DNA of 64,000 bases from Piscinibacter sp. XHJ-5 (GTDB lineage Bacteria > Pseudomonadota > Gammaproteobacteria > Burkholderiales > Burkholderiaceae_C): contig NZ_CP123228.1 of NCBI RefSeq assembly GCF_029855045.1, positions 2,232,001 to 2,296,000 of the forward strand, written 5' to 3'. The notes under the pieces are model-generated. The model was given only the letters and a program-made list of their open reading frames with translations, made no database searches and was not told the DNA's origin. Below, piece by piece: positions 1 to 64,000 of the stretch; position 1 is the first letter of the stretch, and each line of letters opens with the position of its first letter. A program made the position numbers and the translations under genes.

Positions 1-2
1 TG

Positions 3-1961
3 GAGGAGCTCAAGGCCAACATCGCCCGCTCCAGCGCGGCGGCGCGCATCATCGCCGACGACCAGCGCTCGTCGATGATCCAGGTGCCGCTGCTCGACCG
101 CTACCCCGACAGCGGCAAGCCGCTCGACTACCTCGCCTTGTCGCGCGATCTCGAGGAGAAGGTACGGGCGCGGGCCGACGGCAAGTCCCGCGTCTACATC
201 GTCGGCTTCGGCAAGCTGGCCGGCGACCTGATCGAGGGCCTGACCACCGTGATCTCGTACTTCGCGATCTCGGTGGCCATCGCGGCGCTGTTCGTGTTTC
301 TCTACACGCGCTGCATCCGCAGCACCGTCGTGCTGGTGGTCACCGCGGTGCTCGGCGTGATGTGGCTGATGGGGTTGATGCAGCTGCTCGGCTACGAGCT
401 CGATCCGTATTCGATCCTCGTGCCCTTCCTGCTGTTCGCGATCGGCCTGTCTCACGGCGCGCAGAAGATGAACGGCATCATGCAGGACGTCGGCCGCGGC
501 ACGCACAAGTACGTCGCCGCGCGCTACACCTTCCGGCGCCTGTTCCTGGCCGGCCTGACCGCGCTCCTGACCAACGTGGTCGGCTTCATGGTTCTGATCG
601 TCATCGACATCCCGGTGATCCGCGACCTGGCGGTGATGACGAGCATCGGCGTCACCGGACTGATCTTCACGAAGCTGGTGCTGATTCCGGTGCTGTTGTC
701 GTACACCGGCGTGAGTCCGAGGGCCGCCCAGCGCTCGCTGAAGGTCGACGCCGACGAGCATGCCGGTCGCACGGCGATGGGCCGCGTCTGGTCGGCGCTC
801 GAGCTGTTGACCGAACGCCGCTGGGCCGTGGTGGCCATCGCCTGCGCCGCGATCCTGAGCGTCGGCGCGCTCAGCCTGCGCACGGGTCTGAAGATCGGCG
901 ATCTCGACGAGGGGGCGCCGGAGCTGCGCCGCGACTCGCGCTACAACCTCGACAACGCCTATGTCACGCGGCACTACGGGCTGTCGAGTGATCAGTTCGC
1001 CGTGATCGTCAAGACGCCGAAGAGTGCCTGCGACCGCTACGCCGGCCTCGTCGATGCCGACCGGCTGGGCTGGGAGCTCGAGCACGTGGACGGCGTCAAG
1101 GCGGTAACCTCCTTCGCCGAGCAGACGCGGCGCGCCGTGGCCTCGTTCAGCGAGGGCTACTTCAAGTGGAACACCCTGGCGCGCGACCCGCAGATCCTGG
1201 GTCCTGCGGCCAACCGCGTGATCCAGGACAACCCCGACGCGATGAACCCGAACTGCTCGGTGTTCCCGGTCGTGGCCTACCTGAGCGACCACCGCGCCGA
1301 CACGCTGGACCGCGTGCTCAAGGCGACCGAAGCATTCGCTGCCACGCACGACCGCGCCGACGCGCGGTTCCTGCCCGCGGCCGGCAGCGCCGGCATCGAG
1401 GCGGTGACGAACATCGTCGTGCACTCGTCGTTCTACATCATGCACGCGGTCCTGTACTGTGCGGTCGTCCTGTTGTGCTTCGTCACCTTCCGCTCTTGGC
1501 GCGCGGTGCTGGTCGCGCTGGTGCCGCTGGCGATCACGTCGATCCTGTGCGAGGCCATCATGGTCGTGATGGGCATCGGCGTGAAGGTGGCGACGCTGCC
1601 GGTCATTGCGCTGGGGGTGGGCGTCGGCGTGGACTACGCGCTGTACCTGCTGTCGATCCAGCTCGCGATCCAGCGACGTGGCGGCAGCCTGCGCGAGGCC
1701 TACACGCGATCACTGCAGTTCACCGGCAAGGTGGTCGCGCTGGTGGGTGCGACGATGGCCGCCGGCGTCGTCACCTGGGCGTGGTCGCCGATCAAGTTCC
1801 AGGCGGACATGGGCATCCTGCTGACATTCATGTTCCTGTGGAACATGCTGGGGGCGCTGGTGCTGATCCCGGCGCTGTCGCATTTCCTGCTGCGTGACGC
1901 GGCCGAGGTGACCCGCGGACCCCGGGTTGCACCCGGGCTGCAAACCGCCGAGTCTTCGTAG
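3..1961 (+). CDS. RND/MMPL-family exporter, C-terminal part (5' end outside window)
   Basis: The reading frame is open from base 3, so the gene starts upstream; about 652 residues are visible. The protein shows the typical half-repeat layout of the RND superfamily: a block of hydrophobic helices (roughly bases 240-720), a large soluble loop (about 880-1420), then a second helix block to the end. Small residues and an internal acid (GVGVGVDYAL, about base 1615) in the second block match the proton-relay helix of MMPL-type exporters. Proteins of this family move lipids, hopanoids or other hydrophobic molecules across the inner membrane, and relatives often lie beside degradation genes for terpenoids and steroids. 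A substrate cannot be read from sequence. The stop codon lies inside a REP-like palindrome. Confidence 0.85.
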   Translation, partial: EELKANIARSSAAARIIADDQRSSMIQVPLLDRYPDSGKPLDYLALSRDLEEKVRARADGKSRVYIVGFGKLAGDLIEGLTTVISYFAISVAIAALFVFLYTRCIRSTVVLVVTAVLGVMWLMGLMQLLGYELDPYSILVPFLLFAIGLSHGAQKMNGIMQDVGRGTHKYVAARYTFRRLFLAGLTALLTNVVGFMVLIVIDIPVIRDLAVMTSIGVTGLIFTKLVLIPVLLSYTGVSPRAAQRSLKVDADEHAGRTAMGRVWSALELLTERRWAVVAIACAAILSVGALSLRTGLKIGDLDEGAPELRRDSRYNLDNAYVTRHYGLSSDQFAVIVKTPKSACDRYAGLVDADRLGWELEHVDGVKAVTSFAEQTRRAVASFSEGYFKWNTLARDPQILGPAANRVIQDNPDAMNPNCSVFPVVAYLSDHRADTLDRVLKATEAFAATHDRADARFLPAAGSAGIEAVTNIVVHSSFYIMHAVLYCAVVLLCFVTFRSWRAVLVALVPLAITSILCEAIMVVMGIGVKVATLPVIALGVGVGVDYALYLLSIQLAIQRRGGSLREAYTRSLQFTGKVVALVGATMAAGVVTWAWSPIKFQADMGILLTFMFLWNMLGALVLIPALSHFLLRDAAEVTRGPRVAPGLQTAESS

Positions 1962-1978
1962 CCCGGGTGCAACCCGGG
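1921..1978. repeat. REP-like inverted repeat
   Basis: A 19-bp sequence beginning CCCGGGTTGCACCCGGG (1921-1939) recurs as its exact reverse complement at 1960-1978. Each arm is itself palindromic, so several stem-loops are possible. It overlaps the end of the RND gene and lies between convergent genes, so it could stop transcription from both sides. A related but different palindrome is at 17306-17369. Confidence 0.7.
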
Positions 1979-1987
1979 AATCGTCGG

Positions 1988-2953
1988 TCACTCTTGCGCT
2001 GTCCGCCGCTTCGCCGCGATCACCGTGTCCATCTCGTCGAGCCCGCTGCGCGGCACGTCGTAGCGGCTGAGGTCGTCGATCTGCGCGAGATGCGCGACGA
2101 TGTCCTCGGGCGTTGGCGGGACCTTGCCCGGGCGGAACCAGCCCTCGGTGAGCCCCGCGAAGATGCGCGAGTACTTGCCGCCGAGCACCGAGTACATGTT
2201 CTGCGAGCTCGTGCAGCGGTCGCTCGCGAGGTAGCAAAGCATCGCCGCGACGAACGACGGCTGCATGCCGTCGATGTAGTGCGGCACCTTGGCACCGGCC
2301 GCCGCGAGGAACTCCGCGTCGGGCCGCACATCGCCGGGCTTGCCGCCGAGGCGGCCGCCGACCGCGTTGGGAAACAGGCAGTTGACGAGCACGTCAGTCG
2401 GCGCCTCCTGCGCGATCACATTCATCAGGCCCATCATCGCGGTCTTGGCTGCGCCGTAGTTGGCGCGGATCGGGTTGCCGAAGATGCCCGACTGCGAGCC
2501 GACCAGCACGATGCGGCCGTAGCCCTGGCGGCACATCAGCGTGTAGGCCGGCTGCGTGACGAAGAAGGCGCCCTTCAGATGGACCGCGAGCACCGCATCG
2601 ATGTCGGCCTCGCTGAACTCGCCGAAGCGGCGGTTGCGCTGGTTGCCGGCGTTGTTCACGACGATGTCGATGCGGTCGAACGCCTCGATGGCCGCACGCA
2701 CCATCCCCGCGCCGCCGGCCTCGGTGGCGACGCTGTCGTAGTTGGCCACCGCCTTGCCGCCGGCGGCGCGGATCTCGTCGACCACGCGGTCGGCGTAGTC
2801 CGTCGAGGCGCCTTCTCCGGCCGTGCTGCCGCCCAGGTCGTTGACGACGACGGCGGCGCCGCGTGCGGCCAGCGCCAGGCAGTATTCGCGGCCGAGGCCG
2901 CCGCCCGCGCCGGTGACGAGCGCGACGCGCCCGCTGAAGTCGATCTTGGTCAT
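1988..2953 (-). CDS. SDR-family dehydrogenase, hydroxyacyl-CoA type
   Basis: This 321-residue short-chain dehydrogenase begins MTKIDFSGRV and has the cofactor motif TGAGGGLG near residue 15, the NNAG motif, and an active-site YGAAK preceded by a Ser. It is longer than a minimal SDR and resembles the dehydrogenase part of multifunctional beta-oxidation enzymes, which oxidise 3-hydroxyacyl-CoA esters. It is a clear paralogue of the SDR at 40062-41036. It lies 17 bp after a crotonase on the same strand, suggesting consecutive hydration and oxidation steps. The ATG at 2953 was chosen because the SDR fold starts there; the frame stays open further upstream by chance. Confidence 0.85.
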   Translation of the reverse strand: MTKIDFSGRVALVTGAGGGLGREYCLALAARGAAVVVNDLGGSTAGEGASTDYADRVVDEIRAAGGKAVANYDSVATEAGGAGMVRAAIEAFDRIDIVVNNAGNQRNRRFGEFSEADIDAVLAVHLKGAFFVTQPAYTLMCRQGYGRIVLVGSQSGIFGNPIRANYGAAKTAMMGLMNVIAQEAPTDVLVNCLFPNAVGGRLGGKPGDVRPDAEFLAAAGAKVPHYIDGMQPSFVAAMLCYLASDRCTSSQNMYSVLGGKYSRIFAGLTEGWFRPGKVPPTPEDIVAHLAQIDDLSRYDVPRSGLDEMDTVIAAKRRTAQE

Positions 2954-2970
2954 GCGGTCATTCCTCGGTG

Positions 2971-3774
2971 TCATGCATTGCGGAACTGCGGCTCGCGCTT
3001 TTCGAGCCAGGCCTTGCGTTTCTCGGCGGCGTCTTCGGTGGCCTGGGCCATGAACACGCCGCGCGCTTCGATCTCGCACGCCGCCTCCAGGCTGGCGACG
3101 CCCTGGTTCAGCCACAGCGACTGCTTGGTGAGCCAGACACCCAGCGGCACGTTCGCGAGGATGGACGAGGCGAGCGCGCGCGCCTCGGCGAGCAGCTGGT
3201 CGTCGTCGACCACGCGCAGCGCGAGGCCGATGCGCTCGGCCTCGTCGGCGAGGACCGGCCGCGCGGTCAGCAGGATCTCGGCAGCGCGCTGCGTGCCGAC
3301 CGCGCGCGGCAGCATCCAGCTCATGCCGAGCTCGTGGCCGGTGCCGGCGTTGTGAATCGAGTTGACGAACTTGCCGGCGCGCCCGACGAGGCACAGGTCG
3401 GCGGCCAATGCGAACGCGAAGCCGATGCCGGCGGCGGCGCCGTTCACCGCCGCGATTACCGGCTGCGGAATCGCGCGCATCAGCAGCGGGATCTGCGCGA
3501 TGCGGGTGATCGAGTGCTTGCTGGCGTAGGGCTTGCCGAGCTTCGGAGCGACCCAGGGCGCCGGCGACGGGCCGCGCAGGTCGTGCCCCGCGCAGAAGCC
3601 GCGACCGGCGCCGGTGAGGATCACGACTCGGGTCTGCGCGTCGTGGCGCAGGCCTTCGAGCAGGCCGATCAGCTCGTCGTACATCGCGAAGGTGAAGGCA
3701 TTCAGCGCATCGGGGCGGTTCAGCGTCAGCGTGAGCACGCCGTCGGCGCTGCGCTCGCTCAGGATGTCTTCCAT
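2971..3774 (-). CDS. Enoyl-CoA hydratase/isomerase (crotonase) family protein
   Basis: This 267-residue crotonase-fold protein has the N-terminal NRPDALNAF motif and the two oxyanion-hole segments (CAGHDL and GAAAGIG). The two catalytic Glu residues of classical enoyl-CoA hydratase (Glu144 and Glu164 in rat) are not at the aligned positions: the first aligns with Phe. The reaction may therefore be a different crotonase chemistry such as isomerisation or ring hydration. The ATG at 3774 has a GGAG six bases upstream; an in-frame ATG at 3786 has no such site. It heads a two-gene leftward operon with an operator-like palindrome 38 bp upstream. Confidence 0.85.
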   Translation of the reverse strand: MEDILSERSADGVLTLTLNRPDALNAFTFAMYDELIGLLEGLRHDAQTRVVILTGAGRGFCAGHDLRGPSPAPWVAPKLGKPYASKHSITRIAQIPLLMRAIPQPVIAAVNGAAAGIGFAFALAADLCLVGRAGKFVNSIHNAGTGHELGMSWMLPRAVGTQRAAEILLTARPVLADEAERIGLALRVVDDDQLLAEARALASSILANVPLGVWLTKQSLWLNQGVASLEAACEIEARGVFMAQATEDAAEKRKAWLEKREPQFRNA

Positions 3775-3811
3775 TCGATGCTCCATCGTGCCATCATGCG
3801 TTAGCATACAC

Positions 3812-3822
3812 GAACGGTGTTC
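3812..3822 (-). promoter_or_regulatory. Candidate operator GAAC-N3-GTTC (leftward promoter)
   Basis: On the minus strand this 11-mer reads GAACACCGTTC, identical to the site at 3914-3924 on the plus strand. It is preceded on the minus strand by CATATTTCA, a plausible -10 box, as at 17409 and 41239. It lies between the leftward crotonase gene and the divergent acyl-CoA dehydrogenase operon. A regulator binding here is inferred. Confidence 0.6.
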
Positions 3823-3881
3823 TGAAATATGATCGAGGCGGCATGCTGGATTTCCCGATATGCCAGGGATCTGTCCTTGCA

Positions 3882-3924
3882 TTGACAGATTCTTGAACTA
3901 CGTTAGAAAATGCGAACACCGTTC
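3882..3924 (+). promoter_or_regulatory. Sigma70-type promoter with operator at the start site
   Basis: TTGACA (3882-3887), a 16-bp spacer and TAGAAA (3904-3909) are followed four bases later by the palindrome GAACACCGTTC (3914-3924), which would cover the start of transcription. The layout and flanking bases (CGTTAGAA, then TGC just before the palindrome) match the promoter of the IclR gene at 16317-16359. Repression is the natural reading of an operator at +1. Confidence 0.7.
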
Positions 3925-3942
3925 ACGAAATCAAGCCATCCC

Positions 3943-5148
3943 ATGCGCTTCGAGTTCTCTCCCGAAGATGAAGCCTTCCGCCGCGAGGTGCGGGCGTTCT
4001 TCCGCGAGCACCTGCCGCGCGACATGGCGCGGCGCTTCTACATCGGCGGCCATCCGCCGAACCGCGACGACGTGCGCGGCTTCCAGAAGCTGATGCATGC
4101 GAGAGGCTGGGGCGCGCCGCACTGGCCGGTGGAGTGGGGCGGCACCGGCTGGAGTCCATTGCGCAAGCACCTGTTCATGGAGGAGCTCTACAACGCCGAC
4201 GGCCTCGACGGGAGCTGGCAGAGCCTGTACATGTGCGGACCGGTCCTGATCGCGTTCGGCTCCGAGGCGCAGAAGCGCCGCTTCCTGCCGCCGATGATCT
4301 CCGGTGACGAGTTCTGGGCCCAGGGCTTCTCGGAGCCCAACGCCGGCTCCGACCTTGCCCACCTGCGTACGCACGCCGTGCTCCAAGGCGACGAATGGGT
4401 GGTCAACGGCCAGAAGATCTGGACCAGCGACGCGATGATGGCCGAGTGGGGCTTCTTCCTGGTCCGCACCGACCCCGCGGCGAAGCCGCAGCGCGGCATC
4501 TCCTTCCTGCTGATCCGCATGGACTCGCCGGGCCTCACGATCCGCCCCATCGTCTCGATCGAGGGCGGGCACGGGCTCAACGAGGTGTTCCTCGAGAACG
4601 TGCGCGTGCCGCGCGAAAACATCGTCGGCGAGCCCGGCATGGGCTGGACCTACGCGAAGTACCTGCTCGAGAAGGAGCGCACCGCGAGCGCCTTTCTGTA
4701 CTTCAACAAGCGCGAGCTCGAGAAGGCGCGCGAGATCGCGCGTGACCGCACGGTGCGCGGGACGCGACTGATCGACACGCCCGAATTCGCGCGCAAGCTG
4801 GCCCGCGTGGAGGTCGACGTGCTGGGCCTGGAGTACTCGGTGCTGCGCATCCTGTTGCAGGAGAAGAGCCGGCACAACCTCGACGCCGTGGTCTCCGCGT
4901 TGAAGCTGCGCGGCTCGGCGCTGCAGCAGCGCGTCACGGAGCTGCAGCTCGAAGCCATGGGCCTGCACGCGCTGCGTCAGTGGGGTCACGACGAGGGCGA
5001 GCACATCGCCGCGGCCGAAGCGCCGCGCTGGCCGGCCTGCGTGCCCGGACGCACGGCGCAGGCACTGATCGCGCGCGCTTCCACGATCTACGGCGGCTCG
5101 CAGGAGATCCAGAAGAACATCATCGCCAAGCTGGCGTTCGGGCTATGA
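3943..5148 (+). CDS. Acyl-CoA dehydrogenase, first subunit of a probable pair
   Basis: This 401-residue FAD enzyme starts MRFEFSPEDEAF and shows the family's conserved GFSEPNAGSDLA and the C-terminal SQEIQKNIIAKLAFGL. Where medium-chain enzymes carry the catalytic Glu (IYEGT), it has Gly (IYGGS). With the unlike dehydrogenase just downstream, this recalls the alpha2beta2 acyl-CoA dehydrogenases of steroid side-chain degradation in actinobacteria, where two different subunits form one enzyme. Pairing is inferred from gene order and subunit type. The ATG at 3943 was preferred over 3910, because the operator overlaps the earlier codon. It opens a seven-gene operon. Confidence 0.85.
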   Translation: MRFEFSPEDEAFRREVRAFFREHLPRDMARRFYIGGHPPNRDDVRGFQKLMHARGWGAPHWPVEWGGTGWSPLRKHLFMEELYNADGLDGSWQSLYMCGPVLIAFGSEAQKRRFLPPMISGDEFWAQGFSEPNAGSDLAHLRTHAVLQGDEWVVNGQKIWTSDAMMAEWGFFLVRTDPAAKPQRGISFLLIRMDSPGLTIRPIVSIEGGHGLNEVFLENVRVPRENIVGEPGMGWTYAKYLLEKERTASAFLYFNKRELEKAREIARDRTVRGTRLIDTPEFARKLARVEVDVLGLEYSVLRILLQEKSRHNLDAVVSALKLRGSALQQRVTELQLEAMGLHALRQWGHDEGEHIAAAEAPRWPACVPGRTAQALIARASTIYGGSQEIQKNIIAKLAFGL

Positions 5149-5155
5149 AATGAGC

Positions 5156-5238
5156 CACCTCCGAAGCGTTTTCGGCGCCTCCCCTTCGAGGGGGCACCGC
5201 CCGCGGACCGCCGAAGCCGTATCCGCGGCGGCCGCTTG
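5156..5238 (+). repeat. Dispersed intergenic repeat, copy 1
   Basis: This GC-rich stretch contains small inverted repeats (CCGAAGCG with CGGCGCC, and GCGGACCG...CCGCGGC). It aligns over its whole length with 28897-28978, including the shared end ATCCGCGGCGGCCGCTTG. It fills most of the 143-bp gap between the two acyl-CoA dehydrogenase genes. It is non-coding and probably one of many genomic copies. Confidence 0.7.
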
Positions 5239-5291
5239 GCTGCGTCGGTTGATGCGCCGGCGGTGCCGCCTGGACCCCATGGAGAACTGAC

Positions 5292-6392
5292 TTGGATTTC
5301 AACCTCAGCGACGAGCAGCAGATGCTGCGCGATGCCGCGAATCGCTACGTTCGCGAGAAGGGCGGCTTCGAGCACCGCCGGGCGCCCCAAGCACATTGGG
5401 CCGCGTATGCCGAAATGGGCTGGCTGGCGCTCGCCGTGCCCGAGGCCGACGGCGGGCTCGGCTGCGGCTTCGTCGAGACGGCGATCATCGCCGAAGAGCT
5501 CGGCCGCGGCCTCGTGCTCGAGCCCTATGTAGGCTGCGCCGTGCTGGCCACCCGCCTGGTCGAGCGTGCCGATGCGAAGGCCTTCGCCGCACGGCGTGCG
5601 GAGCTGCTGCAGCAGCTCGCGGAGGGCAGGGTGCAGATCGCGCTCGCGCATGCCGACCCGCAGAGTCGCTTCGAGATCGATGCGCAGTCAACCTGCGCGC
5701 GGGCCGAAGGCAGCGGCTTCGTGCTCGATGGCGTGAAGCTGATGGTCCCGGCGGCCGGTTCGGCCGGCGCCTTCATCGTCAGCGCCGCCGTCGACGCCGG
5801 CGAACCCGCGCTGTTCCTGGTGCCGCGCGAGGCAGTGACGCTGCATCCCTATCCGCTGATCGACGGCACGCACGGCGGCGACGTCGAGCTGCGCTCCGTC
5901 TTCGTTCCGGCCGAGGCGCGGCTCAGCGCGCCGGGCTCGGGACTCGCGCTGCTTGAGGAGGCGCTGGACCGCGCTGCGCTCGCGCAGGTGGCCGAGGCGC
6001 TGGGCTGCATGGAGGCCGTGCTCGAGATCACCGCCGACTACCTCAAGACGCGCGAGCAGTTCGGGCAGCCGATCGGCCGCTTCCAGGCGCTGCAGCACCG
6101 CATGTCGGAGATGTTCGTCGAGGTGCAGGAGACGCGATCGATCCTCTATCGCGGCATTGCCCACCTCGACGCGGCACCGGCGGACCGGCGCAGGGCGGTG
6201 TCGGCCACGAAGGTGATGCTCGGCTCCGCCGGCCGCTTCGTCGGCGGGCAGGGCATCCAACTACACGGGGGCATCGGCATGACCGAAGAGTACCCGATCG
6301 GGCACTACTACAAGCGGCTGCTTGTGCTCGAGAAGCTCTATGGCGACAGCGAATGGCACTTGAGTCGTTTCGTGGAAGCGAACCGGGGATGA
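5292..6392 (+). CDS. Acyl-CoA dehydrogenase, second subunit of a probable pair
   Basis: This 366-residue member of the acyl-CoA dehydrogenase superfamily begins (TTG)DFNLSDEQQMLRD. It has TREQFGQPIGRFQALQH and GGIGMTEEYPIGHYYKR in the C-terminal helical domain, as in the smaller partner subunits of heteromeric steroid and terpenoid acyl-CoA dehydrogenases. The start is a TTG with GGAG seven bases upstream. It overlaps the next gene by ATGA. Electrons would pass to the ETF encoded downstream in the same operon. Confidence 0.85.
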   Translation: MDFNLSDEQQMLRDAANRYVREKGGFEHRRAPQAHWAAYAEMGWLALAVPEADGGLGCGFVETAIIAEELGRGLVLEPYVGCAVLATRLVERADAKAFAARRAELLQQLAEGRVQIALAHADPQSRFEIDAQSTCARAEGSGFVLDGVKLMVPAAGSAGAFIVSAAVDAGEPALFLVPREAVTLHPYPLIDGTHGGDVELRSVFVPAEARLSAPGSGLALLEEALDRAALAQVAEALGCMEAVLEITADYLKTREQFGQPIGRFQALQHRMSEMFVEVQETRSILYRGIAHLDAAPADRRRAVSATKVMLGSAGRFVGGQGIQLHGGIGMTEEYPIGHYYKRLLVLEKLYGDSEWHLSRFVEANRG

Positions 6393-7189
6393 CGATAAAC
6401 CTCGACGCCTACCAAAGCCTCGCCCTGCGCCGCGACGGCCGCGTGCTGCATGCGAGCTTCAACCGGCCAGACGCGCTGAACGCCTTCGACGCCGCGATGC
6501 ACGACGAGTTCGAGCGGCTGCTGCACGAGCTGCCGCGCGACGACTCGACCCATGTCGTCGTGCTGAGCGGCGTCGGCAAGGCCTTCAGCGCGGGCGGCGA
6601 CATTGAAACGATGCAGGCGCTGATCGACGATCCGGCGCGCATGTATCCCGACCTGGTCGGGGCCAAGCGGCTCATCGCGAGCTTTCTCGACGTGCCGCAG
6701 CCGATCGTCGCCAAGGTCAACGGCGCGGCGATGGGCCTGGGTGCGACGCTGGCGCTGTTCTCGGACATCGTCTTCGCGGCCAACCACGCGAAGATCGCCG
6801 ACCCACACGTCAAGGTCGGCTTCGTCGCCGGCGACGGCGGCGCAGTGATCTGGCCGCAGCTCATCGGCTACGCACGCGCCAAGCAGTACCTGCTGACCGG
6901 CGACGCGATCACCGGCGAGGAAGCGGCGCGCATCGGGCTCATCAACTTCGCGCACCCGGCCGACGAGCTCGACGCCGCGGTCGATGCGTTCGCGCAGCGG
7001 CTGGCCGGCGGCGCGCGCCGCGCCGTGCAGTGGACGAAGGCGACGATCAACGTGGGCCTCAAGCAGCTCGCCGCGTCGATGCTCGATGCCGGCATGGCCT
7101 ACGAGGTGCTGTCCAACCGCACCCGCGATCACGCCGAGGCGGTCGCGGCGTTCCGCGGGCGGCGAACGCCTGATTTCAACGGGGATTGA
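6389..7189 (+). CDS. Enoyl-CoA hydratase/isomerase (crotonase) family protein
   Basis: This 266-residue crotonase-fold protein has NRPDALNAFD near the N-terminus and oxyanion-hole segments SAGGDIE and GAAMGLG. The positions of the two classical hydratase Glu residues hold Ala and His (ADPHVKVG), and an Asp sits in AGDGG, as in a broad subgroup of crotonases with other chemistry. Hydratase activity is therefore not certain. The ATG at 6389 overlaps the stop of the preceding dehydrogenase, implying coupled translation and a shared pathway. Confidence 0.85.
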   Translation: MTINLDAYQSLALRRDGRVLHASFNRPDALNAFDAAMHDEFERLLHELPRDDSTHVVVLSGVGKAFSAGGDIETMQALIDDPARMYPDLVGAKRLIASFLDVPQPIVAKVNGAAMGLGATLALFSDIVFAANHAKIADPHVKVGFVAGDGGAVIWPQLIGYARAKQYLLTGDAITGEEAARIGLINFAHPADELDAAVDAFAQRLAGGARRAVQWTKATINVGLKQLAASMLDAGMAYEVLSNRTRDHAEAVAAFRGRRTPDFNGD

Positions 7190-7203
7190 ACACGGAGAAC
7201 TCC

Positions 7204-8103
7204 ATGGGGATGGTTCAGGAAAAGGTCGTCGTCGTCACCGGCGCGGGCGCCGGCATCGGACGCGACTTCGCCAAGGGCTTCGCGGCCGCCGGCGCCAAGG
7301 TGGTCGTCAACGACCTGGCGCGCGACGCGAACGGCAAGCCGATGGCGGAATCGGTGGTCGACGAGATCCGCGCCGAGGGCGGGCAGGCGGTGGCCGCGGT
7401 CGAAAGCGTCGCGGAGTGGGACTCGGCGCACAAGATCGTTCAGGCCGCGCTCGACAGCTTCGGGCGCATCGACTGCGTCGTCAACAACGCCGGCATCGTG
7501 CGCGACCGCTTCGTGTTCAACATGAGCCGCGAGGAGTGGCAGGCCGTCGTCGACGTGCACCTCAACGGCTCTTTCTACATGACGCGCGCCGCGGCGCCGC
7601 ACTTCAAGAGCCAGGAAAGCGGCAGCTACATTCACATGACGTCGACCTCGGGCCTGATCGGCAACCTCGGCCAGGCGAACTACGCGGCGGCGAAGATGGG
7701 CGTCGTCGGCCTGTCCAAGTCGATCGCGCTGGACATGGCGCGCTTCAAGGTGCGCAGCAACTGCATCGCGCCGTGGGCGTGGACCGCGATGACGGCCTCC
7801 ATCCCGACCGAGACGGCGGAGCAGCAGGCCCGCGTCGAGAAGATGAAGAAGATGGAAGCGCGCAAGATCGCGCCGCTTGCCGTCTACCTCGCGAGTGACG
7901 CCGCAGCCCATGTGTCGGGCCAGATCTTCGGCGTGCGGGCCAACGAGATCTACTTCTTCAGCCAGATCCGCATGATCCGCTCGCTGCAGCGCAGCGAGGG
8001 CTGGACTCCCGAGGCGATCGCGGAACAGGCGATGCCGGCCTTCGAGGCGAGCTTCTTCGAGAACGTGCCTTCGATGAAGCTCACGCCGTGGGATCCCGTA
8101 TGA
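7204..8103 (+). CDS. SDR-family 3-hydroxyacyl-CoA dehydrogenase-like protein
   Basis: This 299-residue SDR has TGAGAGIG near residue 15, NNAG, and the active-site pair in YAAAK. The long C-terminal tail with a [10 protein letters not shown] segment resembles the dehydrogenase domain of bacterial and peroxisomal multifunctional enzyme type 2. Its place after two dehydrogenase subunits and a crotonase completes an acyl-CoA dehydrogenase, hydratase and 3-hydroxyacyl dehydrogenase set. The ATG at 7204 has GGAG six bases upstream. The stop overlaps the start of etfB. Confidence 0.85.
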
Positions 8104-8852
8104 AAGCAATCGTCGCAGTCAAGCGGGTGATCGACTTCAACGTCAAGCCGCGCGTGAAGTCCGACGGCAGCGGGGTCGAGCTCGCCGGCGTGAAGATGTC
8201 GATGAATCCTTTCGACGAGATCGCGGTCGAGGAAGCCGTGCGGCTGAAGGAAGCCGGCGTCCTCACCGAAGTCGTCGCACTCAGCATCGGCCCGGCCGCG
8301 TGCCAGGAGACGCTGCGCACGGCGATGGCGCTGGGCGCCGATCGCGCAGTGCTCGTCGAGTCGACCGCCGAGCTCGAGCCGTTGCACGTCGCCAAGCTGT
8401 TGAAGGCGCTGGTCGACAAGGAGCAGCCGCGGCTCGTGCTCCTCGGCAAGCAGGCGATCGACGGCGATGCCGGCCAGACCGGCCAGATGCTCGCGGCTTT
8501 GCTGCGCTGGCCGCAGGCGACCTGCGCATCGAAGCTCGCGGTGGCCGACGCCGGGATCGAGGTGACGCGCGAGGTCGACGGCGGCCTGGAGACCATTGCA
8601 CTGGCGCTGCCCGCGGTGGTCACCGTGGACCTGCGGCTGAACACGCCGCGCTACGCGACGCTGCCCAACATCATGAAGGCGAAGAAGAAGCCGCTCGAGA
8701 CGATCGCCGCGGCGACGCTCGGGGTGAACCTCGCGCCGCGCACGCAGGTGCTGAAGGTGAGCGAGCCGCCGGTGCGCGCCGGCGGCATCAGGCTGCCCGA
8801 TGTGGCGACGCTGGTCGCCAAGCTGAAGACCGAAGCGAAGGTGATCCGATGA
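8100..8852 (+). CDS. etfB: Electron transfer flavoprotein, beta subunit
   Basis: The 250-residue product starts [20 protein letters not shown] and keeps the ETF-beta fold, including the recognition-loop region near residues 190-205 ([17 protein letters not shown]) and [11 protein letters not shown]. With EtfA it accepts electrons from acyl-CoA dehydrogenases and passes them to ETF:ubiquinone oxidoreductase. It overlaps both neighbours by ATGA. Placing ETF inside an acyl-CoA dehydrogenase operon suggests a dedicated electron acceptor for this pathway. Confidence 0.95.
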
Positions 8853-9790
8853 CCATGCTCGTCGTTGCGGAACACGACCACACCGACATCAACGGAGCGA
8901 CGCGCGCCGCCATCAGCGCCGCGAGTCGCATCGGCGGCGATGTGCACCTGCTCGTCGCCGGCCACGGCTGCGCCGCCGCCGCGCAGCAGGGCGCCGCGAT
9001 CGCGGGCGTGGCCAAGGTGCTGCTGGCCGACGATGCGGCCTACGCGCATCCGCTCGCCGAAAGCCTGGCCGACCTCGTCGCCGGCCTCGCGCGCGACTAC
9101 ACCCACGTGCTCGCGGGCGCCACGTCGGCCGGCAAGAACGTGATGCCGCGTGTCGCTGCGCTGCTCGACGTGGCGCAGGTGTCGGACATCACCGCGGTCC
9201 TCGCGCCCGACACTTTCGTCCGGCCGATCTACGCCGGCAACGCGCTGGCGACGGTGAAGGCGCTCGATGCGATCAAGGTGATCACCGTGCGCGGCACCGC
9301 GTTCGAAGCGGCGGCGGGCGGCGGTGGCCCGGCGACCGTGCAGCCCATCCCCGCCGGCCCGCCGAACAAGAGCTCGCGTTTGGTCGGCCAGCAGCTCACC
9401 GTCTCGGAACGGCCCGAGCTGACCGCCGCCCGCGTCATCGTGTCCGGCGGCCGCGGCATGGGCAGCAGCGAGAGCTTTCGCCTGCTCGACGCGCTGGCGG
9501 ACAAGCTCGGTGCGGCAGTGGGCGCCTCGCGGGCGGCTGTCGACGCGGGCTATGCGCCGAACGACTGCCAGGTCGGACAGACCGGCAAGATCGTCGCGCC
9601 CGAGCTGTACATCGCGGTGGGCATCTCCGGCGCAATTCAGCACCTGGCCGGCATGAAGGACAGCAAGCTGATCGTCGCGATCAACAAGGATCCCGAGGCG
9701 CCGATATTCAGCGTGGCCGACTACGGCCTCGTGGCCGACCTGTTCCAGGCCGTGCCCGAGCTGACCTCGTCGGTACAGGGCGGCACATGA
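8849..9790 (+). CDS. etfA: Electron transfer flavoprotein, alpha subunit
   Basis: This 313-residue protein carries the FAD-binding C-terminal domain with [33 protein letters not shown] and [10 protein letters not shown], all hallmarks of EtfA. The N-terminal domain is the usual variable Rossmann-like fold. It forms a heterodimer with EtfB. The start is an ATG overlapping the etfB stop, and its own stop overlaps the start of the IclR gene, so regulator and ETF are coupled in translation. Confidence 0.95.
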
Positions 9791-10572
9791 CGCACAACCC
9801 GCACGACAGTGCCGACGTCACCGGACCGCGGTCGCTGACGCGGCTGCTGGGTCTGTTCGACGTGCTGTCCCTGTCGCCGGACGGGCTGTCGCTCGCCGAG
9901 CTGAACGTGTCGCTCGAATCGCCCAAGAGCAGCCTGCTGAACCTTCTGCGCCCCCTGGTCGCCGAGGACTACCTGATCCACGACGTCGGCATCTATCGCC
10001 TCGGACCGGCGATCTTCCGGCTCGCGGCCGGCGTGATGTCGGCCTGGAACTTCCCGAAGCTGATCCGGCCCTTCATGGAAGAGCTGTGCGAGCGCACAGG
10101 AGAGTCGGTGCTGCTCGGCGTGCTGAACCGCGAGGCCGAGGTGATGACCTACGTCGAGATCATCGACAGCCCGCATCCCGTGCGCTACCAGATTCCAGTG
10201 GGCACCACGCGGCCGCTCTACGCCAGCTCTGCCGGTCGTCTGCTGCTGGCGTATGCCGACAAGCCCTGGCGCGACAGCTATCTGTCCACTGTGCAGTTCA
10301 GGACCCGCACCGCGACGCCGGTGACGCGTGCCGCCCTCAGCCGGGAGCTGGAACGAATCCGCGGCGAAGGCGTCTCGGTGTCGATCGACTCCTACATGGT
10401 CGGCCTGGGTGCGGTGGCCGCGCCGGTGTTCGATGGGGAGGGGCGCTGCATCGCGTCGCTGAACATCGCCGGGCCGTCGGATCGATTTCGCGACGAGCTC
10501 GATCACTTGAAGGTGGTGGTGAAGGAGCTGGCGGCGCGGGCATCGGGCGTGGTGGGGCGCGTCGCGGCCTGA
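9787..10572 (+). CDS. IclR-family transcriptional regulator (paralogue 1)
   Basis: This 261-residue protein has an N-terminal winged helix-turn-helix (about residues 14-75, with [19 protein letters not shown] as the HTH) and a C-terminal IclR effector domain (about 90-255, including [15 protein letters not shown] and [11 protein letters not shown]). IclR proteins bind small aromatic, acyl or sugar-acid ligands and act as repressors or activators. It is closely similar to the regulators at 15450 and 16406. It is the last gene of the acyl-CoA dehydrogenase operon and probably regulates it. Confidence 0.92.
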
Positions 10573-10580
10573 GCACCCGC

Positions 10581-10612
10581 AGGTTGGCGGTGAGCTGCGC
10601 TCACGCCAACCT
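10581..10612. terminator. Stem-loop between convergent genes
   Basis: AGGTTGGCGGTGAGC and GCTCACGCCAACCT form a long stem with one bulged G and a TGC loop. It sits between the convergent IclR and acyl-CoA dehydrogenase genes and could terminate both. No U-tract follows. The sequence also looks like a dispersed REP-type palindrome. Confidence 0.55.
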
Positions 10613-11759
10613 ACGCGTCGATCAATCCTCCCGATCGCGCCAGCCGCCGCAGGTGATGCGCCGTGTCGCCCAGCTGAATCTCGGTCATCGTCAGCCGGCG
10701 GAAGTAATGACCCGCCTGGCATTCCTCCGTCATGCCGATGCCGCCGTGCAGCTGGATCGCCTCCTGCCCGACGAAGCGGGCGCTGCGGCCCACCTGCACC
10801 TTGGCCGCCGACACGGCGCGCTCGCGCTCGCCGGCGTCGCGGTCGGCGCACCGCATCGTCGCGTAAAGCGCCATGCTGCGCGCCTGCTCGATCTCCACCA
10901 GCATGTCGACCGCGCGGTGCTGCAGCGCCTGGAAGCTGCCGATCGCGACGCCGAACTGCTTGCGCAGCTTGAGGTACTCGACGGTGATCTCGTGCAGCCG
11001 CTCCATCACGCCGACTGCCTCGGCGCACAACGCCGCGGTGGCCGCATCGACGGCGCGCTCGATGGCCGGCAGCGCGGCACCGGGCGCACCCAGCACCTGG
11101 TGCGGACCGATGCGCACACGGTCGAAGCGGATGTCGGCCGCGCGCGCGTGGTCCTGCGTGCGGTATCCGCGGCGGGTGACGCCGTCGGCTTTCGCGTCGA
11201 CCAGGAACAGCGAAATGCCGTCGCGGTCTCGGCGCGCGCCTGCACTGCGCGCCGAGACGATCAGTCGGTCCGCGCTGTCGCCGGCGAGCACGTAGCGCTT
11301 CTCGCCGTCCAGCACGATGCCGCTTGCTTCGCAGCGGGCTGTCGTCGCGACCTCGGCGAGGTCATGACGCGAGCCGGCCTCGGCGTGCGCGAACGCAAGG
11401 GTCAGCTCACCGCTGGCGATCGCGGGCACCAGTGCGGCGCGCTGCTTTGCAGAGCCGGCTTCTCTCAGCAAGCCGCCGCTCAGAACGACGGTGGCGAGAT
11501 AGGGCTCGAGCGCGAGCGCGCGCCCCAGCGCCTGCATCACGAGCAGGGTGTCGACGGCTCCGCCGCCCAGGCCGCCGTCGGCTTCGGCGAACGGGAGGCC
11601 GAGCAGGCCCATCTCCGCGTACCGTGACCACAGCGCCCGGCTGTAGCCGTGGGGCTCGGCCCGGTGGGCGAGGCGCTGCTCGAAGCTGCAGCGCTCGGCC
11701 AGCAGGCGCTGCACGCCGTCTTGCAGCATGCGTTGTTCGTCAGTGAGGTCGAAGTCCAT
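10611..11759 (-). CDS. Acyl-CoA dehydrogenase, second subunit of a probable pair
   Basis: This 382-residue protein begins MDFDLTDEQRMLQDGVQRLL and ends with the IQLHGGIGMTEECQAGHYFRRL type C-terminus. That makes it the counterpart of the protein at 5292-6392. It follows the larger dehydrogenase at 11762 after two bases. The pair probably forms a second heteromeric acyl-CoA dehydrogenase. It is the last gene of a leftward four-gene operon. Confidence 0.85.
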   Translation of the reverse strand: MDFDLTDEQRMLQDGVQRLLAERCSFEQRLAHRAEPHGYSRALWSRYAEMGLLGLPFAEADGGLGGGAVDTLLVMQALGRALALEPYLATVVLSGGLLREAGSAKQRAALVPAIASGELTLAFAHAEAGSRHDLAEVATTARCEASGIVLDGEKRYVLAGDSADRLIVSARSAGARRDRDGISLFLVDAKADGVTRRGYRTQDHARAADIRFDRVRIGPHQVLGAPGAALPAIERAVDAATAALCAEAVGVMERLHEITVEYLKLRKQFGVAIGSFQALQHRAVDMLVEIEQARSMALYATMRCADRDAGERERAVSAAKVQVGRSARFVGQEAIQLHGGIGMTEECQAGHYFRRLTMTEIQLGDTAHHLRRLARSGGLIDA

Positions 11760-11761
11760 GT

Positions 11762-12961
11762 CTATAGGCCGAGCACGGTCTTGGCGAGGATGTTGCGCTG
11801 GATCTCGTTCGATCCGCCCACGATGGACACATGACGCGCCCAATAGTGATTGGGCGCGATGGTCAGCGCCCAGTCCGTTTCACCGGCCTCGCCGCGCGCA
11901 CCGGCCACGAACTCCGGGTCGAACTCCATCGCCGCGGAGCCGGCGACTTCGAGCAGCAGCTCGGCCGTGGCCTGCTGCAGCTGCGAGCCCTTCATTTTCA
12001 GGATCGACGACTTCGGGTCGGGCTTGCCGTCGTCGCGCCGTCCGATCTCGGCGATGAGCCGCATCTGCGTGATCTCCAGCGCCTTCAGCTCGACCTCGAT
12101 GGCGGCCACCCGCTCCCGGAAGCGCTCGTCCTCGATCAGCGGGCGGCCCTCCGAGAGCACCTGTGCAGCGAGCTGCTTGGCGCGGCGCACGCGGAACTTG
12201 GACACGCCGACGCGGGCGATGCCGCTGCGCTCGTGGCCGAGCAGGTACTTGGCGTAGTCCCAGCCGCGGTTTTCCTCGCCGACGCGGTGCGCCACCGGAA
12301 TGCGGACGTTGTCCAGAAACAGCTCGTTCGTCTCGTGGTGTCCGTCGATCGTGACGATGGGGCGGATGGTCACGCCCGGCGTGTTCATTTCCATCAGCAG
12401 GTAGGTGATGCCCTGCTGTTTCTTCGCTGCCGGGTCGGTGCGCACGAGCAGAAAGCACCAGTCGGCATGGTGTGCGGTCGAGGTCCAGAGCTTCTGGCCG
12501 TTGACGACATAGTGCTCGCCTTCGCGGACCGCACTGGTGCGCAGCGCCGCCAGGTCGGAGCCGGCCCCGGGCTCGGAGAACCCCTGGCAGAACCAGTGTT
12601 CCATGCGCGCGATGCGCGGCAGGAAGTGACGCTTCTGCGCCTCGCTGCCGAAGGCGATCAGCGTCGGTCCGATCATGTTCATGTTGAACGAGATCGGCTC
12701 CGGCGCCGGCGCCATCGCCAGCTCTTCCTTGAAGATGTACTGCTTGACCGCGTTCCAGCCCGTGCCGCCCCACTCGATCGGCCACGACGGCGTGGCCCAG
12801 CCCTTGTCGTGGAGGATGCGCACCCAGCGCAGCATCTCTTGCTTGGAGATGCGCTGCCCGAGCTCGCATTTGCGGCGGATGTCGGGCGGCAGCGCCTGCG
12901 CGAAGAAGGCGCGCACCTCGTCGCGAAACGCGATCTCGTCGTTGGTGAGGCGAAGGTCCAT
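11762..12961 (-). CDS. Acyl-CoA dehydrogenase, first subunit of a probable pair
   Basis: The 399-residue product begins MDLRLTNDEIAFRDEVRAFF and has CQGFSEPGAGSDLA, NGQKLWTSTAHHADW and a C-terminal GGSNEIQRNILAKTVLGL. The position of the usual catalytic Glu is Gly (SIVGGSNEIQ), as in the protein at 3943-5148. The partner gene at 10611-11759 follows immediately. The substrate is probably a CoA ester of a branched or cyclic acid, given the racemase next door; that part is inference. Confidence 0.88.
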   Translation of the reverse strand: MDLRLTNDEIAFRDEVRAFFAQALPPDIRRKCELGQRISKQEMLRWVRILHDKGWATPSWPIEWGGTGWNAVKQYIFKEELAMAPAPEPISFNMNMIGPTLIAFGSEAQKRHFLPRIARMEHWFCQGFSEPGAGSDLAALRTSAVREGEHYVVNGQKLWTSTAHHADWCFLLVRTDPAAKKQQGITYLLMEMNTPGVTIRPIVTIDGHHETNELFLDNVRIPVAHRVGEENRGWDYAKYLLGHERSGIARVGVSKFRVRRAKQLAAQVLSEGRPLIEDERFRERVAAIEVELKALEITQMRLIAEIGRRDDGKPDPKSSILKMKGSQLQQATAELLLEVAGSAAMEFDPEFVAGARGEAGETDWALTIAPNHYWARHVSIVGGSNEIQRNILAKTVLGL

Positions 12962-12971
12962 GGTGGGTTTC

Positions 12972-14117
12972 TCAGTCGATCAGCCCGGCCCGCCGCAGCG
13001 TGGCGATCTTCGTCGGCGCGAACCAGGCCGACAAGGCGCGATCCGTGTTCTCCGGTGTCGCGGGCTGCGGGGGTGTCGGCATCGCGGGCACGCTGCGCGA
13101 AAAGCGCGGCGCCGGCGCAGCCTGCACGATGCCGTCGATCTCGACGAAGGTGCCGCGCGCGCGCAGGTGAGGATGATGCGGCGCTTCGGCGAACGAGAGC
13201 ACCGGCGTCGCGCAGGCGTCGGTGCGTTCGAGAAGCTCGGTCCACTCGTCGCGGCTGCGCGTCCTGAATGTCGCGGCCAACACCGCCTTGGCCGCCTTCC
13301 AGTGGTCGCGCGACAGCTGCGGGCCGAGGCTCTCGGGGGCGATGGCGAGCCGCTCGAGCAACTGGAGGAAGAACTTCTCCTCGATCGGACCGACCGCGAT
13401 CCAGCGGCCATCGGCGCATTCGTAGCAATCGTAGAAATGCGATCCGCCGTCGCTCGCGTTGGTGCCGCGGCCGACTCGCCAGATGCCGCCGGCGACCATG
13501 CCGAAGAAGGTGGTGGCCAGGTGCGCGGCCCCGTCGACGATCGCCGCGTCGACGACCTGCCCGCGGCCGGAGGCACGCGCCTCGAGGACCGCGGCCAGCA
13601 GCCCGACCGTCATGTAGAGCGAGCCGCCGGCGTAGTCGCCCACGAGGTTCAGCGGCATCGTCGGCGGCTGGCCTTCGCGGCCGATGGCGTCGAGGATGCC
13701 GGTCAGCGCGAGGTAGTTGATGTCGTGTCCCGCCACCTGGGAGAGCGGGCCGTGCTGGCCCCAGCCGGTGAGGCGCCCGTAGGCCAGGCGCGGGTTGCGC
13801 GACAGGCAGACTTCGGGACCGAGGCCCAGGCGCTCGGTCACGCCGGGGCGGAAGCCCTCGATCAGTGCATCCGCCTGCTCGACCAGCTCGAGCACGGTCT
13901 CGACCGCCGCCGGATCCTTCAGGTCCAGCGCGACCGTGCCGCGGTTGCGCAGCAGCGTGTCGTACTTCAGCGGCCGCTCGATGCCGAGCTTCACCGGATG
14001 CTTGCGGGCGACCCGGATCACCGTGGCGCCGAGGTCGGCGAGCAGCATCGCGCACATCGGGCCCGGGCCGATGCCAGCCAACTCGACGATCTTCAGTCCA
14101 GCCAGTGGGCCCGTCAT
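12972..14117 (-). CDS. mcr: Alpha-methylacyl-CoA racemase (family III CoA-transferase fold)
   Basis: This 381-residue protein has the AGIGPGPMCAMLLADLGA motif near residue 15, typical of alpha-methylacyl-CoA racemase rather than true CaiB transferases. The three catalytic residues of the mycobacterial racemase (His126, Asp156, Glu241) align with His131, Asp161 and Glu246, each shifted by five. The enzyme inverts the 2-methyl centre of branched acyl-CoA esters so that beta-oxidation can proceed. It therefore points to a methyl-branched isoprenoid or steroid-like substrate. Its start overlaps the stop of the upstream dehydrogenase. Confidence 0.88.
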   Translation of the reverse strand: MTGPLAGLKIVELAGIGPGPMCAMLLADLGATVIRVARKHPVKLGIERPLKYDTLLRNRGTVALDLKDPAAVETVLELVEQADALIEGFRPGVTERLGLGPEVCLSRNPRLAYGRLTGWGQHGPLSQVAGHDINYLALTGILDAIGREGQPPTMPLNLVGDYAGGSLYMTVGLLAAVLEARASGRGQVVDAAIVDGAAHLATTFFGMVAGGIWRVGRGTNASDGGSHFYDCYECADGRWIAVGPIEEKFFLQLLERLAIAPESLGPQLSRDHWKAAKAVLAATFRTRSRDEWTELLERTDACATPVLSFAEAPHHPHLRARGTFVEIDGIVQAAPAPRFSRSVPAMPTPPQPATPENTDRALSAWFAPTKIATLRRAGLID

Positions 14118-15283
14118 CCCGACACCCTGCCCAGCAAGCTGCCGGCGATGATGTTGCGCTGGATCTGGTTCGTGCCTTCGATGATCTGCACCACCTTGGC
14201 GTCGCGGAAGTAGCGGTTGATCGGGTATTCCGACGAGACGCCGGCGGCGCCGAACAACTGCACGGCGTCGGTGGCGACCTTCATCGCCACGTCGGAGGCG
14301 AAGCACTTGGCCATCGCCGCCATCGGCGCCAGCGCCTTGCCGGTGACGCCGGCATCGACCATCGCTGCGGTTCGGTAGACGAGCTGGCGCGCCGCTTCTG
14401 TCTGCATCACCATGTCGGCGAGCATCCAGCGCACGCCCTGGAAGTCGCTGATCGCTTGACCGAAGGCGCGCCGCTCCTGGATGTATTTCGCCGCGTGGTC
14501 GATCGCGCCCTGAGCGATGCCGACGGCGCGCGCGGCGACGATCGGCCGGCTGGTATTGAGCGCCTCCATCGCCACCTTGAAGCCGCCGGCCCCGGTTTCG
14601 CCTTCGGGGCCCAGGCGGCTGTCGGCGCCGATGGCAGCGCCGTCGAGGAACAGCGGACACGACGGCACGCCGCGCGCGCCCATCTTGTCTTCCTTGCGGC
14701 CGATGGTCAGGCCCGGCGTGGCCTTGTCGACGATGAATAGGTTGATGCCGAGCGGCTCGCCTTGCACGCCCTGGGTGCGGGCGGCGACGAGGATGAAGTC
14801 GGCGATGTCGGCATTGGTGCACCAGATCTTGGCGCCGTCGAGCACGTAGCCGTTCGCGGTGCGGCGGGCGATGGTCTTGATGCCGGAGACATCGGAGCCG
14901 CTCTGGGGCTCGGTCAGCGACAGCGCGCCGCGCAAGTCGCCGCTGGCCAGTCCCGGCAGCAGGCGCTGCTTCTGCGCCGCCGTGCCCCCGGCGAAGATGG
15001 CGCCGAACGGTGTCCACTGCACGACGAGCAGATAGCCGGTGTTGTAGCAGACGCGGCCGAGCTCCTCGACAGCGATGCAGGCCGACAACGTGCTGCCCGT
15101 GCCTCCGTACTCGGCGGGGAAGGGCAGGGCGAACAGGCCCAGGCCCTTGAGCAGCTCGAACATGTCGTGCGGGTACTCGGCGCTGCGGTCGATCTCGTCG
15201 GCGCGCGCGGCCACCTTCTCGCGCGCCACCCTGCGGATCAGCTCCTGGATCGCCTTCTGGTCCTCGCTCAGCTCGTAGCTCAA
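14114..15283 (-). CDS. Acyl-CoA dehydrogenase, homomeric type
   Basis: This 389-residue protein follows the classic layout (SYELSEDQKAIQELIRRVAREK at the start, SLTEPQSGSDVSG, and VVQIIEGTNQIQRNIIAG at the end). Unlike the paired subunits, it keeps the catalytic Glu in IIEGTNQIQ, so it should work alone as a homotetramer. The start is taken as the TTG at 15283, where homology to the family begins. It is the first gene of the leftward operon, and its stop overlaps the racemase start. Confidence 0.88.
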   Translation of the reverse strand: MSYELSEDQKAIQELIRRVAREKVAARADEIDRSAEYPHDMFELLKGLGLFALPFPAEYGGTGSTLSACIAVEELGRVCYNTGYLLVVQWTPFGAIFAGGTAAQKQRLLPGLASGDLRGALSLTEPQSGSDVSGIKTIARRTANGYVLDGAKIWCTNADIADFILVAARTQGVQGEPLGINLFIVDKATPGLTIGRKEDKMGARGVPSCPLFLDGAAIGADSRLGPEGETGAGGFKVAMEALNTSRPIVAARAVGIAQGAIDHAAKYIQERRAFGQAISDFQGVRWMLADMVMQTEAARQLVYRTAAMVDAGVTGKALAPMAAMAKCFASDVAMKVATDAVQLFGAAGVSSEYPINRYFRDAKVVQIIEGTNQIQRNIIAGSLLGRVSG

Positions 15284-15336
15284 GGGCGCCCCGCGTCGCG
15301 TTCGCGGTCCAATATGTGAATAGAGTGCGAAATGGT

Positions 15337-15347
15337 GAACGACATTC
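15337..15347 (+). promoter_or_regulatory. Imperfect copy of the island operator
   Basis: GAACGACATTC matches GAAC-N3-GTTC at seven of eight fixed positions. It lies in the 166-bp divergent region between the dehydrogenase operon at 15283 and the IclR gene at 15450. No strong -35/-10 pair is obvious beside it. Confidence 0.4.
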
Positions 15348-15449
15348 GGACCGGCGTCAAGACCGGGGCCGGTCACCCGGGTGCCAGGCGTGGCGGAATG
15401 TGCCTCCTGTACGATCTCGTCATCCGGAAAGACTCAGTGGACGACAGGC

Positions 15450-16316
15450 ATGGCCAGGCAAACCCAGAAGGCGACCGCCAGGACGCCGGAGGCAGAGGTC
15501 GACGACGCGGCACCGGAGACGGACGCCAGCGGTCCGCGCTCGCTGACGCGGGTGCTGGGCCTGTTCGACCTGCTGTCGCTGATGCCGCAGGGCATGACGC
15601 TGTCCGAGCTGTGCGGCAGCCTCGGCACGCCCAAGAGCAGCCTGTTGAACCTGCTGCGGCCGCTGGTGGCGGACGGCTACCTGGTCCACGTGGGCGGGCG
15701 GTACTGCATCGGCCATTCCCTGATCACGATGGCTGCCGGGGTCATGTCGGCCTGGAACTTCTCGAAGATGATCCGGCCCTTCATGGAAGAACTGGTCCGG
15801 CGCACCGAAGAAACGGTGCTGCTGGGCGTGCTGAACCGCGAGACGGAGGTCCTGGCATTCACCGAGATCATCAACAGTCCGCACCCGGTGCGGCTGCAGG
15901 TTCCGGTCGGCACCATCCGGCCCCTTTACGCCAGCCCGGCCGGCTGGGTCGTGCTGGCCTACGCTGACAAGGCCTTCCGCGAGCAGTACATCGCCTCCGT
16001 GCAGTTCAAGCTGCCGATGCGCGAAAGTCTCACCCGCGTCTCGCTGGCCCGGCAGCTGGCCCAAGTCCGCGAAGATGGCGTGGCGAGCGCCATCAGTCCC
16101 ACGGTGGCGGGCGCCTCCGGCATCGCAGCGCCGGTCTTCGGGGCCAGCGGCGAGTGCGTCGCGGCCCTCACCATTGCCGGCCCGTCGGACCGGTTCGAGC
16201 GCAACCTCGATACGCTGAAGGCGACGCTCAAGGACGTCGCCGCGAAAGCGTCGGGTGTCTTCCGCGAGGGGCACCTCGGCAACGTCAGGACGCTGAGCCC
16301 TTCCGAAGGCGATTGA
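15450..16316 (+). CDS. IclR-family transcriptional regulator (paralogue 2)
   Basis: The 288-residue product has a 40-residue polar N-terminal extension, the winged helix (LTRVLGLFDLLSLMPQGM, then the [17 protein letters not shown]) and the IclR effector domain ending around SDRFERNLDTLKATLKDVAAKA. It is the most divergent of the three IclR paralogues, especially in the effector domain (LQVPVGTIRPLYASPAGWVVL). That may mean a different ligand. It is divergent from the operon containing the racemase and probably controls it. The ATG at 15450 was chosen, as the region before it has no regulator-like sequence. Confidence 0.9.
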   Translation: MARQTQKATARTPEAEVDDAAPETDASGPRSLTRVLGLFDLLSLMPQGMTLSELCGSLGTPKSSLLNLLRPLVADGYLVHVGGRYCIGHSLITMAAGVMSAWNFSKMIRPFMEELVRRTEETVLLGVLNRETEVLAFTEIINSPHPVRLQVPVGTIRPLYASPAGWVVLAYADKAFREQYIASVQFKLPMRESLTRVSLARQLAQVREDGVASAISPTVAGASGIAAPVFGASGECVAALTIAGPSDRFERNLDTLKATLKDVAAKASGVFREGHLGNVRTLSPSEGD

Positions 16317-16359
16317 TTGACACGATGTGAGCTGTCGTTAGAATTTGCGAACGATGTTC
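16317..16359 (+). promoter_or_regulatory. Sigma70-type promoter with operator, IclR paralogue 3
   Basis: TTGACA (16317-16322), a 16-bp spacer and TAGAAT (16339-16344) are followed by the perfect palindrome GAACGATGTTC (16349-16359). The spacing between -10 and palindrome is the same as at 3904-3924. This suggests that the downstream IclR gene is controlled by the same operator system, perhaps by itself. Confidence 0.7.
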
Positions 16360-16405
16360 GTGATGTCGCTCCAGGTTCCGTTCTGAAAATGCTGGCCAGG
16401 CACCC

Positions 16406-17227
16406 ATGAAGAAAACAGCAGCCGAGCCGGCTGCCGCGGACAGGGACGCGGCCGGCCCCCGTTCACTCACGCGCCTGCTCGGCTTGTTCAACGTGCTGTC
16501 CACGTCGCCCGACGGGCTGTCGCTGGCCGATCTCAACGTGACGCTCGAGTCGCCCAAGAGCAGCCTGCTGAACCTGTTGCGTCCGCTGGTGGCCGACGGC
16601 TACCTGATCCACAGCGCCGGCATCTATCGCCTCGGCCCGTCGATCTTCCGGCTGGCGGCCGGGGTGATGTCGGCCTGGAATTTCCCGAAGATCGTGCGGC
16701 CCTTCATGGAGGAGCTGGGGCAGCTCACCGGCGAGACCGTGCTGCTCGGCGTCCTGAACCGCGAGGCCCAGGTGCTGACCTACGTCGACATCGTCGACAG
16801 TCCGCATCCGGTGCGCTACCAGATTCCCGTTGGAACGACGCGCCCGCTCTATGCCAGCGCCTCCGGGCGGCTTCTGCTGGCCTACGCTGACAAGGCCTGG
16901 CGCGACGGGTACCTCTCCACCGTCGAGTTCACCACGAAGACGGCGGCGCCGATCACCCGCGCGTCGCTGACCCGCGAGCTCGAGCGCGTCCGCAAGGACG
17001 GGTTGTCGGTGTCGATCGACTGGTACTCGGTGGGCCTGTCCGCCGTGGCCGCGCCGGTATTCGACAGCGAGGGGCGGTGCATCGCCGCCCTCAACATCGC
17101 CGGTCCCACGGACCGGTTTCGAGGCGACCTCGAGAACCTGAAGACCATGGTCAAGGACGTCGCCGCGCGGGCGTCCGAAGCCGTGGCCCGGGTCGAGACC
17201 ATCCGGCCGCGCCAAGCGGTCGCCTGA
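16406..17227 (+). CDS. IclR-family transcriptional regulator (paralogue 3)
   Basis: This 273-residue IclR protein is nearly collinear with paralogue 1 (9787): both share [42 protein letters not shown] and [11 protein letters not shown]. The N-terminal winged helix spans about residues 18-80, and the ligand domain about 95-260. Its promoter carries the island operator at the expected start of transcription, implying autoregulation or cross-regulation among the paralogues. The Rieske oxygenase operon begins 241 bp downstream. Confidence 0.92.
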   Translation: MKKTAAEPAAADRDAAGPRSLTRLLGLFNVLSTSPDGLSLADLNVTLESPKSSLLNLLRPLVADGYLIHSAGIYRLGPSIFRLAAGVMSAWNFPKIVRPFMEELGQLTGETVLLGVLNREAQVLTYVDIVDSPHPVRYQIPVGTTRPLYASASGRLLLAYADKAWRDGYLSTVEFTTKTAAPITRASLTRELERVRKDGLSVSIDWYSVGLSAVAAPVFDSEGRCIAALNIAGPTDRFRGDLENLKTMVKDVAARASEAVARVETIRPRQAVA

Positions 17228-17305
17228 TCCGGCGGCTCCCCAACGCGCCCCACGCCGGGCGCCAGGGCGGGGTTCGCTTCGCTCGACACCGACCTGGGTC
17301 TTCGT

Positions 17306-17369
17306 AGCCCGGATGAACTCCGTGGAACGTCCTTCGTTCGTGAACCGGACCCCGGATTTCATCCGGGCT
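17306..17369. repeat. REP-like inverted repeat upstream of the Rieske operon
   Basis: AGCCCGGATGAA (17306-17317) and TTCATCCGGGCT (17358-17369) are perfect inverted arms around a 40-base loop. This resembles the dispersed CCGGATT-type palindromes of proteobacteria. It lies between the IclR gene and the promoter at 17386 and could end transcription of the former. Confidence 0.6.
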
Positions 17370-17385
17370 GCGGCACCTGCACGCA

Positions 17386-17428
17386 TTGACATGGTGGAAG
17401 TGCGTGTTTATATTTCAGAACACTATTC
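17386..17428 (+). promoter_or_regulatory. Sigma70-type promoter with operator, Rieske/P450 operon
   Basis: TTGACA (17386-17391), a 17-bp spacer and TATATT (17409-17414) are followed by TCA and GAACACTATTC (17418-17428), one mismatch from GAAC-N3-GTTC. This is the strongest promoter-like sequence in the island and would drive the eight-gene operon to 25047. Confidence 0.7.
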
Positions 17429-17468
17429 AATTTTGTGGCGCGCACTCGCCGCACCCAGGAGACGCCGC

Positions 17469-18821
17469 TTGGACACCGCCGTGAAGCCCAAAGTCCGCGT
17501 GGACTACGTGCCGGCAGAGCACTACACCTCGCGCGAGGTCCTGCAGCTCGAGAAGCGGCTGCTCTGGCCCAAGGTCTGGCAGCTCGCCTGCCGGCTCGAG
17601 GAAATTCCCTATGTCGGCGACTACGTCACGTACGACATCAACGACGAATCCGTGATCGTCGTTCGGGAAACGGAGGATCGCATCCGCGCCTTCCACAACG
17701 TCTGCCAGCACCGCGGCCGGCGACTGACCGAAGGCTGCGGCAGCGCCACCAAGCTGCAGTGCCGCTTCCACGGTTGGCAATGGGGCCTCGACGGCAAGGT
17801 GATCCGCATCCTCGACCGCGAGGACTGGGCGGGCTGCCCCGACATGAGCGACGAGGACTTCGCGCTCGGCGAAGTGAAGGTCGACACCTGGGCCGGCTTC
17901 GTCTTCGTCAACTTCGACCCGCACTGCGAGCCGCTCGCCCAGCACCTGGCGCCGGTGCCCGAGTACACCAGCTGCTTCGAGTTCGAGAAGATGCGCTACC
18001 GCTGGTACAAGTCGGTGCGCCTGCCCTGCAACTGGAAGGTCGCGCTCGAGGCCTTCAGCGAGGGCTACCACGTCTTCGGCACGCATCCCCAGCTGCTCGA
18101 CGCGCAGGGCGACGACGTGACGCGCAGCTTCACCTTCGGCCGCCACGGCATGTTCGGCTATCCCGCGCCGGCGCGGCTGCCAGGGGCGCCGTCGCCGCGC
18201 ACGGGGCGTCCGATTCCGGCCGACGTGCGGCCGGGCATCGTGAAGTTCTTCCAGGACCTGGAAGACCAGCTCAAGGCCATCATCACCGACCGCGACAACC
18301 AGGCGGCCAAGCGCATCCTCGACGAATGCCCGGCCGACACGCCGCATCTGCAGCTGCTGATGAAAGTGGGCGAGTTCCAGCGCGAGGCGGCATTGGCCGA
18401 AGGCGCGGGCTGGCCCGCGATCACGCCGGAGCAGCTCTACAAGGCGGGAACGGACTGGCACGTGTTCCCGAACATGATCTTCCTGATGTCGCCCGACGGC
18501 ATGCTCTTCTACCGCGCGCGACCCGACGGCGACAACCCCGATTCCTGCTTCTACGACATCTGCTCGATCGCCCGCTACGCGCCGGGCGGCGAGCCGCCGC
18601 TCAAGCGCGAGCTGTACTGGGGCGTCGACGACTGGAAGACCGACACCGTCGCGCGCTTCGGCCTGATCCTCGCGCAGGACTTCGCCAACATGACCGAGGT
18701 GCAGAAGGGCATGAAGTCGAGCGGCTTCCGCGGCGCGCGCACCAATCCGCTGCAGGAGAGCGTGATCTCCAACTTCCACCGGGTGCTGCGTGAAGTCCTC
18801 TTCGGCGAGACGTCCTCATGA
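17469..18821 (+). CDS. Rieske non-heme iron oxygenase, large subunit
   Basis: The 450-residue product has a Rieske [2Fe-2S] site (Cys79-x-His81 and Cys98-x2-His101) and a catalytic domain with the mononuclear iron ligands His201 and His206 (EGYHVFGTH), plus a likely Asp404. Such enzymes hydroxylate or dihydroxylate ring compounds using a reductase and often a ferredoxin. No dedicated reductase is adjacent; the ferredoxin and reductase at 27299-28896 could serve. The start is a TTG with AGGAG seven bases upstream, after the promoter. It is translationally coupled to the next gene. Confidence 0.88.
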   Translation: MDTAVKPKVRVDYVPAEHYTSREVLQLEKRLLWPKVWQLACRLEEIPYVGDYVTYDINDESVIVVRETEDRIRAFHNVCQHRGRRLTEGCGSATKLQCRFHGWQWGLDGKVIRILDREDWAGCPDMSDEDFALGEVKVDTWAGFVFVNFDPHCEPLAQHLAPVPEYTSCFEFEKMRYRWYKSVRLPCNWKVALEAFSEGYHVFGTHPQLLDAQGDDVTRSFTFGRHGMFGYPAPARLPGAPSPRTGRPIPADVRPGIVKFFQDLEDQLKAIITDRDNQAAKRILDECPADTPHLQLLMKVGEFQREAALAEGAGWPAITPEQLYKAGTDWHVFPNMIFLMSPDGMLFYRARPDGDNPDSCFYDICSIARYAPGGEPPLKRELYWGVDDWKTDTVARFGLILAQDFANMTEVQKGMKSSGFRGARTNPLQESVISNFHRVLREVLFGETSS

Positions 18822-20539
18822 GCGGGAACTTCGATGAGCTCTGCGATCTCGTCATCGTCGGCAGCGGCGGCGGCTCCATGTGCGCGGCGCTGGTCGCGAG
18901 GCAACACGGCCTCTCGCCGCTGATCGTCGAGAAGCAGTCGCTGGTGGGCGGCTCCACCGGCTTCTCCGGTGGCGTGTGGTGGGTGCCGAACAATCCGGTG
19001 ATGAAGCGCGCCGGCGTGGCCGACAGCGCCGAGCGTGCGCGCCGGTACCTCGACGCGGCCGTCACCTACGACGGGCCGGGCACGACGCCTGCGCGCCGCG
19101 ATGCCTTCATCCGCACCGGGCCCAAGATGGTCGAGTTCCTCGAGAACGCCGGCATGAAGTTCGTCTACGCCGACGGCTGGTCCGACTACTACGACAACCT
19201 GCCGGGCGGCGAGCCGCGCGGGCGCTCGCTGCTCGCGGAGCTGTTCGACACGCGCGAGCTCGGCGAATGGGAGTCGCGCCTGTCGCGCTACAAGGGCTTC
19301 AGCCTGCCGGTCCCCAGCGACCAGTTTGCCGACCTGATGCTCGTCAAGCGCACGATGAGAGGCAAGCAGCGTGCGGCCGGGCTTGCCTGGCGAATTCTCA
19401 AGGCCAAGCTGACCGGCGCACGCCTGGCCGGCGCCGGCGCGGCGATCCAGGGCCGCATGCTGCAGATCGCGCTGCGCGAGAAGTTGCCGATCTGGACCGA
19501 TGCGCCGGTGAGCGAGCTCATCGTCGAAGGCGCCAATGGCCACGGCCGCGTCACCGGCGTCGTGGTCCAGCGCGAAGGCAAGGCGGTGCGCATCGGCGCG
19601 CGGCGCGGCGTGCTGATGAACGTTGGCGGCTTCTCGCGCAACAAGGCGATGCGCGAGCGCTTCCAGCCGCAGCCGAGCACCGATCAGTGGACCAACGCCA
19701 ACCCCGGCGACACCGGCGAAGTGATCGAGATGGCGATGGCGCTGGGCGCCGCCGTCGATTGCATGGACGAGGCCTGGTGGGTCGTCACCTCGCTCGGGCC
19801 CGACGGCCAACCGCCGCGCCCCGGCGGCTACGCGCCCGACGGGACGCCGCTGCCCTTCATGCACCACCTCGACCTGTCGCTGCCTTTTTCGATGATGGTC
19901 GACCAGCTCGGCGAGCGCTTCTGCGACGAGGCCGGGGCCTACATGGAGATCGGCCAGCGCATGTACCGGCGCCAGCAGGAGACCGGGCGCGCGGTCCCGA
20001 GCTGGGTGGTGATGGACAGCCGGCAGCGCGCGTACTACCCGTGGGGCACGGCGCAGCCGGGCCAGGTGCCGCGCGAGTGGCTGGACAGCGGCTACCTGAT
20101 CCAGGCCGGCTCGATCGCCGAGCTGGCTGCGAAGACGCGCATCGATCGGGCCGGCCTCGAGCGCACGATCAAGCGCTTCAACGAGTTCTGCCGCACCGGT
20201 GTCGACGCCGACTTCGGCCGCGGCTCGCGTGCCTTCGACCGCTGCCACGGCGACCCGACGATCGCACCCAACCCGAACCTCGGCGCCATCGAGAAGCCGC
20301 CGTTCTATGCGGTGCGCATGTATCCGGGCGACGTCGGCACGGCCGGCGGCGTGGTCACGGACGAGCATGCGCGCGTGCTGCGCGCCGACGGCTCGGCGAT
20401 AGCCGGTCTGTATGCCACCGGCAATTGCACCGCCTCGGTCGTGGGCCGCTGCTACCCCGGCGCCGGGGCGAGCATCGGCGCCTCGTTCACCTTCGGCTTC
20501 ATCGCCGCCCACCACGCAGCGGGCGTTCCCGTGCCCTGA
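18818..20539 (+). CDS. FAD-dependent 3-ketosteroid-dehydrogenase-like oxidoreductase
   Basis: This 573-residue flavoprotein begins with a Rossmann motif (IVGSGGGSM, about residues 13-21) and belongs to the FAD-binding-2 family with fumarate reductases and 3-ketosteroid delta1-dehydrogenases. Features of the latter are visible: SDYYDNLPGG near residue 122, a Tyr in a DEAGAY context (375), and YPGAG at 546-550 matching the Tyr-Pro-Gly-x-Gly active-site segment. Such enzymes desaturate a ring next to a ketone. A cyclic ketone is thus a likely intermediate, but a steroid substrate is not proven. Confidence 0.85.
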   Translation: MSGNFDELCDLVIVGSGGGSMCAALVARQHGLSPLIVEKQSLVGGSTGFSGGVWWVPNNPVMKRAGVADSAERARRYLDAAVTYDGPGTTPARRDAFIRTGPKMVEFLENAGMKFVYADGWSDYYDNLPGGEPRGRSLLAELFDTRELGEWESRLSRYKGFSLPVPSDQFADLMLVKRTMRGKQRAAGLAWRILKAKLTGARLAGAGAAIQGRMLQIALREKLPIWTDAPVSELIVEGANGHGRVTGVVVQREGKAVRIGARRGVLMNVGGFSRNKAMRERFQPQPSTDQWTNANPGDTGEVIEMAMALGAAVDCMDEAWWVVTSLGPDGQPPRPGGYAPDGTPLPFMHHLDLSLPFSMMVDQLGERFCDEAGAYMEIGQRMYRRQQETGRAVPSWVVMDSRQRAYYPWGTAQPGQVPREWLDSGYLIQAGSIAELAAKTRIDRAGLERTIKRFNEFCRTGVDADFGRGSRAFDRCHGDPTIAPNPNLGAIEKPPFYAVRMYPGDVGTAGGVVTDEHARVLRADGSAIAGLYATGNCTASVVGRCYPGAGASIGASFTFGFIAAHHAAGVPVP

Positions 20540-20553
20540 CGTCAAGGACTCCC

Positions 20554-21537
20554 ATGTCATCCGAACCCAAGGTCGATCGTGCCGTGCTGGTGGACATCTA
20601 CCGGCGCATGGCCCTCATCCAGCGCAGCGACGAGCGCTTCCGTGCCGTGATCAAGGCGGGCAAGATCGTCGCGCCGTACTACTCGCCGCGCGGGCAGGAA
20701 TGCATCCCGGCGGCGGTGTCGGTGAGCCTCGGCGACGAGGACTACGTCTGCACCATCTACCGCGGCATCCACGACATGCTCGCCAAGGGCGTGCCGTCGA
20801 AGCTGCTGTGGGCGGAGATCGCGGGCAAGGCCACCGGCACCTGCAAGGGCAAGGGCGGGCCGATGCACATCACGCATCGCGAGAGCGGCGTGATGGTCAC
20901 CACCGGCATCGTCGGCAGCAGCATGCCCATCGCCAACGGCCTTGCGCTGGCCGCGCAGATCCGCGGCGAGAAGCGCGTCGCGGTGGCCTACTTCGGCGAC
21001 GGCGCATCGAACATCGGCGCCTTCCACGAGTCGCTGAACATGGCCGCGGTGTGGAAGCTGCCGGTGGTCTTCGTCTGTCAGAACAACGGCTACGGGGAGC
21101 ACACGCGCTACGACATCGCGACCTCGGCGAAGCGCATCTCCGACCGCGCCGCCGGCTACCAGATGCCCGGCGTCACCGTCGACGGCAACGACCCGCTCGC
21201 GGTCTACAAGGCGGCACGTTCGGCGATCATCCGCGCCCGCTCCGGCGACGGCCCGACGCTGATCGAGGCCATGACCTTCCGTTTCCAGGGGCACGTGTTC
21301 GGCGATGCCGACGCCTACATGGCGCCGGGCGAGAAACAGGCCGCGATGGCGCGCGACCCCGTTCCGCGCTTTCGCAGCTGGCTGCTCGAAGGCGGCGTCG
21401 CCGAAGCGGAGCTCGCCACGCTCGAAGCCGCGATCGACCACCAGATCGACGAAGCCGTCGCGTTCGCGCTGGAGAGTCCGTTGCCCGGCGTGGCCGAGTT
21501 GCACCGCGACGTGTTCGCCGAGGAGATCACCGCATGA
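20554..21537 (+). CDS. Thiamine-diphosphate 2-oxoacid (acetoin-type) dehydrogenase E1, alpha subunit
   Basis: The 327-residue product carries the thiamine-diphosphate motif GDGAS (148-152) through NN (177-178), with SPRGQEC and YRGIHDMLAKG, as in E1-alpha of acetoin and branched-chain 2-oxoacid dehydrogenases. It would decarboxylate a 2-oxoacid or cleave an acyloin, passing the acyl unit to a lipoyl domain. The partner E1-beta follows after a duplicated 59-bp spacer. The same operon supplies the lipoyl and acyltransferase proteins. Its true substrate is unknown. Confidence 0.88.
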   Translation: MSSEPKVDRAVLVDIYRRMALIQRSDERFRAVIKAGKIVAPYYSPRGQECIPAAVSVSLGDEDYVCTIYRGIHDMLAKGVPSKLLWAEIAGKATGTCKGKGGPMHITHRESGVMVTTGIVGSSMPIANGLALAAQIRGEKRVAVAYFGDGASNIGAFHESLNMAAVWKLPVVFVCQNNGYGEHTRYDIATSAKRISDRAAGYQMPGVTVDGNDPLAVYKAARSAIIRARSGDGPTLIEAMTFRFQGHVFGDADAYMAPGEKQAAMARDPVPRFRSWLLEGGVAEAELATLEAAIDHQIDEAVAFALESPLPGVAELHRDVFAEEITA

Positions 21538-21651
21538 GCCGCCGGGCCGCTCCCAAGGCGAATTCCGGAGTGCGCAGCACGGAGGATGCCCAATGAGCCG
21601 CCGGGCCGCTCCCAAGGCGAATTCCGGAGTGCGCAGCACGGAGGATGCCCA
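21534..21651 (+). repeat. Two tandem 59-bp repeats forming coupled mini-ORFs
   Basis: A 59-bp unit occurs twice without change (21534-21592 and 21593-21651). Each unit starts with ATG, ends with a ribosome-binding site (GGAGG) and CCCA, and encodes a 20-residue peptide (MSRRAAPKANSGVRSTEDAQ) whose TGA overlaps the next ATG. Because 59 is not a multiple of three, each unit shifts the frame. Ribosomes ending E1-alpha could pass through two mini-ORFs before reaching E1-beta at 21652. A diverged third copy lies at 32532-32591. Expression of the peptides is not shown. Confidence 0.85.
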
Positions 21652-22635
21652 ATGAGCCGCGGCATGAACACGATCCAGGCCGTCAACCTGGCGCTCGACG
21701 AGGCAATGGGTCTCGACGAGAACGTGATCCTGCTGGGCGAGGACATCGCCGATGCCCAGGAGGGCGGCATCGTCGGCGTGACCAAGGGCCTGTCGTCGAA
21801 GTACGGCACGGCGCGCGTGCGCTCCACGCCGATCTCGGAGCAGGCGATCATCGGCGCGGCGATCGGCGCGGCCATCGTCGGCATGCGGCCGGTGGCCGAG
21901 ATCATGCTGATGAACTTCACGACCGTGGCGATGGACATGATCGTCAACCATGCGGCCAAGCTGCGCTTCATGTCGGGGGGGCAGACGCATGTGCCGATCA
22001 CGATCCGCACGATGACCGGTGCCGGCTTCGGCACCGGCGGCCAGCATGCCGACTACCTGGAGGCATGGTTCGCCCACACGGCCGGCCTCAAGGTGGTGGC
22101 GCCGTCGTCGCCGGCCGAGGCCTACGGGCTGATGCTGTCGTGCATCTTCGACGACGACCCGTGCCTGTTCATCGAGAACATGCCGAGCTACTGGACTCCC
22201 GGTGAAGCGCCGTTGCTCGGCCAGCGCATTCCGCTCGGCAAGGCGCGCGTCGTCAGCGAAGGCGGCGACGTGACGGTGATCGCCTACAGCCGAATCGTTC
22301 AGGACTGCGCGGCGGTGGCCGGCAAGCTGGCGAAGGAGGGCATCGGCGTCGAGCTGATCGACCTGCGCACGATCGCACCGCTGGACCGGGCGACGCTGAT
22401 CGCGTCGGTGGCCAAGACCCGTCGAGCCGTGGTCGTGCACGAGGCGGTGCGGCCATTCGGCGTCGGCGCGGAGATCGCCGCGCTGCTCAACGAGCACCTG
22501 TTCGGCCAGCTGAGAGCGCCCGTGCAACGCGTCGGCGCGCCGCACTGCCCGGTGCCGTTCTCCAAGCCGCTGGAGACGGCCTTCGTGCCGCAGCAGGCCG
22601 ATATCGAGGCGGCCGTGCGCAAGACGCTCGGCTGA
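21652..22635 (+). CDS. Thiamine-diphosphate 2-oxoacid (acetoin-type) dehydrogenase E1, beta subunit
   Basis: This 327-residue protein begins MSRGMNTIQAVNLALDEAM and has LLGEDIADAQEGG and the TPISEQAIIGAAIGAA segment that contacts the cofactor in transketolase-like E1-beta subunits. The C-terminal domain holds HEAVRPFGVGAEIAAL. Together with 20554-21537 it forms a heterotetrameric E1. The start at 21652 has GGAGG seven bases upstream, supplied by the second 59-bp repeat unit. Confidence 0.9.
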   Translation: MSRGMNTIQAVNLALDEAMGLDENVILLGEDIADAQEGGIVGVTKGLSSKYGTARVRSTPISEQAIIGAAIGAAIVGMRPVAEIMLMNFTTVAMDMIVNHAAKLRFMSGGQTHVPITIRTMTGAGFGTGGQHADYLEAWFAHTAGLKVVAPSSPAEAYGLMLSCIFDDDPCLFIENMPSYWTPGEAPLLGQRIPLGKARVVSEGGDVTVIAYSRIVQDCAAVAGKLAKEGIGVELIDLRTIAPLDRATLIASVAKTRRAVVVHEAVRPFGVGAEIAALLNEHLFGQLRAPVQRVGAPHCPVPFSKPLETAFVPQQADIEAAVRKTLG

Positions 22636-22664
22636 GCGCATTCCATCGACAACCGAGGACTCCC

Positions 22665-22895
22665 GTGGCGACCCAGGTTCTGCTTCCCAAGATCGGCTTT
22701 TCGATGAACGAGGCCACGCTGGCCGAATGGATGGTCGCCGACGGCGTGACGGTGAGCGAGGGCCAGCCGCTGTACGCGATCGAGAGCGACAAGTCGGTCC
22801 AGGAGATCGAGTCGCCGGCGAGCGGCACGCTGAGGATCATCGCGCAGCCCGGCGAGGTGTACGAGGTCGGGGCGGTACTGGCGGAGATCGCATGA
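22665..22895 (+). CDS. Free-standing lipoyl-domain protein (split E2)
   Basis: At 76 residues this is a single biotinyl/lipoyl domain. The lysine to be lipoylated is in ESDKSVQEIESP (about residue 43). Usually this domain is fused to the E2 acyltransferase; here it is a separate protein overlapping the acyltransferase gene by ATGA. It would carry the acyl group from E1 to the catalytic protein at 22892. The start is a GTG with GAGGA five bases upstream. Confidence 0.9.
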   Translation: MATQVLLPKIGFSMNEATLAEWMVADGVTVSEGQPLYAIESDKSVQEIESPASGTLRIIAQPGEVYEVGAVLAEIA

Positions 22896-23617
22896 GCGCA
22901 ACTGCATTGCCGCCGTGGCCCGAGGTGGACTTTTCCGCGTTCGGCGAGGTCGAGGTCCAGCCGCTGTCGCGCCTGCAAGGCCTCGCCGCCGGCTTCTTGT
23001 CGCGCAACTGGGTGACGATTCCGCACGTCACGCATCACGACGACGTCGACACAACGGCGCTCGACGAGCTGCGACGCACGCTCGATGACAAGCCGAGCCT
23101 CCTCGCCTTCTTCGCCAAGGCGCTGGTGACGACGCTGCGGGCCTTTCCGCAGTTCAACGCCTCGCTTGATACCAGCGGCCGCAACCTGGTGCTGAAGAAA
23201 TACTTTCACATCGGCATCGCGATCGACACGCCGCGCGGGCTGGTCGTCGGCGTCGTGCGCGACTGCGACCGCAAGGGGGTCCCGGAGATCGGTGCCGACA
23301 TCGCGGCGCTCACGGCCAAGGCACGCGGCCGCGGGCTGCCGCTCGCCGAGATGGAGGGTGGCTGCATGTCGATCAGCTCGCTGGGCGGTATCGGCGGGAC
23401 GGCGTTCACGCCGATCGTCAACGCGCCCGAAGTGGCGATCCTCGGCATCACGAAGGGGCAGTGGAAGCCGCGCCGCGGATCGAACGACGCCATTGAATGG
23501 CGGCTGCAGACGCCGCTGTCGCTGAGCTACGACCACCGGGTGATCAACGGCGCCGATGCGGCCCGATTCCTGCGCCATCTGGACGAGGTGCTGGCGCAGC
23601 CCGCGGCGTTGCTCTGA
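22892..23617 (+). CDS. 2-oxoacid dehydrogenase acyltransferase, catalytic domain only (split E2)
   Basis: The 241-residue product is the E2 catalytic core: [27 protein letters not shown] and the C-terminal [14 protein letters not shown] with the active-site His. Asn stands where many E2s have Asp (HRVxDG), a variant also known in some pyruvate-type E2s. It has neither the lipoyl domain (a separate gene upstream) nor a visible peripheral-subunit-binding domain. No dihydrolipoamide dehydrogenase is in the window, so E3 must come from elsewhere. Confidence 0.88.
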
Positions 23618-23644
23618 CGCCATGCCCCAATCAAGGAGACAACG

Positions 23645-24868
23645 ATGAGCCATCCCACCGTTCCCGAGAAGTCGCCGATTCCGCCGCACGTGCCGGCAGC
23701 GCTGGTGCACGACTTCGACCTCTACAACGTCGAGGTCGTCGACGGCGACTATCACGCCTCGATGAAGCGACTTCAGGCCACGGGCATGCCGGACATCTTC
23801 TGGACGCCGCGCAACGGAGGCCATTGGGTGGCCGCGCGCGGCGAGGACATCTACGAGATCTTCAAGGACCACGAGCGCTTCTCCTCGCGTCAGCTCGTGG
23901 TGCCGCGCCACCGCAACCCGACGACCCCGCTGCCGCCGATTTCGCTCGACCCGCCCGAGCAGGCGAAGTACCGCTCGCTGTTCGCGCCGGCGCTGTCGCC
24001 CAAGGCCGTGTCGCCGCTGGGCGAGGGTGCGCGCGCGCTGGCCATCGAGCTGATCGAGGGCTTCCACGCGAAGGGCGAGTGCGAGTTCGTCGGCGAGTTC
24101 GCGCAGCACCTGCCAATCGGCATCTTCATGCGCCTGGTCGACGTGCCGGCGGGCGACCGCGACCAGCTGCTCGAGTGGGCCGACCAGCAGGTGCGCCCCA
24201 CGAGCGAGGAAGCGCACGACCGGGCCTTCCAGCAGCTGTTCGCCTACGCGGCCAAGAAGGTCGCCGAGCGCAAGGCCAACCCGGGCAGCGATCTCATCAG
24301 CCAGCTGACAAAGGCGCAGATCGACGGCAAGCCGATCACGGTGGAGCAGCTCACGCCGATGATCTTCCTGCTGCTGGTCGGCGGCCTCGACACCGTCGCA
24401 TCGGCGATGGGCTTCGCGGCGCGCTTTCTGGCGACCAGCCCGGCGCACCGGCGCGAGTTGATCGATCACCCGGACCGCATCCCGAACGCCGTGGAAGAGC
24501 TGCTGCGCCGCTTCCCGGTGGTGAACGCCGGCCGCGTGGTGGTGCGCGACATGGACTACAAGGGCGTCGCCATGCGTGCGGGCGACCAGATCATCATGCC
24601 GACCAGCCTGCACGGCGTGGACGACCGCAAGTTCGACGATCCGCTGAAGGTCGACTTCTCGCGCCCGACGCCGATCCACTCGACCTTCGGCAACGGTGCG
24701 CACCGCTGCCCGGGTTCTCTGCTCGCGCGCACGGAGCTGCGCATCTTCCTCGAGGAATGGCTGAAGCGGATTCCCGACTTCCGCATCAAGCCGGGCACCA
24801 CGCCGGGCGTGCGCGCCGGCGTGAACGCGACGCTCTATTCGCTGAACCTGGTGTGGGACGTGAAATGA
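23645..24868 (+). CDS. Cytochrome P450, P450cam (CYP101)-like
   Basis: This 407-residue soluble P450 aligns with P450cam almost without gaps: I-helix [10 protein letters not shown] with Asp249-Thr250, ExxR at Glu285-Arg288, and heme loop [10 protein letters not shown] with ligand Cys355, each two below the P450cam numbers. P450cam Tyr96, which binds the camphor carbonyl, aligns with Thr94, and Phe98 with Leu96, so camphor is unlikely to be the substrate. CYP101-type enzymes hydroxylate terpenoids and similar alicyclic molecules. Its putidaredoxin and reductase homologues lie about 2.4 kb downstream. The site AAGGAG precedes the ATG. Confidence 0.92.
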
Positions 24869-25047
24869 ATGCCGTCGTCGAGACCGTCTTCAAGCAGTGG
24901 CAGTGCTACTTCTGCGCTCACGTGTACGACGAGGCGAAGGGCGATCCAGAGCACGGAATCGCCCCCGGTACGCGATGGGAGGACGTGCCGGATGACTGGT
25001 GCTGTCCGGATTGCGGGGCGACGAAGGGCGACTTCGCGGTGGTGTGA
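24865..25047 (+). CDS. Rubredoxin
   Basis: This 60-residue protein has the two CxxC iron-binding pairs (Cys14-x2-Cys17 and Cys47-x2-Cys50) and the aromatic core of rubredoxins, with a short N-terminal extension. The Gly usually following each CxxC is kept only in the second pair (CPDCG); the first has Ala. Rubredoxins carry single electrons, best known for AlkB hydroxylases. Here the ATG overlaps the stop of a P450 gene, an unusual pairing. It may donate to the P450, the Rieske oxygenase or another partner. Confidence 0.92.
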
Positions 25048-25128
25048 CGTCGCACACGGCCTCGCGTGCGCCTTGCCCTGGGGCCCGCCAGGCACCGGCG
25101 CGAGGCCTCCCATAGCGTTGACCGGCCC

Positions 25129-25305
25129 TAGTGTCGTGAGTTGGAAATACGTGGCGTTTGGGCCCGCCTTCGGTTCGACCAGATGGCGCCCTCGGTCGCC
25201 TGCGCGAAGGGGCCGATACGTCCAGTATTGGCCCCTTCGCGCAGCCGCCCGATCATCACCATCTGGTCGAATCGAAACGCCACGTATTTCCAACTCACGA
25301 CACTA
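25129..25305. mobile_element. IS630-type MITE, about 173 bp plus TA duplications
   Basis: The element has 32-bp perfect inverted ends when the CTAG borders are counted (25128-25159 and 25275-25306). Inside are two further perfect inverted pairs (13 bp: 25174-25186 with 25259-25271; 14 bp: 25201-25214 with 25230-25243), so the whole unit can fold into one long hairpin. Both borders read C-TA and TA-G, matching the CTAG target and TA duplication of IS630-family elements. It encodes no transposase, so it is a non-autonomous miniature element. It fills the 255-bp gap between the rubredoxin gene and the small exported protein. Confidence 0.85.
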
Positions 25306-25500
25306 GCGTCCCGGGGTCATGAAGAGCTGTTCCCAGCCGCCCGTCATCGCGCAGCACGGCGGCATCGCCGCCGGGTCGTACGCGGCGGTGCCGGCATCGC
25401 CGCTCGCCGACGACGTCGGCCATCCCAATAGCGCCGCGGTCGAGCCGAGGCCCACCGAGACCGCCGCAGCAACAAACCAGCGCTTGACCGACACCTTCAT
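25303..25500 (-). CDS. Small exported protein of unknown function
   Basis: This 65-residue protein begins MKVSVKRWFVAAAVSVGLGS, a clear signal peptide, and ends in a short mature part with a Cys pair (MPPCCAMTGG). A near-perfect ribosome-binding site (AAGGAGG) six bases before the ATG argues that it is real. It is divergent from the MFS gene and shares its promoter region and operator. The stop codon TAG lies in the CTAG target of the adjacent MITE, so the original C-terminus may have been changed by the insertion. No family recognised. Confidence 0.65.
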   Translation of the reverse strand: MKVSVKRWFVAAAVSVGLGSTAALLGWPTSSASGDAGTAAYDPAAMPPCCAMTGGWEQLFMTPGR

Positions 25501-25503
25501 CGT

Positions 25504-25551
25504 TTGCCTCCTTGCCACGCGGTACCTATAATTGAACAATATTCTGTTATA
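25504..25551. promoter_or_regulatory. Divergent promoters with shared operator (MFS / small exported protein)
   Basis: Rightward: TTGCCT (25504-25509), a 17-bp spacer and a perfect TATAAT (25527-25532), then one base and GAACAATATTC (25534-25544), one mismatch from the island palindrome. Leftward: TATAAC (complement of 25546-25551) stands one base before the same palindrome read on the other strand. One bound protein could block both directions. Confidence 0.7.
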
Positions 25552-25563
25552 GGACCAGACATA

Positions 25564-27054
25564 TTGGTGCTTACCCGCGAATCGCCGAGGCACGCCGGCG
25601 GCCGATCGATCGTCTTCGCGCTGGTGATCGCCGAAGTCATCAGCGCGTTCGAGGCCAGCATGATTTACGCGGCCCTGCCGACGCTGATGCGCGAGTTCGG
25701 CGACCCCGCCGGCGTCGGATGGGTGCTGACGGCCTACCTGCTGGTCGGCTCGGTGTCGGCGGGCCTGGCATCCAGGCTGGGTGACCTGTTCGGGCGCCGC
25801 CGCGTGGTGGTCGCGCTGCTGCTGTGCTCGGCAAGCGGGTCCTTGATCAGCGCATCGTCGAGCGGGCTGGGCGGACTGGTCTGCGGCCGGGCCCTGCAAG
25901 GCATGTCTGCCGCGCTGCTGCCGCTGGCGATCGGCATCGTGCGCGAGCACCTCGCCGCGCCGCGCGTGCCGGTGGCGGTCGGCTGGCTCACGGCGACCGC
26001 CACCTTCAGTGCCGGCGCCGGCCTGCTGCTCGGCGGCCTCTTGGTGGACCATGCCGGCTGGCGCACGATGTTCTGGTTCGGCGCCGTGCATGGCGCCGTC
26101 GCCATCGTCGCCGTCTCGGGCTGGGTTCCCGCTTCGCAGCGCCGAGCCGCAGCCGCAGGCATCGATTGGATCGGCGGCGTGCTCTACGCGCCGGCCATCG
26201 CGGCGCTGCTGTGGTCGGTCTCGCGCCTGAAGGCGCATGGGCTGCACGATGCGGCGACCTTGGCCGCGCTCGTCGGGGGTGTCTCGCTGCTGGCCGTCTG
26301 GTGGATCCACGAGTGGCGGCATGCGCAGCCCATGATCGACGTGCGCCGCATCGCACGTCGCGACGTCGGCCTGCCGATGAGCCTGATGTTCCTGTTCGGG
26401 CTCGGCGCCTCGCAGACCATGCTGGTGCTGATGGGCCTCGCCCAGCAGCCGCTGTGGACGGGCGTCGGCCTGGGCCTCAGCGCGACGATGGCCGGGCTGC
26501 TGAAGCTGCCTTCGAACTTCATGGGCCTGTTCGGCGCGCCATGGGGCGGACACCTCGCCGCCCGGCGCGGCGCCCGCAGCGCGGCGCTGCTCGGCACGCT
26601 GCTGATCATGGCCGGCTGGATGGGGCTGACGGCGCAGCACTCCGCGGCGTGGATGCTGGTGGCCTGGGTGATGCTGGCATCGCTGGGGGGGGCGATGCTG
26701 ATGTCGGCGGTGCCCAACCTGCTCGTCGAGGTGGTGCCGGCGCAGCGCACGAGCGAGTTCGTCGGGCTCTCGCAGGTGGTGCGCACGCTCGGCGCCGCCA
26801 TCGGCACCCAGGCCGCGAGTGTCCTGCTGGCCCTCGAGGTGGTGCGCAGCGACACCGTCCCGCAGGCGGCCTATCCGGGCGCCGCCGCCTACCTGTGGAC
26901 GATGTCCGCGATCACGGGCGTGTGCGTCGTGTGCTGGCTCGTCGCCTGGGCGCTGCCGCTTCGCAGTGCTTGCAATGTTCAAACGGGCGAATATAATTCA
27001 GATATAGGAACCGCGATGCTGGCAGGCTCCGGCACTGAAAGGAAGTCGTCATGA
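25564..27054 (+). CDS. MFS transporter, 14-helix (DHA2-like) type
   Basis: The roughly 496-residue protein has MFS motif A after helix 2 (GDLFGRRRVVV) and the helix-5 type signature GWLTATATFSAGAGLLLGGLLVDHAGWR. The number of hydrophobic segments fits the 14-helix drug:H+ antiporter 2 group. It probably imports the substrate or exports a toxic intermediate; direction cannot be read from sequence. The start is taken as TTG 25564, with AGGA nine bases upstream, because the promoter and operator occupy the region before it. GTG 25567 is an alternative. The stop overlaps the next ATG. Confidence 0.85.
   Translation: MVLTRESPRHAGGRSIVFALVIAEVISAFEASMIYAALPTLMREFGDPAGVGWVLTAYLLVGSVSAGLASRLGDLFGRRRVVVALLLCSASGSLISASSSGLGGLVCGRALQGMSAALLPLAIGIVREHLAAPRVPVAVGWLTATATFSAGAGLLLGGLLVDHAGWRTMFWFGAVHGAVAIVAVSGWVPASQRRAAAAGIDWIGGVLYAPAIAALLWSVSRLKAHGLHDAATLAALVGGVSLLAVWWIHEWRHAQPMIDVRRIARRDVGLPMSLMFLFGLGASQTMLVLMGLAQQPLWTGVGLGLSATMAGLLKLPSNFMGLFGAPWGGHLAARRGARSAALLGTLLIMAGWMGLTAQHSAAWMLVAWVMLASLGGAMLMSAVPNLLVEVVPAQRTSEFVGLSQVVRTLGAAIGTQAASVLLALEVVRSDTVPQAAYPGAAAYLWTMSAITGVCVVCWLVAWALPLRSACNVQTGEYNSDIGTAMLAGSGTERKSS
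26970..26999 (+). promoter_or_regulatory. Possible internal promoter in the end of the MFS gene
   Basis: TTGCAA (26970-26975), a 16-bp spacer and a perfect TATAAT (26992-26997) lie within the MFS reading frame, 60 bp before its end. The -10 box is part of the palindrome GAATATAATTC (26989-26999), a relaxed form of the island operator. It could separately drive the ferredoxin reductase and ferredoxin genes. Confidence 0.4.
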
Positions 27055-27302
27055 ACTGCATGTCCATCGATCCCGACGCGACGCTGGTGGACCTGGTGGC
27101 GTTCAAGTGGCTGATGGCCGGACGCGGCTGGTGGGTGGATCTGTCGCGCCTGCAGCGCGATGTCGCGTATGCCGGCGAGTGCGCGCGGCGGGCGCGCGCC
27201 AGCGGCCTGCATGCGCTCGAGCAGCAAGGGGCCGCACTGCTGGGGTCATGGTCGCCGTCGGCTGCGAACGGCGAAAGCGCTCAGACGCTGCGCGTGGCAT
27301 GA
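27051..27302 (+). CDS. Small protein of unknown function, coupled to ferredoxin reductase
   Basis: This 83-residue protein has a GGAAG ribosome-binding site and starts inside the MFS stop (ATGA); its own stop overlaps the start of the reductase gene. It has no signal peptide or cysteine cluster. A central segment (VAFKWLMAGRGWWVDLSRLQRDVAYAG in outline) is rich in Trp and may form amphipathic helices. Tight coupling on both sides suggests a real role in transport or electron transfer. No family recognised. Confidence 0.65.
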   Translation: MNCMSIDPDATLVDLVAFKWLMAGRGWWVDLSRLQRDVAYAGECARRARASGLHALEQQGAALLGSWSPSAANGESAQTLRVA

Positions 27303-28543
27303 GCCATCACGAGGTCCTGCTCGTCGTCGGCGCGGGACATGCCGGAGCGGAGCTGGCCATCCAGGCCCGCGAGCACGGATGGCCGGGGCGCATCGTGCTG
27401 GTGGGCGACGAGCCGGCGCTTCCGTACCACCGCCCCCCGCTGTCCAAGGGCTACCTGTCAGGAGAGGCGACGCTCGACAGCGTCGCGCTCAAGTCGCGCG
27501 CCACGTATGACAAGGCCGGCGTCGAGCTCATGCTCGGCCGGCGCGTGGCGTCGATCGATCGCCACGCGGCGCGAGTGACATTCATCGACGGCCAGGCGCT
27601 TCACTACGCGACGCTGGCGCTGGCCACCGGGGGCCGGCCCCGGCGCCTTCCCGCGGCAGCCGAGGGTGCGGAGCAAGCCGACAACTTCCACTACCTGCGC
27701 ACGCTCGCCGACGTGGACCGCATCCGCGCGCGCCTCGTTCACGGCTCCCGCCTGGCCATCGTCGGCGGCGGCTACATCGGACTCGAGGTCGCGGCCGTGG
27801 CGACCAGGATGGGCCTGACGGTCACCGTGCTCGAAGCCGCCGATCGCGTGCTGGCGCGCGTCACGGCGCCGCGCGTCTCTTCGTTCTACGAGCAGGTGCA
27901 CCGCCAGGCGGGCGTCGATCTGCGCACCGGCGTGCAGGTCGACGGCTTCGCGCTCGACACCGCGCGGCGCCTGGTGACAGAAGTGCATTGCAGCGACGGC
28001 GAACGCGTGCGCACCGACGTCGTCATCGCCGGCATCGGCCTCGTGCCCGACACCGACCTGGCCGCGGCGGCCGGCCTGGACGTCGAAGACGGCATCCTGG
28101 TCGACGCGTGCTCGCGAACCAGCGACCCGGCGATCTTTGCCGCCGGCGACTGCACGCGCTACGAGAGTCCGCTGTACGGCCGCCGGATCCGGCTCGAGTC
28201 GGTGCCCAATGCGCTGGAGCAGGCACGCTGCGCGGCTGCCACGCTGTGCGGCAAGGAGAGGCGCCACGACGGCGTGCCGTGGTTCTGGTCCGACCAGTAC
28301 GACCTGAAGATGAAGATGGTCGGCCTGTCGCAGGGCCACGATCGTCTCGTCCTGCGAGGCTCCATCGAAGAGCGCTCGTTCTGCGCCTTCTACCTCCAGG
28401 GCTCGCGGGTGCTGGCCGTGGACACCGTCAATCGCATCCCGGAGTTCATGCTGTCCAAGCGGCTGGTGGCCGAGCGGCTGCCGGTCGACCCCGAGCGACT
28501 GGCCGACGACAGCGTGCCGCTGAAGAACCAGATCGCGGCCTGA
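27299..28543 (+). CDS. NAD(P)H-dependent ferredoxin reductase, putidaredoxin-reductase-like
   Basis: The 414-residue flavoprotein has two nucleotide-binding motifs, VVGAGHAGAE near residue 9 for FAD and VGGGYIGLE near 156 for NAD(P)H. It also has the family's YHRPPLSKGYL and AAGDCTRYE. It matches putidaredoxin reductase in length and layout and should pass electrons from NADH to the [2Fe-2S] ferredoxin encoded next. Together they are the likely redox chain for the P450cam-like enzyme. The ATG overlaps the stop of the small upstream gene. Confidence 0.92.
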   Translation: MSHHEVLLVVGAGHAGAELAIQAREHGWPGRIVLVGDEPALPYHRPPLSKGYLSGEATLDSVALKSRATYDKAGVELMLGRRVASIDRHAARVTFIDGQALHYATLALATGGRPRRLPAAAEGAEQADNFHYLRTLADVDRIRARLVHGSRLAIVGGGYIGLEVAAVATRMGLTVTVLEAADRVLARVTAPRVSSFYEQVHRQAGVDLRTGVQVDGFALDTARRLVTEVHCSDGERVRTDVVIAGIGLVPDTDLAAAAGLDVEDGILVDACSRTSDPAIFAAGDCTRYESPLYGRRIRLESVPNALEQARCAAATLCGKERRHDGVPWFWSDQYDLKMKMVGLSQGHDRLVLRGSIEERSFCAFYLQGSRVLAVDTVNRIPEFMLSKRLVAERLPVDPERLADDSVPLKNQIAA

Positions 28544-28575
28544 CGCGCCGCAGCAAGAACAGGAGACATCACCTC

Positions 28576-28896
28576 ATGCCCGCACTGACCGTCATCGAAT
28601 TCAACGGCAAGGAGCACCGCATCGACGCGGAGGTCGGCAAGTCGGCAATGCAGGTCGTCATCGATGCGATGGTGCCGGGGATCATGGCCGACTGCGGCGG
28701 GGCGTGCAGCTGCGCCACCTGCCATTGTTATGTCGAGGCGCCGTGGGCCACGCGGCTGCCTGAGCCGGTGCCGGCCGAGCGCGAGATGCTCGAGTGCGCG
28801 CTCGACCCTCAGCCGAACAGCCGCCTGTCGTGCCAGATCCGCATCACGCCGCACACCGAAGGTCTGGTGATCCGCCTGCCGCAGTCGCAGGTATGA
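28576..28896 (+). CDS. [2Fe-2S] ferredoxin, putidaredoxin-like
   Basis: At 106 residues this protein has the length of putidaredoxin. The ligands are Cys40, Cys46, Cys49 and Cys86, matching Cys39, 45, 48 and 86. An extra Cys44 lies within the cluster loop, and the C-terminal Trp106 important for P450cam transfer is a Val. The site AGGAG precedes the ATG. It likely carries electrons from the upstream reductase to the P450, and perhaps also to the Rieske oxygenase. Confidence 0.93.
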   Translation: MPALTVIEFNGKEHRIDAEVGKSAMQVVIDAMVPGIMADCGGACSCATCHCYVEAPWATRLPEPVPAEREMLECALDPQPNSRLSCQIRITPHTEGLVIRLPQSQV

Positions 28897-28978
28897 CCCC
28901 CCCGAAGCGCCTTCGGCGCCTCCCCCCAGGGGGCGCCCCCAGCGGACCGGCAAAGCCGGATCCGCGGCGGCCGCTTGA
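28897..28978 (+). repeat. Dispersed intergenic repeat, copy 2
   Basis: This stretch aligns with 5156-5238, starting with CCCCCGAAGCGCCTTCGGCG and sharing GCGGACCG, AAGCCG and the ATCCGCGGCGGCCGCTTG end. Internal inverted repeats allow two or three stem-loops. As in copy 1, it sits directly after a stop codon within an operon. Confidence 0.7.
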
Positions 28979-29008
28979 TCGGGTTCGAACGATTCGCAAG
29001 GAGCTTCC

Positions 29009-30214
29009 ATGACTGCATCGCACCTCTATCGCGGGCCCATCTTCGATGGCGACACGCACCTGTACGAGACGCCGGACGCCTACAGCCGCTACCTTCCGGA
29101 GCAATTCAAGAAGGACTGGAACTATCACTGGAAGGTGGGCGACGACGGCGAGTACGCGCTCTATGTCGGCCATCGCAAGATCGAGGTCAGCGCCGGGTAC
29201 TTCGCCGAGGACGGCCGCGTGCCGCCGCCCGGCAAGCTGCACGAGTGGCTGCGCGCGCAGAAGGAGGGCAGGGAGAACGTCGACATGCGCGTGCCGATGA
29301 CGGTCGACATGCTCGAGCGCGATGCGCGCCTCGCCAAGATGGACGAGTTCGGCGTCGACGGCTGCTTCCTCTACTGCGGCAACATGGTCGCCACCATCAG
29401 CTACCTCGACGAGCCGAAGGCCTGCGCGGCCATCATGCATGCCTACAACCGGTGGATGCTCGACGAGTGGGCCTTCAACTACAAGGACCGCATCTATTCC
29501 GCGCCGCTCGTGAGCCTGGCCGATGTCGATGCCGCATGCGCGGAAGCCGAGTGGGCCATCAAGAACGGCACGCGCCTTTTCCTGATGCCCATGGGCCCGT
29601 TCGACGGCAAGCCGCCGGCCCACCCCGACTTCGACCGTTTCTGGTCGCTGCTGAACGAGGCGCACTGCCGCGTCGTCTACCACGTCAGCGAAGCCATCTA
29701 CATGAAGGACCACATGGCGGTGTGGGGCGAGCCTGTGCAGCAGTCGCGCCAGCGCCAGACCGCGTTCGTGTGGATGCACGGCTACAGCGAGCGCCCGGTG
29801 GTCGAGACGATCTCCTCGCTGATCTTCTGGAACTTCTTCGCTCGCTTTCCCAACCTGCGCGTGCTGTCGGCCGAGAACGGCGCCGAGTGGGTGCCGAGCA
29901 CGCTGATCAAGATGGACAAGTGCCGCGGAATGGCCAAGAACGGTCACTGGCCGGGCGGCCAGCTCAAGGAGCGGCCGAGCAACATCTTCAAGCGTCACGT
30001 CGGCGTGGTCGCCTATCCCGAGGACGACCTGAAGACCATCGTCGACCAGGTCGGCGCGCACGAATGGATGGTCATGGGCTCCGACTACCCCCATGCCGAG
30101 GGCGTGCCCACGCCGCGGGAGTTCGCCGACGAAGCGTGCACCAAGCTCAGCGCCGAACAGACGCGGGCGGTCATGCACGACAACGGCCGGCGCTTTCTTT
30201 CGCCCGTGGCGTGA
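29009..30214 (+). CDS. Amidohydrolase-family (COG2159-type) metal-dependent hydrolase
   Basis: The 401-residue protein starts with the metal-site signature GPIFDGDTHLYE and ends with the GSDYPHAEG segment typical of the amidohydrolase-2 family, which includes decarboxylases and C-C or C-N hydrolases acting on aromatic and alicyclic acids. AAGGAG precedes the ATG. A relic of a C-terminus of this family is also present at 45302-45379. Family assignment is firm; the reaction is open. Confidence 0.85.
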   Translation: MTASHLYRGPIFDGDTHLYETPDAYSRYLPEQFKKDWNYHWKVGDDGEYALYVGHRKIEVSAGYFAEDGRVPPPGKLHEWLRAQKEGRENVDMRVPMTVDMLERDARLAKMDEFGVDGCFLYCGNMVATISYLDEPKACAAIMHAYNRWMLDEWAFNYKDRIYSAPLVSLADVDAACAEAEWAIKNGTRLFLMPMGPFDGKPPAHPDFDRFWSLLNEAHCRVVYHVSEAIYMKDHMAVWGEPVQQSRQRQTAFVWMHGYSERPVVETISSLIFWNFFARFPNLRVLSAENGAEWVPSTLIKMDKCRGMAKNGHWPGGQLKERPSNIFKRHVGVVAYPEDDLKTIVDQVGAHEWMVMGSDYPHAEGVPTPREFADEACTKLSAEQTRAVMHDNGRRFLSPVA

Positions 30215-30229
30215 CGCGGGGGACGCAAC

Positions 30230-30910
30230 ATGAACGACGTCGCTGGATGCCGGGCGGTGGTTGCAGTGCGGGGCCTCGCGCTGGGCGAGACCCTCGCGCG
30301 CGGACTCGAGCGCCTGGGGGGCAAGGTCGCGCGGCTCCCATCGGGTGACGACTGGAACGCCGCGATGGACGCGGCGGTGCGCGACCTCGGCGGCCTGGAT
30401 CTCGTCGTGCATGCCGAAGCCCCCGCGGTCGCGACGCGCTCGGCGGAGATCGATGCGCTGTCGCTCGCGCAGTGGCAGCAGGCCACCAGCCATTCGCTGT
30501 ACTCGACGCTGTGCTGCCTGCAGGCCGCCCGGCGTGGCTTGCGTGCCGGCGGCGGGACGATCATCGTGCTCGGACCGACTGCCGCGCTGGTCGGCGCGCC
30601 GGGCCTGGTGCCGCTGCTCACGCTCGTCGAGGCGCAGCGCACGCTCGTCAAGTCGGCGGCGCGGCAGTGGGGCGCCCAAGGCATTCGCCTGCATTGGCTG
30701 GGGCTGGCGGCGCGGCACTACAGCGACGCGCTGGGCGAGGCGCGCATCCCGCCGGTGCCGGAGCTCGGCCCGCCGCCGCCCGCGCTCGGCCGTGTGCCCG
30801 ATGCCGAAACGGATGCAGCGGAGCTGATCGCTCTGCTGGCCGGCGCCGGCGCGCGAGGCATCACCGGAGCGATGATCAATCTCGACGGCGGCGACTGGAT
30901 GGTCCCATGA
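30230..30910 (+). CDS. SDR-fold protein lacking the catalytic residues
   Basis: This 226-residue protein keeps the outline of an SDR (LDLVVHAEAP for the NNAG region, GAMINLDGG near the C-terminus). It lacks the TGxxxGIG cofactor motif (AVRGLALGETLARG instead). Counting back from the KSAARQW helix, Leu and Val replace the catalytic Tyr and Lys, and the active-site Ser is also missing. It probably cannot act as a normal dehydrogenase. It overlaps the intact SDR at 30907, so it may be a structural partner of that enzyme. Confidence 0.75.
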   Translation: MNDVAGCRAVVAVRGLALGETLARGLERLGGKVARLPSGDDWNAAMDAAVRDLGGLDLVVHAEAPAVATRSAEIDALSLAQWQQATSHSLYSTLCCLQAARRGLRAGGGTIIVLGPTAALVGAPGLVPLLTLVEAQRTLVKSAARQWGAQGIRLHWLGLAARHYSDALGEARIPPVPELGPPPPALGRVPDAETDAAELIALLAGAGARGITGAMINLDGGDWMVP

Positions 30911-31707
30911 CAGTGCTCACCACAGATCTTCCGGCCCCGGACCTGCTGGCCGGCCGCGTGGCGCTGATCACCGGCGCGGGCGGCGGCATCGGCCGCGGCA
31001 TCGCACTAGCCTTCGCTGCCGCTCGCGCCTGCGTGGTGGTCACCGGCCGTCGCGGGCCGACCTGCGACGAGACCGTCGCCATCATCACGGCCGAAGGCGG
31101 CACGGCGATTGCCGTCGAGGCCGATGTCGGCGATGCCGCGGCGGTGCAGCGCGCGGTGCAAGCCGCCGTCGACCGTTTCGGCCGGCTCGACATCGTCGTG
31201 CAGAACGCCAACGCCGGCGGCGACTCGGCGCGCCCGATCGCCATCGAGGACATCGTCGAAGAAGACCTGCTGCGCCAGGCCCGTGTGGCCTGGGACGGCA
31301 GCTTCCATTGCGCGCAGGCCGCGCTGCCGCACCTGAAGGCCAGCGGCCACGGGCGCTTCATCGTGCTCGGCTCTTCCTTCGGCCTGCACGGCGCGGCGAT
31401 GAACCCGATCTACTCCGCGCTGAAGGGCGGCGACCGCGGCTTCGTGAAGTCGCTGGCCCGCGAGTGGGGCCCGCACGGCATCACCGTCAACGCCATCGAG
31501 CCGTCGGCGGCCACCGAGCCGACCGAGGTCTTCTTCGCGCAGAACCCTGCCGTGCGCGACCTGTACCTGAAGATGTTTCCGCTCGGCCGCATGGGCTCGC
31601 CGCGCCACGACATCGGCCGCGCGGTGGTGGCCTTGTGCAGCGACTTGATGGGCTACGTGACCGGCCAGAACATCCCGGTCGACGGGGGCCTCTACACCGC
31701 AATGTGA
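30907..31707 (+). CDS. SDR-family oxidoreductase
   Basis: The 266-residue product has TGAGGGIGRG near residue 22, and YSALK with a preceding Ser (LGSSFGLHG) as the active site. Asn-Ala-Asn replaces the usual NNAG (VQNANAG). The C-terminal VTGQNIPVDGG is standard for SDRs. It starts within the stop codon of the degenerate SDR gene upstream, and the two may form one heteromeric enzyme. Substrate unknown; 3-hydroxyacyl-CoA or ring-hydroxyl oxidation is plausible. Confidence 0.85.
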   Translation: MTVLTTDLPAPDLLAGRVALITGAGGGIGRGIALAFAAARACVVVTGRRGPTCDETVAIITAEGGTAIAVEADVGDAAAVQRAVQAAVDRFGRLDIVVQNANAGGDSARPIAIEDIVEEDLLRQARVAWDGSFHCAQAALPHLKASGHGRFIVLGSSFGLHGAAMNPIYSALKGGDRGFVKSLAREWGPHGITVNAIEPSAATEPTEVFFAQNPAVRDLYLKMFPLGRMGSPRHDIGRAVVALCSDLMGYVTGQNIPVDGGLYTAM

Positions 31708-31717
31708 GGAGCGCGAC

Positions 31718-32533
31718 ATGAACCGAACCGGACGTGTGCAGGGCAAGGTGGCGCTGGTGACCGGCGCCGGCGGAGGCATAGGCGCGGCGTGCGCGCAGGC
31801 GCTTGCGCGCGAGGGTGCGGCGGTCGCGCTGGCCGACATCGACCTGGCCGCCGCCCAGCGTCAGGCGGACGCGATCGCCGCCGAGGGCGGCGTCGCCATC
31901 TCGATCCAGGTCGACATGGGCGACGAGGCCAGCGTGGTCGCGATGGTGGAGGCGACGGTCCAGCGGCTGGGCGGCCTCGACATCCTGCACAACAACGCCG
32001 CCGACACGCGGCTCTCGGCGACGCGCGACACGCCGGTCGAGAAGGTGGACACCGAGGTCTGGGACACGATCCTGCGCGTGAACCTGCGCGGCACGATGGT
32101 CGCGAGCCGCACCGCGATCCCGCATCTTCGAAAGCGCGGCGGAGTCATCGTCAACACCAGCTCCGGCGCTGCGCTGTCGGGCGGGCTGTCCCACAGCGCC
32201 TACAGCGCGTCGAAGGCGGCGATCAATTCGCTGACGCAAAGCCTCGCCACGCAGCACGGCAAGGAGGGCATCCGCTGCAACGCGATCGCACCGGGGCTCA
32301 TCGTCACGCCGGCGACGCAGGACAGCTACGCGAAGTCCGAGGTCGGCGACGTGATGCTGCGCCATCACCTCACCCCGCGCCTGGGCAAGCCGGAAGACGT
32401 GGCGGCGGCGGTCGTGTTCCTGGCTTCCGACGAGGCGGCGTTCATCACCGGGCAGGTGATCTGCGTCGACGGCGGCCTGCACGCGCACCAGCCGTACGTC
32501 GCCGACTTCATGAGCCGGGGCGCCCACCCGTGA
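31718..32533 (+). CDS. SDR-family oxidoreductase
   Basis: This 271-residue classical SDR has TGAGGGIGAA near residue 15, HNNA, SSGAALSGG and YSASK, with the C-terminal ITGQVICVDGG. GAGGAG precedes the ATG. It ends within a diverged copy of the 59-bp repeat that leads into the next gene. It belongs to a run of redox enzymes in the operon beginning at the MFS gene. Confidence 0.87.
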   Translation: MNRTGRVQGKVALVTGAGGGIGAACAQALAREGAAVALADIDLAAAQRQADAIAAEGGVAISIQVDMGDEASVVAMVEATVQRLGGLDILHNNAADTRLSATRDTPVEKVDTEVWDTILRVNLRGTMVASRTAIPHLRKRGGVIVNTSSGAALSGGLSHSAYSASKAAINSLTQSLATQHGKEGIRCNAIAPGLIVTPATQDSYAKSEVGDVMLRHHLTPRLGKPEDVAAAVVFLASDEAAFITGQVICVDGGLHAHQPYVADFMSRGAHP

Positions 32534-32591
32534 GCACGCCGGGCCGCCCCAAGGGCGAATACCGGAGGGCCCAGCCCGAAGGTACTCCAAT
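32532..32591 (+). repeat. Diverged copy of the 59-bp leader repeat
   Basis: The stretch from the SDR stop to the ATG at 32590 matches the unit at 21534-21592 in order: GAGC, CGCCGGGCCGC, CCCAAGG, CGAAT, CCGGAG, and a purine-rich stretch before CCAATGAGC. As there, it starts at a stop codon and ends at the next start. Two unrelated operons thus use the same sequence as gene-to-gene spacer. Confidence 0.7.
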
Positions 32592-33159
32592 GAGCACGCT
32601 GGAGGAGCGCATCGAGCGCGTCGAGGCGACGCTCGCGATCCAGCAGCTGCCGGTGCGCTACGCCGTGGCGGTGGATTCGCGCAATGTCATCGAACTGGTC
32701 GCGCTGTTCGCCGTCGACGTGGACTGCGGCCGATGGGGCCGCGGCCGCGACGCGCTGAAGACCTATTTCTCCAGTTCGAACGTGCTGTCGGGCTTTTACC
32801 GCTCGGTGCACCTCGTCTGCGGCCAGACGATCGATCTCGTCGACGCCGATCACGCGACCGGCACGGTCTACTGCCGCGCCGGCCACGAGGACAACGGTCA
32901 CTGGGTCGAGATGGCGATCTGCTACTTCGACCGCTACGTCAGGAGCGAAGGCCGCTGGTGCTTCGAGCGGCGCGACGAGAAGCACTGGTACTCGACGGAC
33001 TGGGAGGCGCGCCCTCGCGGTCCGGGCTTCCAGAACTGGCCGGGCAGGTACACCGGCGCGAAGTACCAGCCGCAACTGCCGCAGGCCTGGCCGAGCTGGC
33101 AGCGCTACTGGGACGAGGCGGGTGAGGAGGCGCGCCGCGCCGTCACCGACACCCCGTAG
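32590..33159 (+). CDS. NTF2/SnoaL-like protein (ketosteroid-isomerase-type fold)
   Basis: This 189-residue protein fits the SnoaL-like/NTF2 superfamily: an N-terminal helix (LEERIERVEATLAIQQLPVRYA) followed by curved sheet segments (DVDCGRWGRG, HLVCGQTIDLVDADHATGTVYC, EMAICYFDRYVRS). Members include dehydratases, isomerases and hydroxylating-oxygenase small subunits. Its place among SDRs and an old-yellow-enzyme reductase suggests an isomerase or dehydratase step. The exact reaction cannot be assigned. Confidence 0.75.
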   Translation: MSTLEERIERVEATLAIQQLPVRYAVAVDSRNVIELVALFAVDVDCGRWGRGRDALKTYFSSSNVLSGFYRSVHLVCGQTIDLVDADHATGTVYCRAGHEDNGHWVEMAICYFDRYVRSEGRWCFERRDEKHWYSTDWEARPRGPGFQNWPGRYTGAKYQPQLPQAWPSWQRYWDEAGEEARRAVTDTP

Positions 33160-33202
33160 GTCGGGTGACGACCGACGCAACCGTGACCACCGAGGACTCC
33201 CG

Positions 33203-34363
33203 TTGACCAGAACCGATGTCGAGCCCCTGTTCGTGCCGCTTTCCGTGCGAGGCCTCGCGCTTCCCAACCGCATCGTGATGGCGCCGATGACGCGCAACTT
33301 CTCGCCTCGCGGCGTTCCGGGCGACGACGTCGCGGCCTACTACCGCCGCCGCGCCGAGGGTGGGTGCGGTTTGCTCATCACCGAAGGCGTCGGGATCGAT
33401 CACCCGGCCGCACTCGGGGACGCAGGGCTCGGCGAGAGCCACCTGCCGCATCTGTTCGGCGCCGACGCCCTGGCCGGCTGGAAGCGAGTCGTCGATGGCG
33501 TGCACGCCGCCGGCGGCAAGGTGATCCCGCAGCTGTGGCACCAGGGCGTGATGCGCGAACCGGGCACCGGGCCGTTCCCCGACGTTCCGACGCTGCGCCC
33601 CTCGGGCTTGTGGGGGCCAGCGGGCCGCACGACGTCGCTCGGTGCGGACTACGTCGAGCGCGTCATCGCGCCCACCCGCGCGATGACCGAGTCCGAGATC
33701 CAGGACGTCATCGACGCTTATGCACACAGCGCCCGCCATGCCCGCGACGTCGGCTTCGACGGCATCGCAGTCCACGGCGCGCACGGCTACCTGATCGACA
33801 CCTTCCTCTGGGACGAGACCAATCGCCGCGTCGACGCGTGGGGCGGCGACCGCAGGGCGCGCTCGCGCTTCGCCGCCGAGGTGGTGCGCTCGATCCGGCG
33901 CGAGGTCGGCGACGCGATGCCCATCTTCTTCCGCTTCTCGCAGTGGAAGCAGCAGGACTTCAAGGCCAGGCTGGCGAACACGCCGCAGGAACTGGAAGAC
34001 GTGCTCGGACCGATCGCCGATGCGGGCGTCGACGTCTTCGACGGCAGCGTGCGCTATTTCGATCGGGCGGAGTTCGACGGGTCGCCGCTCAACCTGTCTG
34101 GCTGGGCCCGAAAGATCACCGGCAAGCTGGCGATGGCCATCGGCGGCATCGGCCTGGACCGCGGCTTCTACGACTCGCGCCGCGACGGGCGGGCCGGCGG
34201 GGCGGACAACATCGAGCTGCTGATGGCGCGGTTCAACCGCGGCGAGTTCGACCTCGTCGCGGTTGGCCGCGCGCTGCTGAACGAACCGGCATGGACGCGC
34301 CTGCTGCGTCACGGGCACGAGCTGCCGGCGTTCGACGAGGCGAAGTTGCAGGTCTTGCACTGA
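33203..34363 (+). CDS. Old-yellow-enzyme-family FMN oxidoreductase
   Basis: The 386-residue product is a TIM-barrel FMN enzyme: APMTRNFSP near the N-terminus and the active-site pair His191 and His194 in HGAHGYLIDTFLW, the His/His type found in many bacterial ene-reductases, and a phosphate-binding loop with VGRALLNEP at the C-terminus. These enzymes reduce alpha,beta-unsaturated carbonyls with NAD(P)H. The start is a TTG with GAGGA five bases upstream, the same spacing as the GTG at 22665. Confidence 0.87.
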   Translation: MTRTDVEPLFVPLSVRGLALPNRIVMAPMTRNFSPRGVPGDDVAAYYRRRAEGGCGLLITEGVGIDHPAALGDAGLGESHLPHLFGADALAGWKRVVDGVHAAGGKVIPQLWHQGVMREPGTGPFPDVPTLRPSGLWGPAGRTTSLGADYVERVIAPTRAMTESEIQDVIDAYAHSARHARDVGFDGIAVHGAHGYLIDTFLWDETNRRVDAWGGDRRARSRFAAEVVRSIRREVGDAMPIFFRFSQWKQQDFKARLANTPQELEDVLGPIADAGVDVFDGSVRYFDRAEFDGSPLNLSGWARKITGKLAMAIGGIGLDRGFYDSRRDGRAGGADNIELLMARFNRGEFDLVAVGRALLNEPAWTRLLRHGHELPAFDEAKLQVLH

Positions 34364-34425
34364 AGCCGGTGTGGTACTCGGTCGCGACTGCGGATTGCAT
34401 CCGGGCTGCAACGGGCGCGCGCCCC

Positions 34426-35142
34426 GTGAGCGAACGCGACGACTGCGCGGGTGTCGCGCTGAAACAGGCCCGGCTGGCGGCCGGCCTGACGCAACGCGAG
34501 CTCGCGCGCCGTGCCGGTGTTCACCAGCCCCAGGTCGCACGCCTCGAACGCGGCGAGGATGTGCAGGTGTCGCTGCTGACACGCGTCGCCGCGCCGCTCG
34601 GCCTCGTGCCGGGGCTCGTCCGCCTTCAGGCCGTGGACGGATCGCGAGACATCGTCGAGGCCAACGTGGACACCTGGCGTGTCGCGTGGCCGCAGGTCGA
34701 CCCGCAGGTGTTCGCGATCCTGGCACGGCTGGCGCAGGCGGGGCGCCACGTCGAGAAGGCCATCGAGCGCACGGCCGCGCTGCACGGCATGAGCGGACGC
34801 GAGGTCGTCGTGCTCGGAGCGCTGCGCCGCTCGGGGCCGCCGTACGAGAGCACGCCCACGGGACTCAAGCACCTGTTGTGGCTCTCGCTGCCCGGCTTGA
34901 AGAAGCGGCTCGACCGGCTCGAAGCGCTCGGCATGGTCACGCGCGCCAGCAATCCGCGTGACAGGCGCGGACTGGTGGTGCGCCTGACCCCGAAGGGCCA
35001 CGCCGCGCTCGAGGACCTGGTCACGCACCCGCAGGCGATCGTGTACCGCGCACTGCTGGAGATGGCGCCGGGCGACCGCTCGCAGCTGTCAGCGAGCCTG
35101 CGCGATCTGCTGGTGCGGCTCGGCAGCCAGCAGCGAGCGTGA
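34426..35142 (+). CDS. XRE helix-turn-helix fused to a MarR-type winged-helix domain
   Basis: The 238-residue protein has an XRE/Cro HTH at about residues 10-62 (LTQRELARRAGVHQPQVARLERGED) joined to a MarR-like domain at about 88-235, with the wing DRRGLVVRLTPKG. Two unlike DNA-binding folds in one short polypeptide is uncommon. The MarR part probably dimerises and senses a ligand; the XRE part may widen the operator. A GTG start is assumed; upstream sequence resembles a REP fragment. It is the last gene of its operon. Confidence 0.8.
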   Translation: MSERDDCAGVALKQARLAAGLTQRELARRAGVHQPQVARLERGEDVQVSLLTRVAAPLGLVPGLVRLQAVDGSRDIVEANVDTWRVAWPQVDPQVFAILARLAQAGRHVEKAIERTAALHGMSGREVVVLGALRRSGPPYESTPTGLKHLLWLSLPGLKKRLDRLEALGMVTRASNPRDRRGLVVRLTPKGHAALEDLVTHPQAIVYRALLEMAPGDRSQLSASLRDLLVRLGSQQRA

Positions 35143-35145
35143 TTT

Positions 35146-35163
35146 GTGGGGTGACAACCCCAC
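35146..35163 (+). terminator. Stem-loop after the XRE-MarR gene
   Basis: GTGGGGT and ACCCCAC form a seven-pair GC-rich stem around a short loop four bases after the stop codon. There is no T-run, so it is at best a weak or Rho-assisted terminator. Confidence 0.45.
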
Positions 35164-35252
35164 GGACCCGCTGGCCGATCGCGCATTCGATATCAGGGTA
35201 TCTCTCGGTGGCGCCTCGGTCCTGCGGCGCCGAAGATTCGCTCAGAGAACCA

Positions 35253-35270
35253 ATAATAGAACATCGTATT
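35253..35270 (+). promoter_or_regulatory. -10 box with degenerate island operator
   Basis: AATAAT (35253-35258), one base, then GAACATCGTAT (35260-35270): the left half-site is perfect and the right half is GTAT instead of GTTC. The -10/operator spacing equals that at 25527-25534. No clear -35 is seen. It precedes the SDR/LuxE/LuxC operon. Confidence 0.4.
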
Positions 35271-35294
35271 GATATGTGAACACAAGGAATGCGC

Positions 35295-36131
35295 ATGACC
35301 ACCCACTGGCTCATCACCGGCGTCTCCAGCGGCTTCGGCCTGGAGCTCGCGCGTGTCGCGCTGTCGCGCGGCGACACCGTTGTCGGCACCGTGCGACAGG
35401 GTGCGCAGGCCGACCGCTTCGAGCAACTCGCGCCGGGACGCGCCCACGCGGTGCTGCTCGATGTGACACAGACCGACGACGTGCTGCCCGCCGTGCAGCA
35501 GGCGATCCGACGCGCGGGCCATCTCGACGTGCTCGTCAACAACGCCGGCTACGGCCTGTTCGGCGCGGTCGAGGAGGCTTCCGACGCCGAAGCACGCCAC
35601 CTGATGGACACCAACTTCTTCGGCGCGCTGGCGGTGATCCGCGCCGTGCTGCCGCACCTGCGCGAGCGGCGGGGCGGGCACATCTTCAACATCGCCTCGG
35701 TGGCCGGTGCCATCGGCTTCCCCGGCTGCGGCCTGTACTCGGCGTCGAAGTTCGCGCTCGAAGGCATGAGCGAGGCGCTGGCCACGGAGGTCGCACCCTT
35801 CGGCATCCGGGTGACCATCGTCGAGCCCGGCGGATTCCGCACCAACTTCAGCGGCGGCTCGCTGCGCAAGTCGAGCGCGATGGAAGCCTATGCCGACACG
35901 CCGGCCGCACGAACGCGCGAGAACATCGGCCACTACAACGGCCGCGAGCCCGGCGACCCTGCCAAGGCGGCAGCGGCCATCATGCGTGCGCTCGACGCGC
36001 CGGATGCGCCGCTGCGGCTCGCGCTCGGTGCCGACGCGGTGAGCATGCTGCGCGGTGCGCATGAGCGCAAGCTGGGGCAACTCGCCGTCTGGGAAGCCGT
36101 GTCGCTTGCCACGGCCATCGATTCGCAGTGA
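35295..36131 (+). CDS. SDR-family oxidoreductase
   Basis: This 278-residue classical SDR has TGVSSGFG near residue 8, NNAGYGLFG, and YSASK in GLYSASKFALEG. It resembles retinol/17-beta-hydroxysteroid-type SDRs in the way the substrate loop follows EPGGFRTNF. The ATG at 35295 was chosen because AAGGA is six bases upstream; an ATG at 35289 is too close to that site. It begins a three-gene operon with the acyl-activating and acyl-reducing genes. Confidence 0.85.
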   Translation: MTTHWLITGVSSGFGLELARVALSRGDTVVGTVRQGAQADRFEQLAPGRAHAVLLDVTQTDDVLPAVQQAIRRAGHLDVLVNNAGYGLFGAVEEASDAEARHLMDTNFFGALAVIRAVLPHLRERRGGHIFNIASVAGAIGFPGCGLYSASKFALEGMSEALATEVAPFGIRVTIVEPGGFRTNFSGGSLRKSSAMEAYADTPAARTRENIGHYNGREPGDPAKAAAAIMRALDAPDAPLRLALGADAVSMLRGAHERKLGQLAVWEAVSLATAIDSQ

Positions 36132-36145
36132 AGGAGGTCGCGGCC

Positions 36146-37501
36146 ATGACACCCACCCGCCACCAACTGCTGGAGATGATCCCGGACCCGGACCTGGCCT
36201 TCGACCAGCCGGCCTCCGACATCGAACCCTTGCAGCTGCGCGCCGCGCAGGAGCTGTTCGAGACACGCCGTGCGCAGATTCCGCTGGTCGCCCGCCGGGC
36301 GGAAGAAGCCGGCATCACGCGCATCGACAAGCTGCAGGACATCGTGCCGCTGCTGTTCGCGCACACCGTCTACAAGTCATACCCGCCGTCGTTCGTCGAG
36401 AAGGGGCAGTGGGGCCGCATGCTGCAGTGGCTGCAGACGCTGTCGGTGGCCGACGTGAGGGGCGTGAACGTCGACGGCGTCAAGGACGTCGACGACTGGA
36501 TCGGCCGCCTGTGGGAAGCCGGGCATCTGGTGCTGGCCACCAGCGGCTCGTCGGGCAAGTGCTCGTTCCTCAACCACACGCGCGCCGACTCCGAGATGAA
36601 GAAGCGCCACTTCCGCCACGCGGTCGGCTGGCCGTTCGTCAAGTCGAATGCCGATCGCACCGTGTTCTGGCTCGGGCCGATCCACGGGCCGAACAGCGCC
36701 TGCGAGGCGGCGCGCTTCAACGCCGAGAACTTCGGCCGGCCGGGGCACACCTACGCGCTGAGCGACGAGCCGCTGCGCATTGCCGAAGTGAGCCGCATGG
36801 CCGCGCTGCGCAAGAAGATGGCCGACGGCAGCGCGACGCCGGCCGAGATCGAGGGCCTGGAGCAGCAGGGCGCGCGCAAGGCGGTCGAAGGCCGCGACGC
36901 GATGCTCAAGCTGGCCGACGCCATCCTCGACCAGCGCAAGGAGCCGATGATGGTGGCCGGCATGTGGGCGCAGTACATGATGCTCATCGCGCGGGCGCGC
37001 GAGCGCGGCATCGGCGACGGCGAGTTCCACCCGGACACGGTGGTCAACGCGGGCGGCGGCGTCAAGGGCATCGCGCTGCCGCCCGACTACAAGGAGCAGG
37101 TCGACCGCTTCTTCGGCAAGGTGGTGCGCCCGGCGGCCTACGGGATGACCGAGCTGGCGCAGGTGATGCCGCGCTGCGAGGCCGGGCGCTACCACCGGGC
37201 GCCGGGGCTGATCTGGCTGATCCTCGACCGCGACGGCGAACGGCTGCTGACCGCCGCGGACGGCGAGGACGGCGTCGTCGAAGGCCGCTTCGGCTTCCTC
37301 GATCTCCTGTACGAGGGGCGCTGGGGCGGCTTGATCACCGGCGACAAGGTGACCGTCGACTTCAAGCCGCGCTGCCCTTGCGGCCGCCACGGCCCCACGC
37401 TGTTCGACACGATCACGCGCTTCGCGCAGGTCGGCGAGGACGATCACATCGGCTGCGCGGGCACCGTCGACAGCTACATCCGCGGAGCGATAGCCGCATG
37501 A
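36146..37501 (+). CDS. LuxE-like adenylate-forming acyl-protein synthetase
   Basis: The 451-residue product shows ANL-superfamily motifs: a P-loop-like TSGSSGK at 132-138, AYGMTELAQ in the A5 region, TGDKV in the A7 region, and CPCGRHGPT, typical of LuxE and phenylacetate-CoA ligase relatives. LuxE activates fatty acids and passes the acyl group to the reductase LuxC, which is encoded here immediately downstream with ATGA overlap. AAGGAGG is eight bases before the ATG. It probably activates an acid for reduction to an aldehyde. Confidence 0.82.
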   Translation: MTPTRHQLLEMIPDPDLAFDQPASDIEPLQLRAAQELFETRRAQIPLVARRAEEAGITRIDKLQDIVPLLFAHTVYKSYPPSFVEKGQWGRMLQWLQTLSVADVRGVNVDGVKDVDDWIGRLWEAGHLVLATSGSSGKCSFLNHTRADSEMKKRHFRHAVGWPFVKSNADRTVFWLGPIHGPNSACEAARFNAENFGRPGHTYALSDEPLRIAEVSRMAALRKKMADGSATPAEIEGLEQQGARKAVEGRDAMLKLADAILDQRKEPMMVAGMWAQYMMLIARARERGIGDGEFHPDTVVNAGGGVKGIALPPDYKEQVDRFFGKVVRPAAYGMTELAQVMPRCEAGRYHRAPGLIWLILDRDGERLLTAADGEDGVVEGRFGFLDLLYEGRWGGLITGDKVTVDFKPRCPCGRHGPTLFDTITRFAQVGEDDHIGCAGTVDSYIRGAIAA

Positions 37502-38871
37502 GCAGGCAGATGACTGTCCCGGTCTGCCATGTCGTCAAGGGCAGGACCATCACCGGCGCCGATCTCGACTACGGCCGCTTCGCCACGCCGGCGCTGAACC
37601 TCGACGAGCTGGTCTGGCCGCGGCGCGAGCCCGGCCCCGCGTTCGACACGCCGCTGGCGGAGATCATGGACGTGCTGGTCGCGCTCGGCGAGCGCCTCAC
37701 GCGCGATCCCGACGGGCTGCTCGCCGAGGCGCTGGAGCGCGGCTCGCGCACGAGCCCGCTGCCGCGCGACGTGCTGGAGCGTTCGTTCGCCGGGCTGGGG
37801 CGCCTCTTCGACCGCCGCAGCATGGCGTTCCAGGTCCGCGAGGAACTCGGCGGCGCCGACGTGCTCGACGGCTGGCGCGAGGTGGACGACGCGCCGAGCG
37901 GTCGCCGGCACCGTATCCGCGCCTTTCCGCCGCGGCTCATTCACGTGATCGCGGGCAACGCGCCCGGAGTGGCGGGCATGTCCGTGATGCGAGGCGCGCT
38001 GACCAAGGGCGTGCACCTCCTCAAGCTGCCGTCCAACGATCTGTTCTCCGCGACCGCGATCCTGCGCACGCTGACCGCGGTGGCGCCGGATCACCCGGTG
38101 ACGCGCTCGTTCTCGGCCGCCTACTGGCGCGGCGGCGACGTCAAGGTGGAGGGCGTGCTGTTCCGCCCTCAGTTCTTCGACAAGCTCGTCGCCTGGGGCG
38201 GCGAGAGCACGATCCGCAGCGCGAAGGAATACATCGGCCCGGGCTTCGAGCTCGTCGCATTCGACCCGAAGACGTCGATCTCGATGATCGGCCGCGAGGC
38301 CTTCGCATCGGAGGCGACGCTGGCCGACGTGGCCGAGCGCGCAGCGACCGACGCGACCATCATGAACCAGCAGGCCTGCGCCTCGAGCCGCGTGCAGTTC
38401 GTCGAGGGCACGCTGGAGCAGGTCGATCGCTACTGCGCGCTGCTGCAGAAGCGGCTGGGTGTCGAGCGGGCGACGACCTCGGCGATCGGCAATCCGCTGC
38501 CCAGCCACCTGCGCGACGAGATCGACGGCCTGCGCGACATGCAGCCGCACTACCGGGTGTGGGGCGGATACGAAGGCAAGGGGCTGGTGATCCGCTCGGA
38601 GGAGCCGGTCGAGTTCCATCCCGACGGGCGTGTCGTCAACGTGGTGCCGGTGGAGTCGCTCGCGTCGGCGGTGTCGCACGCGAATGTCGCAACGCAGACG
38701 GTGGGCGTGTATCCGTCCTCGCGCAAGGCGCAGTTGCGCGACGGGCTGGCTGCCGCGGGCGTGCAGCGGGTGGTCGAGCTGGGCGGCGCGGTCGCGTTCG
38801 AGGCCGGCATCTCGCACGACGGGTTCTATCCGCTCCAGCGCTTCGTGCGGTGGGTCAATGACGAAGGATGA
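37498..38871 (+). CDS. LuxC-like acyl reductase
   Basis: This 457-residue protein belongs to the LuxC acyl-CoA reductase family, an aldehyde-dehydrogenase-type fold. The catalytic Cys is Cys294 in NQQACASSR, close to the LuxC active-site position, and the N-terminal AGNAPGVAGMSVMRG and later SNDLFSATAILR segments are conserved in the family. It would reduce a LuxE-bound acyl group or acyl-CoA to the aldehyde with NADPH. No luciferase gene is near, so the role is metabolic rather than bioluminescent. Confidence 0.85.
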   Translation: MSRQMTVPVCHVVKGRTITGADLDYGRFATPALNLDELVWPRREPGPAFDTPLAEIMDVLVALGERLTRDPDGLLAEALERGSRTSPLPRDVLERSFAGLGRLFDRRSMAFQVREELGGADVLDGWREVDDAPSGRRHRIRAFPPRLIHVIAGNAPGVAGMSVMRGALTKGVHLLKLPSNDLFSATAILRTLTAVAPDHPVTRSFSAAYWRGGDVKVEGVLFRPQFFDKLVAWGGESTIRSAKEYIGPGFELVAFDPKTSISMIGREAFASEATLADVAERAATDATIMNQQACASSRVQFVEGTLEQVDRYCALLQKRLGVERATTSAIGNPLPSHLRDEIDGLRDMQPHYRVWGGYEGKGLVIRSEEPVEFHPDGRVVNVVPVESLASAVSHANVATQTVGVYPSSRKAQLRDGLAAAGVQRVVELGGAVAFEAGISHDGFYPLQRFVRWVNDEG

Positions 38872-38886
38872 CGCCGCGGCGGTCTG

Positions 38887-38925
38887 TTGGGGTTGCCGCC
38901 CCGACGTCGGCGGTCACAGCCCCAA
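38887..38925. terminator. Stem-loop between convergent genes
   Basis: TTGGGG (38887-38892) pairs with CCCCAA (38920-38925), with an inner GCCGCC/GGCGG stem. It lies between the LuxC-like gene and the convergent serine hydrolase gene, overlapping the latter's stop. Bidirectional termination is likely, though no T-run is present. Confidence 0.5.
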
Positions 38926-40065
38926 TCCTTCCCGTATGGCATCAGCGATCGGCAGGATCGCGTCTTCCGCCGCAGACGCCGGATTGAACAGCCGGTTGTG
39001 GCAGATCGCCACCGCAAGCTGCGCGTCCGGATCTGCCCAGCCGATCGAGCCGCCCTGACCCGGATGGCAGATCGCCTGCGGGTTCCTGACCGAGCACACC
39101 GGCGGATGCTCGCCGCCGAACCAGAACCCGCCCACCGTGAGGGGCAGCGGGAAGCCGAACATCACCGGATCGGGCTCCTCGCAGCGTGCACGCGGCGTGT
39201 TCAGCATCGCAACTCGACCATGCGACAGGAGGCGCACGCCGTCGAGCTCGCCGCCCTGCGCCAGCAGGGCCCAGAAGCGCGCCTCGCTGCGCGCATTGAA
39301 GATGCCGCCGACACCGGCCACCTCGGCACGCCGCACCTCGGGCCGCTCGAACACCGGCGGCGCGAGAGCGACCGCGGGCGGCATCGAGGCCAGGAACAGC
39401 GGCGGCAGGTGCTCGGGCGGCACGGGTGACATCGCGTCGATCTGCCTGGCCACGCGCGCCGCATGCACATCGGGCAGGCCGATCCACAGGTCGGTGATGC
39501 CCAGCGGCTCGGCGATCTCCTCGCGGACGAAGCGGCCGAGCGAGCGTCGCTGCGGATCGACGCGGCGCACCAGCTCACCGAGGATCCAGCCGAAGGTCAT
39601 CGAGAGGTACATCGTGCGCGTGCCCGGCTCGGCCAGCGGCTCGAGGTCCGCGATGGCGCGTGTCATCCAGCCCCAGTCGACGAGGCGCTCGGGGGTGACG
39701 CCGTCGGGCATCTGCGGCACGCAGGCTCGGTGCGTCAGCACGTCGCGCACGGTGGTGCGGTCCTTGCCATGTGCGCCGTACTCGGGCCAGTGGTCCGCCA
39801 CCGGCGTGTCGTCGGCAAGCAGGCCGCGATCGACGAGGAGGTGGATCGCGGTGGCCGCGACGGCCTTGGTGACGGAGTACACGTTGAACAAGGTGTCGCC
39901 GTCGACGTGACGGCGGGTGTCCGGATCGGCGAGGCCGCCCCAGGCGTCGATGACGAGGCGGCCCCGGTGGTAGGCGGCCACCTGCACGCCGACCTCGCGG
40001 CCGCTGTGCACCGCGTCGGCGATGGCGAGCCGGACCCGCTCGTTCGCTTGCGAATCGATGGTCAT
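38914..40065 (-). CDS. Beta-lactamase-fold serine hydrolase (esterase, EstB/class C type)
   Basis: The 383-residue protein has the SxxK nucleophile motif (Ser64-Val-Thr-Lys67 in NVYSVTKAVAA) and a Tyr at 153 (YLSMTFGW) matching the YxN element. This is the beta-lactamase/PBP fold used by many esterases and lactonases. No signal peptide is visible, so it is likely cytoplasmic and metabolic, for example opening an ester or lactone formed from a ring ketone. It overlaps the preceding SDR gene by ATGA. Confidence 0.85.
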   Translation of the reverse strand: MTIDSQANERVRLAIADAVHSGREVGVQVAAYHRGRLVIDAWGGLADPDTRRHVDGDTLFNVYSVTKAVAATAIHLLVDRGLLADDTPVADHWPEYGAHGKDRTTVRDVLTHRACVPQMPDGVTPERLVDWGWMTRAIADLEPLAEPGTRTMYLSMTFGWILGELVRRVDPQRRSLGRFVREEIAEPLGITDLWIGLPDVHAARVARQIDAMSPVPPEHLPPLFLASMPPAVALAPPVFERPEVRRAEVAGVGGIFNARSEARFWALLAQGGELDGVRLLSHGRVAMLNTPRARCEEPDPVMFGFPLPLTVGGFWFGGEHPPVCSVRNPQAICHPGQGGSIGWADPDAQLAVAICHNRLFNPASAAEDAILPIADAIREGLGL

Positions 40066-41036
40066 TTCGTCGCCGCCTTCGCGGCCTTGATGCGCTCGAT
40101 GGCGGGAAGGAACTCCTCGTAGACGCTGCGTGGGCGATGGTGACGGCGCAGATCGGTGATCTCCTCCCAGTGCGTTGCCACGTCCTCCGGCGAAGCGAGA
40201 CTGCGCAGGCCGTTCGACCATCCCTGCGCGCTGGCGATGAAGACCTGGGCATAGCGTCCTGCCAGCGCCGAATAGCAGCCCTGGGTCGACCTGCACTGCT
40301 CGCTCAGGAGATACAGCACCAGCGGCGTGTTGTGCTCGACGCCCATGCCGTCGGCGACGGCCGCGAAGTCGATCCGCTCGAGCAGGCCGGAGACGTTGGT
40401 CACCTCCATCCAGCCTTGCGGAACCTCCGCGGCAAGGCGCGTGGTGGCCGTCGGCAGCAAGGCGTTGGCGAGGATGCCGTGGCGCTCGCCCTCGAGCGCG
40501 ACGACGTTCATCAACCCCACGAGGCCCGCCTTGGCCGCCGCGTAGTTCGCCTGCCAGGGATGCCCGTACAGGCCGGACGCCGACGCCGTGAACAGGATGC
40601 GGCCGTAGCCCTGGTCCTTCATCACGCGGTAGGCCGGCTGCGTGACGTGGAACGCGCCTTTGAGATGCACACCCAGCACCGCATCGATCTGCTGGTCCGT
40701 CAGGTCCTCGAAGCGGTCGTTGCGCAGGAAGCCGGCGTTGTTGACGACGATGTCGATGCGGCCGAAGGCCTTCATCGCCGTGCCGACGATCGCGGTGCCG
40801 CCTTCGCGCGTCGCGACGCTGTCGTGGCTGGCGACCGCCTGGCCGCCCGCGGTGCGGATCGCCTCGACGACTGCGTCGGCCGTGGCGCGCGAAGCGCCTT
40901 GCCCCGAGCCGCTGCCCCCCAGATCGTTCACCACCACGCGAGCGCCGCGCTCGGCCAGCTTCAGGCAATAGTCGCGGCCCAGGCCGTTGCCGCCGCCGGT
41001 GACCACCGCCACCCGTCCATCGAATCGAATCGTCAC
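40062..41036 (-). CDS. SDR-family dehydrogenase, hydroxyacyl-CoA type
   Basis: This 324-residue SDR is a paralogue of the one at 1988-2953: both have NDLGGS after the second strand, VHLKGAFHVTQPAY, and a long C-terminus with a GRYAQVF/GKYSRIF segment. The cofactor motif is TGGGNGLG near residue 14 and the active site YAAAK. The start is a GTG with GGAG five bases upstream. It opens a two-gene leftward operon, and the operator region at 41236-41277 lies about 200 bp upstream. Confidence 0.85.
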   Translation of the reverse strand: MTIRFDGRVAVVTGGGNGLGRDYCLKLAERGARVVVNDLGGSGSGQGASRATADAVVEAIRTAGGQAVASHDSVATREGGTAIVGTAMKAFGRIDIVVNNAGFLRNDRFEDLTDQQIDAVLGVHLKGAFHVTQPAYRVMKDQGYGRILFTASASGLYGHPWQANYAAAKAGLVGLMNVVALEGERHGILANALLPTATTRLAAEVPQGWMEVTNVSGLLERIDFAAVADGMGVEHNTPLVLYLLSEQCRSTQGCYSALAGRYAQVFIASAQGWSNGLRSLASPEDVATHWEEITDLRRHHRPRSVYEEFLPAIERIKAAKAATK

Positions 41037-41235
41037 GCAAGCTCCTTCACGAAGATGGGTGGCCGGCGCGTCGGGCGCGCCTGCGGGATGGCGTCCGCCG
41101 CGTGCCACGCCATGGCCATCACGCGTCCGTTGGTGTTGCCTGACACCATCGTCGGGGCGACCGACGTCAGGTCCGGTGCAGCCCCATGGCGGCGCGGCAG
41201 TCCATGCGATGGACCGGCGCCTTCTCGATGCTGGC
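41037..41235. other. Intergenic stretch with a possible short coupled ORF
   Basis: A minus-strand frame ending ...RRPPIFVKELA stops within the GTG of the SDR gene (GTGA overlap at 41033-41036). It could start at several ATG or GTG codons up to the promoter. The overlap is suggestive, but no family is recognised and no good ribosome-binding site is seen. It may only be leader sequence. Confidence 0.25.
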
Positions 41236-41277
41236 TTGCATATTGCAGAACAGTGTTCATAAAATAGAACATGTGCA
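41236..41277. promoter_or_regulatory. Promoter region with perfect operator and a second half-matching copy
   Basis: GAACAGTGTTC (41248-41258) is a perfect GAAC-N3-GTTC palindrome preceded by CATATTGCA, the same -10 arrangement as on the minus strand at 3812. Immediately after it TAAAAT (41260-41265), one base, and GAACATGTGCA (41267-41277) repeat the pattern with only the left half-site intact. TTGCAT at 41236 could serve as -35 for TAAAAT. The region is divergent between the SDR operon and the CMD-family gene. Confidence 0.6.
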
Positions 41278-41339
41278 CTATAGCGGCTGGCGTCGTGAAC
41301 GCAAGCCCGGCGATCCCGCAGCCGCAAGAAGGACATCGC

Positions 41340-41777
41340 ATGAGCGACTATGACCAGAGCCCCAACTATCAGCGTGGCTTGAACCTCGTCAAGGAGATGC
41401 TGGGCGACCGCTTCCTCGCCGGGCTCACCGCGTCGGCGGAGTCGGGCGCGTTTGCCGCGGACTGCGCATCCATTGCCATCGAGTCGGCCTTCGGCGCGGT
41501 CTGGTCGCGCCCGGGGCTGGCGCGACGCGACCGCAGTCTCGTGACGCTGGGCATCCTGATCGCCAGCGGCAAGTCGGCGGAGCTCAGGAATCACGTGAGG
41601 GCGGGGCTCAACAACGGCCTCGGCGTCGAGGAGTTGCAGGAGGTGATGATCCAGGCCTTCCCGTACTGCGGCTTTCCGTGCGTCGCCGAAGCGATCGAAG
41701 CGACGATCGCGGTGCTGCGCGAGCGCGGGCTGATCGACGACAGCACCCAGTCCGCCAAGGAGCGCGGCCTGCTCTGA
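41340..41777 (+). CDS. Carboxymuconolactone decarboxylase (CMD)-family protein
   Basis: The 145-residue product matches the CMD family: NLVKEMLGDRF near the N-terminus, RDRSLVTLGILIASGKSAELRNHVRAGLNNGLGVEEL in the middle and a helical C-terminus. It lacks the CxxC of AhpD-type peroxidases (RNHVRAGL at that place), so it fits the decarboxylase-like branch. AAGGA is seven bases before the ATG at 41340. In catabolic clusters such proteins may act as decarboxylases or isomerases; the role here is open. Confidence 0.82.
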   Translation: MSDYDQSPNYQRGLNLVKEMLGDRFLAGLTASAESGAFAADCASIAIESAFGAVWSRPGLARRDRSLVTLGILIASGKSAELRNHVRAGLNNGLGVEELQEVMIQAFPYCGFPCVAEAIEATIAVLRERGLIDDSTQSAKERGLL

Positions 41778-41803
41778 CGCAGCCCACGCTCATTTCGGCA
41801 GGC

Positions 41804-41831
41804 GTGCAGTGTTCACTTATGCACATTGTTC
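41804..41831 (+). promoter_or_regulatory. Two imperfect operator copies before the CoA-ligase gene
   Basis: GTGCAGTGTTC (41804-41814) and GCACATTGTTC (41821-41831) both have an intact right half-site GTTC and a degenerate left half. They lie 43-70 bp before the chosen ATG of the acyl-CoA ligase. Weak members of the operator set at best. Confidence 0.35.
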
Positions 41832-41873
41832 GAATATCGGATCATTGCCGATACGACCCATGAGACCTTCGAA

Positions 41874-43748
41874 ATGCCCTCAGCGGACCCGTTGATGGAT
41901 GTGCCGCACCGCCCGGTGCGCCTCGGCTCCACCCGCTGCCGGGTGGAGCGCCGCGCGGACGGCAGCATCCTCATGCAGCTCGAGGAAGCCTTGCAGCCCT
42001 ATCCACGCAGGTACACGGATCGGCTCATGGAGTGGGCCCTCAGCGCGCCCGATCGGGTGTTCCTCGCCCGACGTCCTCCGGGCGGACCGGCGGTCGGAGC
42101 GTGGGAGACGCTCACCTATGGCGCTACGCTGGCACACGTGCGCGCCATCGGGCAGGCGCTGCTCGATCGCGGCCTCGGGCCGCAGCGGCCAGTGGTGATC
42201 CTGTCGGAGAACGACTTCGACAACCAGTTGCTGGCGCTGGCCTGCACCCATGTCGGCGTGCCGTACGTGCCGGTGACGCCGGCGTACTCGTTGTTGTCCA
42301 GGGACCATGCCAAGCTGCGCTCGCTGGCCGAGCGAGTGCGGCCCGGGCTGATCTACGCGTCCGACGCAGCGGCCTATGGCAAGGCGGCGCGTGCCGCCTT
42401 TGCGCGAGCCGAGTTCGTCGCCGGCACGGCAGAGGGCAGCACGGCCACGCCGTTCGAAGCCCTGCGGTCCGCGGTGCCGACGGGCAAGGTCGACGCGGCA
42501 TACGACGCGATCCGCCCCGAGCAGGTGGCCAAGGTCCTGTTCACCTCAGGCACGACCGGCGAGCCAAAGGGCGTGATGCTCACGCACCGCATGCTGTGCA
42601 GCAACCGCCAGCAAGTCGTGCAGGCGATGCCGTTCCTGCTGGACGCGCCGCCGGTGCTGGTCGATTGGCTGCCGTGGCATCACACCTTCGGCGGCACCAA
42701 CAACGTCGGCCTCGCGCTCTACTGCGGCGGTTCCTACTACCTCGACCCCGGCAAGCCGCTGCCCGATGCAGTGCAGCCGACCATCGATGCGCTGCGCGAG
42801 GTGTCGCCGACGCTCTACTACAACACGCCTGCCGGCCTGGCTGCGCTGCTGCCGCACCTGCGCGAGGACGCGGCGCTGCGCGAACGCTTCTATGCGCGGC
42901 TGAAGCTCATCTACTACGGCGGCGCGGTCCTGCCGGCGCATACGTGGGCCGGCCTCGACGAGGTGGCCGTCTCGCATCTCGGCCAGCGTGTCCTCGTCGT
43001 CTCGGGCATCGGATCGACCGAGTGCGGGCCGGTGCCGATGACGACCAGCCGCGATCCGCGGCGCGAAGCGATCGTCGGCCTTCCGGTTCCCGGCGTCGGG
43101 CTGAAGCTCGTCCCGGTGAACGACAAGCTCGAGCTGCGCGCGCGCGGCGACTGCGTCACGACCGGTTATTGGAACGACCCGCAGCGCAGCGCCGAAGCCT
43201 TCGACGCGGAAGGCTATTTCTGCCTCGGCGATGCGGCGGCCTTCGTCGACCCCGCGGACCCCGAGCAGGGCCTGCGCTTCGACGGCCGCATCGGTGAGAA
43301 CTTCAAGCTCGCCAGCGGCACGTGGGTGCACGTGGGCGCGCTGCGCGCCACGGCGCTGGCGGCGTTCGCGCCGCTCGCGCTGGACGTCGTGATCGCCGGC
43401 AGCGGCGAGGACTTCGTGGCGGCGCTGGTGTTCCCCGATCTGGCCGCCTGCCGGGCGCTCGATCGGGGGCTTCCCGCTGGCGCGGAGGGGGCCGCGGTTC
43501 TGGCCAGCCCGCGGGTGCTTGAGGCTTTCCAACAGCGGCTCGATGCGCTGGCCGATGCCGGCACGGGCAGTTCCAACCGCGTGATGCGCATTGCCGTCGA
43601 GACCGAAGCGCCCACGCTCGACAGCGGCGAGATGACGGCCAAGTCCGCGATCAGCGCGGCCACCGTTCTGCGACGGCGTGCCGCGGCGGTCGCCGAGCTG
43701 TTCCACGCGACTCCCGGCGCGCGGGTGCTCCGCGCGCGATCCCACTGA
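41874..43748 (+). CDS. Acyl-CoA synthetase, feruloyl-CoA-synthetase-like
   Basis: The 624-residue ANL-superfamily ligase has the P-loop FTSGTTGEPKGVMLTH (about residues 223-238), GIGSTECGP in the A5 region, FDGRIGENFKLASGTWVHVG in the hinge region and the catalytic Lys in GEMTAKSAIS. The hinge sequence is like feruloyl-CoA synthetases, which activate bulky cyclic acids. It probably primes the pathway's carboxylic acid as a CoA ester. No strong ribosome-binding site is seen; ATG 41895 is an alternative start. Confidence 0.87.
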   Translation: MPSADPLMDVPHRPVRLGSTRCRVERRADGSILMQLEEALQPYPRRYTDRLMEWALSAPDRVFLARRPPGGPAVGAWETLTYGATLAHVRAIGQALLDRGLGPQRPVVILSENDFDNQLLALACTHVGVPYVPVTPAYSLLSRDHAKLRSLAERVRPGLIYASDAAAYGKAARAAFARAEFVAGTAEGSTATPFEALRSAVPTGKVDAAYDAIRPEQVAKVLFTSGTTGEPKGVMLTHRMLCSNRQQVVQAMPFLLDAPPVLVDWLPWHHTFGGTNNVGLALYCGGSYYLDPGKPLPDAVQPTIDALREVSPTLYYNTPAGLAALLPHLREDAALRERFYARLKLIYYGGAVLPAHTWAGLDEVAVSHLGQRVLVVSGIGSTECGPVPMTTSRDPRREAIVGLPVPGVGLKLVPVNDKLELRARGDCVTTGYWNDPQRSAEAFDAEGYFCLGDAAAFVDPADPEQGLRFDGRIGENFKLASGTWVHVGALRATALAAFAPLALDVVIAGSGEDFVAALVFPDLAACRALDRGLPAGAEGAAVLASPRVLEAFQQRLDALADAGTGSSNRVMRIAVETEAPTLDSGEMTAKSAISAATVLRRRAAAVAELFHATPGARVLRARSH

Positions 43749-43756
43749 GCGACGCC

Positions 43757-44776
43757 ATGCGTCCTGCGCTGTTCCGAACCCGCATCACCGAGCTGCTTGG
43801 CATCCGCCATCCGATCCTGGCCGGCGGCATGGGTCCGCGGGTCTCGGATGCACGGTATGTGGCGGCGGTGGTCAACGCCGGCGGCATGGGCTTCATCGTC
43901 GCGGCCGGCTTTCCCGATCCGGACGAGTTCCGCAGCGAGCTGAGGCGATGCCGGGAACTCACAGCGGGACGGCCGTTCGGCGTCAACCTGTACCTCTCGC
44001 GCCAGGCTGGCGGAGTGGAGCGCCTGCGGCGCCAGATCGGCGTGCTGATCGACGAAGGCGTGGCTTGCGTCGAGACCGCGGGGGCCAACCCCGAGCCGGT
44101 GCTGCCGCTGCTGCGCGAAGCGGGCGTCAAGGTTCTGCACAAGGTGCCGGCGGTGCGCTACGCGCGGACAGCGGTCAAGCTGGGCGTCGACGCGGTGATC
44201 ATCGTGGGCAACGACTGCGGCGGACATCCGGGCATTCATGGCATCGGGTCCATCGTGCAGGCTGCGCACGCCACGCAGGTCATCGATGTGCCGATCGTCA
44301 TCGGCGGCGGCATCGGCACCGGACGGCAGCTCGCCGCCGTGCTGGCAATGGGAGCCGACGCGGTGGTGATGGGCACGCGCATGCTGGTCACCGAGGAGCT
44401 GTGGATACACCCCGCGGCGAAGGACCTCGTCGTGCAGGGCGACGGCACCGAGAGCGTGATCGTCAAGAAGGCGCTGCGCGACCATCACCGCGTCTACCGC
44501 AACGAAAGCGCCGAGGCCGCGCTGGCTCTGGACGATGCCAAGGTGACCGACTTCGAGCAATACCGGCCGCATGTGATGGGATCGCTGACCCATGAAGCCT
44601 TCGTCACCGGCGACATGCGCACCGGCATGCTGGACTACGGACCTGCGGCGGTATTCGCCGACGCTGTCGAGCCGGCGGAAGTGATCTTCGACCGTCTCAT
44701 CGACGATGCCTCTGCCGCTGCGGAACGCTTGGCGGCATTGCGACCGGTGTCCGAATGCGACCCCCGGGGCTCATGA
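43757..44776 (+). CDS. NMO/2-nitropropane-dioxygenase-family FMN protein
   Basis: This 339-residue TIM-barrel flavoprotein has HPILAGGMGPRVS at the N-terminus, GNDCGGHPG in the middle and the FMN-phosphate loop GGGIGTGRQLAAVLAMGADAVVMGTR. The family includes nitronate monooxygenases, but also IpdC-type reductases of steroid ring C/D degradation, and the latter fits this island better. This is inference; residues deciding between the two cannot be judged by eye. It follows the CoA-ligase gene by eight bases. Confidence 0.82.
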   Translation: MRPALFRTRITELLGIRHPILAGGMGPRVSDARYVAAVVNAGGMGFIVAAGFPDPDEFRSELRRCRELTAGRPFGVNLYLSRQAGGVERLRRQIGVLIDEGVACVETAGANPEPVLPLLREAGVKVLHKVPAVRYARTAVKLGVDAVIIVGNDCGGHPGIHGIGSIVQAAHATQVIDVPIVIGGGIGTGRQLAAVLAMGADAVVMGTRMLVTEELWIHPAAKDLVVQGDGTESVIVKKALRDHHRVYRNESAEAALALDDAKVTDFEQYRPHVMGSLTHEAFVTGDMRTGMLDYGPAAVFADAVEPAEVIFDRLIDDASAAAERLAALRPVSECDPRGS

Positions 44777-45305
44777 CCCGGGTCCGGTCGTCGCGGTGAT
44801 CCGCGCTCGGGGTCCATGCCGAACGATGGATCGGGTGCGCATGCTGTTCTGCGGCGACGGAAGGTTCAGGCTTGCTGGGGTAGGTAGCCGGGCCGCGCCG
44901 CGTCAACCCGCGCTTGACCTGCACGGTGAGCTCGTCGGCCAGCACCTCGTCGAGGCCCGATTCGAGTCCATCGAGCGCTCGCTTGACGATTGCTTCGGGG
45001 CTGGCCTTCGGTATGTCGAACCCACGCGTGAGGTCCGTATCGACGTAGCCCATGTGCAGCGCCAGCACGTGCGTCTTCTGCGCCGCCAGTTCGTTGCGCA
45101 GGGCGTTGGTGAGCGACCAAGCTGCGGACTTGCTGGCCGAATAGGCGGCCAACTCGCCGCCGTTGACCCACGAGGCGACCGACAGGACGTTGAGAAACGC
45201 GCCCCCGCCATGTCTTTCGAGGATCGGCGCGAACGCCTTGCTGATCCGCAACATGCCGAAGAAGTTGGTCTCGAAGATGCGCCGTGCGACGTCTTCGCTG
45301 TCCCG
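44697..45305 (-). pseudogene. SDR-family gene lacking its 5' half
   Basis: The minus-strand frame reads DSEDVARRIFETNFFGMLRIS, then VLSVASWVNG, YSASKSAAW and a normal SDR C-terminal half. The cofactor-binding first half (TGxxxGIG, NNAG) is absent: homology ends abruptly near 45302. The frame also runs on past the expected C-terminus and overlaps the NMO gene by 80 bases. It is a 5'-truncated remnant. Confidence 0.75.
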
Positions 45306-45379
45306 GCGATACCGGGCTGCTCGACAGAATCCTGGTCGACAATCCAGGGCGCCTCTACGGGTTCCCGGCAGCAGGATGA
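45302..45379 (+). pseudogene. C-terminal fragment of an amidohydrolase-2 gene
   Basis: The plus-strand frame reads PGDTGLLDRILVDNPGRLYGF and stops at 45379. ILVDNPxRLYGF is the usual C-terminus of COG2159 amidohydrolases. Nothing of the rest of such a gene precedes it. It begins exactly where the SDR remnant ends, so both were cut by the same rearrangement. Confidence 0.65.
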
Positions 45380-45845
45380 GCGCCCTGTATCGCGGCCTCA
45401 GGTTCGATCCGTCGGCGTTGCCACATCGGCCGAGACATCGATTCCTGCGGCGCTCCGGGTGACCTGCGCGATGCAGCTCCGGTCGGCCGAGGAAAGGCCC
45501 GTGTCGGCCTGCACATGAGCCGGCATGTCGTAGATGTTGCGCGGCGCTTCGAGCTCTGCGCCGGTGAGCGGCGGATTCAGCGGCTCGCTATCCGGATTCC
45601 AGCCGGGATTCTCGGTACGCATGGCGATGATGTCGCCGCGGCGCACGGCGCCGCAGAGAGTGCGAACGTGAAGAAAACGTGATCTCTTCTGGACTGCTGC
45701 GTCATCTGCCGCAAGCACTCTTGCGTTCGCGCACATCGATCACGCACACATGCCGCGAGAGTGACATCCGGGGACTGCAGGGCGTGGTCGATGGTCAATG
45801 CGTCTCGAGACCACCACCCTGCTTTGACAACCCAAGGAGATTGCC
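45380..45845. other. Gene-poor stretch after the relic junction
   Basis: No convincing gene is seen. A minus-strand frame (45398-45622, beginning MRTENPGWNPDSEPLNPPL) is open for 74 residues but has no ribosome-binding site or known family; it may be another remnant. The last 100 bases carry the leader of the exported protein at 45846. Confidence 0.5.
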
Positions 45846-46130
45846 GTGCTGTCAACCCGTTTCGTGAGATCTGCCATCGCCGCAACGCTGCTCATCGGAG
45901 GTGCCACGGCGGCACTGGCCGAAGGCGACATCTATTCCCGCCTCGCTGAGAGCCGCGCCAAGATGATGCGAGCCGACGCTGGCGAGATGATTACGAAATC
46001 CCAGTATCTGGAATATGTGGGAAACGCCTGGGACATGAAGGCCGCTGAGATGCGATCCAAGGATGGCAGCCTGACCAAGGCCCAGCTCAAGGAGCTCGAG
46101 AAGGCGCTCGGCCGAATGCTCGGGAGCTGA
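45846..46130 (+). CDS. Small exported protein, EF-hand-like C-terminal part
   Basis: The 94-residue protein has a signal peptide ending ALA (residues 1-25). Its mature part (MITKSQYLEYVGNAWDMKAAEM, then KDGSLTKAQLKELEKAL) recalls small periplasmic EF-hand-like proteins, though a full calcium loop (DxDxDG) is not present. The start is a GTG with AAGGAG six bases upstream. It stands alone between the relics and the FG-GAP gene. Confidence 0.7.
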   Translation: MLSTRFVRSAIAATLLIGGATAALAEGDIYSRLAESRAKMMRADAGEMITKSQYLEYVGNAWDMKAAEMRSKDGSLTKAQLKELEKALGRMLGS

Positions 46131-46599
46131 TCCCCGGCGCGAGCTTCGTGGCGGCCGGATTCCAACTCGCTGGGCTTCACTTTGGCTCATGGCGTGCTGC
46201 TCGGCGCGTACGGCAGAAGGCGTCCGGCCTGGCGCACGCACCGTGATGGCAGCAAGACTCTCCGGCGTGAACACTACGGCCATGGTGGCCAGCGTGACCA
46301 CGGCGCGGATGCGGCGGTCGGGCGCCGACGCGGGCCGTGATTGCGGCACGGCGGCGCTGGCGGCGAAAGCGGCTTGACCGCCGCTCTCAGGACTTGAAGC
46401 TGACTTGAGTTTCCATGTTCGCAGCGCCTCCATCGACTCGATGGAAGCCCTCGCAGAACATTTCAGTTTTCTTGCGACCCCTTGAAGACCTGGCGGGCTC
46501 GGGTGCAGATAGTGGGAACGTCTTCAGCGCTTCCCGTTCTGTGCCCCGCGACTGCGCTGTCGGCACCCCACCCATCGGATCTTGCCAAAGGAGAACATC
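46131..46599. other. Non-coding stretch upstream of the FG-GAP protein gene
   Basis: About 470 bases hold no convincing gene. Short open frames on both strands lack ribosome-binding sites and known motifs. The only structure noted is the sequence at 46387-46403, which resembles one at 51049-51068. Confidence 0.5.
46387..46403 (+). promoter_or_regulatory. Candidate regulatory motif shared with 51049-51068
   Basis: TCAGGA, CTTGAAG and CTGA occur in order here and, with small insertions, at 51049-51068; both are preceded by CCGCT. Each copy lies upstream of an FG-GAP protein gene flanking the large regulator at 47995-50970. Binding by that regulator is a guess from position. Confidence 0.35.
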
Positions 46600-47958
46600 T
46601 TGGCCACTGCCTATCGACCGCGCACCCTGGCGCCTCGCAAACTCGCCGGCTGGCTCGCGACGCTCGCGGCCGCACTGTCCACGCTGCCCGCGGTCGCTGC
46701 TCCGGTGGGACCGGCCAAGGACGAAATCAGGCTGGTCAAGCAGGCCGGCGCTTTGATGATGCCGTGGCTGGTCATCGCGAAGAGCGGCCAGCCCTTCGAT
46801 GTGCGACTCCAGTCGGATCCGGGCGCCACCGACCTCGCCGTCTCGGCGATGGCTTCGAACGGTCTGGTCGACATCGTGGCAGGCGACTTCAATGCTGACG
46901 GATTGCAGGACCTGGCGCTGCTCAATCGCGCCCGCAACAGCGACTTCACGCCTGTCTGGACCAGCATGCGCATCGCGTTCGCGAACGCCGACGGCACCGT
47001 GCGGATGAGCTCCACTCCCATCGGGCAATTCGCGAACTACCTGGCCCAAGGGTATGGCGAACCGGTTGCCGGGGACTTCAACGGCGATGGCCGCCTGGAC
47101 ATCGCCTTGATCGACTTCGAAGGCCAGCCGGCCGAATTCCGCGACACGGTGCCCATGCTCCTCAGCCGAAGCGACGGCACCTTCGCCGACGTGATCTGGC
47201 ATGTCGGCGGGAGCAACCCCTTTTTCCGGTATCCCGCCGCCCGGATCGTTCCGGGCGAGTTCATTCCCAGCACCGACGGAGTGCGCCGGACCGACGTGGC
47301 CCTCCTGCGCGAGTGCGGCCAGCCGACGATTCCGCTCCTCCATTCCCAGTCGTCGGGGGTCGGCGTCGTTCACGCGCCGGCACAGTATTTCGAGGCCTAC
47401 TGTCCGGATGGGGGGACACAGTTGGTGACCGGCGACTTCAACGGTGACGGCCTGACGGATCTGGCGAAGTTCTCCGGTGGCGCGTTGATCGTCGCGACTG
47501 CGGGAGCGGGGGTCTTCACGGTGGTGTCGGTGACGGGTGGGACGTTTGCCCAACGTGCCCCGAACTCGAAGATCGTCACCGGCCGATTCGATGAAGGTCC
47601 GACCACCGACATCGCGCTCATCGACAGGACCGGCATCGCCGTTGCCTTCGGCGACTCGAACGCCCAGTTCACCGTGCGCGAGCATCTGTCGCCGACGTTC
47701 GCGGCGTGGGCCTTCGCTCCCGGCGCGACCCCCTATGTCGGCGATTTCGACGGCAATGGACAGGACGACATCGCGCTCATCCAGCGATATCCCGGCACGG
47801 ACTGGACCACCGTGCCCATCGCTTACTCCCACACCGACCGTCTCCCGGGTGGACGGCGCGCGTGGCGGCAGGCGGTCGAGAACCAGGTGGCTCCCGGATT
47901 TGTCGACCAGGCCAGGGCGACGGCGACCCGCGTCTTCGTCGGCAAGTTCGGGCAATGA
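46600..47958 (+). CDS. Secreted FG-GAP/VCBS-repeat protein
   Basis: This 452-residue protein has a signal peptide (ends near AVAA, residue 34) followed by at least four calcium-loop repeats: GDFNADGLQDLALL, GDFNGDGRLDIALI, GDFNGDGLTDLAKF and GDFDGNGQDDIALI. These build an integrin-like beta-propeller. A paralogue is at 51377-52744. The start is a TTG with AAGGAG six bases upstream. Such proteins are extracellular or surface-bound and often mediate adhesion or binding. The large regulator gene converges from the right. Confidence 0.82.
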   Translation: MATAYRPRTLAPRKLAGWLATLAAALSTLPAVAAPVGPAKDEIRLVKQAGALMMPWLVIAKSGQPFDVRLQSDPGATDLAVSAMASNGLVDIVAGDFNADGLQDLALLNRARNSDFTPVWTSMRIAFANADGTVRMSSTPIGQFANYLAQGYGEPVAGDFNGDGRLDIALIDFEGQPAEFRDTVPMLLSRSDGTFADVIWHVGGSNPFFRYPAARIVPGEFIPSTDGVRRTDVALLRECGQPTIPLLHSQSSGVGVVHAPAQYFEAYCPDGGTQLVTGDFNGDGLTDLAKFSGGALIVATAGAGVFTVVSVTGGTFAQRAPNSKIVTGRFDEGPTTDIALIDRTGIAVAFGDSNAQFTVREHLSPTFAAWAFAPGATPYVGDFDGNGQDDIALIQRYPGTDWTTVPIAYSHTDRLPGGRRAWRQAVENQVAPGFVDQARATATRVFVGKFGQ

Positions 47959-47994
47959 CCGAGGCTGCTGCGGCCAGCCGAGGGCCGCGCGGAA

Positions 47995-50970
47995 TCAGCG
48001 TCTGCTGAGACGCGGCTGTGCTCCTTCGGCGCCCGCGTCCGAGCCGATGAGCAGATCCTCGGCCAATGCGTGGGCTTGCGTGTCGGTGAGGTTGGCACCG
48101 GCGCGCCGAAGAGAAGCCATGGCGGACGGAGACATCGCTGCCCCGACCAGTTCGGCGGCCAGCCCCGTGGATCGCACTTCGCCCGGTTCCAGCGTGAGCT
48201 GGCGTGCGGGAAACCATGCCTCGACATAACCAAGCAGCCTGGCCGCGCTCTCGTATCGCGAGAGTCTTGCGGCCAGCAGCGACAGGTGGGAACAGATGTA
48301 GCCCGAGATCTTGTTGCGCCAGGCCTCCGGCAAGGCTTCGAGCGCAGCTGACCGGGCCGAGGGCAGGTCGCCCTTGCCGAGCAAGGCTGCAAACAGGTTG
48401 AGCTGGGCCACGGCGGTCATTTGCGGCAGGTCGAGGGTGCGCACCTCCTCGACCACCCGGCGCCCGAGTTCGATCGCTTCGTCCCAATCGCCCGCCATCA
48501 GGGCCGCATCTGCCAGATTGAGCCGTGCGTTCACGGCCTGACACGGCGAGGCCGCCAACTCGGCGTATCGCAGCTCGTCGCGAACGCTGGCGCGATAGCC
48601 AACGACATCGGCACGGTAGGCGTGAACCCTCGTTCGATGGCTCGCGGCCAGCCAATGTCGCCGCGGCGACCAGTCCGGCTGCTCGAGCGGCTGGGCAAGC
48701 GCCAAGGCTTCCAGCGCTTCGTCGAAGCATGCGCTCATGGCCGAGACAACAGCCACGTTCAGCAGCGCTTCACATAGCCGATCACGGTCGCCCAGTTCCC
48801 GGAAGGCGGCTGCAGCGATGCGCGCCGACTGCAGCTTGGGCAACTGAGGCACCCCCGCCACGAAATGGGCAGAAAAGCGCAGGTGCAAACGCGCCCGCGC
48901 CATCGGGCTTGCCGCCGGCACGACCCCGATGGCGGACCGAAGATGCAAATGGATGGCAGCCAGGTTGGCACGCAGATGGTCCAACCGGGACAGCGCGTCC
49001 AGCGTCGCCGCAGCGACATCGGCCGAGCCGCCTTCGCACGCACGCTTGAAGGCCATCTGGATGTCCTCGTACTCCGGCGCATACCGAGCCAGCCAGGCCG
49101 CGTCCGGCATGACCCAATAGGCATCGTCGCACTCGTCGGCCAGCGCCGTCATGGCCTGCGCATGCCCTTGCAAAACTGCTTCGGTCTCACCGCTTTCCGA
49201 GAGTCTCTCCGCGGCGTACAGGCGGGTCGTCTCCAGCAGTCGGTAACGCGGCGGCTCCCTCTGCTCCAGTTGCACGAGCGACTTGTCGACCAGGCCGGCC
49301 AAGGCGTCGAGCGCGGACCATTCGTCGAGATCCTGCGATCCCGCGACACGCTGCGCCATGTCGAGCCGGAAGCTCGCAGCAAACACCGACAGCCGTCGCA
49401 GCACGACTCGTTCGTCGGCGGTCAGAAGTGCGTGGCTCCAATCGAGGGTGGCCACCAGCGTCTGCTGGCGAGCGGGCGCCGTCCGGCTGCTGCCCCTCAG
49501 CAGACGAAGACCATCAGCGAGATGAGCGTCGATTTCAGCCAGTCCGAGCAGGGGCAGGCGGGCGGCCGCCATCTCGATGGCCAGAGCAATGCCGTCGAGC
49601 CGCCTGCACAGCCGGATCGCCACGCCGATGTTGGCGGGCGTCAGCGCAAAGCGGCGATCTGCCGCCGCTGCTCGATGCTCGAGCAGCTGCAGCGCGCTGT
49701 ACTTGCGTGCCTCGTCGATGGGCGCATCCGGCGGCGGCAAGGCCAGCGGATCCAGCCGGTAAACCTGCTCGTGCGCGGCCTTCAGTGTCTCGCGCGAGGT
49801 TGCCACGATGCGAAGCCGCGGCGCCGCAGCCATCGCGGCCTGCACGAAGCTCGCGATCTCGCTTGCGAGACGCTCGCAGTTGTCGAGCACCAGCAGCGTT
49901 TCGCGCGGCTCCAGCAGATGCATCAGCGCTGCGGCGGCGTCCCCGGGCCCGAGCTGCAGGTTCGTGGCATGGGCCACCGCCACGGGAATGCCCTCGGCAG
50001 AAGCGACACACGCCAGATCGACCCACCACACCCCATGGGTGAACTTGCCGGCGAACCCCCGGGCCAGGGCCTGCGCCACCCGGGTCTTGCCGATGCCGCC
50101 CGCGCCCAGCAGCGTGACCAGCCTGTGCTCGCCCACCAGCGCGGTGAGCGTGTCCAGGTCGTCCCCGCGGCCGAAAAGTGCTTCCGCGGCCGCGGCCAGG
50201 TTGGTCATCCGCTGGACAGGGGGGACCAGGCTCGACGCCGGCGCTGCCTGCCTCGCTGGTGGGGAGGCAAGGTCGCCAGGGGGTGCGATGAAACGGTAGC
50301 CGCGGCCGGGAATCGTCTCGATCAGCTGCACGCCGAGCAGCTTGCGCAGCGTCGAGATCTGCGTCTGCAGGTTGTTCTCTTCCACCACGACGCCGGCCCA
50401 AACGCGCTCGAGGATCTCCTGCTTGGTGACCAGGCGCGGGCGCAGCTCGATCAGCATCGACAGCAGGTCGAAGGCGCGCGATCCCAGGGCGGCCGGCTGG
50501 CCGCCGAGAAGCACTTTTCGCTCCCTGGATCGCACCTCGACATTGCCGAAGCGCAGCGAAAGCGGTGCGCGCGCGTCCGCGGGCATGGTGCTCGCCGGAG
50601 GTCCCGACGGCGCGGCGCCGGATGCCCCGCGGCTCGCATGGCCGACGGCTTCTCCCGCAGCGCTGTCATCGCCATCGTCCACCGTCATCGTGAAGCGGTA
50701 GCCGCGCCCTGCAATGGTGGCAATCGCACCGGCGCCGAGCACCGTGCGCAACGACGAGATCTGCGCATGCAGATTGTTCTCGCTGACGGCACGACCGTTC
50801 CATGCCAGGCGCAGCAGCTCCTCCTTGGAAACGACCCGGTCCCGGCGCTCGATCAGCGCCAGCAGCACGTCGAACGCACGTTCGCCCAGCGCGGCGGGCC
50901 GCCCATCGATGAGCAACAGGCGTTCGTCGGCGTGGACTTCATGGCGACCGAAGCAATGCACCCGGGCCAA
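47995..50970 (-). CDS. Large regulator: two winged helices, STAND ATPase, helical repeats
   Basis: The 991-residue protein has two OmpR/PhoB-type winged helices (about residues 4-95 and 138-229, each ending in GRGYRF) joined by a 42-residue linker. A STAND NTPase follows, with P-loop GAGGIGKT (289-296), LLVLDNCERL as Walker B, and VATSRETL, then a long alpha-helical TPR-like region. Such proteins work as ligand-gated, ATP-dependent transcription switches. It is a paralogue of 59768-63241, which has a cyclase domain in place of the linker. The start is a TTG after GAGGAGGG. It lies between two FG-GAP genes. Confidence 0.88.
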   Translation of the reverse strand: MARVHCFGRHEVHADERLLLIDGRPAALGERAFDVLLALIERRDRVVSKEELLRLAWNGRAVSENNLHAQISSLRTVLGAGAIATIAGRGYRFTMTVDDGDDSAAGEAVGHASRGASGAAPSGPPASTMPADARAPLSLRFGNVEVRSRERKVLLGGQPAALGSRAFDLLSMLIELRPRLVTKQEILERVWAGVVVEENNLQTQISTLRKLLGVQLIETIPGRGYRFIAPPGDLASPPARQAAPASSLVPPVQRMTNLAAAAEALFGRGDDLDTLTALVGEHRLVTLLGAGGIGKTRVAQALARGFAGKFTHGVWWVDLACVASAEGIPVAVAHATNLQLGPGDAAAALMHLLEPRETLLVLDNCERLASEIASFVQAAMAAAPRLRIVATSRETLKAAHEQVYRLDPLALPPPDAPIDEARKYSALQLLEHRAAAADRRFALTPANIGVAIRLCRRLDGIALAIEMAAARLPLLGLAEIDAHLADGLRLLRGSSRTAPARQQTLVATLDWSHALLTADERVVLRRLSVFAASFRLDMAQRVAGSQDLDEWSALDALAGLVDKSLVQLEQREPPRYRLLETTRLYAAERLSESGETEAVLQGHAQAMTALADECDDAYWVMPDAAWLARYAPEYEDIQMAFKRACEGGSADVAAATLDALSRLDHLRANLAAIHLHLRSAIGVVPAASPMARARLHLRFSAHFVAGVPQLPKLQSARIAAAAFRELGDRDRLCEALLNVAVVSAMSACFDEALEALALAQPLEQPDWSPRRHWLAASHRTRVHAYRADVVGYRASVRDELRYAELAASPCQAVNARLNLADAALMAGDWDEAIELGRRVVEEVRTLDLPQMTAVAQLNLFAALLGKGDLPSARSAALEALPEAWRNKISGYICSHLSLLAARLSRYESAARLLGYVEAWFPARQLTLEPGEVRSTGLAAELVGAAMSPSAMASLRRAGANLTDTQAHALAEDLLIGSDAGAEGAQPRLSRR

Positions 50971-51048
50971 GCGACCCTCCTCGAGCCTGTTGTCGGGCCG
51001 CTCGAATTTAACCCGGAAGCACGGTGCCAGAACGTTTGAGGCGCCGCT

Positions 51049-51068
51049 TCAGGATGCTTGAAGACTGA
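51049..51068 (+). promoter_or_regulatory. Candidate regulatory motif shared with 46387-46403
   Basis: TCAGGA-TG-CTTGAAG-A-CTGA aligns with the site upstream of the other FG-GAP gene. It lies in the 179-bp divergent region between the large regulator and the lipoprotein/FG-GAP operon, a natural place for control of both. Confidence 0.35.
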
Positions 51069-51149
51069 AAGGCGCCTTGCGGCAGACAGTCTCCCTGCCC
51101 GCCGCATTCGCGACCGGCCCTTTCATCTGCCACCGACCCAGGAGTCAAC

Positions 51150-51380
51150 ATGAAGCTGCTTCCCCGTCGCGTCCGCCCGGACAACCTCCATCGCATCTGT
51201 CTGATGGCCTCCATCGCAGCGGCCGTCGTGCTCATCACTGCCTGCGGTGGCGGTGGCGACGCGACCACGCCGGAGGCCGACGGTTCCGCGGATCCGACGG
51301 CCGTGCGAGTCGACTCGTCCCTTTCGACGAGCCAGGTCGCGCGCATGCAGGCTCCCGGGGTCCAGAAGGTGCAACCGTGA
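51150..51380 (+). CDS. Small lipoprotein of unknown function
   Basis: The 76-residue product has a basic N-terminus, a hydrophobic stretch (LMASIAAAVVLITA) and a lipobox ending ITAC, followed by GGGGDATTPEADG as a flexible tether. It would be lipidated and held in a membrane. AGGAG precedes the ATG. Its stop overlaps the GTG start of the FG-GAP protein, so the two may act together, for example as anchor and propeller. Confidence 0.75.
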   Translation: MKLLPRRVRPDNLHRICLMASIAAAVVLITACGGGGDATTPEADGSADPTAVRVDSSLSTSQVARMQAPGVQKVQP

Positions 51381-52744
51381 GAAGCATCCGCTGCAACCGC
51401 AAGCCCATGGCGGCGCTGGTCGTCGCGTTCGTGGCCCTCACATCGGCGGCGGCGCATGCCGATCTGTTCGTCTGGGGCCAGCGCGCAGACGACATCAGGC
51501 TGGTGAACCGTGCGCCCGGGTGGAACACGGTTCCGCTCGCACTCACCCGAAATGGCGCCGCCTTCGAGGTCCGCAATCCGACCAGCACGCTGGTCGCGCA
51601 ATTCGCGACGGCGGCGGCCACGCCCGGGATGGCGCTGCTCCAGGGTGACTTCGACGGCGATGGCCGCGCCGACATGGCGCTGCTGAACACTGCCATCAAC
51701 GGGCAGGTGCAGGCGATGCTCGTTGCCTATGCCAATGCCGACGGCACCCAGCGCATCGAGAGTCGTTCGATCGGCCAGTTCGGCATCTGGGCGACCAGCC
51801 CGGGCGTCGAGCCGGTCGTCGGCGACTTCAATGGCGACGGGCGCAGCGACGTGGCACTGATTCGTCGCGAACCGGGTTGGGCGAGCGCGCCGGTCCTGCT
51901 CAGTCGCAAGGACCTCGGCTTCGATGTCGCCAACTGGCCGCTCGGGTCGTTCGCCGGCTGGGCGACCGAGGCTGGCGCAGAGTGGGATTCCGTTCGCCTC
52001 GTGGCGGGTCGCTTCGACAGCGACAGCCTGACGGACCTCGCCCTCGTTCGGCCCTGCGGCTCGTGGACGGACATCCGGGTGGCGCACGCGCTGCCGTCAG
52101 GAGGCTTTCGCGTCCAGGGCTACCCGGCCGGCCAGTTCCTCGGCCGCGCCTGCGCGTACGTCGGCGCATCGAACGTCGTCACCGGCGACTTCGACGGAAA
52201 CGGGATGACCGATTTCGCGGCGTTCGCCAACGGCGAGCTCGTGCTGGCCCGGGCCACCGGGAGCGGGTTCGCCACGTCGATTCCGATCTCCGGCGGCTTC
52301 GCCCAGCGGGCGGCGGGCGCCGTGGTGCTGACCGGCAGGTTCGACGCCGGGGCAAGCACCGACATAGCGCTGGTCAACACATCCGGCTCCTGGAACAGCA
52401 TCGCGGTCGCGTTTGGGCTGTCGAACGGCCAATTCCAGACCTTCGACGTGACGGCGGGGAATTTCCCCGTCTGGGCGGCGCAGGGTGCGCAGCCCGTGGC
52501 GGGCGACTTCGACGGCAACGGCATGTCCGACATCGCGCTGCTTCCGAGAAGCGGCATGGCCTGGAAGACGATTCCAGTCGCCTACATGGGCTACAACGCG
52601 CGGCCCGATTGCAGCGGCGACGTCTGCAGCAACACGGGCACGGCCACGCCGTGGTTCTCGGTGCAGAACCAGGCGGCACCGGATTTCGTCGACTGGGCCA
52701 TGGTCGACAGCGCGCAGATCCTGGTCGGGGAGTTCGGCCGCTGA
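51377..52744 (+). CDS. Secreted FG-GAP/VCBS-repeat protein
   Basis: The 455-residue protein has a signal peptide ending AAAHA (about residue 27) and repeats GDFDGDGRADMALL, GDFNGDGRSDVALI, GRFDSDSLTDLALV, GDFDGNGMTDFAAF, GRFDAGASTDIALV and GDFDGNGMSDIALL, the calcium-binding loops of an integrin-like propeller. It is a paralogue of 46600-47958, and both have a DEIRLV/DDIRLV opening after the signal peptide. A GTG start overlaps the lipoprotein stop. Confidence 0.82.
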   Translation: MRSIRCNRKPMAALVVAFVALTSAAAHADLFVWGQRADDIRLVNRAPGWNTVPLALTRNGAAFEVRNPTSTLVAQFATAAATPGMALLQGDFDGDGRADMALLNTAINGQVQAMLVAYANADGTQRIESRSIGQFGIWATSPGVEPVVGDFNGDGRSDVALIRREPGWASAPVLLSRKDLGFDVANWPLGSFAGWATEAGAEWDSVRLVAGRFDSDSLTDLALVRPCGSWTDIRVAHALPSGGFRVQGYPAGQFLGRACAYVGASNVVTGDFDGNGMTDFAAFANGELVLARATGSGFATSIPISGGFAQRAAGAVVLTGRFDAGASTDIALVNTSGSWNSIAVAFGLSNGQFQTFDVTAGNFPVWAAQGAQPVAGDFDGNGMSDIALLPRSGMAWKTIPVAYMGYNARPDCSGDVCSNTGTATPWFSVQNQAAPDFVDWAMVDSAQILVGEFGR

Positions 52745-52799
52745 AATCGGGTGCTCCGCCCGGTCTTCCGATCACCGCTTTCACCTGAAGGAAATCACC

Positions 52800-54416
52800 A
52801 TGGTTCGATATCTGATGGCGCGATGGGTGCGCCTTGCGTCGCCATCGACAGCAGCAATCGGTCGCTCTACGCAAGCAGGAGAAGGAGCGGGGCCGGTGCG
52901 TTCACGCAGGGCGTCGGCGCGACTCGCTGTGCTGGTGCTTGCCGCCTCGCTGGCGCCGACGCTGGCGATGGCCATCGTTCCGACGATGGCCAACGTGGCG
53001 CACATGTCGCTGGTGACGATTGACAACAAGCCCGGCCAGCAACTGGATCCGCACATCAGCGGCACCCTCGTGGCGTACACCGATTGCACCGTGATCCCGC
53101 AGATTCGCTACTTCGACTTCAAGACGGGCGTCAGCACCGCGATCTCGAACGCGTTCTCCGATGATCCATTTGACCTCTCGCTGGACCTCTGGCCTGACGT
53201 CAGTGGCAGCACGATTGTCTTCACACGTCAGCACGCAGTTACATCGCGGATCATGGAATTCGATGTCGTCAAGTCCGCCTTGACCGAGGTCGACCCTGCA
53301 GCCTCGCCGTTTCGCTTCGGATCCGCAGTCGGCGGAGACACGGTGGCGTACATCGACCATCCAGGCGTTTCCAGCTGGCCAAGCTCATCCTTGTTGGACA
53401 CTCAAGTCGTCGCGTGGAGCCGCTCGCTGCGCCAGCGTTGGATCCTGGGGACTTACAGCGGCGTACAGCTGGGAACGACTCCCGTGAGCGTCTCGTCGGA
53501 CGGCAATGTCATCGGCTGGCGAATCGACGCGGGTGGGATGTGCACCCACTACCAGGCCATCCTGGCGAACGGCTCCTGGGCCGTCTCGGCCATCGCGAGC
53601 ACTGCCTACACTTCCTCCTATGTCGGTGGTCGTTGCGACGGACCCTCTGTCGATACGAGCGGCAAATTTGTCGCCTATGTCAGCAATGGCGCCGTTGACC
53701 TCGACATCTTCATTCGATCGGTGTCCACCGGCAAAGTGACACAAGTCGAAATTCCGGGCGAGCAACTCAACCCGCGCGTGGCGGGCAATTTCATCGCGTT
53801 CCAATCCATTGCGCCCGGCGCCACCACTGCGGACGTCTACGTCTACGACGTCGCGGCGAACCTTCTTTACCCGATCACGGCGACGACCGGTGTGAACGAG
53901 ACCTTGAACGACATCACCCTGGCACCCGGCGAAGGCCGTGTGCGCATGGTCTGGTCGCCCAACGACCAGGACATCGTCGGAGCAAACATCGCCTTCAACG
54001 ACGACCCTCCCCAGCTGGTGCTCCGAAAGCCGCTCGTGCTCTCGCCCCCCGACGGCACCTACCGCACCGTCACGATCCGTGACCTGGTGCAAAGCGCCAC
54101 CGACTACGAGGATGGCGACCTGATGAACCGGGTGCGCATCGAGCGGGTCACGAGCGACGAAGCCGCCCCCGTCACTCTCGACGTGTCGCTGCGTTCCTCG
54201 CCGGACATCGCGATCGCCGGCCTATGCGAATCGGTGCAGCTGCGCGCGTCCGCCAACAGGGCGCTGAACGGGCGGGTGTACACCGTGACCCTTCGCGTGA
54301 GCGACTCTGCCAATCACACCGTCCGCGGCCAGGTCCAGGTCACCGTGCCCGTCGATCCAAGCAAGCCGGCCGTGGCCGATCCGCCACTTCTCGCGGCAAC
54401 CGGTGCCTGCCCGTGA
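52800..54416 (+). CDS. Exported TolB/WD40-like beta-propeller protein
   Basis: This 538-residue protein has a long N-terminal region with a hydrophobic segment (RLAVLVLAASLAPTLAMA, about residues 42-59), probably the signal peptide. It then shows repeated blades resembling TolB-type propellers (NKPGQQLDPHISGTLVAYTD, SSDGNVIGWRI, DTSGKFVAYVSN, PRVAGNFIAFQS) and a C-terminal domain rich in beta strands. An in-frame start nearer the hydrophobic segment is possible. GAAGGAA precedes the chosen ATG. It follows the FG-GAP gene by 55 bp. Confidence 0.7.
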   Translation: MVRYLMARWVRLASPSTAAIGRSTQAGEGAGPVRSRRASARLAVLVLAASLAPTLAMAIVPTMANVAHMSLVTIDNKPGQQLDPHISGTLVAYTDCTVIPQIRYFDFKTGVSTAISNAFSDDPFDLSLDLWPDVSGSTIVFTRQHAVTSRIMEFDVVKSALTEVDPAASPFRFGSAVGGDTVAYIDHPGVSSWPSSSLLDTQVVAWSRSLRQRWILGTYSGVQLGTTPVSVSSDGNVIGWRIDAGGMCTHYQAILANGSWAVSAIASTAYTSSYVGGRCDGPSVDTSGKFVAYVSNGAVDLDIFIRSVSTGKVTQVEIPGEQLNPRVAGNFIAFQSIAPGATTADVYVYDVAANLLYPITATTGVNETLNDITLAPGEGRVRMVWSPNDQDIVGANIAFNDDPPQLVLRKPLVLSPPDGTYRTVTIRDLVQSATDYEDGDLMNRVRIERVTSDEAAPVTLDVSLRSSPDIAIAGLCESVQLRASANRALNGRVYTVTLRVSDSANHTVRGQVQVTVPVDPSKPAVADPPLLAATGACP

Positions 54417-54426
54417 GGCGACTCGA

Positions 54427-55317
54427 TCAGCGAACGGCTTTCAGTCGCGGATCCAGCGCATCACGCAAGCCATCCCCGACCATGTTGATTGCCAGGACGG
54501 TGCTCAGGATGGCCAGGCCCGGCATGGTCACGACCCAGCTGGCGTTCTCGATGTGGTCGCGCGCGGCCGAAAGCATGCTTCCCCATTCCGGCATCGGCGG
54601 CTGTGCGCCCAAACCGAGGAATCCCAACGCGGCAGCCGAAAGAATGGCGTCGGAAAAGCCCATGGTGGCGTTGACGATCACGGGCCCCATGCAGTTGGGC
54701 AGCACGGTGTCGAACATCAGGCGCAGCGTGCCGGCGCCCGAGAGCTTCGAGGCGGTGACATAGTCCTTGGCCATTTCGCCCAGCGCCGACGCTCGCACGA
54801 GGCGCACATAGCCGGGCATGGCGACGAGCGCGATCGCCGCGGTCGTATGGAACAGCCCCGGGCCCAGCACGGCCACGAGGGCGATCGCCAGGATCAGGGC
54901 AGGCAGCGACAGGAGAACGTCGGTCACCCGCAGGATGACCGTGCCGAGCGGCCTCGGCCAGAAGGCGGCCATCAGGCCGAGCGCGATCCCGGGAAGCGCC
55001 GACAGCATCACGGCGCCCAGTGCAATCGCCAGCGATGCGCGCGCGCCATGAAGCAGGCGTGAGACGAGATCCCGGCCGGTGGCGTCGGTGCCGAGCCAGA
55101 AGCGGCTGCTTCCGCCGTCCCATGCGGGCGGGCTGAGCAGGGCGTCCCGGTACTGCACGATCGGGTCGTGGGGAGACAGCATGCCGGCGAACAGGGCGCA
55201 CAGCGCCACAAGCATCACGTAGGCAAATGCAGCGACGGCTGCCTTGTTCCTGGCAAAGCCTCGCCAGCCGCCGGGTGGCATGGCGGCATGGCGCGTGCCC
55301 GGGGCTGGCATGCTCAT
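54427..55317 (-). CDS. Oligopeptide-type ABC transporter permease, DppC/OppC family
   Basis: The 296-residue membrane protein has the DppC-type start (GFARNKAAVAAFAYVMLVALCALFAG), the periplasmic FWLGTDATGRDLVSRLLHG motif and about six helices. The conserved permease loop is ASALGEMAKDYVTASKLSGAG. It would pair with the permease encoded upstream, with which it overlaps by ATGA. No ATPase gene follows; the next gene converges from the other strand ten bases away. Confidence 0.9.
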   Translation of the reverse strand: MSMPAPGTRHAAMPPGGWRGFARNKAAVAAFAYVMLVALCALFAGMLSPHDPIVQYRDALLSPPAWDGGSSRFWLGTDATGRDLVSRLLHGARASLAIALGAVMLSALPGIALGLMAAFWPRPLGTVILRVTDVLLSLPALILAIALVAVLGPGLFHTTAAIALVAMPGYVRLVRASALGEMAKDYVTASKLSGAGTLRLMFDTVLPNCMGPVIVNATMGFSDAILSAAALGFLGLGAQPPMPEWGSMLSAARDHIENASWVVTMPGLAILSTVLAINMVGDGLRDALDPRLKAVR

Positions 55318-56351
55318 GCCGATCGACCCGCACGACGAATGCGCGGATCGGCCCATCCGTACATCACGTCCACGATCAGATTGACGCACATCATGAGCGC
55401 TGCCGCGAGCAGGATGCCGCCCTGCAGGACGGGGTAGTCACGCCGGGCAATGGCGTCGATCAGCCACTTGCCGACTCCGGGCCACGAGAAGATGGTCTCG
55501 GTGAGCACGGCGCCGCCCAGCAGTGTGCCGACTTGCAGTCCGAGCACGGTGATCTGCGGCAACAGCGCGTTGCGAAGGGCATGGACGAACACCACACGCC
55601 GCGTGGGCAGCCCTTTGGCGCGGGCGGTGCGAACATAGTCCTCCCCGAGCACGTCGAGCATCGACGAGCGTGTCATGCGCGCGATGGCCGCCATCGGAAT
55701 GGTGCCGAGCACGATCGAAGGAAGCACGAGGTGCGCCAACGCTGAGCGGAACGCGCCGGGCTCGCCGGACAGCCAGGTGTCGACCAGCATGAACCCGGTA
55801 ACGGCTGGTACTTCGAACTCCAGGGCCACACGCCCTGACACCGGCAGGGCGAACACCGATCCGATCTCTCGCAGGTGAACCGAGAAATGCATCACCAGGA
55901 GAAGTCCCCACCAGAAGATCGGCATGGAGAAGCCCGCGAGCGACAGGCCCATCAGCCCATGGTCGACGATGGACCCACGCCTGGCGGCGGCCGTGATGCC
56001 TGCGGGAATCCCGATGACCGTGGCGAACAACATCGCGCCGAGCGAGAGCTCCACGGTCGCGGGAAAGAGCGTCGCGAACTCGGTCCACACCGGCGCATGG
56101 GTGACGAAGGACTCGCCGAGGTCCAGTCGCACCGTCCTCGACAGATAGTGGAAGTACTGCTCGTGCAGCGGACGGTCGAGTCCGAGGCGTTGGTAGACCT
56201 CGGCGTAGAAGACCGGATCCAGGCGTCGCTCTCCGGCCATGACGAGGACCGGATCGCCCGGGATCAGGTGAATCAACGAGAACGCCAGCAACGTCACCCC
56301 GACGAACGTCGGCACGATCAAGGCCGCGCGACGGAGCACGAAGCCGATCAT
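55314..56351 (-). CDS. Oligopeptide-type ABC transporter permease, DppB/OppB family
   Basis: This 345-residue protein begins MIGFVLRRAALIVPTFVGVTLLAF and has IHLIPGDPV, GLDRPLHEQY and the ABC-permease loop MLDVLGEDYVRTARAKGLP, all standard for DppB. About six membrane helices are visible. It follows the binding-protein gene by five bases. The substrate could be peptides, nickel, glutathione or other small molecules; sequence alone does not decide. Confidence 0.92.
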   Translation of the reverse strand: MIGFVLRRAALIVPTFVGVTLLAFSLIHLIPGDPVLVMAGERRLDPVFYAEVYQRLGLDRPLHEQYFHYLSRTVRLDLGESFVTHAPVWTEFATLFPATVELSLGAMLFATVIGIPAGITAAARRGSIVDHGLMGLSLAGFSMPIFWWGLLLVMHFSVHLREIGSVFALPVSGRVALEFEVPAVTGFMLVDTWLSGEPGAFRSALAHLVLPSIVLGTIPMAAIARMTRSSMLDVLGEDYVRTARAKGLPTRRVVFVHALRNALLPQITVLGLQVGTLLGGAVLTETIFSWPGVGKWLIDAIARRDYPVLQGGILLAAALMMCVNLIVDVMYGWADPRIRRAGRSA

Positions 56352-56356
56352 GGCGA

Positions 56357-57937
56357 TCAGTCGACGCTCGCGTGGCGGAAGTCGCTGCTCCCGAAGGGGC
56401 TGGGCACGAAGCCGCGGACGCGCCGGTTCACCGCCGTCATGACCATCCCGTGCGCGAGCGGGATGATGCTCACCTCGTCGTACACGATGCGCTGGGCCTG
56501 CACGTAGAGGGCGGCCCGCTGTTTCCGATCGCTGGTCCGGGTGGCCGCTTTGAGAAGCTCGTCCAGGCGCGGATTGCACCGCCGCGACTTGTTGCCGCCG
56601 CTCTCGACCGCCGCGCAGCTGAGGTTCGGGCTGAAGAAGTTGTCCGGATCGCCGTTGTCGCCATACCAGGACAGCAGCACGATGTCGTGCTCGCCTTCGC
56701 CCGATCGCTTGTACATCTCGCCTTGCTCCATCGCCCGCGTGCGCACGCGGATGCCCACCTTCGCCCAATCCGCCTGCATCAGCTCGGCGGCGCGCAGCCG
56801 GCTGCCGCCGTTGGCGAAGAACATCGTGAGCTCCCTGCCGTCGTAGCCGCTCGCCTTGACCAGCTGCTTCGCCCGCTCGGGATCGTGGCGATCGGGCAAG
56901 CCGGCATCGCGGCTCCACATGCCCGGCGGAAGGAAGCTCGCCGCCGCGGTCGCGAAGCCCGCATACGAGGCCTGCATGTAGGTTTTCTTGTCGATCGCGA
57001 GCCACAAGGCTTCGCGCAGACGCACGTCGGAAAGCCCTGCATGCTGCGTGTTCAGCGCGAGGTAGGACGTGACCAGCGGAGTGTGCTTGATGATGCTCAC
57101 GCGAGGGTGGGCCTCGAACGCGGCGACCGACTGCGCCTTCATGTCGACTCCGACGAGGCATTCCTCGGCCTTGACGCGCTGCGCCCGCGTGTCGGCATCG
57201 ACGGTGATGGCGAAGACGAGGTTGTCGATCTTCGGGGCACCGCCCCACCAGGCCTTGTTCGCGGCATAGCGCACCACGGCGTCCTTCTGATAGCTCCTGA
57301 AGACGAAGGGGCCGCTGCCGACCGGCAAGGTGTTCAGCTGCTCGGGCTTGCCGGCCTTCAGCAGCTGTTGCGCGTACTCCGCCGGATACACCGAGCCGAT
57401 GGTCGGCATGGCGAGCAAGGAGAGGAACGTGGCGTCGGGGCGCGTGAGCGTGAAGCGGACGCGGCGATCGTCCACGCGGGAAACACGCTCCAGCAGCGAC
57501 GACATGCCCATGCCGGCCCAGTACACATAGCCGTTGCGGGCGGAGCCGTGTGCCGGGTGCGACCTGTCGTGCATGCGGCTGATCGAGAACACGACGTCCT
57601 GCGCATTCAGCTCGCGCGTGGGCGTGAACCATTGCGTGCTGTGGAACTTCACACCGGCGCGCAGCTGCAGCGTGTACTCCCGGCCGTCGGCGCTGACGTC
57701 CCACTTTTCGGCAATGCCCGGCACCAGTTCCGTGGTGCCGGGCTTGTACATGAGCAGCTGGTCGTAGATCGGCACACCGGACGCGTCGGCGGTGGCCAGC
57801 AGCTCGTACTGGACGATGTCGAACCCGTCGGGTGCAGCGTCCGTGCAGACCGTCAGTGTCTTCGCGGCCCATGCGCCGCCCCACAGTCCGAGCATGGCCA
57901 CGAGGCCGATCGCGCGAGTGGAGATACGACGACGCAT
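56357..57937 (-). CDS. Periplasmic binding protein of an oligopeptide-type ABC transporter
   Basis: The 526-residue product has a signal peptide ending AWA and belongs to solute-binding family 5, with CTDAAPDGFDIVQYE, the LVPGIAEKWDVSADGREYTLQLR block and YGDNGDPDNFFSPNLSC, as in DppA-like proteins. It should capture the substrate for the two permeases encoded downstream. A good ribosome-binding site (AGGGAGG) precedes the ATG. It is the first gene of a three-gene leftward operon. Confidence 0.92.
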   Translation of the reverse strand: MRRRISTRAIGLVAMLGLWGGAWAAKTLTVCTDAAPDGFDIVQYELLATADASGVPIYDQLLMYKPGTTELVPGIAEKWDVSADGREYTLQLRAGVKFHSTQWFTPTRELNAQDVVFSISRMHDRSHPAHGSARNGYVYWAGMGMSSLLERVSRVDDRRVRFTLTRPDATFLSLLAMPTIGSVYPAEYAQQLLKAGKPEQLNTLPVGSGPFVFRSYQKDAVVRYAANKAWWGGAPKIDNLVFAITVDADTRAQRVKAEECLVGVDMKAQSVAAFEAHPRVSIIKHTPLVTSYLALNTQHAGLSDVRLREALWLAIDKKTYMQASYAGFATAAASFLPPGMWSRDAGLPDRHDPERAKQLVKASGYDGRELTMFFANGGSRLRAAELMQADWAKVGIRVRTRAMEQGEMYKRSGEGEHDIVLLSWYGDNGDPDNFFSPNLSCAAVESGGNKSRRCNPRLDELLKAATRTSDRKQRAALYVQAQRIVYDEVSIIPLAHGMVMTAVNRRVRGFVPSPFGSSDFRHASVD

Positions 57938-57991
57938 GGAGCGACCCTCCCTGGGCGAGCCTGGCGGCGGCTTCGCGCAGGGATTCTGCGC

Positions 57992-58801
57992 TCACCGGCG
58001 CGTTTCAGGGGCGTCCGACCGATTGAACACCAGCGCGCCCAGCGCACGTGCATGGGCCTCGGTGCAGACGGCGCCGACGTTTCCGCGCAAGCGGGCCGAA
58101 CGCTCCTCCAGGGCACTCAACGTCGCCTTGCCGGCCACCCGCACATGGTGGACGCAGACAGCGCCATGCTCGTCCCAGCCCGCCTCGAAGGCCTGATCGG
58201 GCGCTTCGACGGGATCCGCGATTCCGAGCCGGTCGTGCACCTTGATGCGGCGACCATCGACCGTGTACGGCATGCCCGACCCGGTGTAGTCGGCGCGGAC
58301 CATCCGCACGCAGGCGTTGAAGGCGGCGAGCAGGGTCCCGCTGCCCGGCGCTGGCTGCCAGGGCGCGTACCCGACGGCCAGGCACTTCGCAAGCGCACCG
58401 CCGGTGCAGCTGATCGCGAACGCGCCGGCTTCGGCCGCCAGGGAGCCGTCCGCCCGTTCGCGGCCAGGCAGGACGACGGCATGGCGCGAGCCATCGCTGT
58501 GGGGCCGGCACAGCGGCTGCCACTCCTTCCCTGGCCACTTCACCGAGAGGTGGTGGGCCCACCAGCTGCGGCCCTGTGCACGGACCGGCTCGACGGCATC
58601 GATGCGCAGCAGGGCGCCGCTGTCCAGGCGGATCTGCGCGCCCACGAGATCCGCCGATCGCAGCCGCGATCCGTCAGGCGCTTGAAGCACCCATTCGGTG
58701 CCTTCGGCCCGCAAGGCAGCGGTGGGCTCCGCGGCGATCGTCGCAGTGCCGGACCAGGCGGTGAACAGAGCGACAAGGCAAGCGGTCGGCAATGCACCCA
58801 T
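57992..58801 (-). CDS. Exported ADYC-type protein
   Basis: The 269-residue product has a signal peptide (to about residue 24) and a C-terminal part with ACVRMVRADYTGSGMPYTVDGRRI, which resembles the ADYC domain of secreted proteins from proteobacteria and myxobacteria, here with Thr instead of the signature Cys. Several other cysteines suggest disulfides. GGAG precedes the ATG. It lies 37 bp after another small exported protein gene, forming a likely pair. Function unknown. Confidence 0.65.
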   Translation of the reverse strand: MGALPTACLVALFTAWSGTATIAAEPTAALRAEGTEWVLQAPDGSRLRSADLVGAQIRLDSGALLRIDAVEPVRAQGRSWWAHHLSVKWPGKEWQPLCRPHSDGSRHAVVLPGRERADGSLAAEAGAFAISCTGGALAKCLAVGYAPWQPAPGSGTLLAAFNACVRMVRADYTGSGMPYTVDGRRIKVHDRLGIADPVEAPDQAFEAGWDEHGAVCVHHVRVAGKATLSALEERSARLRGNVGAVCTEAHARALGALVFNRSDAPETRR

Positions 58802-58838
58802 GGTGGTTCTCCGGCAATGCGTCGGTCGATGGCAGGGC

Positions 58839-59177
58839 CTAGCGCAGCCTGAGCTCGCCCCGATCCAGGAGGCGGATCGATGTCGGCTGCGCCAGCGAGC
58901 CCCTCGAGACGTCGCGCAGGCACCGATCCATCACTTGCCGCGAGGACCACAGCCGGAAGTCGGACGGCTCGCTTTCTTGCGCATTCGGGTCGGCGACCAT
59001 CATCGCGGGGCAGCGCAAGAAGTCGTTGGTCGAGATGCCGTTGGCGGAGGTGCCATTGGACAGAATCGCGCCGCCTTGCGCGCCGACGTCGTTGGGCTGG
59101 GCATGGGCCGAAAGCGTGGCCGTCATGCACAGGGCGGTCAGGGCGGTGGCGCAAAGCGTGCGGAAGGTCGGGTTCAT
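58839..59177 (-). CDS. Small exported protein of unknown function
   Basis: This 112-residue protein has a signal peptide ending AHA (residue 26). The mature part holds two Cys residues (FLRCPAMMVAD and VMDRCLRDV) that could form a disulfide. GAGGA precedes the ATG. It is probably cotranscribed with the ADYC-type gene downstream. No family recognised. Confidence 0.65.
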   Translation of the reverse strand: MNPTFRTLCATALTALCMTATLSAHAQPNDVGAQGGAILSNGTSANGISTNDFLRCPAMMVADPNAQESEPSDFRLWSSRQVMDRCLRDVSRGSLAQPTSIRLLDRGELRLR

Positions 59178-59272
59178 GGTTCAGTCCTCAGGTTGGGGGT
59201 GGGAGCAGGGCCGTTTCGTCAGCCCGGAGGTCACTGTCGGTGAAGCAGGCGTCGTGCGTCTTCCAGCCGGAC

Positions 59273-59548
59273 TCAAAGGTTCTCAAACAATCTGGCAGCG
59301 GCGACATCGCTCGGCTCGGCGGGCGACATCTGGTCCTGGAATGAATCCGGCGCTGCGACGACCGGTCGCCCGCCCTCGGGCCGTTGCGCCGACGCGGCGG
59401 ACCGCTCCACGGCAGAACCGTGATGCGACCGGGCCATGGCGGATGGTGGCCGATCGGCAAGCGAAACAACCGCAGCCATCAGGGACCAGGTGATCCCTCC
59501 AGCGGCGATGGCGCTGAACACTCTGAGCAGGCGACGATGGGTGGTCAT
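59273..59548 (-). CDS. Small membrane-anchored or exported protein
   Basis: The 91-residue product begins MTTHRRLLRVFSAIAAGGIT and has one hydrophobic segment (about residues 9-32), then a polar, proline- and alanine-rich tail. GAGG six bases before the ATG supports translation. It is divergent from the cyclase-containing regulator, 219 bp away, and may be its neighbour in function. No family recognised. Confidence 0.55.
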   Translation of the reverse strand: MTTHRRLLRVFSAIAAGGITWSLMAAVVSLADRPPSAMARSHHGSAVERSAASAQRPEGGRPVVAAPDSFQDQMSPAEPSDVAAARLFENL

Positions 59549-59767
59549 GGAGAACCTCGCGTTGATGCATCCGGCGATGCGTTGAAAGGAGTGCGCACTG
59601 TCTCGCCGGACGGCACGGGGTGTCCTCAATCCAGCTGAAGACATCCTGGAAGTTGCTGAAACGCTCGCGCATGGCGATACGCCCGTCACGGCCAGATCGA
59701 ATTGCCCCGCGATGCAGCTTCCGCGCTAAATTCGCTGGCACGCGCATGTCCGTGCAAGGAGGGCTCC

Positions 59768-62700
59768 TTGGCGCCATCGTTTCGCTTCGGCCGCTGCGAG
59801 GTGCGGCCCGACGAAAGGCTGCTGCTGGTCGACGGCCAGCCCGTTGCGCTGGGGGCCCGGGCTTTCGATCTGCTGCTGGCGCTGATCGAGCGCAGGGACC
59901 GGGTAGCCACGAAGACGGAGCTCCTGGAGGTGGTATGGAGCGGCCTCGTGGTCAGCGAGAACAACCTGCAAACCCAGGTGTCCAGCCTCAGAGCGTTGCT
60001 CGGTGCGCAGGCGATTGCGACGATTGCAGGGCGTGGCTACCAGTTCGCAATGCCCCTGGACAGCGAGTGCGGGGACGTCGTGCCGCTCGTTCCCGCAACG
60101 GAAGGAGTCGCGCCCTCGGCCCGCAAGCTCGCCGCGATCATGAGTGCCGACGTCGTCGGGTATTCGCGGCTCATGGGCGAGGACGATGTCGCGACGCTCC
60201 ATGCCATTGTGGCCGTGCGCGGTGTCGTTGCTCAGCAAGTGGCGCACCACGGCGGCAAGCTGGTCGACGCCACGGGAGACGCGCTGCTGGCCGAGTTTCC
60301 GAGCGCGGTCGAGTCGGTGCGCTGCGCGTCAGCGGTCCAGGCGGCGCTGGCGCAGCGCAATGCGTCCATCGCGCAGAACCGACGCATGGTGCTGCGCATC
60401 GGCCTGAACGTGGGCGACGTGATCCAGCAGGACGGTGCGCTCTATGGCGAAGGCGTCAATGTCGCGGCGCGGCTGCAGGCACTCGGTGAGCCGGGCGGCG
60501 TCTGCATTTCGGGGTCGGTTTTCGACCAGGTCGACGGCCGGTTGCCCATGCAGTTCCGATTCGCCGGCGAGCAGAACGTCAAGAACATCTCACGGGCCGT
60601 TCGCGTTTACCACGCCGGTGAGCCTCCAGCGCCCGGGGAGCCTGTGCCGGCCGCGGCCGAGCGAACCGGTCATCGGTTCGGGAATTGCGAAGTTCGCTCC
60701 GCGGAACGCCTGCTGCTGGTGGCCGGTGAACCGGTGAAGGTGGGACCCCGCGCTTTCGATGTCCTGCTCGCGCTGATCGAGCATCGAGAGCGCGTCGTGA
60801 CCAAGAACGAACTGCTCGACCTGGTCTGGCCCGGGCTGGTGGTCGAAGAGAACAACCTGCCGACGCAGATCTCCACCTTGCGCAAGCTCATCGGGCCTGA
60901 AGCCGTCGAAACCGTGCCGGGAAAAGGCTACCGGTTCGTCGCGCAGCTCGACGACGGGAAGTCAGCCGCATCCGTCATCACGGCTGCGCCGGAACCGAGC
61001 CGCGCCACCGATGTCCCCACCGTGCGCCACACGAATCTGCCAGCTGCAGCCGAAGCGCTTTTCGGCCGCAGCCTGGACATCGATGCATTGGACGAGCTCG
61101 TGTCCAGGCATCGGCTCGTCACCGTCCTGGGCGCAGGCGGCATCGGCAAGACGAGCGTCGCGCAGGCGCTGGGACGGCGGCTTGTGGGCCGGTATGCGGA
61201 CGGCGTGTGGTGGGTGGACCTGGCAGCGGCGGGCTCGGCCGAGAGCGTCGAGCTGGCCATCGCCAACGCTGCCGGGTTGCAGCCGGGTCAAGGTGATTCG
61301 CGCGAGCTGCTTCTGGATGCGCTCGCTGCGCGCGAGACGGTCCTGGTGCTGGACAACTGCGAGGCGCTGGTTGGCCTGCTCGCCGGCCTCATCGAAGCGG
61401 CGTTGGGACGCGCCCCGAAGCTGCGGATCCTCTCGACGTCGCGCGAGACTCTCAAGGTGGCAGACGAGCAGGTCTATCGGCTCGAGCCGCTGACTGTCCC
61501 GCCCGAGGGCGCTTCGCTGGACGAGGCGCGCGATTGCAGCGCGCTGCAATTGTTCGAGCGACGCGCGAAGGCGTCTGATCGTCATTTCGCATTGAGCGGC
61601 GACAACCTGGCGACCGCGATCCGTGTATGCCGCAGTCTCGACGGCATCCCCCTCGCCCTCGAGATGGCCGCCGCCCGGCTGCCGCTTCTTGGCCTGGCGG
61701 AGCTCGATGCGCGGCTGGCGGCACGCTTGCGGATGCTCAAGAGCAGCAGCCGCTCCGCACCTGCGCGGCAGCGAACGCTGCAGGCAACGCTGGAGTGGAG
61801 TCATTCACTGCTGACCGTGGAGGAGCAGGCGGTGCTGCGGCGACTCTCGGTGTTTGTCGCGACCTTCCGCCTCGAATCGGCCCGGCACGTGGCCGCATGT
61901 GCCTCGCTGGACGAGTGGAGCGTCGTCGATGCGATGTCCGGGCTGGTGGACAAGTCGCTGGTTCATGTAGAGCCGTCTTCCCAGCCGCAAAATCCGACCC
62001 GCTACAGACTGCTCGAGACGACACGCCTGTTCGCCGCGGAGCGGCTCGCCGAGCATGGTGAGGGGCCGCAGGTGCAGCGACGCCACGGCGAGGCGATGGC
62101 CGAGCGCGCCGATGAGCTGGAGCGCGACTATTGGTCCTTGGCCGATGGCCCGTGGCTGGCGCTCTACGCGCCGGACTATGACGATCTGCAGTCGGCGTTC
62201 GCGTGGGCGTGCCGGCAGGTCGATCCCGATGTGGGGGCGGCAACACTGGAAGGCCTGTTCAAGCTGGATCACCTGCGCGCGAGCTTCGTGGCCATGATGC
62301 CCTGGTTGCATGCTGCCATCGTGTTGTTGCCCCATGCGTCCCCGTTGGCGCGCGCCCGCATCGGTTTGCAGCTCGTGCACTCGTTCGTGGAGAAGATTCC
62401 GGCCATCCCGAAGGATGCTGCGGCGCGGCAGGCACTCGACGACTGCCGCATGCTGAACAATCGGCGTCGGACCTATCAGGCGCTGCTTGCGCTCGCGACC
62501 GTGAGAGCCATGGCCGGCTCGTTCGAGGCGGCCAACGAGGCCCTGGCCGAGGCCGTTGCCCTGCGGTTGCCGGATTGGCCACCGAGATTGCACTGGCTCG
62601 CCGCCGAGCATTGCAAGGAGGTGGCGATGTATCGCGGCGACGCCGATGCCTACCGTGCCGCGTTGCGCGAGCAGCTCCCGCTCGCCGAGCAGGCCGGCTC

Positions 62701-63241
62701 ACCTTGCCAGGCGGCGAACGTTCGCACCAACCTTGCCGACGCCGCGCTGATGGCCGGCGAGTTCGAAGAGTCGATCGCGCTCGGACGCGCGGCGGTTGCC
62801 GAAACGCGTGCCTTGGGACTGCCGCAAATGAACGCCGTGGCGTTCCTCAATCTGTGTGCGGCGCTGGTCAGGCACGGTGACTTGGCGTCGGCGCGTGCCG
62901 TTGCGCTGGATGCACTGCCGCACGTGTGGCGGCACCGGCTGTCCGGGTGGTTCCTGTGCCACCTCGCGCTGCTGGCAACCGGGCTCTCGCAACACCAAGA
63001 TGCGGCCCGCATGCTGGGCTACGTAAACGCTTGGTGCTCGGCGACCGGGTTGCAGATGCAGTCCAACGAACTGCATGCCGTGCAACTCGCGAGAGAGTCG
63101 ATCCGCAAGGCACTGGGTGCTTCGACGCTCTCCGCGCTGACATCGGCCGGCGCGCAACTGTCCGATACGCAGGCCTATTCGATGGCCGAGGCCATGTTGA
63201 GGCATGCGTCGCGCAAGCGCGTCGCGGCGCGGGAGGCATAG
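59768..63241 (+). CDS. Large regulator: winged helix, class III nucleotidyl cyclase, winged helix, STAND ATPase, helical repeats
   Basis: The 1157-residue protein opens with an OmpR-type winged helix (about 5-95). Residues 117-285 form a class III adenylate/guanylate cyclase domain with metal-binding Asp128 (SADVVGYSRLMGEDD) and Asp171 (ATGDALLAEF) and the transition-state pair Asn231 and Arg235 (NVAARL), so it looks active. A second winged helix (303-393), a STAND NTPase with P-loop GAGGIGKT (455-462) and LVLDNCE, and TPR-like helices follow. The rest is collinear with 47995-50970. The start is a TTG with AAGGAGGG just upstream. A cyclase between two DNA-binding domains is highly unusual. 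Confidence 0.9.
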   Translation: MAPSFRFGRCEVRPDERLLLVDGQPVALGARAFDLLLALIERRDRVATKTELLEVVWSGLVVSENNLQTQVSSLRALLGAQAIATIAGRGYQFAMPLDSECGDVVPLVPATEGVAPSARKLAAIMSADVVGYSRLMGEDDVATLHAIVAVRGVVAQQVAHHGGKLVDATGDALLAEFPSAVESVRCASAVQAALAQRNASIAQNRRMVLRIGLNVGDVIQQDGALYGEGVNVAARLQALGEPGGVCISGSVFDQVDGRLPMQFRFAGEQNVKNISRAVRVYHAGEPPAPGEPVPAAAERTGHRFGNCEVRSAERLLLVAGEPVKVGPRAFDVLLALIEHRERVVTKNELLDLVWPGLVVEENNLPTQISTLRKLIGPEAVETVPGKGYRFVAQLDDGKSAASVITAAPEPSRATDVPTVRHTNLPAAAEALFGRSLDIDALDELVSRHRLVTVLGAGGIGKTSVAQALGRRLVGRYADGVWWVDLAAAGSAESVELAIANAAGLQPGQGDSRELLLDALAARETVLVLDNCEALVGLLAGLIEAALGRAPKLRILSTSRETLKVADEQVYRLEPLTVPPEGASLDEARDCSALQLFERRAKASDRHFALSGDNLATAIRVCRSLDGIPLALEMAAARLPLLGLAELDARLAARLRMLKSSSRSAPARQRTLQATLEWSHSLLTVEEQAVLRRLSVFVATFRLESARHVAACASLDEWSVVDAMSGLVDKSLVHVEPSSQPQNPTRYRLLETTRLFAAERLAEHGEGPQVQRRHGEAMAERADELERDYWSLADGPWLALYAPDYDDLQSAFAWACRQVDPDVGAATLEGLFKLDHLRASFVAMMPWLHAAIVLLPHASPLARARIGLQLVHSFVEKIPAIPKDAAARQALDDCRMLNNRRRTYQALLALATVRAMAGSFEAANEALAEAVALRLPDWPPRLHWLAAEHCKEVAMYRGDADAYRAALREQLPLAEQAGSPCQAANVRTNLADAALMAGEFEESIALGRAAVAETRALGLPQMNAVAFLNLCAALVRHGDLASARAVALDALPHVWRHRLSGWFLCHLALLATGLSQHQDAARMLGYVNAWCSATGLQMQSNELHAVQLARESIRKALGASTLSALTSAGAQLSDTQAYSMAEAMLRHASRKRVAAREA

Positions 63242-63579
63242 CGTACGGGCCTTTCCGTCGCCTGCATGCCGAACAGGACGTCGCAGTCGCCGGTGATATC
63301 AAACTGACCCCGCAATGGAGTCGGGAGGGCGTGGCGCTGGACGCCGTTGCCCGGCCGGGGCGGGGCGCGCTCACTCCGCTTCACAACGTTTCAGTCCTGC
63401 CTGAGATCGCTTGATGACGGGATGGGTGCCCGGCCGCGACAGTGTGCCCGTCGCATCCCCGACGTCACCCTTCAACCCAGGAGTCTCCCATGCACATCGA
63501 GTCTCTCGGCGCGCTTGGGATCGAGCGACCCTGACCGGCGCCGCACGAACTCCTTCTCATCCTCAATCGGGAAACTCAC
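63242..63579. other. Intergenic stretch before the protease gene, with a possible leader peptide
   Basis: No gene of normal size is seen. A 14-codon frame, ATG 63490 to TGA 63534 (MHIESLGALGIERP), has AGGAG six bases upstream and could be a leader peptide, but its reality is uncertain. CCGCTTCA near 63377 faintly recalls the motif at 51049. Confidence 0.4.
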
Positions 63580-64000
63580 ATGCAATGCGCGCTCATGCTT
63601 CGTCTTGCCACGGCATCGTTGGTCGCCGGGAGCGTCCTGCTGGCCAACGCCATGCCTGCTTCCGGCAGCCTGCCGTCGAAAGTCGACCTGACGGCCACTC
63701 AGACGCCGTTTCGCAACCAGGGTGCGCGTGACACGTGCACCGTCTTTGCGGCGGTTGCAGCCGTCGAGGCCGCATACATGCGCAAGTACGGGCTCTCCCT
63801 CGACCTGTCCGAGCAATACCTCAACCACGTCCAGAAGTCCTTCTGGCTCAACTTCAATCAACCGCTGCCTTTCGCCGAGATTCAACCGGAGACCAATGGC
63901 GGGGGCACCATCGGGTGGCAGTTCGCGGTGCTGGGCCGTTACGGCCTGCCTCCGGAAAGCAGCTTGCCGTACATCGGTGACGGGAGCTGGCAGAACCTTG
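63580..64000 (+). CDS. Papain-like (C1A) cysteine protease, N-terminal part
   Basis: The frame runs off the window after 140 residues. A signal peptide (about 1-25) is followed by a short segment and VDLTATQTPFRNQGARDTCTVFAAVAAVEA. This matches the papain active-site region PVxNQGxCGSCWAF, with the nucleophile at Cys53 and Asp-Thr in place of Gly-Ser before it. The following LSEQYLNHV and GGGTIGWQFAVLGRYGLP also fit C1 peptidases. No inhibitory propeptide of normal length is visible. It lies downstream of the cyclase-containing regulator. Confidence 0.75.
   Translation, partial: MQCALMLRLATASLVAGSVLLANAMPASGSLPSKVDLTATQTPFRNQGARDTCTVFAAVAAVEAAYMRKYGLSLDLSEQYLNHVQKSFWLNFNQPLPFAEIQPETNGGGTIGWQFAVLGRYGLPPESSLPYIGDGSWQNL

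What the first reader, a model, noticed from the sequence alone, without database searches (positions are those of the whole stretch)
59768..63241. Nucleotidyl cyclase domain between two winged helices of a STAND regulator
The order wHTH, class III cyclase, wHTH, STAND ATPase, helical repeats puts second-messenger synthesis inside a DNA-binding protein. The metal-binding Asp pair and the Asn/Arg pair are present, so it may be active. Cyclic nucleotide production could depend on DNA binding or ATP state, coupling gene choice to signalling in one polypeptide.
Basis: partly seen in the sequence, partly recalled or inferred. Interest (0 to 1): 0.75.

Follow-up and report, generated by a model that had tools for sequence, protein, structure and literature searches.

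The report
Cyclase inside a STAND gene regulator
A bacterial switch protein that looks built to sense a signal and bind DNA carries, between its two DNA-binding parts, an intact-looking enzyme domain for making a cyclic nucleotide messenger, and the residues that normally choose ATP are replaced, so the messenger may not be cAMP.

Summary
One uninterrupted frame, 59768-63241 (+), TTG start behind AAGGAGG, 1157 aa, encodes wHTH - class III cyclase - wHTH - STAND NTPase - helical repeats; an AlphaFold model (mean pLDDT 90.8) shows a complete cyclase fold between flexible linkers. It is not two joined genes: 8 of 192 listed proteins, this one included, have the order, and a cyclase-free tandem-wHTH paralogue lies 9 kb away. 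The metal Asps (D128, D171) and Asn/Arg (N231, R235) are present. Acid plus small residue resembles guanylate cyclases, though Asp replaces their Glu. Best reading: an AfsR/MalT-like regulator whose ATP-driven assembly pairs the cyclase domains and releases a cyclic nucleotide, more likely cGMP (or cUMP) than cAMP. Activity, product, DNA dependence and ATP coupling are untested. Cyclase-HTH fusions are known in mycobacteria and wHTH-STAND-TPR in AfsR; the insertion between tandem wHTHs and the Asp-small pair are the new parts. A new variant of a known kind.

The parts
59756..59762 (+). ribosome-binding site AAGGAGG, 5 nt before the TTG start
   Evidence: read directly
59768..63241 (+). whole gene, 1157 aa
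   Evidence: highest coding score of the window (scored as 59702-63241; this gene was in the training set)
59783..60049 (+). first wHTH (residues 6-94), OmpR/PhoB type
   Evidence: own profile HMM E 2e-43; two Trans_reg_C stretches
60116..60619 (+). class III nucleotidyl cyclase domain (residues 117-284)
60149..60151 (+). metal Asp D128
60266..60268 (+). Asp167 at the adenine-selecting Lys position
   Evidence: aligned to Lys of 3mr7 and of Ma1120
60278..60280 (+). metal Asp D171
60437..60439 (+). Ala224 at the adenine-selecting Asp position
   Evidence: aligned to Asp of 3mr7 and of Ma1120
60458..60460 (+). transition-state Asn N231
60470..60472 (+). transition-state Arg R235
60674..60940 (+). 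second wHTH (residues 303-391)
   Evidence: own profile HMM E 7.9e-44; Pfam Trans_reg_C
61037..61972 (+). STAND/NB-ARC NTPase (residues 424-735); Walker A K461, Walker B D529-N530
62078..63235 (+). TPR-like helical repeats (residues 771-1156), presumed sensor
   Evidence: model secondary structure; STAND-TPR protein 6mfv
47995..50970 (-). cyclase-free paralogue wHTH-wHTH-STAND-TPR, 991 aa
   Evidence: 56% identity over the wHTH2-STAND-TPR part, 60% over the first wHTH region

Best explanation
It is a one-component transcription regulator of the STAND class (AfsR/MalT-like). The helical repeats sense an unknown ligand; the NTPase then swaps ADP for ATP and the protein assembles. Assembly presents two wHTHs per chain for tandem DNA sites and brings two cyclase domains together, which class III cyclases need for activity, so the regulator emits a cyclic nucleotide while it is switched on. 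From the Asp-Ala base pocket the product is more likely cGMP, or else cUMP, than cAMP. Shown here: architecture, predicted fold, catalytic residues, family-wide substrate-pair change. Inferred: activity, product, assembly and its link to DNA or ATP.
For: Domains. Model pLDDT 90.8 with low-confidence linkers 100-115, 291-298, 398-418; fold matches to Apaf-1, the STAND-TPR protein 6mfv, 8bob chain C of the maltose system, and cyclases 3mr7, Ma1120, Cya2. Walker A K461 and Walker B D529-N530 invariant in 7 of 7 aligned W-C-W-STAND proteins; the other six are 41-62% identical to the first. Metal Asps, N and R kept in 7 of 8 W-C-W-STAND proteins. Asp at the Lys site in 107 of 119 cyclase domains, with Ala, Ser or Thr at the Asp site in 106 of those 107. 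In 154 domains: Asp-[A/S/T/R] 110, Lys-Asp 24, Asn-Asp 12, other pairs 8, no Asp-Asp. GC pairs are Glu-Cys or, in Cya2, Glu-Gly (passages of PMC4215837); Glu at the Lys position usually indicates GCs (passages of PMC4886424). The proven GC XC_0250 has Ala150 seven residues before its Asn position 157 (passages of PMC3770947), the same spacing as A224 to N231. AfsR: ATP binding relieves inhibition by NOD and TPR (passages of PMC10936776).
Against: No assay. Asp is shorter than the Glu of known GCs; the residue before the Arg is Ala234, not the Tyr that raises GC activity in Cya2, and the Ma1120 triple mutant (Glu, Gly, Tyr) ended up with equal preference for ATP and GTP, not as a GC (passages of PMC4215837). 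P0121 and P0006 lost catalytic residues, so the domain can persist without them. No cyclic-nucleotide receptor was found among the 26 other neighbouring frames scanned (some of these frames are not real genes). The Asp-[AST] rows are not one clade in the quick tree; holding them together costs 23.4 log units but is not rejected (p-AU 0.235). Of 38 cyclase rows from genome loci 27 are Lys-Asp or Asn-Asp. One row outside that set, L038, reads Asp-Asp in a gapped, doubtful alignment.
Confidence: 0.5

Rival explanations
1. The cyclase domain is a catalytically dead nucleotide sensor or dimerisation unit: it binds NTP and helps two regulators pair, without making a messenger.
For: The adenylate-type substrate pair is gone. 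P0121 (W-C-W-STAND) and P0006 (C-W-W-STAND) kept the domain but lost catalytic residues. The paralogue does without the domain.
Against: Among the 107 domains with Asp at the Lys site, the metal Asps are kept in 105 and 105, Asn in 106 and Arg in 106 (two rows have a gap at the first site); decay would not keep them, nor change the pair in a coupled way.
Confidence: 0.22
2. It is an adenylate cyclase with a non-standard base pocket, as reported for mycobacterial Rv0386.
For: Rv0386 has an alternative substrate-binding mechanism (said in PMC3466318, passages). Of 38 cyclase rows from genome loci 17 are Lys-Asp, and 3mr7, about 40% identical, is Lys-Asp.
Against: The Asp-small pair is conserved and coupled across the family, and an acidic side chain is a poor partner for adenine N1/N6 (chemistry, inference).
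Confidence: 0.2
3. It is a uridylate cyclase related to Pycsar PycC.
For: BcPycC uses Asp94 in UTP recognition, and in EaPycC the specificity residue R142 lies four before metal Asp D146, the spacing of D167 to D171 here (passages of PMC11224242). Weak PADLOC PycC matches, best E 4.3e-5. Whether D94 sits exactly at the Lys position was not checked on sequence.
Against: Weak matches of a kind that other class III domains could give (P0074 scores alike); no CNBD effector gene among the neighbouring frames scanned, though a CNBD-TIR protein lies about 18 kb downstream; the host protein is a STAND regulator.
Confidence: 0.08

Closest known systems
Mycobacterial cyclase-LuxR fusions (Rv0386, Rv1358, Rv2488c)
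   Same: A class III cyclase and an HTH in one chain; Rv0386 also has an alternative substrate-binding mechanism (passages of PMC3466318). That a STAND NTPase lies between the two is recalled.
   Different: LuxR-type HTH, C-terminal by recall; here two OmpR-type wHTHs flank the cyclase and no GerE domain is found.
Streptomyces AfsR
   Same: OmpR-type DNA-binding domain, STAND NTPase and TPR in one chain; ATP relieves inhibition of transcription activation (passages of PMC10936776).
   Different: AfsR has one OmpR-type domain plus a BTA domain; no cyclase is mentioned in the passages seen. Here two wHTHs, no BTAD hit, and a cyclase.
MalT
   Different: LuxR-type HTH at the C-terminus and no cyclase (recalled).
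Bacterial guanylate cyclases Cya2 and XC_0250
   Same: Class III domain with a pocket that is not Lys-Asp in Cya2; XC_0250 has Ala at the second site, as here.
   Different: Cya2 has Glu-Gly; XC_0250 lacks the Asn/Arg pair and is cyclase plus TPR (passages). No wHTH-STAND in either (Cya2 by recall).
wHTH-cyclase-TPR proteins such as P0074, several of the kind named adenylate cyclase by a source
   Same: OmpR-type wHTH followed by a cyclase; 14 of 17 W-C proteins have Asp-Thr with all four catalytic residues.
   Different: No STAND NTPase found, one wHTH, mostly about 690 aa.

Membership tests
Class III nucleotidyl cyclase | cyclase fold and Pfam Guanylate_cyc over cut-off | tested here: met
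   (fold of a predicted model)
Class III nucleotidyl cyclase | two metal Asps and transition-state Asn/Arg | tested here: met
   D128, D171, N231, R235
Adenylate cyclase | Lys-Asp (or Lys-Thr) adenine-selecting pair | tested here: not met
   Asp167-Ala224
Guanylate cyclase | Glu plus small residue at the same pair | tested here: inconclusive
   small residue met, the acid is Asp and not Glu
Guanylate cyclase | makes cGMP from GTP | not testable with these tools
   needs an assay
STAND NTPase | Walker A/B and NB-ARC fold followed by a helical sensor | tested here: met
OmpR/PhoB-type wHTH regulator | Trans_reg_C domain | tested here: met
   two stretches
OmpR/PhoB-type wHTH regulator | sequence-specific DNA binding | not testable with these tools
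   needs an assay
SARP (AfsR) | BTA domain after the wHTH | tested here: not met
   no BTAD among the Pfam hits at E 0.01; the wHTHs are followed by the cyclase and by the NTPase
Mycobacterial cyclase-LuxR fusions | LuxR-type HTH | tested here: not met
   no GerE among the Pfam hits at E 0.01
Pycsar | PycC beside a CNBD-effector gene | tested here: not met
   weak PycC scores; no CNBD among the neighbouring frames scanned; the nearest CNBD-TIR protein found is about 18 kb away

The most novel reading that the evidence does not exclude
A family of class III cyclases joined to wHTH and STAND modules, several of them named adenylate cyclase by their sources, has jointly switched its base-selecting pair from Lys-Asp to Asp-[Ala/Ser/Thr] and makes cGMP or cUMP. 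In the W-C-W-STAND members the messenger is made only by the assembled regulator, possibly on DNA, so gene choice and messenger output come from one complex.
Probability: 0.3. Interest if true: 0.78.

Novelty: new variant of a known kind. Interest (0 to 1): 0.55.

Why it matters
Only a few putative guanylate cyclases are described in prokaryotes (stated in PMC4215837, passages). If the Asp-[AST] proteins make cGMP or cUMP, a group of proteins now named adenylate cyclase is misnamed and a new substrate code is defined. The fusion would also give a direct test of whether a STAND regulator can emit a second messenger when it assembles, with a natural cyclase-free paralogue in the same genome as control.

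Tried and rejected
Sequencing error joining two genes: rejected; no stop in the frame and seven other proteins with the same order. Other species: the one genome-contig scan gave 6 loci, none with the full order. A search of 399 genomes of the family with profile A2 listed only the own genome over positions 1-1182, but two candidates per genome were scored and the list is cut, so lower-ranked cases could be missed; the 11 other-genome loci taken from it were W-STAND (10) or W-W-STAND (1), 0 of 11 with a cyclase. The other seven W-C-W-STAND proteins come from ena, jgi or lgn entries on contigs of 4.4 to 12.5 kb without an organism name in the listing.

DNA target: repeats in the gaps upstream and downstream gave a few two-copy families and one imperfect inverted pair, and nothing in the gap upstream of the paralogue; not pursued. 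Pycsar: weak PADLOC scores only. cNMP receptors: 18 matches in the genome, 17 over the cut-off, none assigned to this protein. The translations were of one strand only and useful for L068 and a few others.

Literature: the ten searches listed no paper whose title or abstract start describes this architecture or an Asp-[AST] substrate pair; I saw listings, and passages of seven papers. PMC2447327 is held without its body text. Castro et al. 2005 on Rv0386 was seen only as a citation inside PMC3466318.

Rows dropped: one search left out 4 of the 120 cyclase rows (119 plus 3mr7): P0121, P0110.1, P0117 and one short row; its 38 locus rows come from 39 loci and include the own gene once more (L006). 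One search read one strand of 30 loci and found 16 cyclase rows; one search repeated this on both strands. In one search the Lys site reads D 107, K 6, N 2, Q 1, E 1, A 1, gap 1.

Full report

How common. Profile HMMs on 193 sequences (192 listed proteins plus the window paralogue) gave W-S 61, C-W-S 42, C-S 36, W-C 17, W-W-S 13, W-C-S 12, W-C-W-S 8, C-W-W-S 2, others 2. P0116, counted as W-S, appears to be the same paralogue with a shorter predicted start. These are the best-listed hits of two searches (2827 and 2083 hits), so the shares are not unbiased. The modules are widely shuffled and this order is rare. In 399 genomes of the same family only the own genome showed a full-length match in the list (two candidates scored per genome).

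Origin. The paralogue at 47995-50970 (-) is W-W-STAND-TPR without a cyclase: 56% identity over the common C-terminal part and 60% over the first wHTH region. Its TTG start also has AGGAGG a few nt upstream (sequence printed). This fits a cyclase inserted into the linker of a tandem-wHTH regulator, or lost from one; the direction is not shown. P0007 shares cyclase, second wHTH and STAND with the C-W-S protein P0011 at 94, 93 and 87% identity and its cyclase sits elsewhere in the quick cyclase tree, so the order arose at least twice, or parts were exchanged.

Catalytic site. Metal Asps D128 and D171 and N231 and R235 are present. The pair that selects adenine in adenylate cyclases aligns to D167 and A224; in Ma1120 these sites are K101 and D157, changed to Glu and Gly in the mutant 5d0g. 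That triple mutant became equally specific for ATP and GTP, not a pure guanylate cyclase (passages of PMC4215837). Over 119 cyclase domains the Lys site is Asp in 107 and Lys in 6; among the 107, the other site is Ala 45, Thr 32, Ser 29, Arg 1 and never Asp. With 154 domains, including 38 rows from genome loci, Asp pairs with A/T/S/R in 110, Lys with Asp in 24, Asn with Asp in 12, other pairs in 8. One row outside that set, L038, reads Asp-Asp in a doubtful, gapped alignment. The two sites therefore change together, which speaks for altered base choice and not decay. On the quick tree the first site needs 5 changes between acid and non-acid and the second 8 changes; one clade for the 108 Asp-[AST] rows is not rejected (p-AU 0.235). 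Of the genome's 7 Guanylate_cyc hits only this one is Asp-Ala; the others are Lys-Asp (2), Asn-Ser (3) and Lys-Thr (1).

Against. 1 of 8 W-C-W-STAND proteins, P0121, has lost all four catalytic residues, and the C-W-W-STAND protein P0006 has lost three of the four. No assay was found or run. Asp is not the Glu of known guanylate cyclases, and the Tyr that raises GC activity in Cya2 is Ala234 here. No cyclic-nucleotide receptor is among the 26 other neighbouring frames scanned: recognisable are FG-GAP proteins, peptide ABC transporter genes, an ADYC protein, a papain-like protease, a GNAT enzyme, a LuxR regulator, BrkB, an AMP-binding enzyme, a nitronate monooxygenase, a beta-lactamase-family protein, DUF72 and the paralogue. 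The genome has 18 cNMP-binding matches elsewhere; one, L068, is a CNBD-TIR protein about 18 kb downstream.

Mechanism. STAND proteins are presumed to be held as inactive monomers and released by inducer and nucleotide exchange; in AfsR, ATP binding relieves inhibition by NOD and TPR (passages of PMC10936776). Class III cyclases work as dimers (passages of PMC4886424). Joining these, I infer that assembly of the regulator also forms the cyclase sites. The product is predicted from the pocket: an acidic side chain can accept hydrogen from guanine N1/N2 or uracil N3 and fits adenine poorly (chemistry, not a call).

Verdict. A real, rare domain order built from known modules, with a conserved change of the substrate-selecting pair that my ten literature searches did not turn up. 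New variant of a known kind; interest 0.55.

Noticed in passing
L068:721-2706 (own genome, about 18 kb downstream of the gene, outside the window): A 661-aa single chain with cNMP_binding (E 7.7e-11) and TIR_2 (E 1.6e-21) and, by my own reading of motifs only, a class III cyclase-like N-terminus: it looks like a one-chain Pycsar-type cyclase, receptor and effector. PADLOC gives a PycTIR match (E 1.3e-5) and a PycC match that falls on the CNBD part (E 6.1e-4).
   Followed up: partly
own genome, G000: An expansion of wHTH-STAND regulators: 33 matches to the wHTH2-STAND segment, 14 of them (this gene included) covering the NTPase part.
   Followed up: partly
window 47995-50970 (-): The database protein P0116 (897 aa, same contig size) appears to start 94 residues later and so to miss the first wHTH; a TTG with AGGAGG supports the longer start.
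   Followed up: partly
window 46582-47958 (+) and 51077-52744 (+): FG-GAP repeat genes on both sides of the cyclase-free paralogue.
   Followed up: no
window 57992-58801 (-): ADYC-domain protein (E 5.7e-40) upstream of the regulator on the opposite strand, beside a short ORF at 58839-59177 (-) without Pfam hits.
   Followed up: no
window 63580-63999, continued in L134:581-2176 (+): Papain-family (Peptidase_C1) protein, 531 aa, directly downstream on the same strand; a possible target gene, untested.
   Followed up: no
P0119: A W-STAND protein with a second wHTH-like match near its C-terminus.
   Followed up: no
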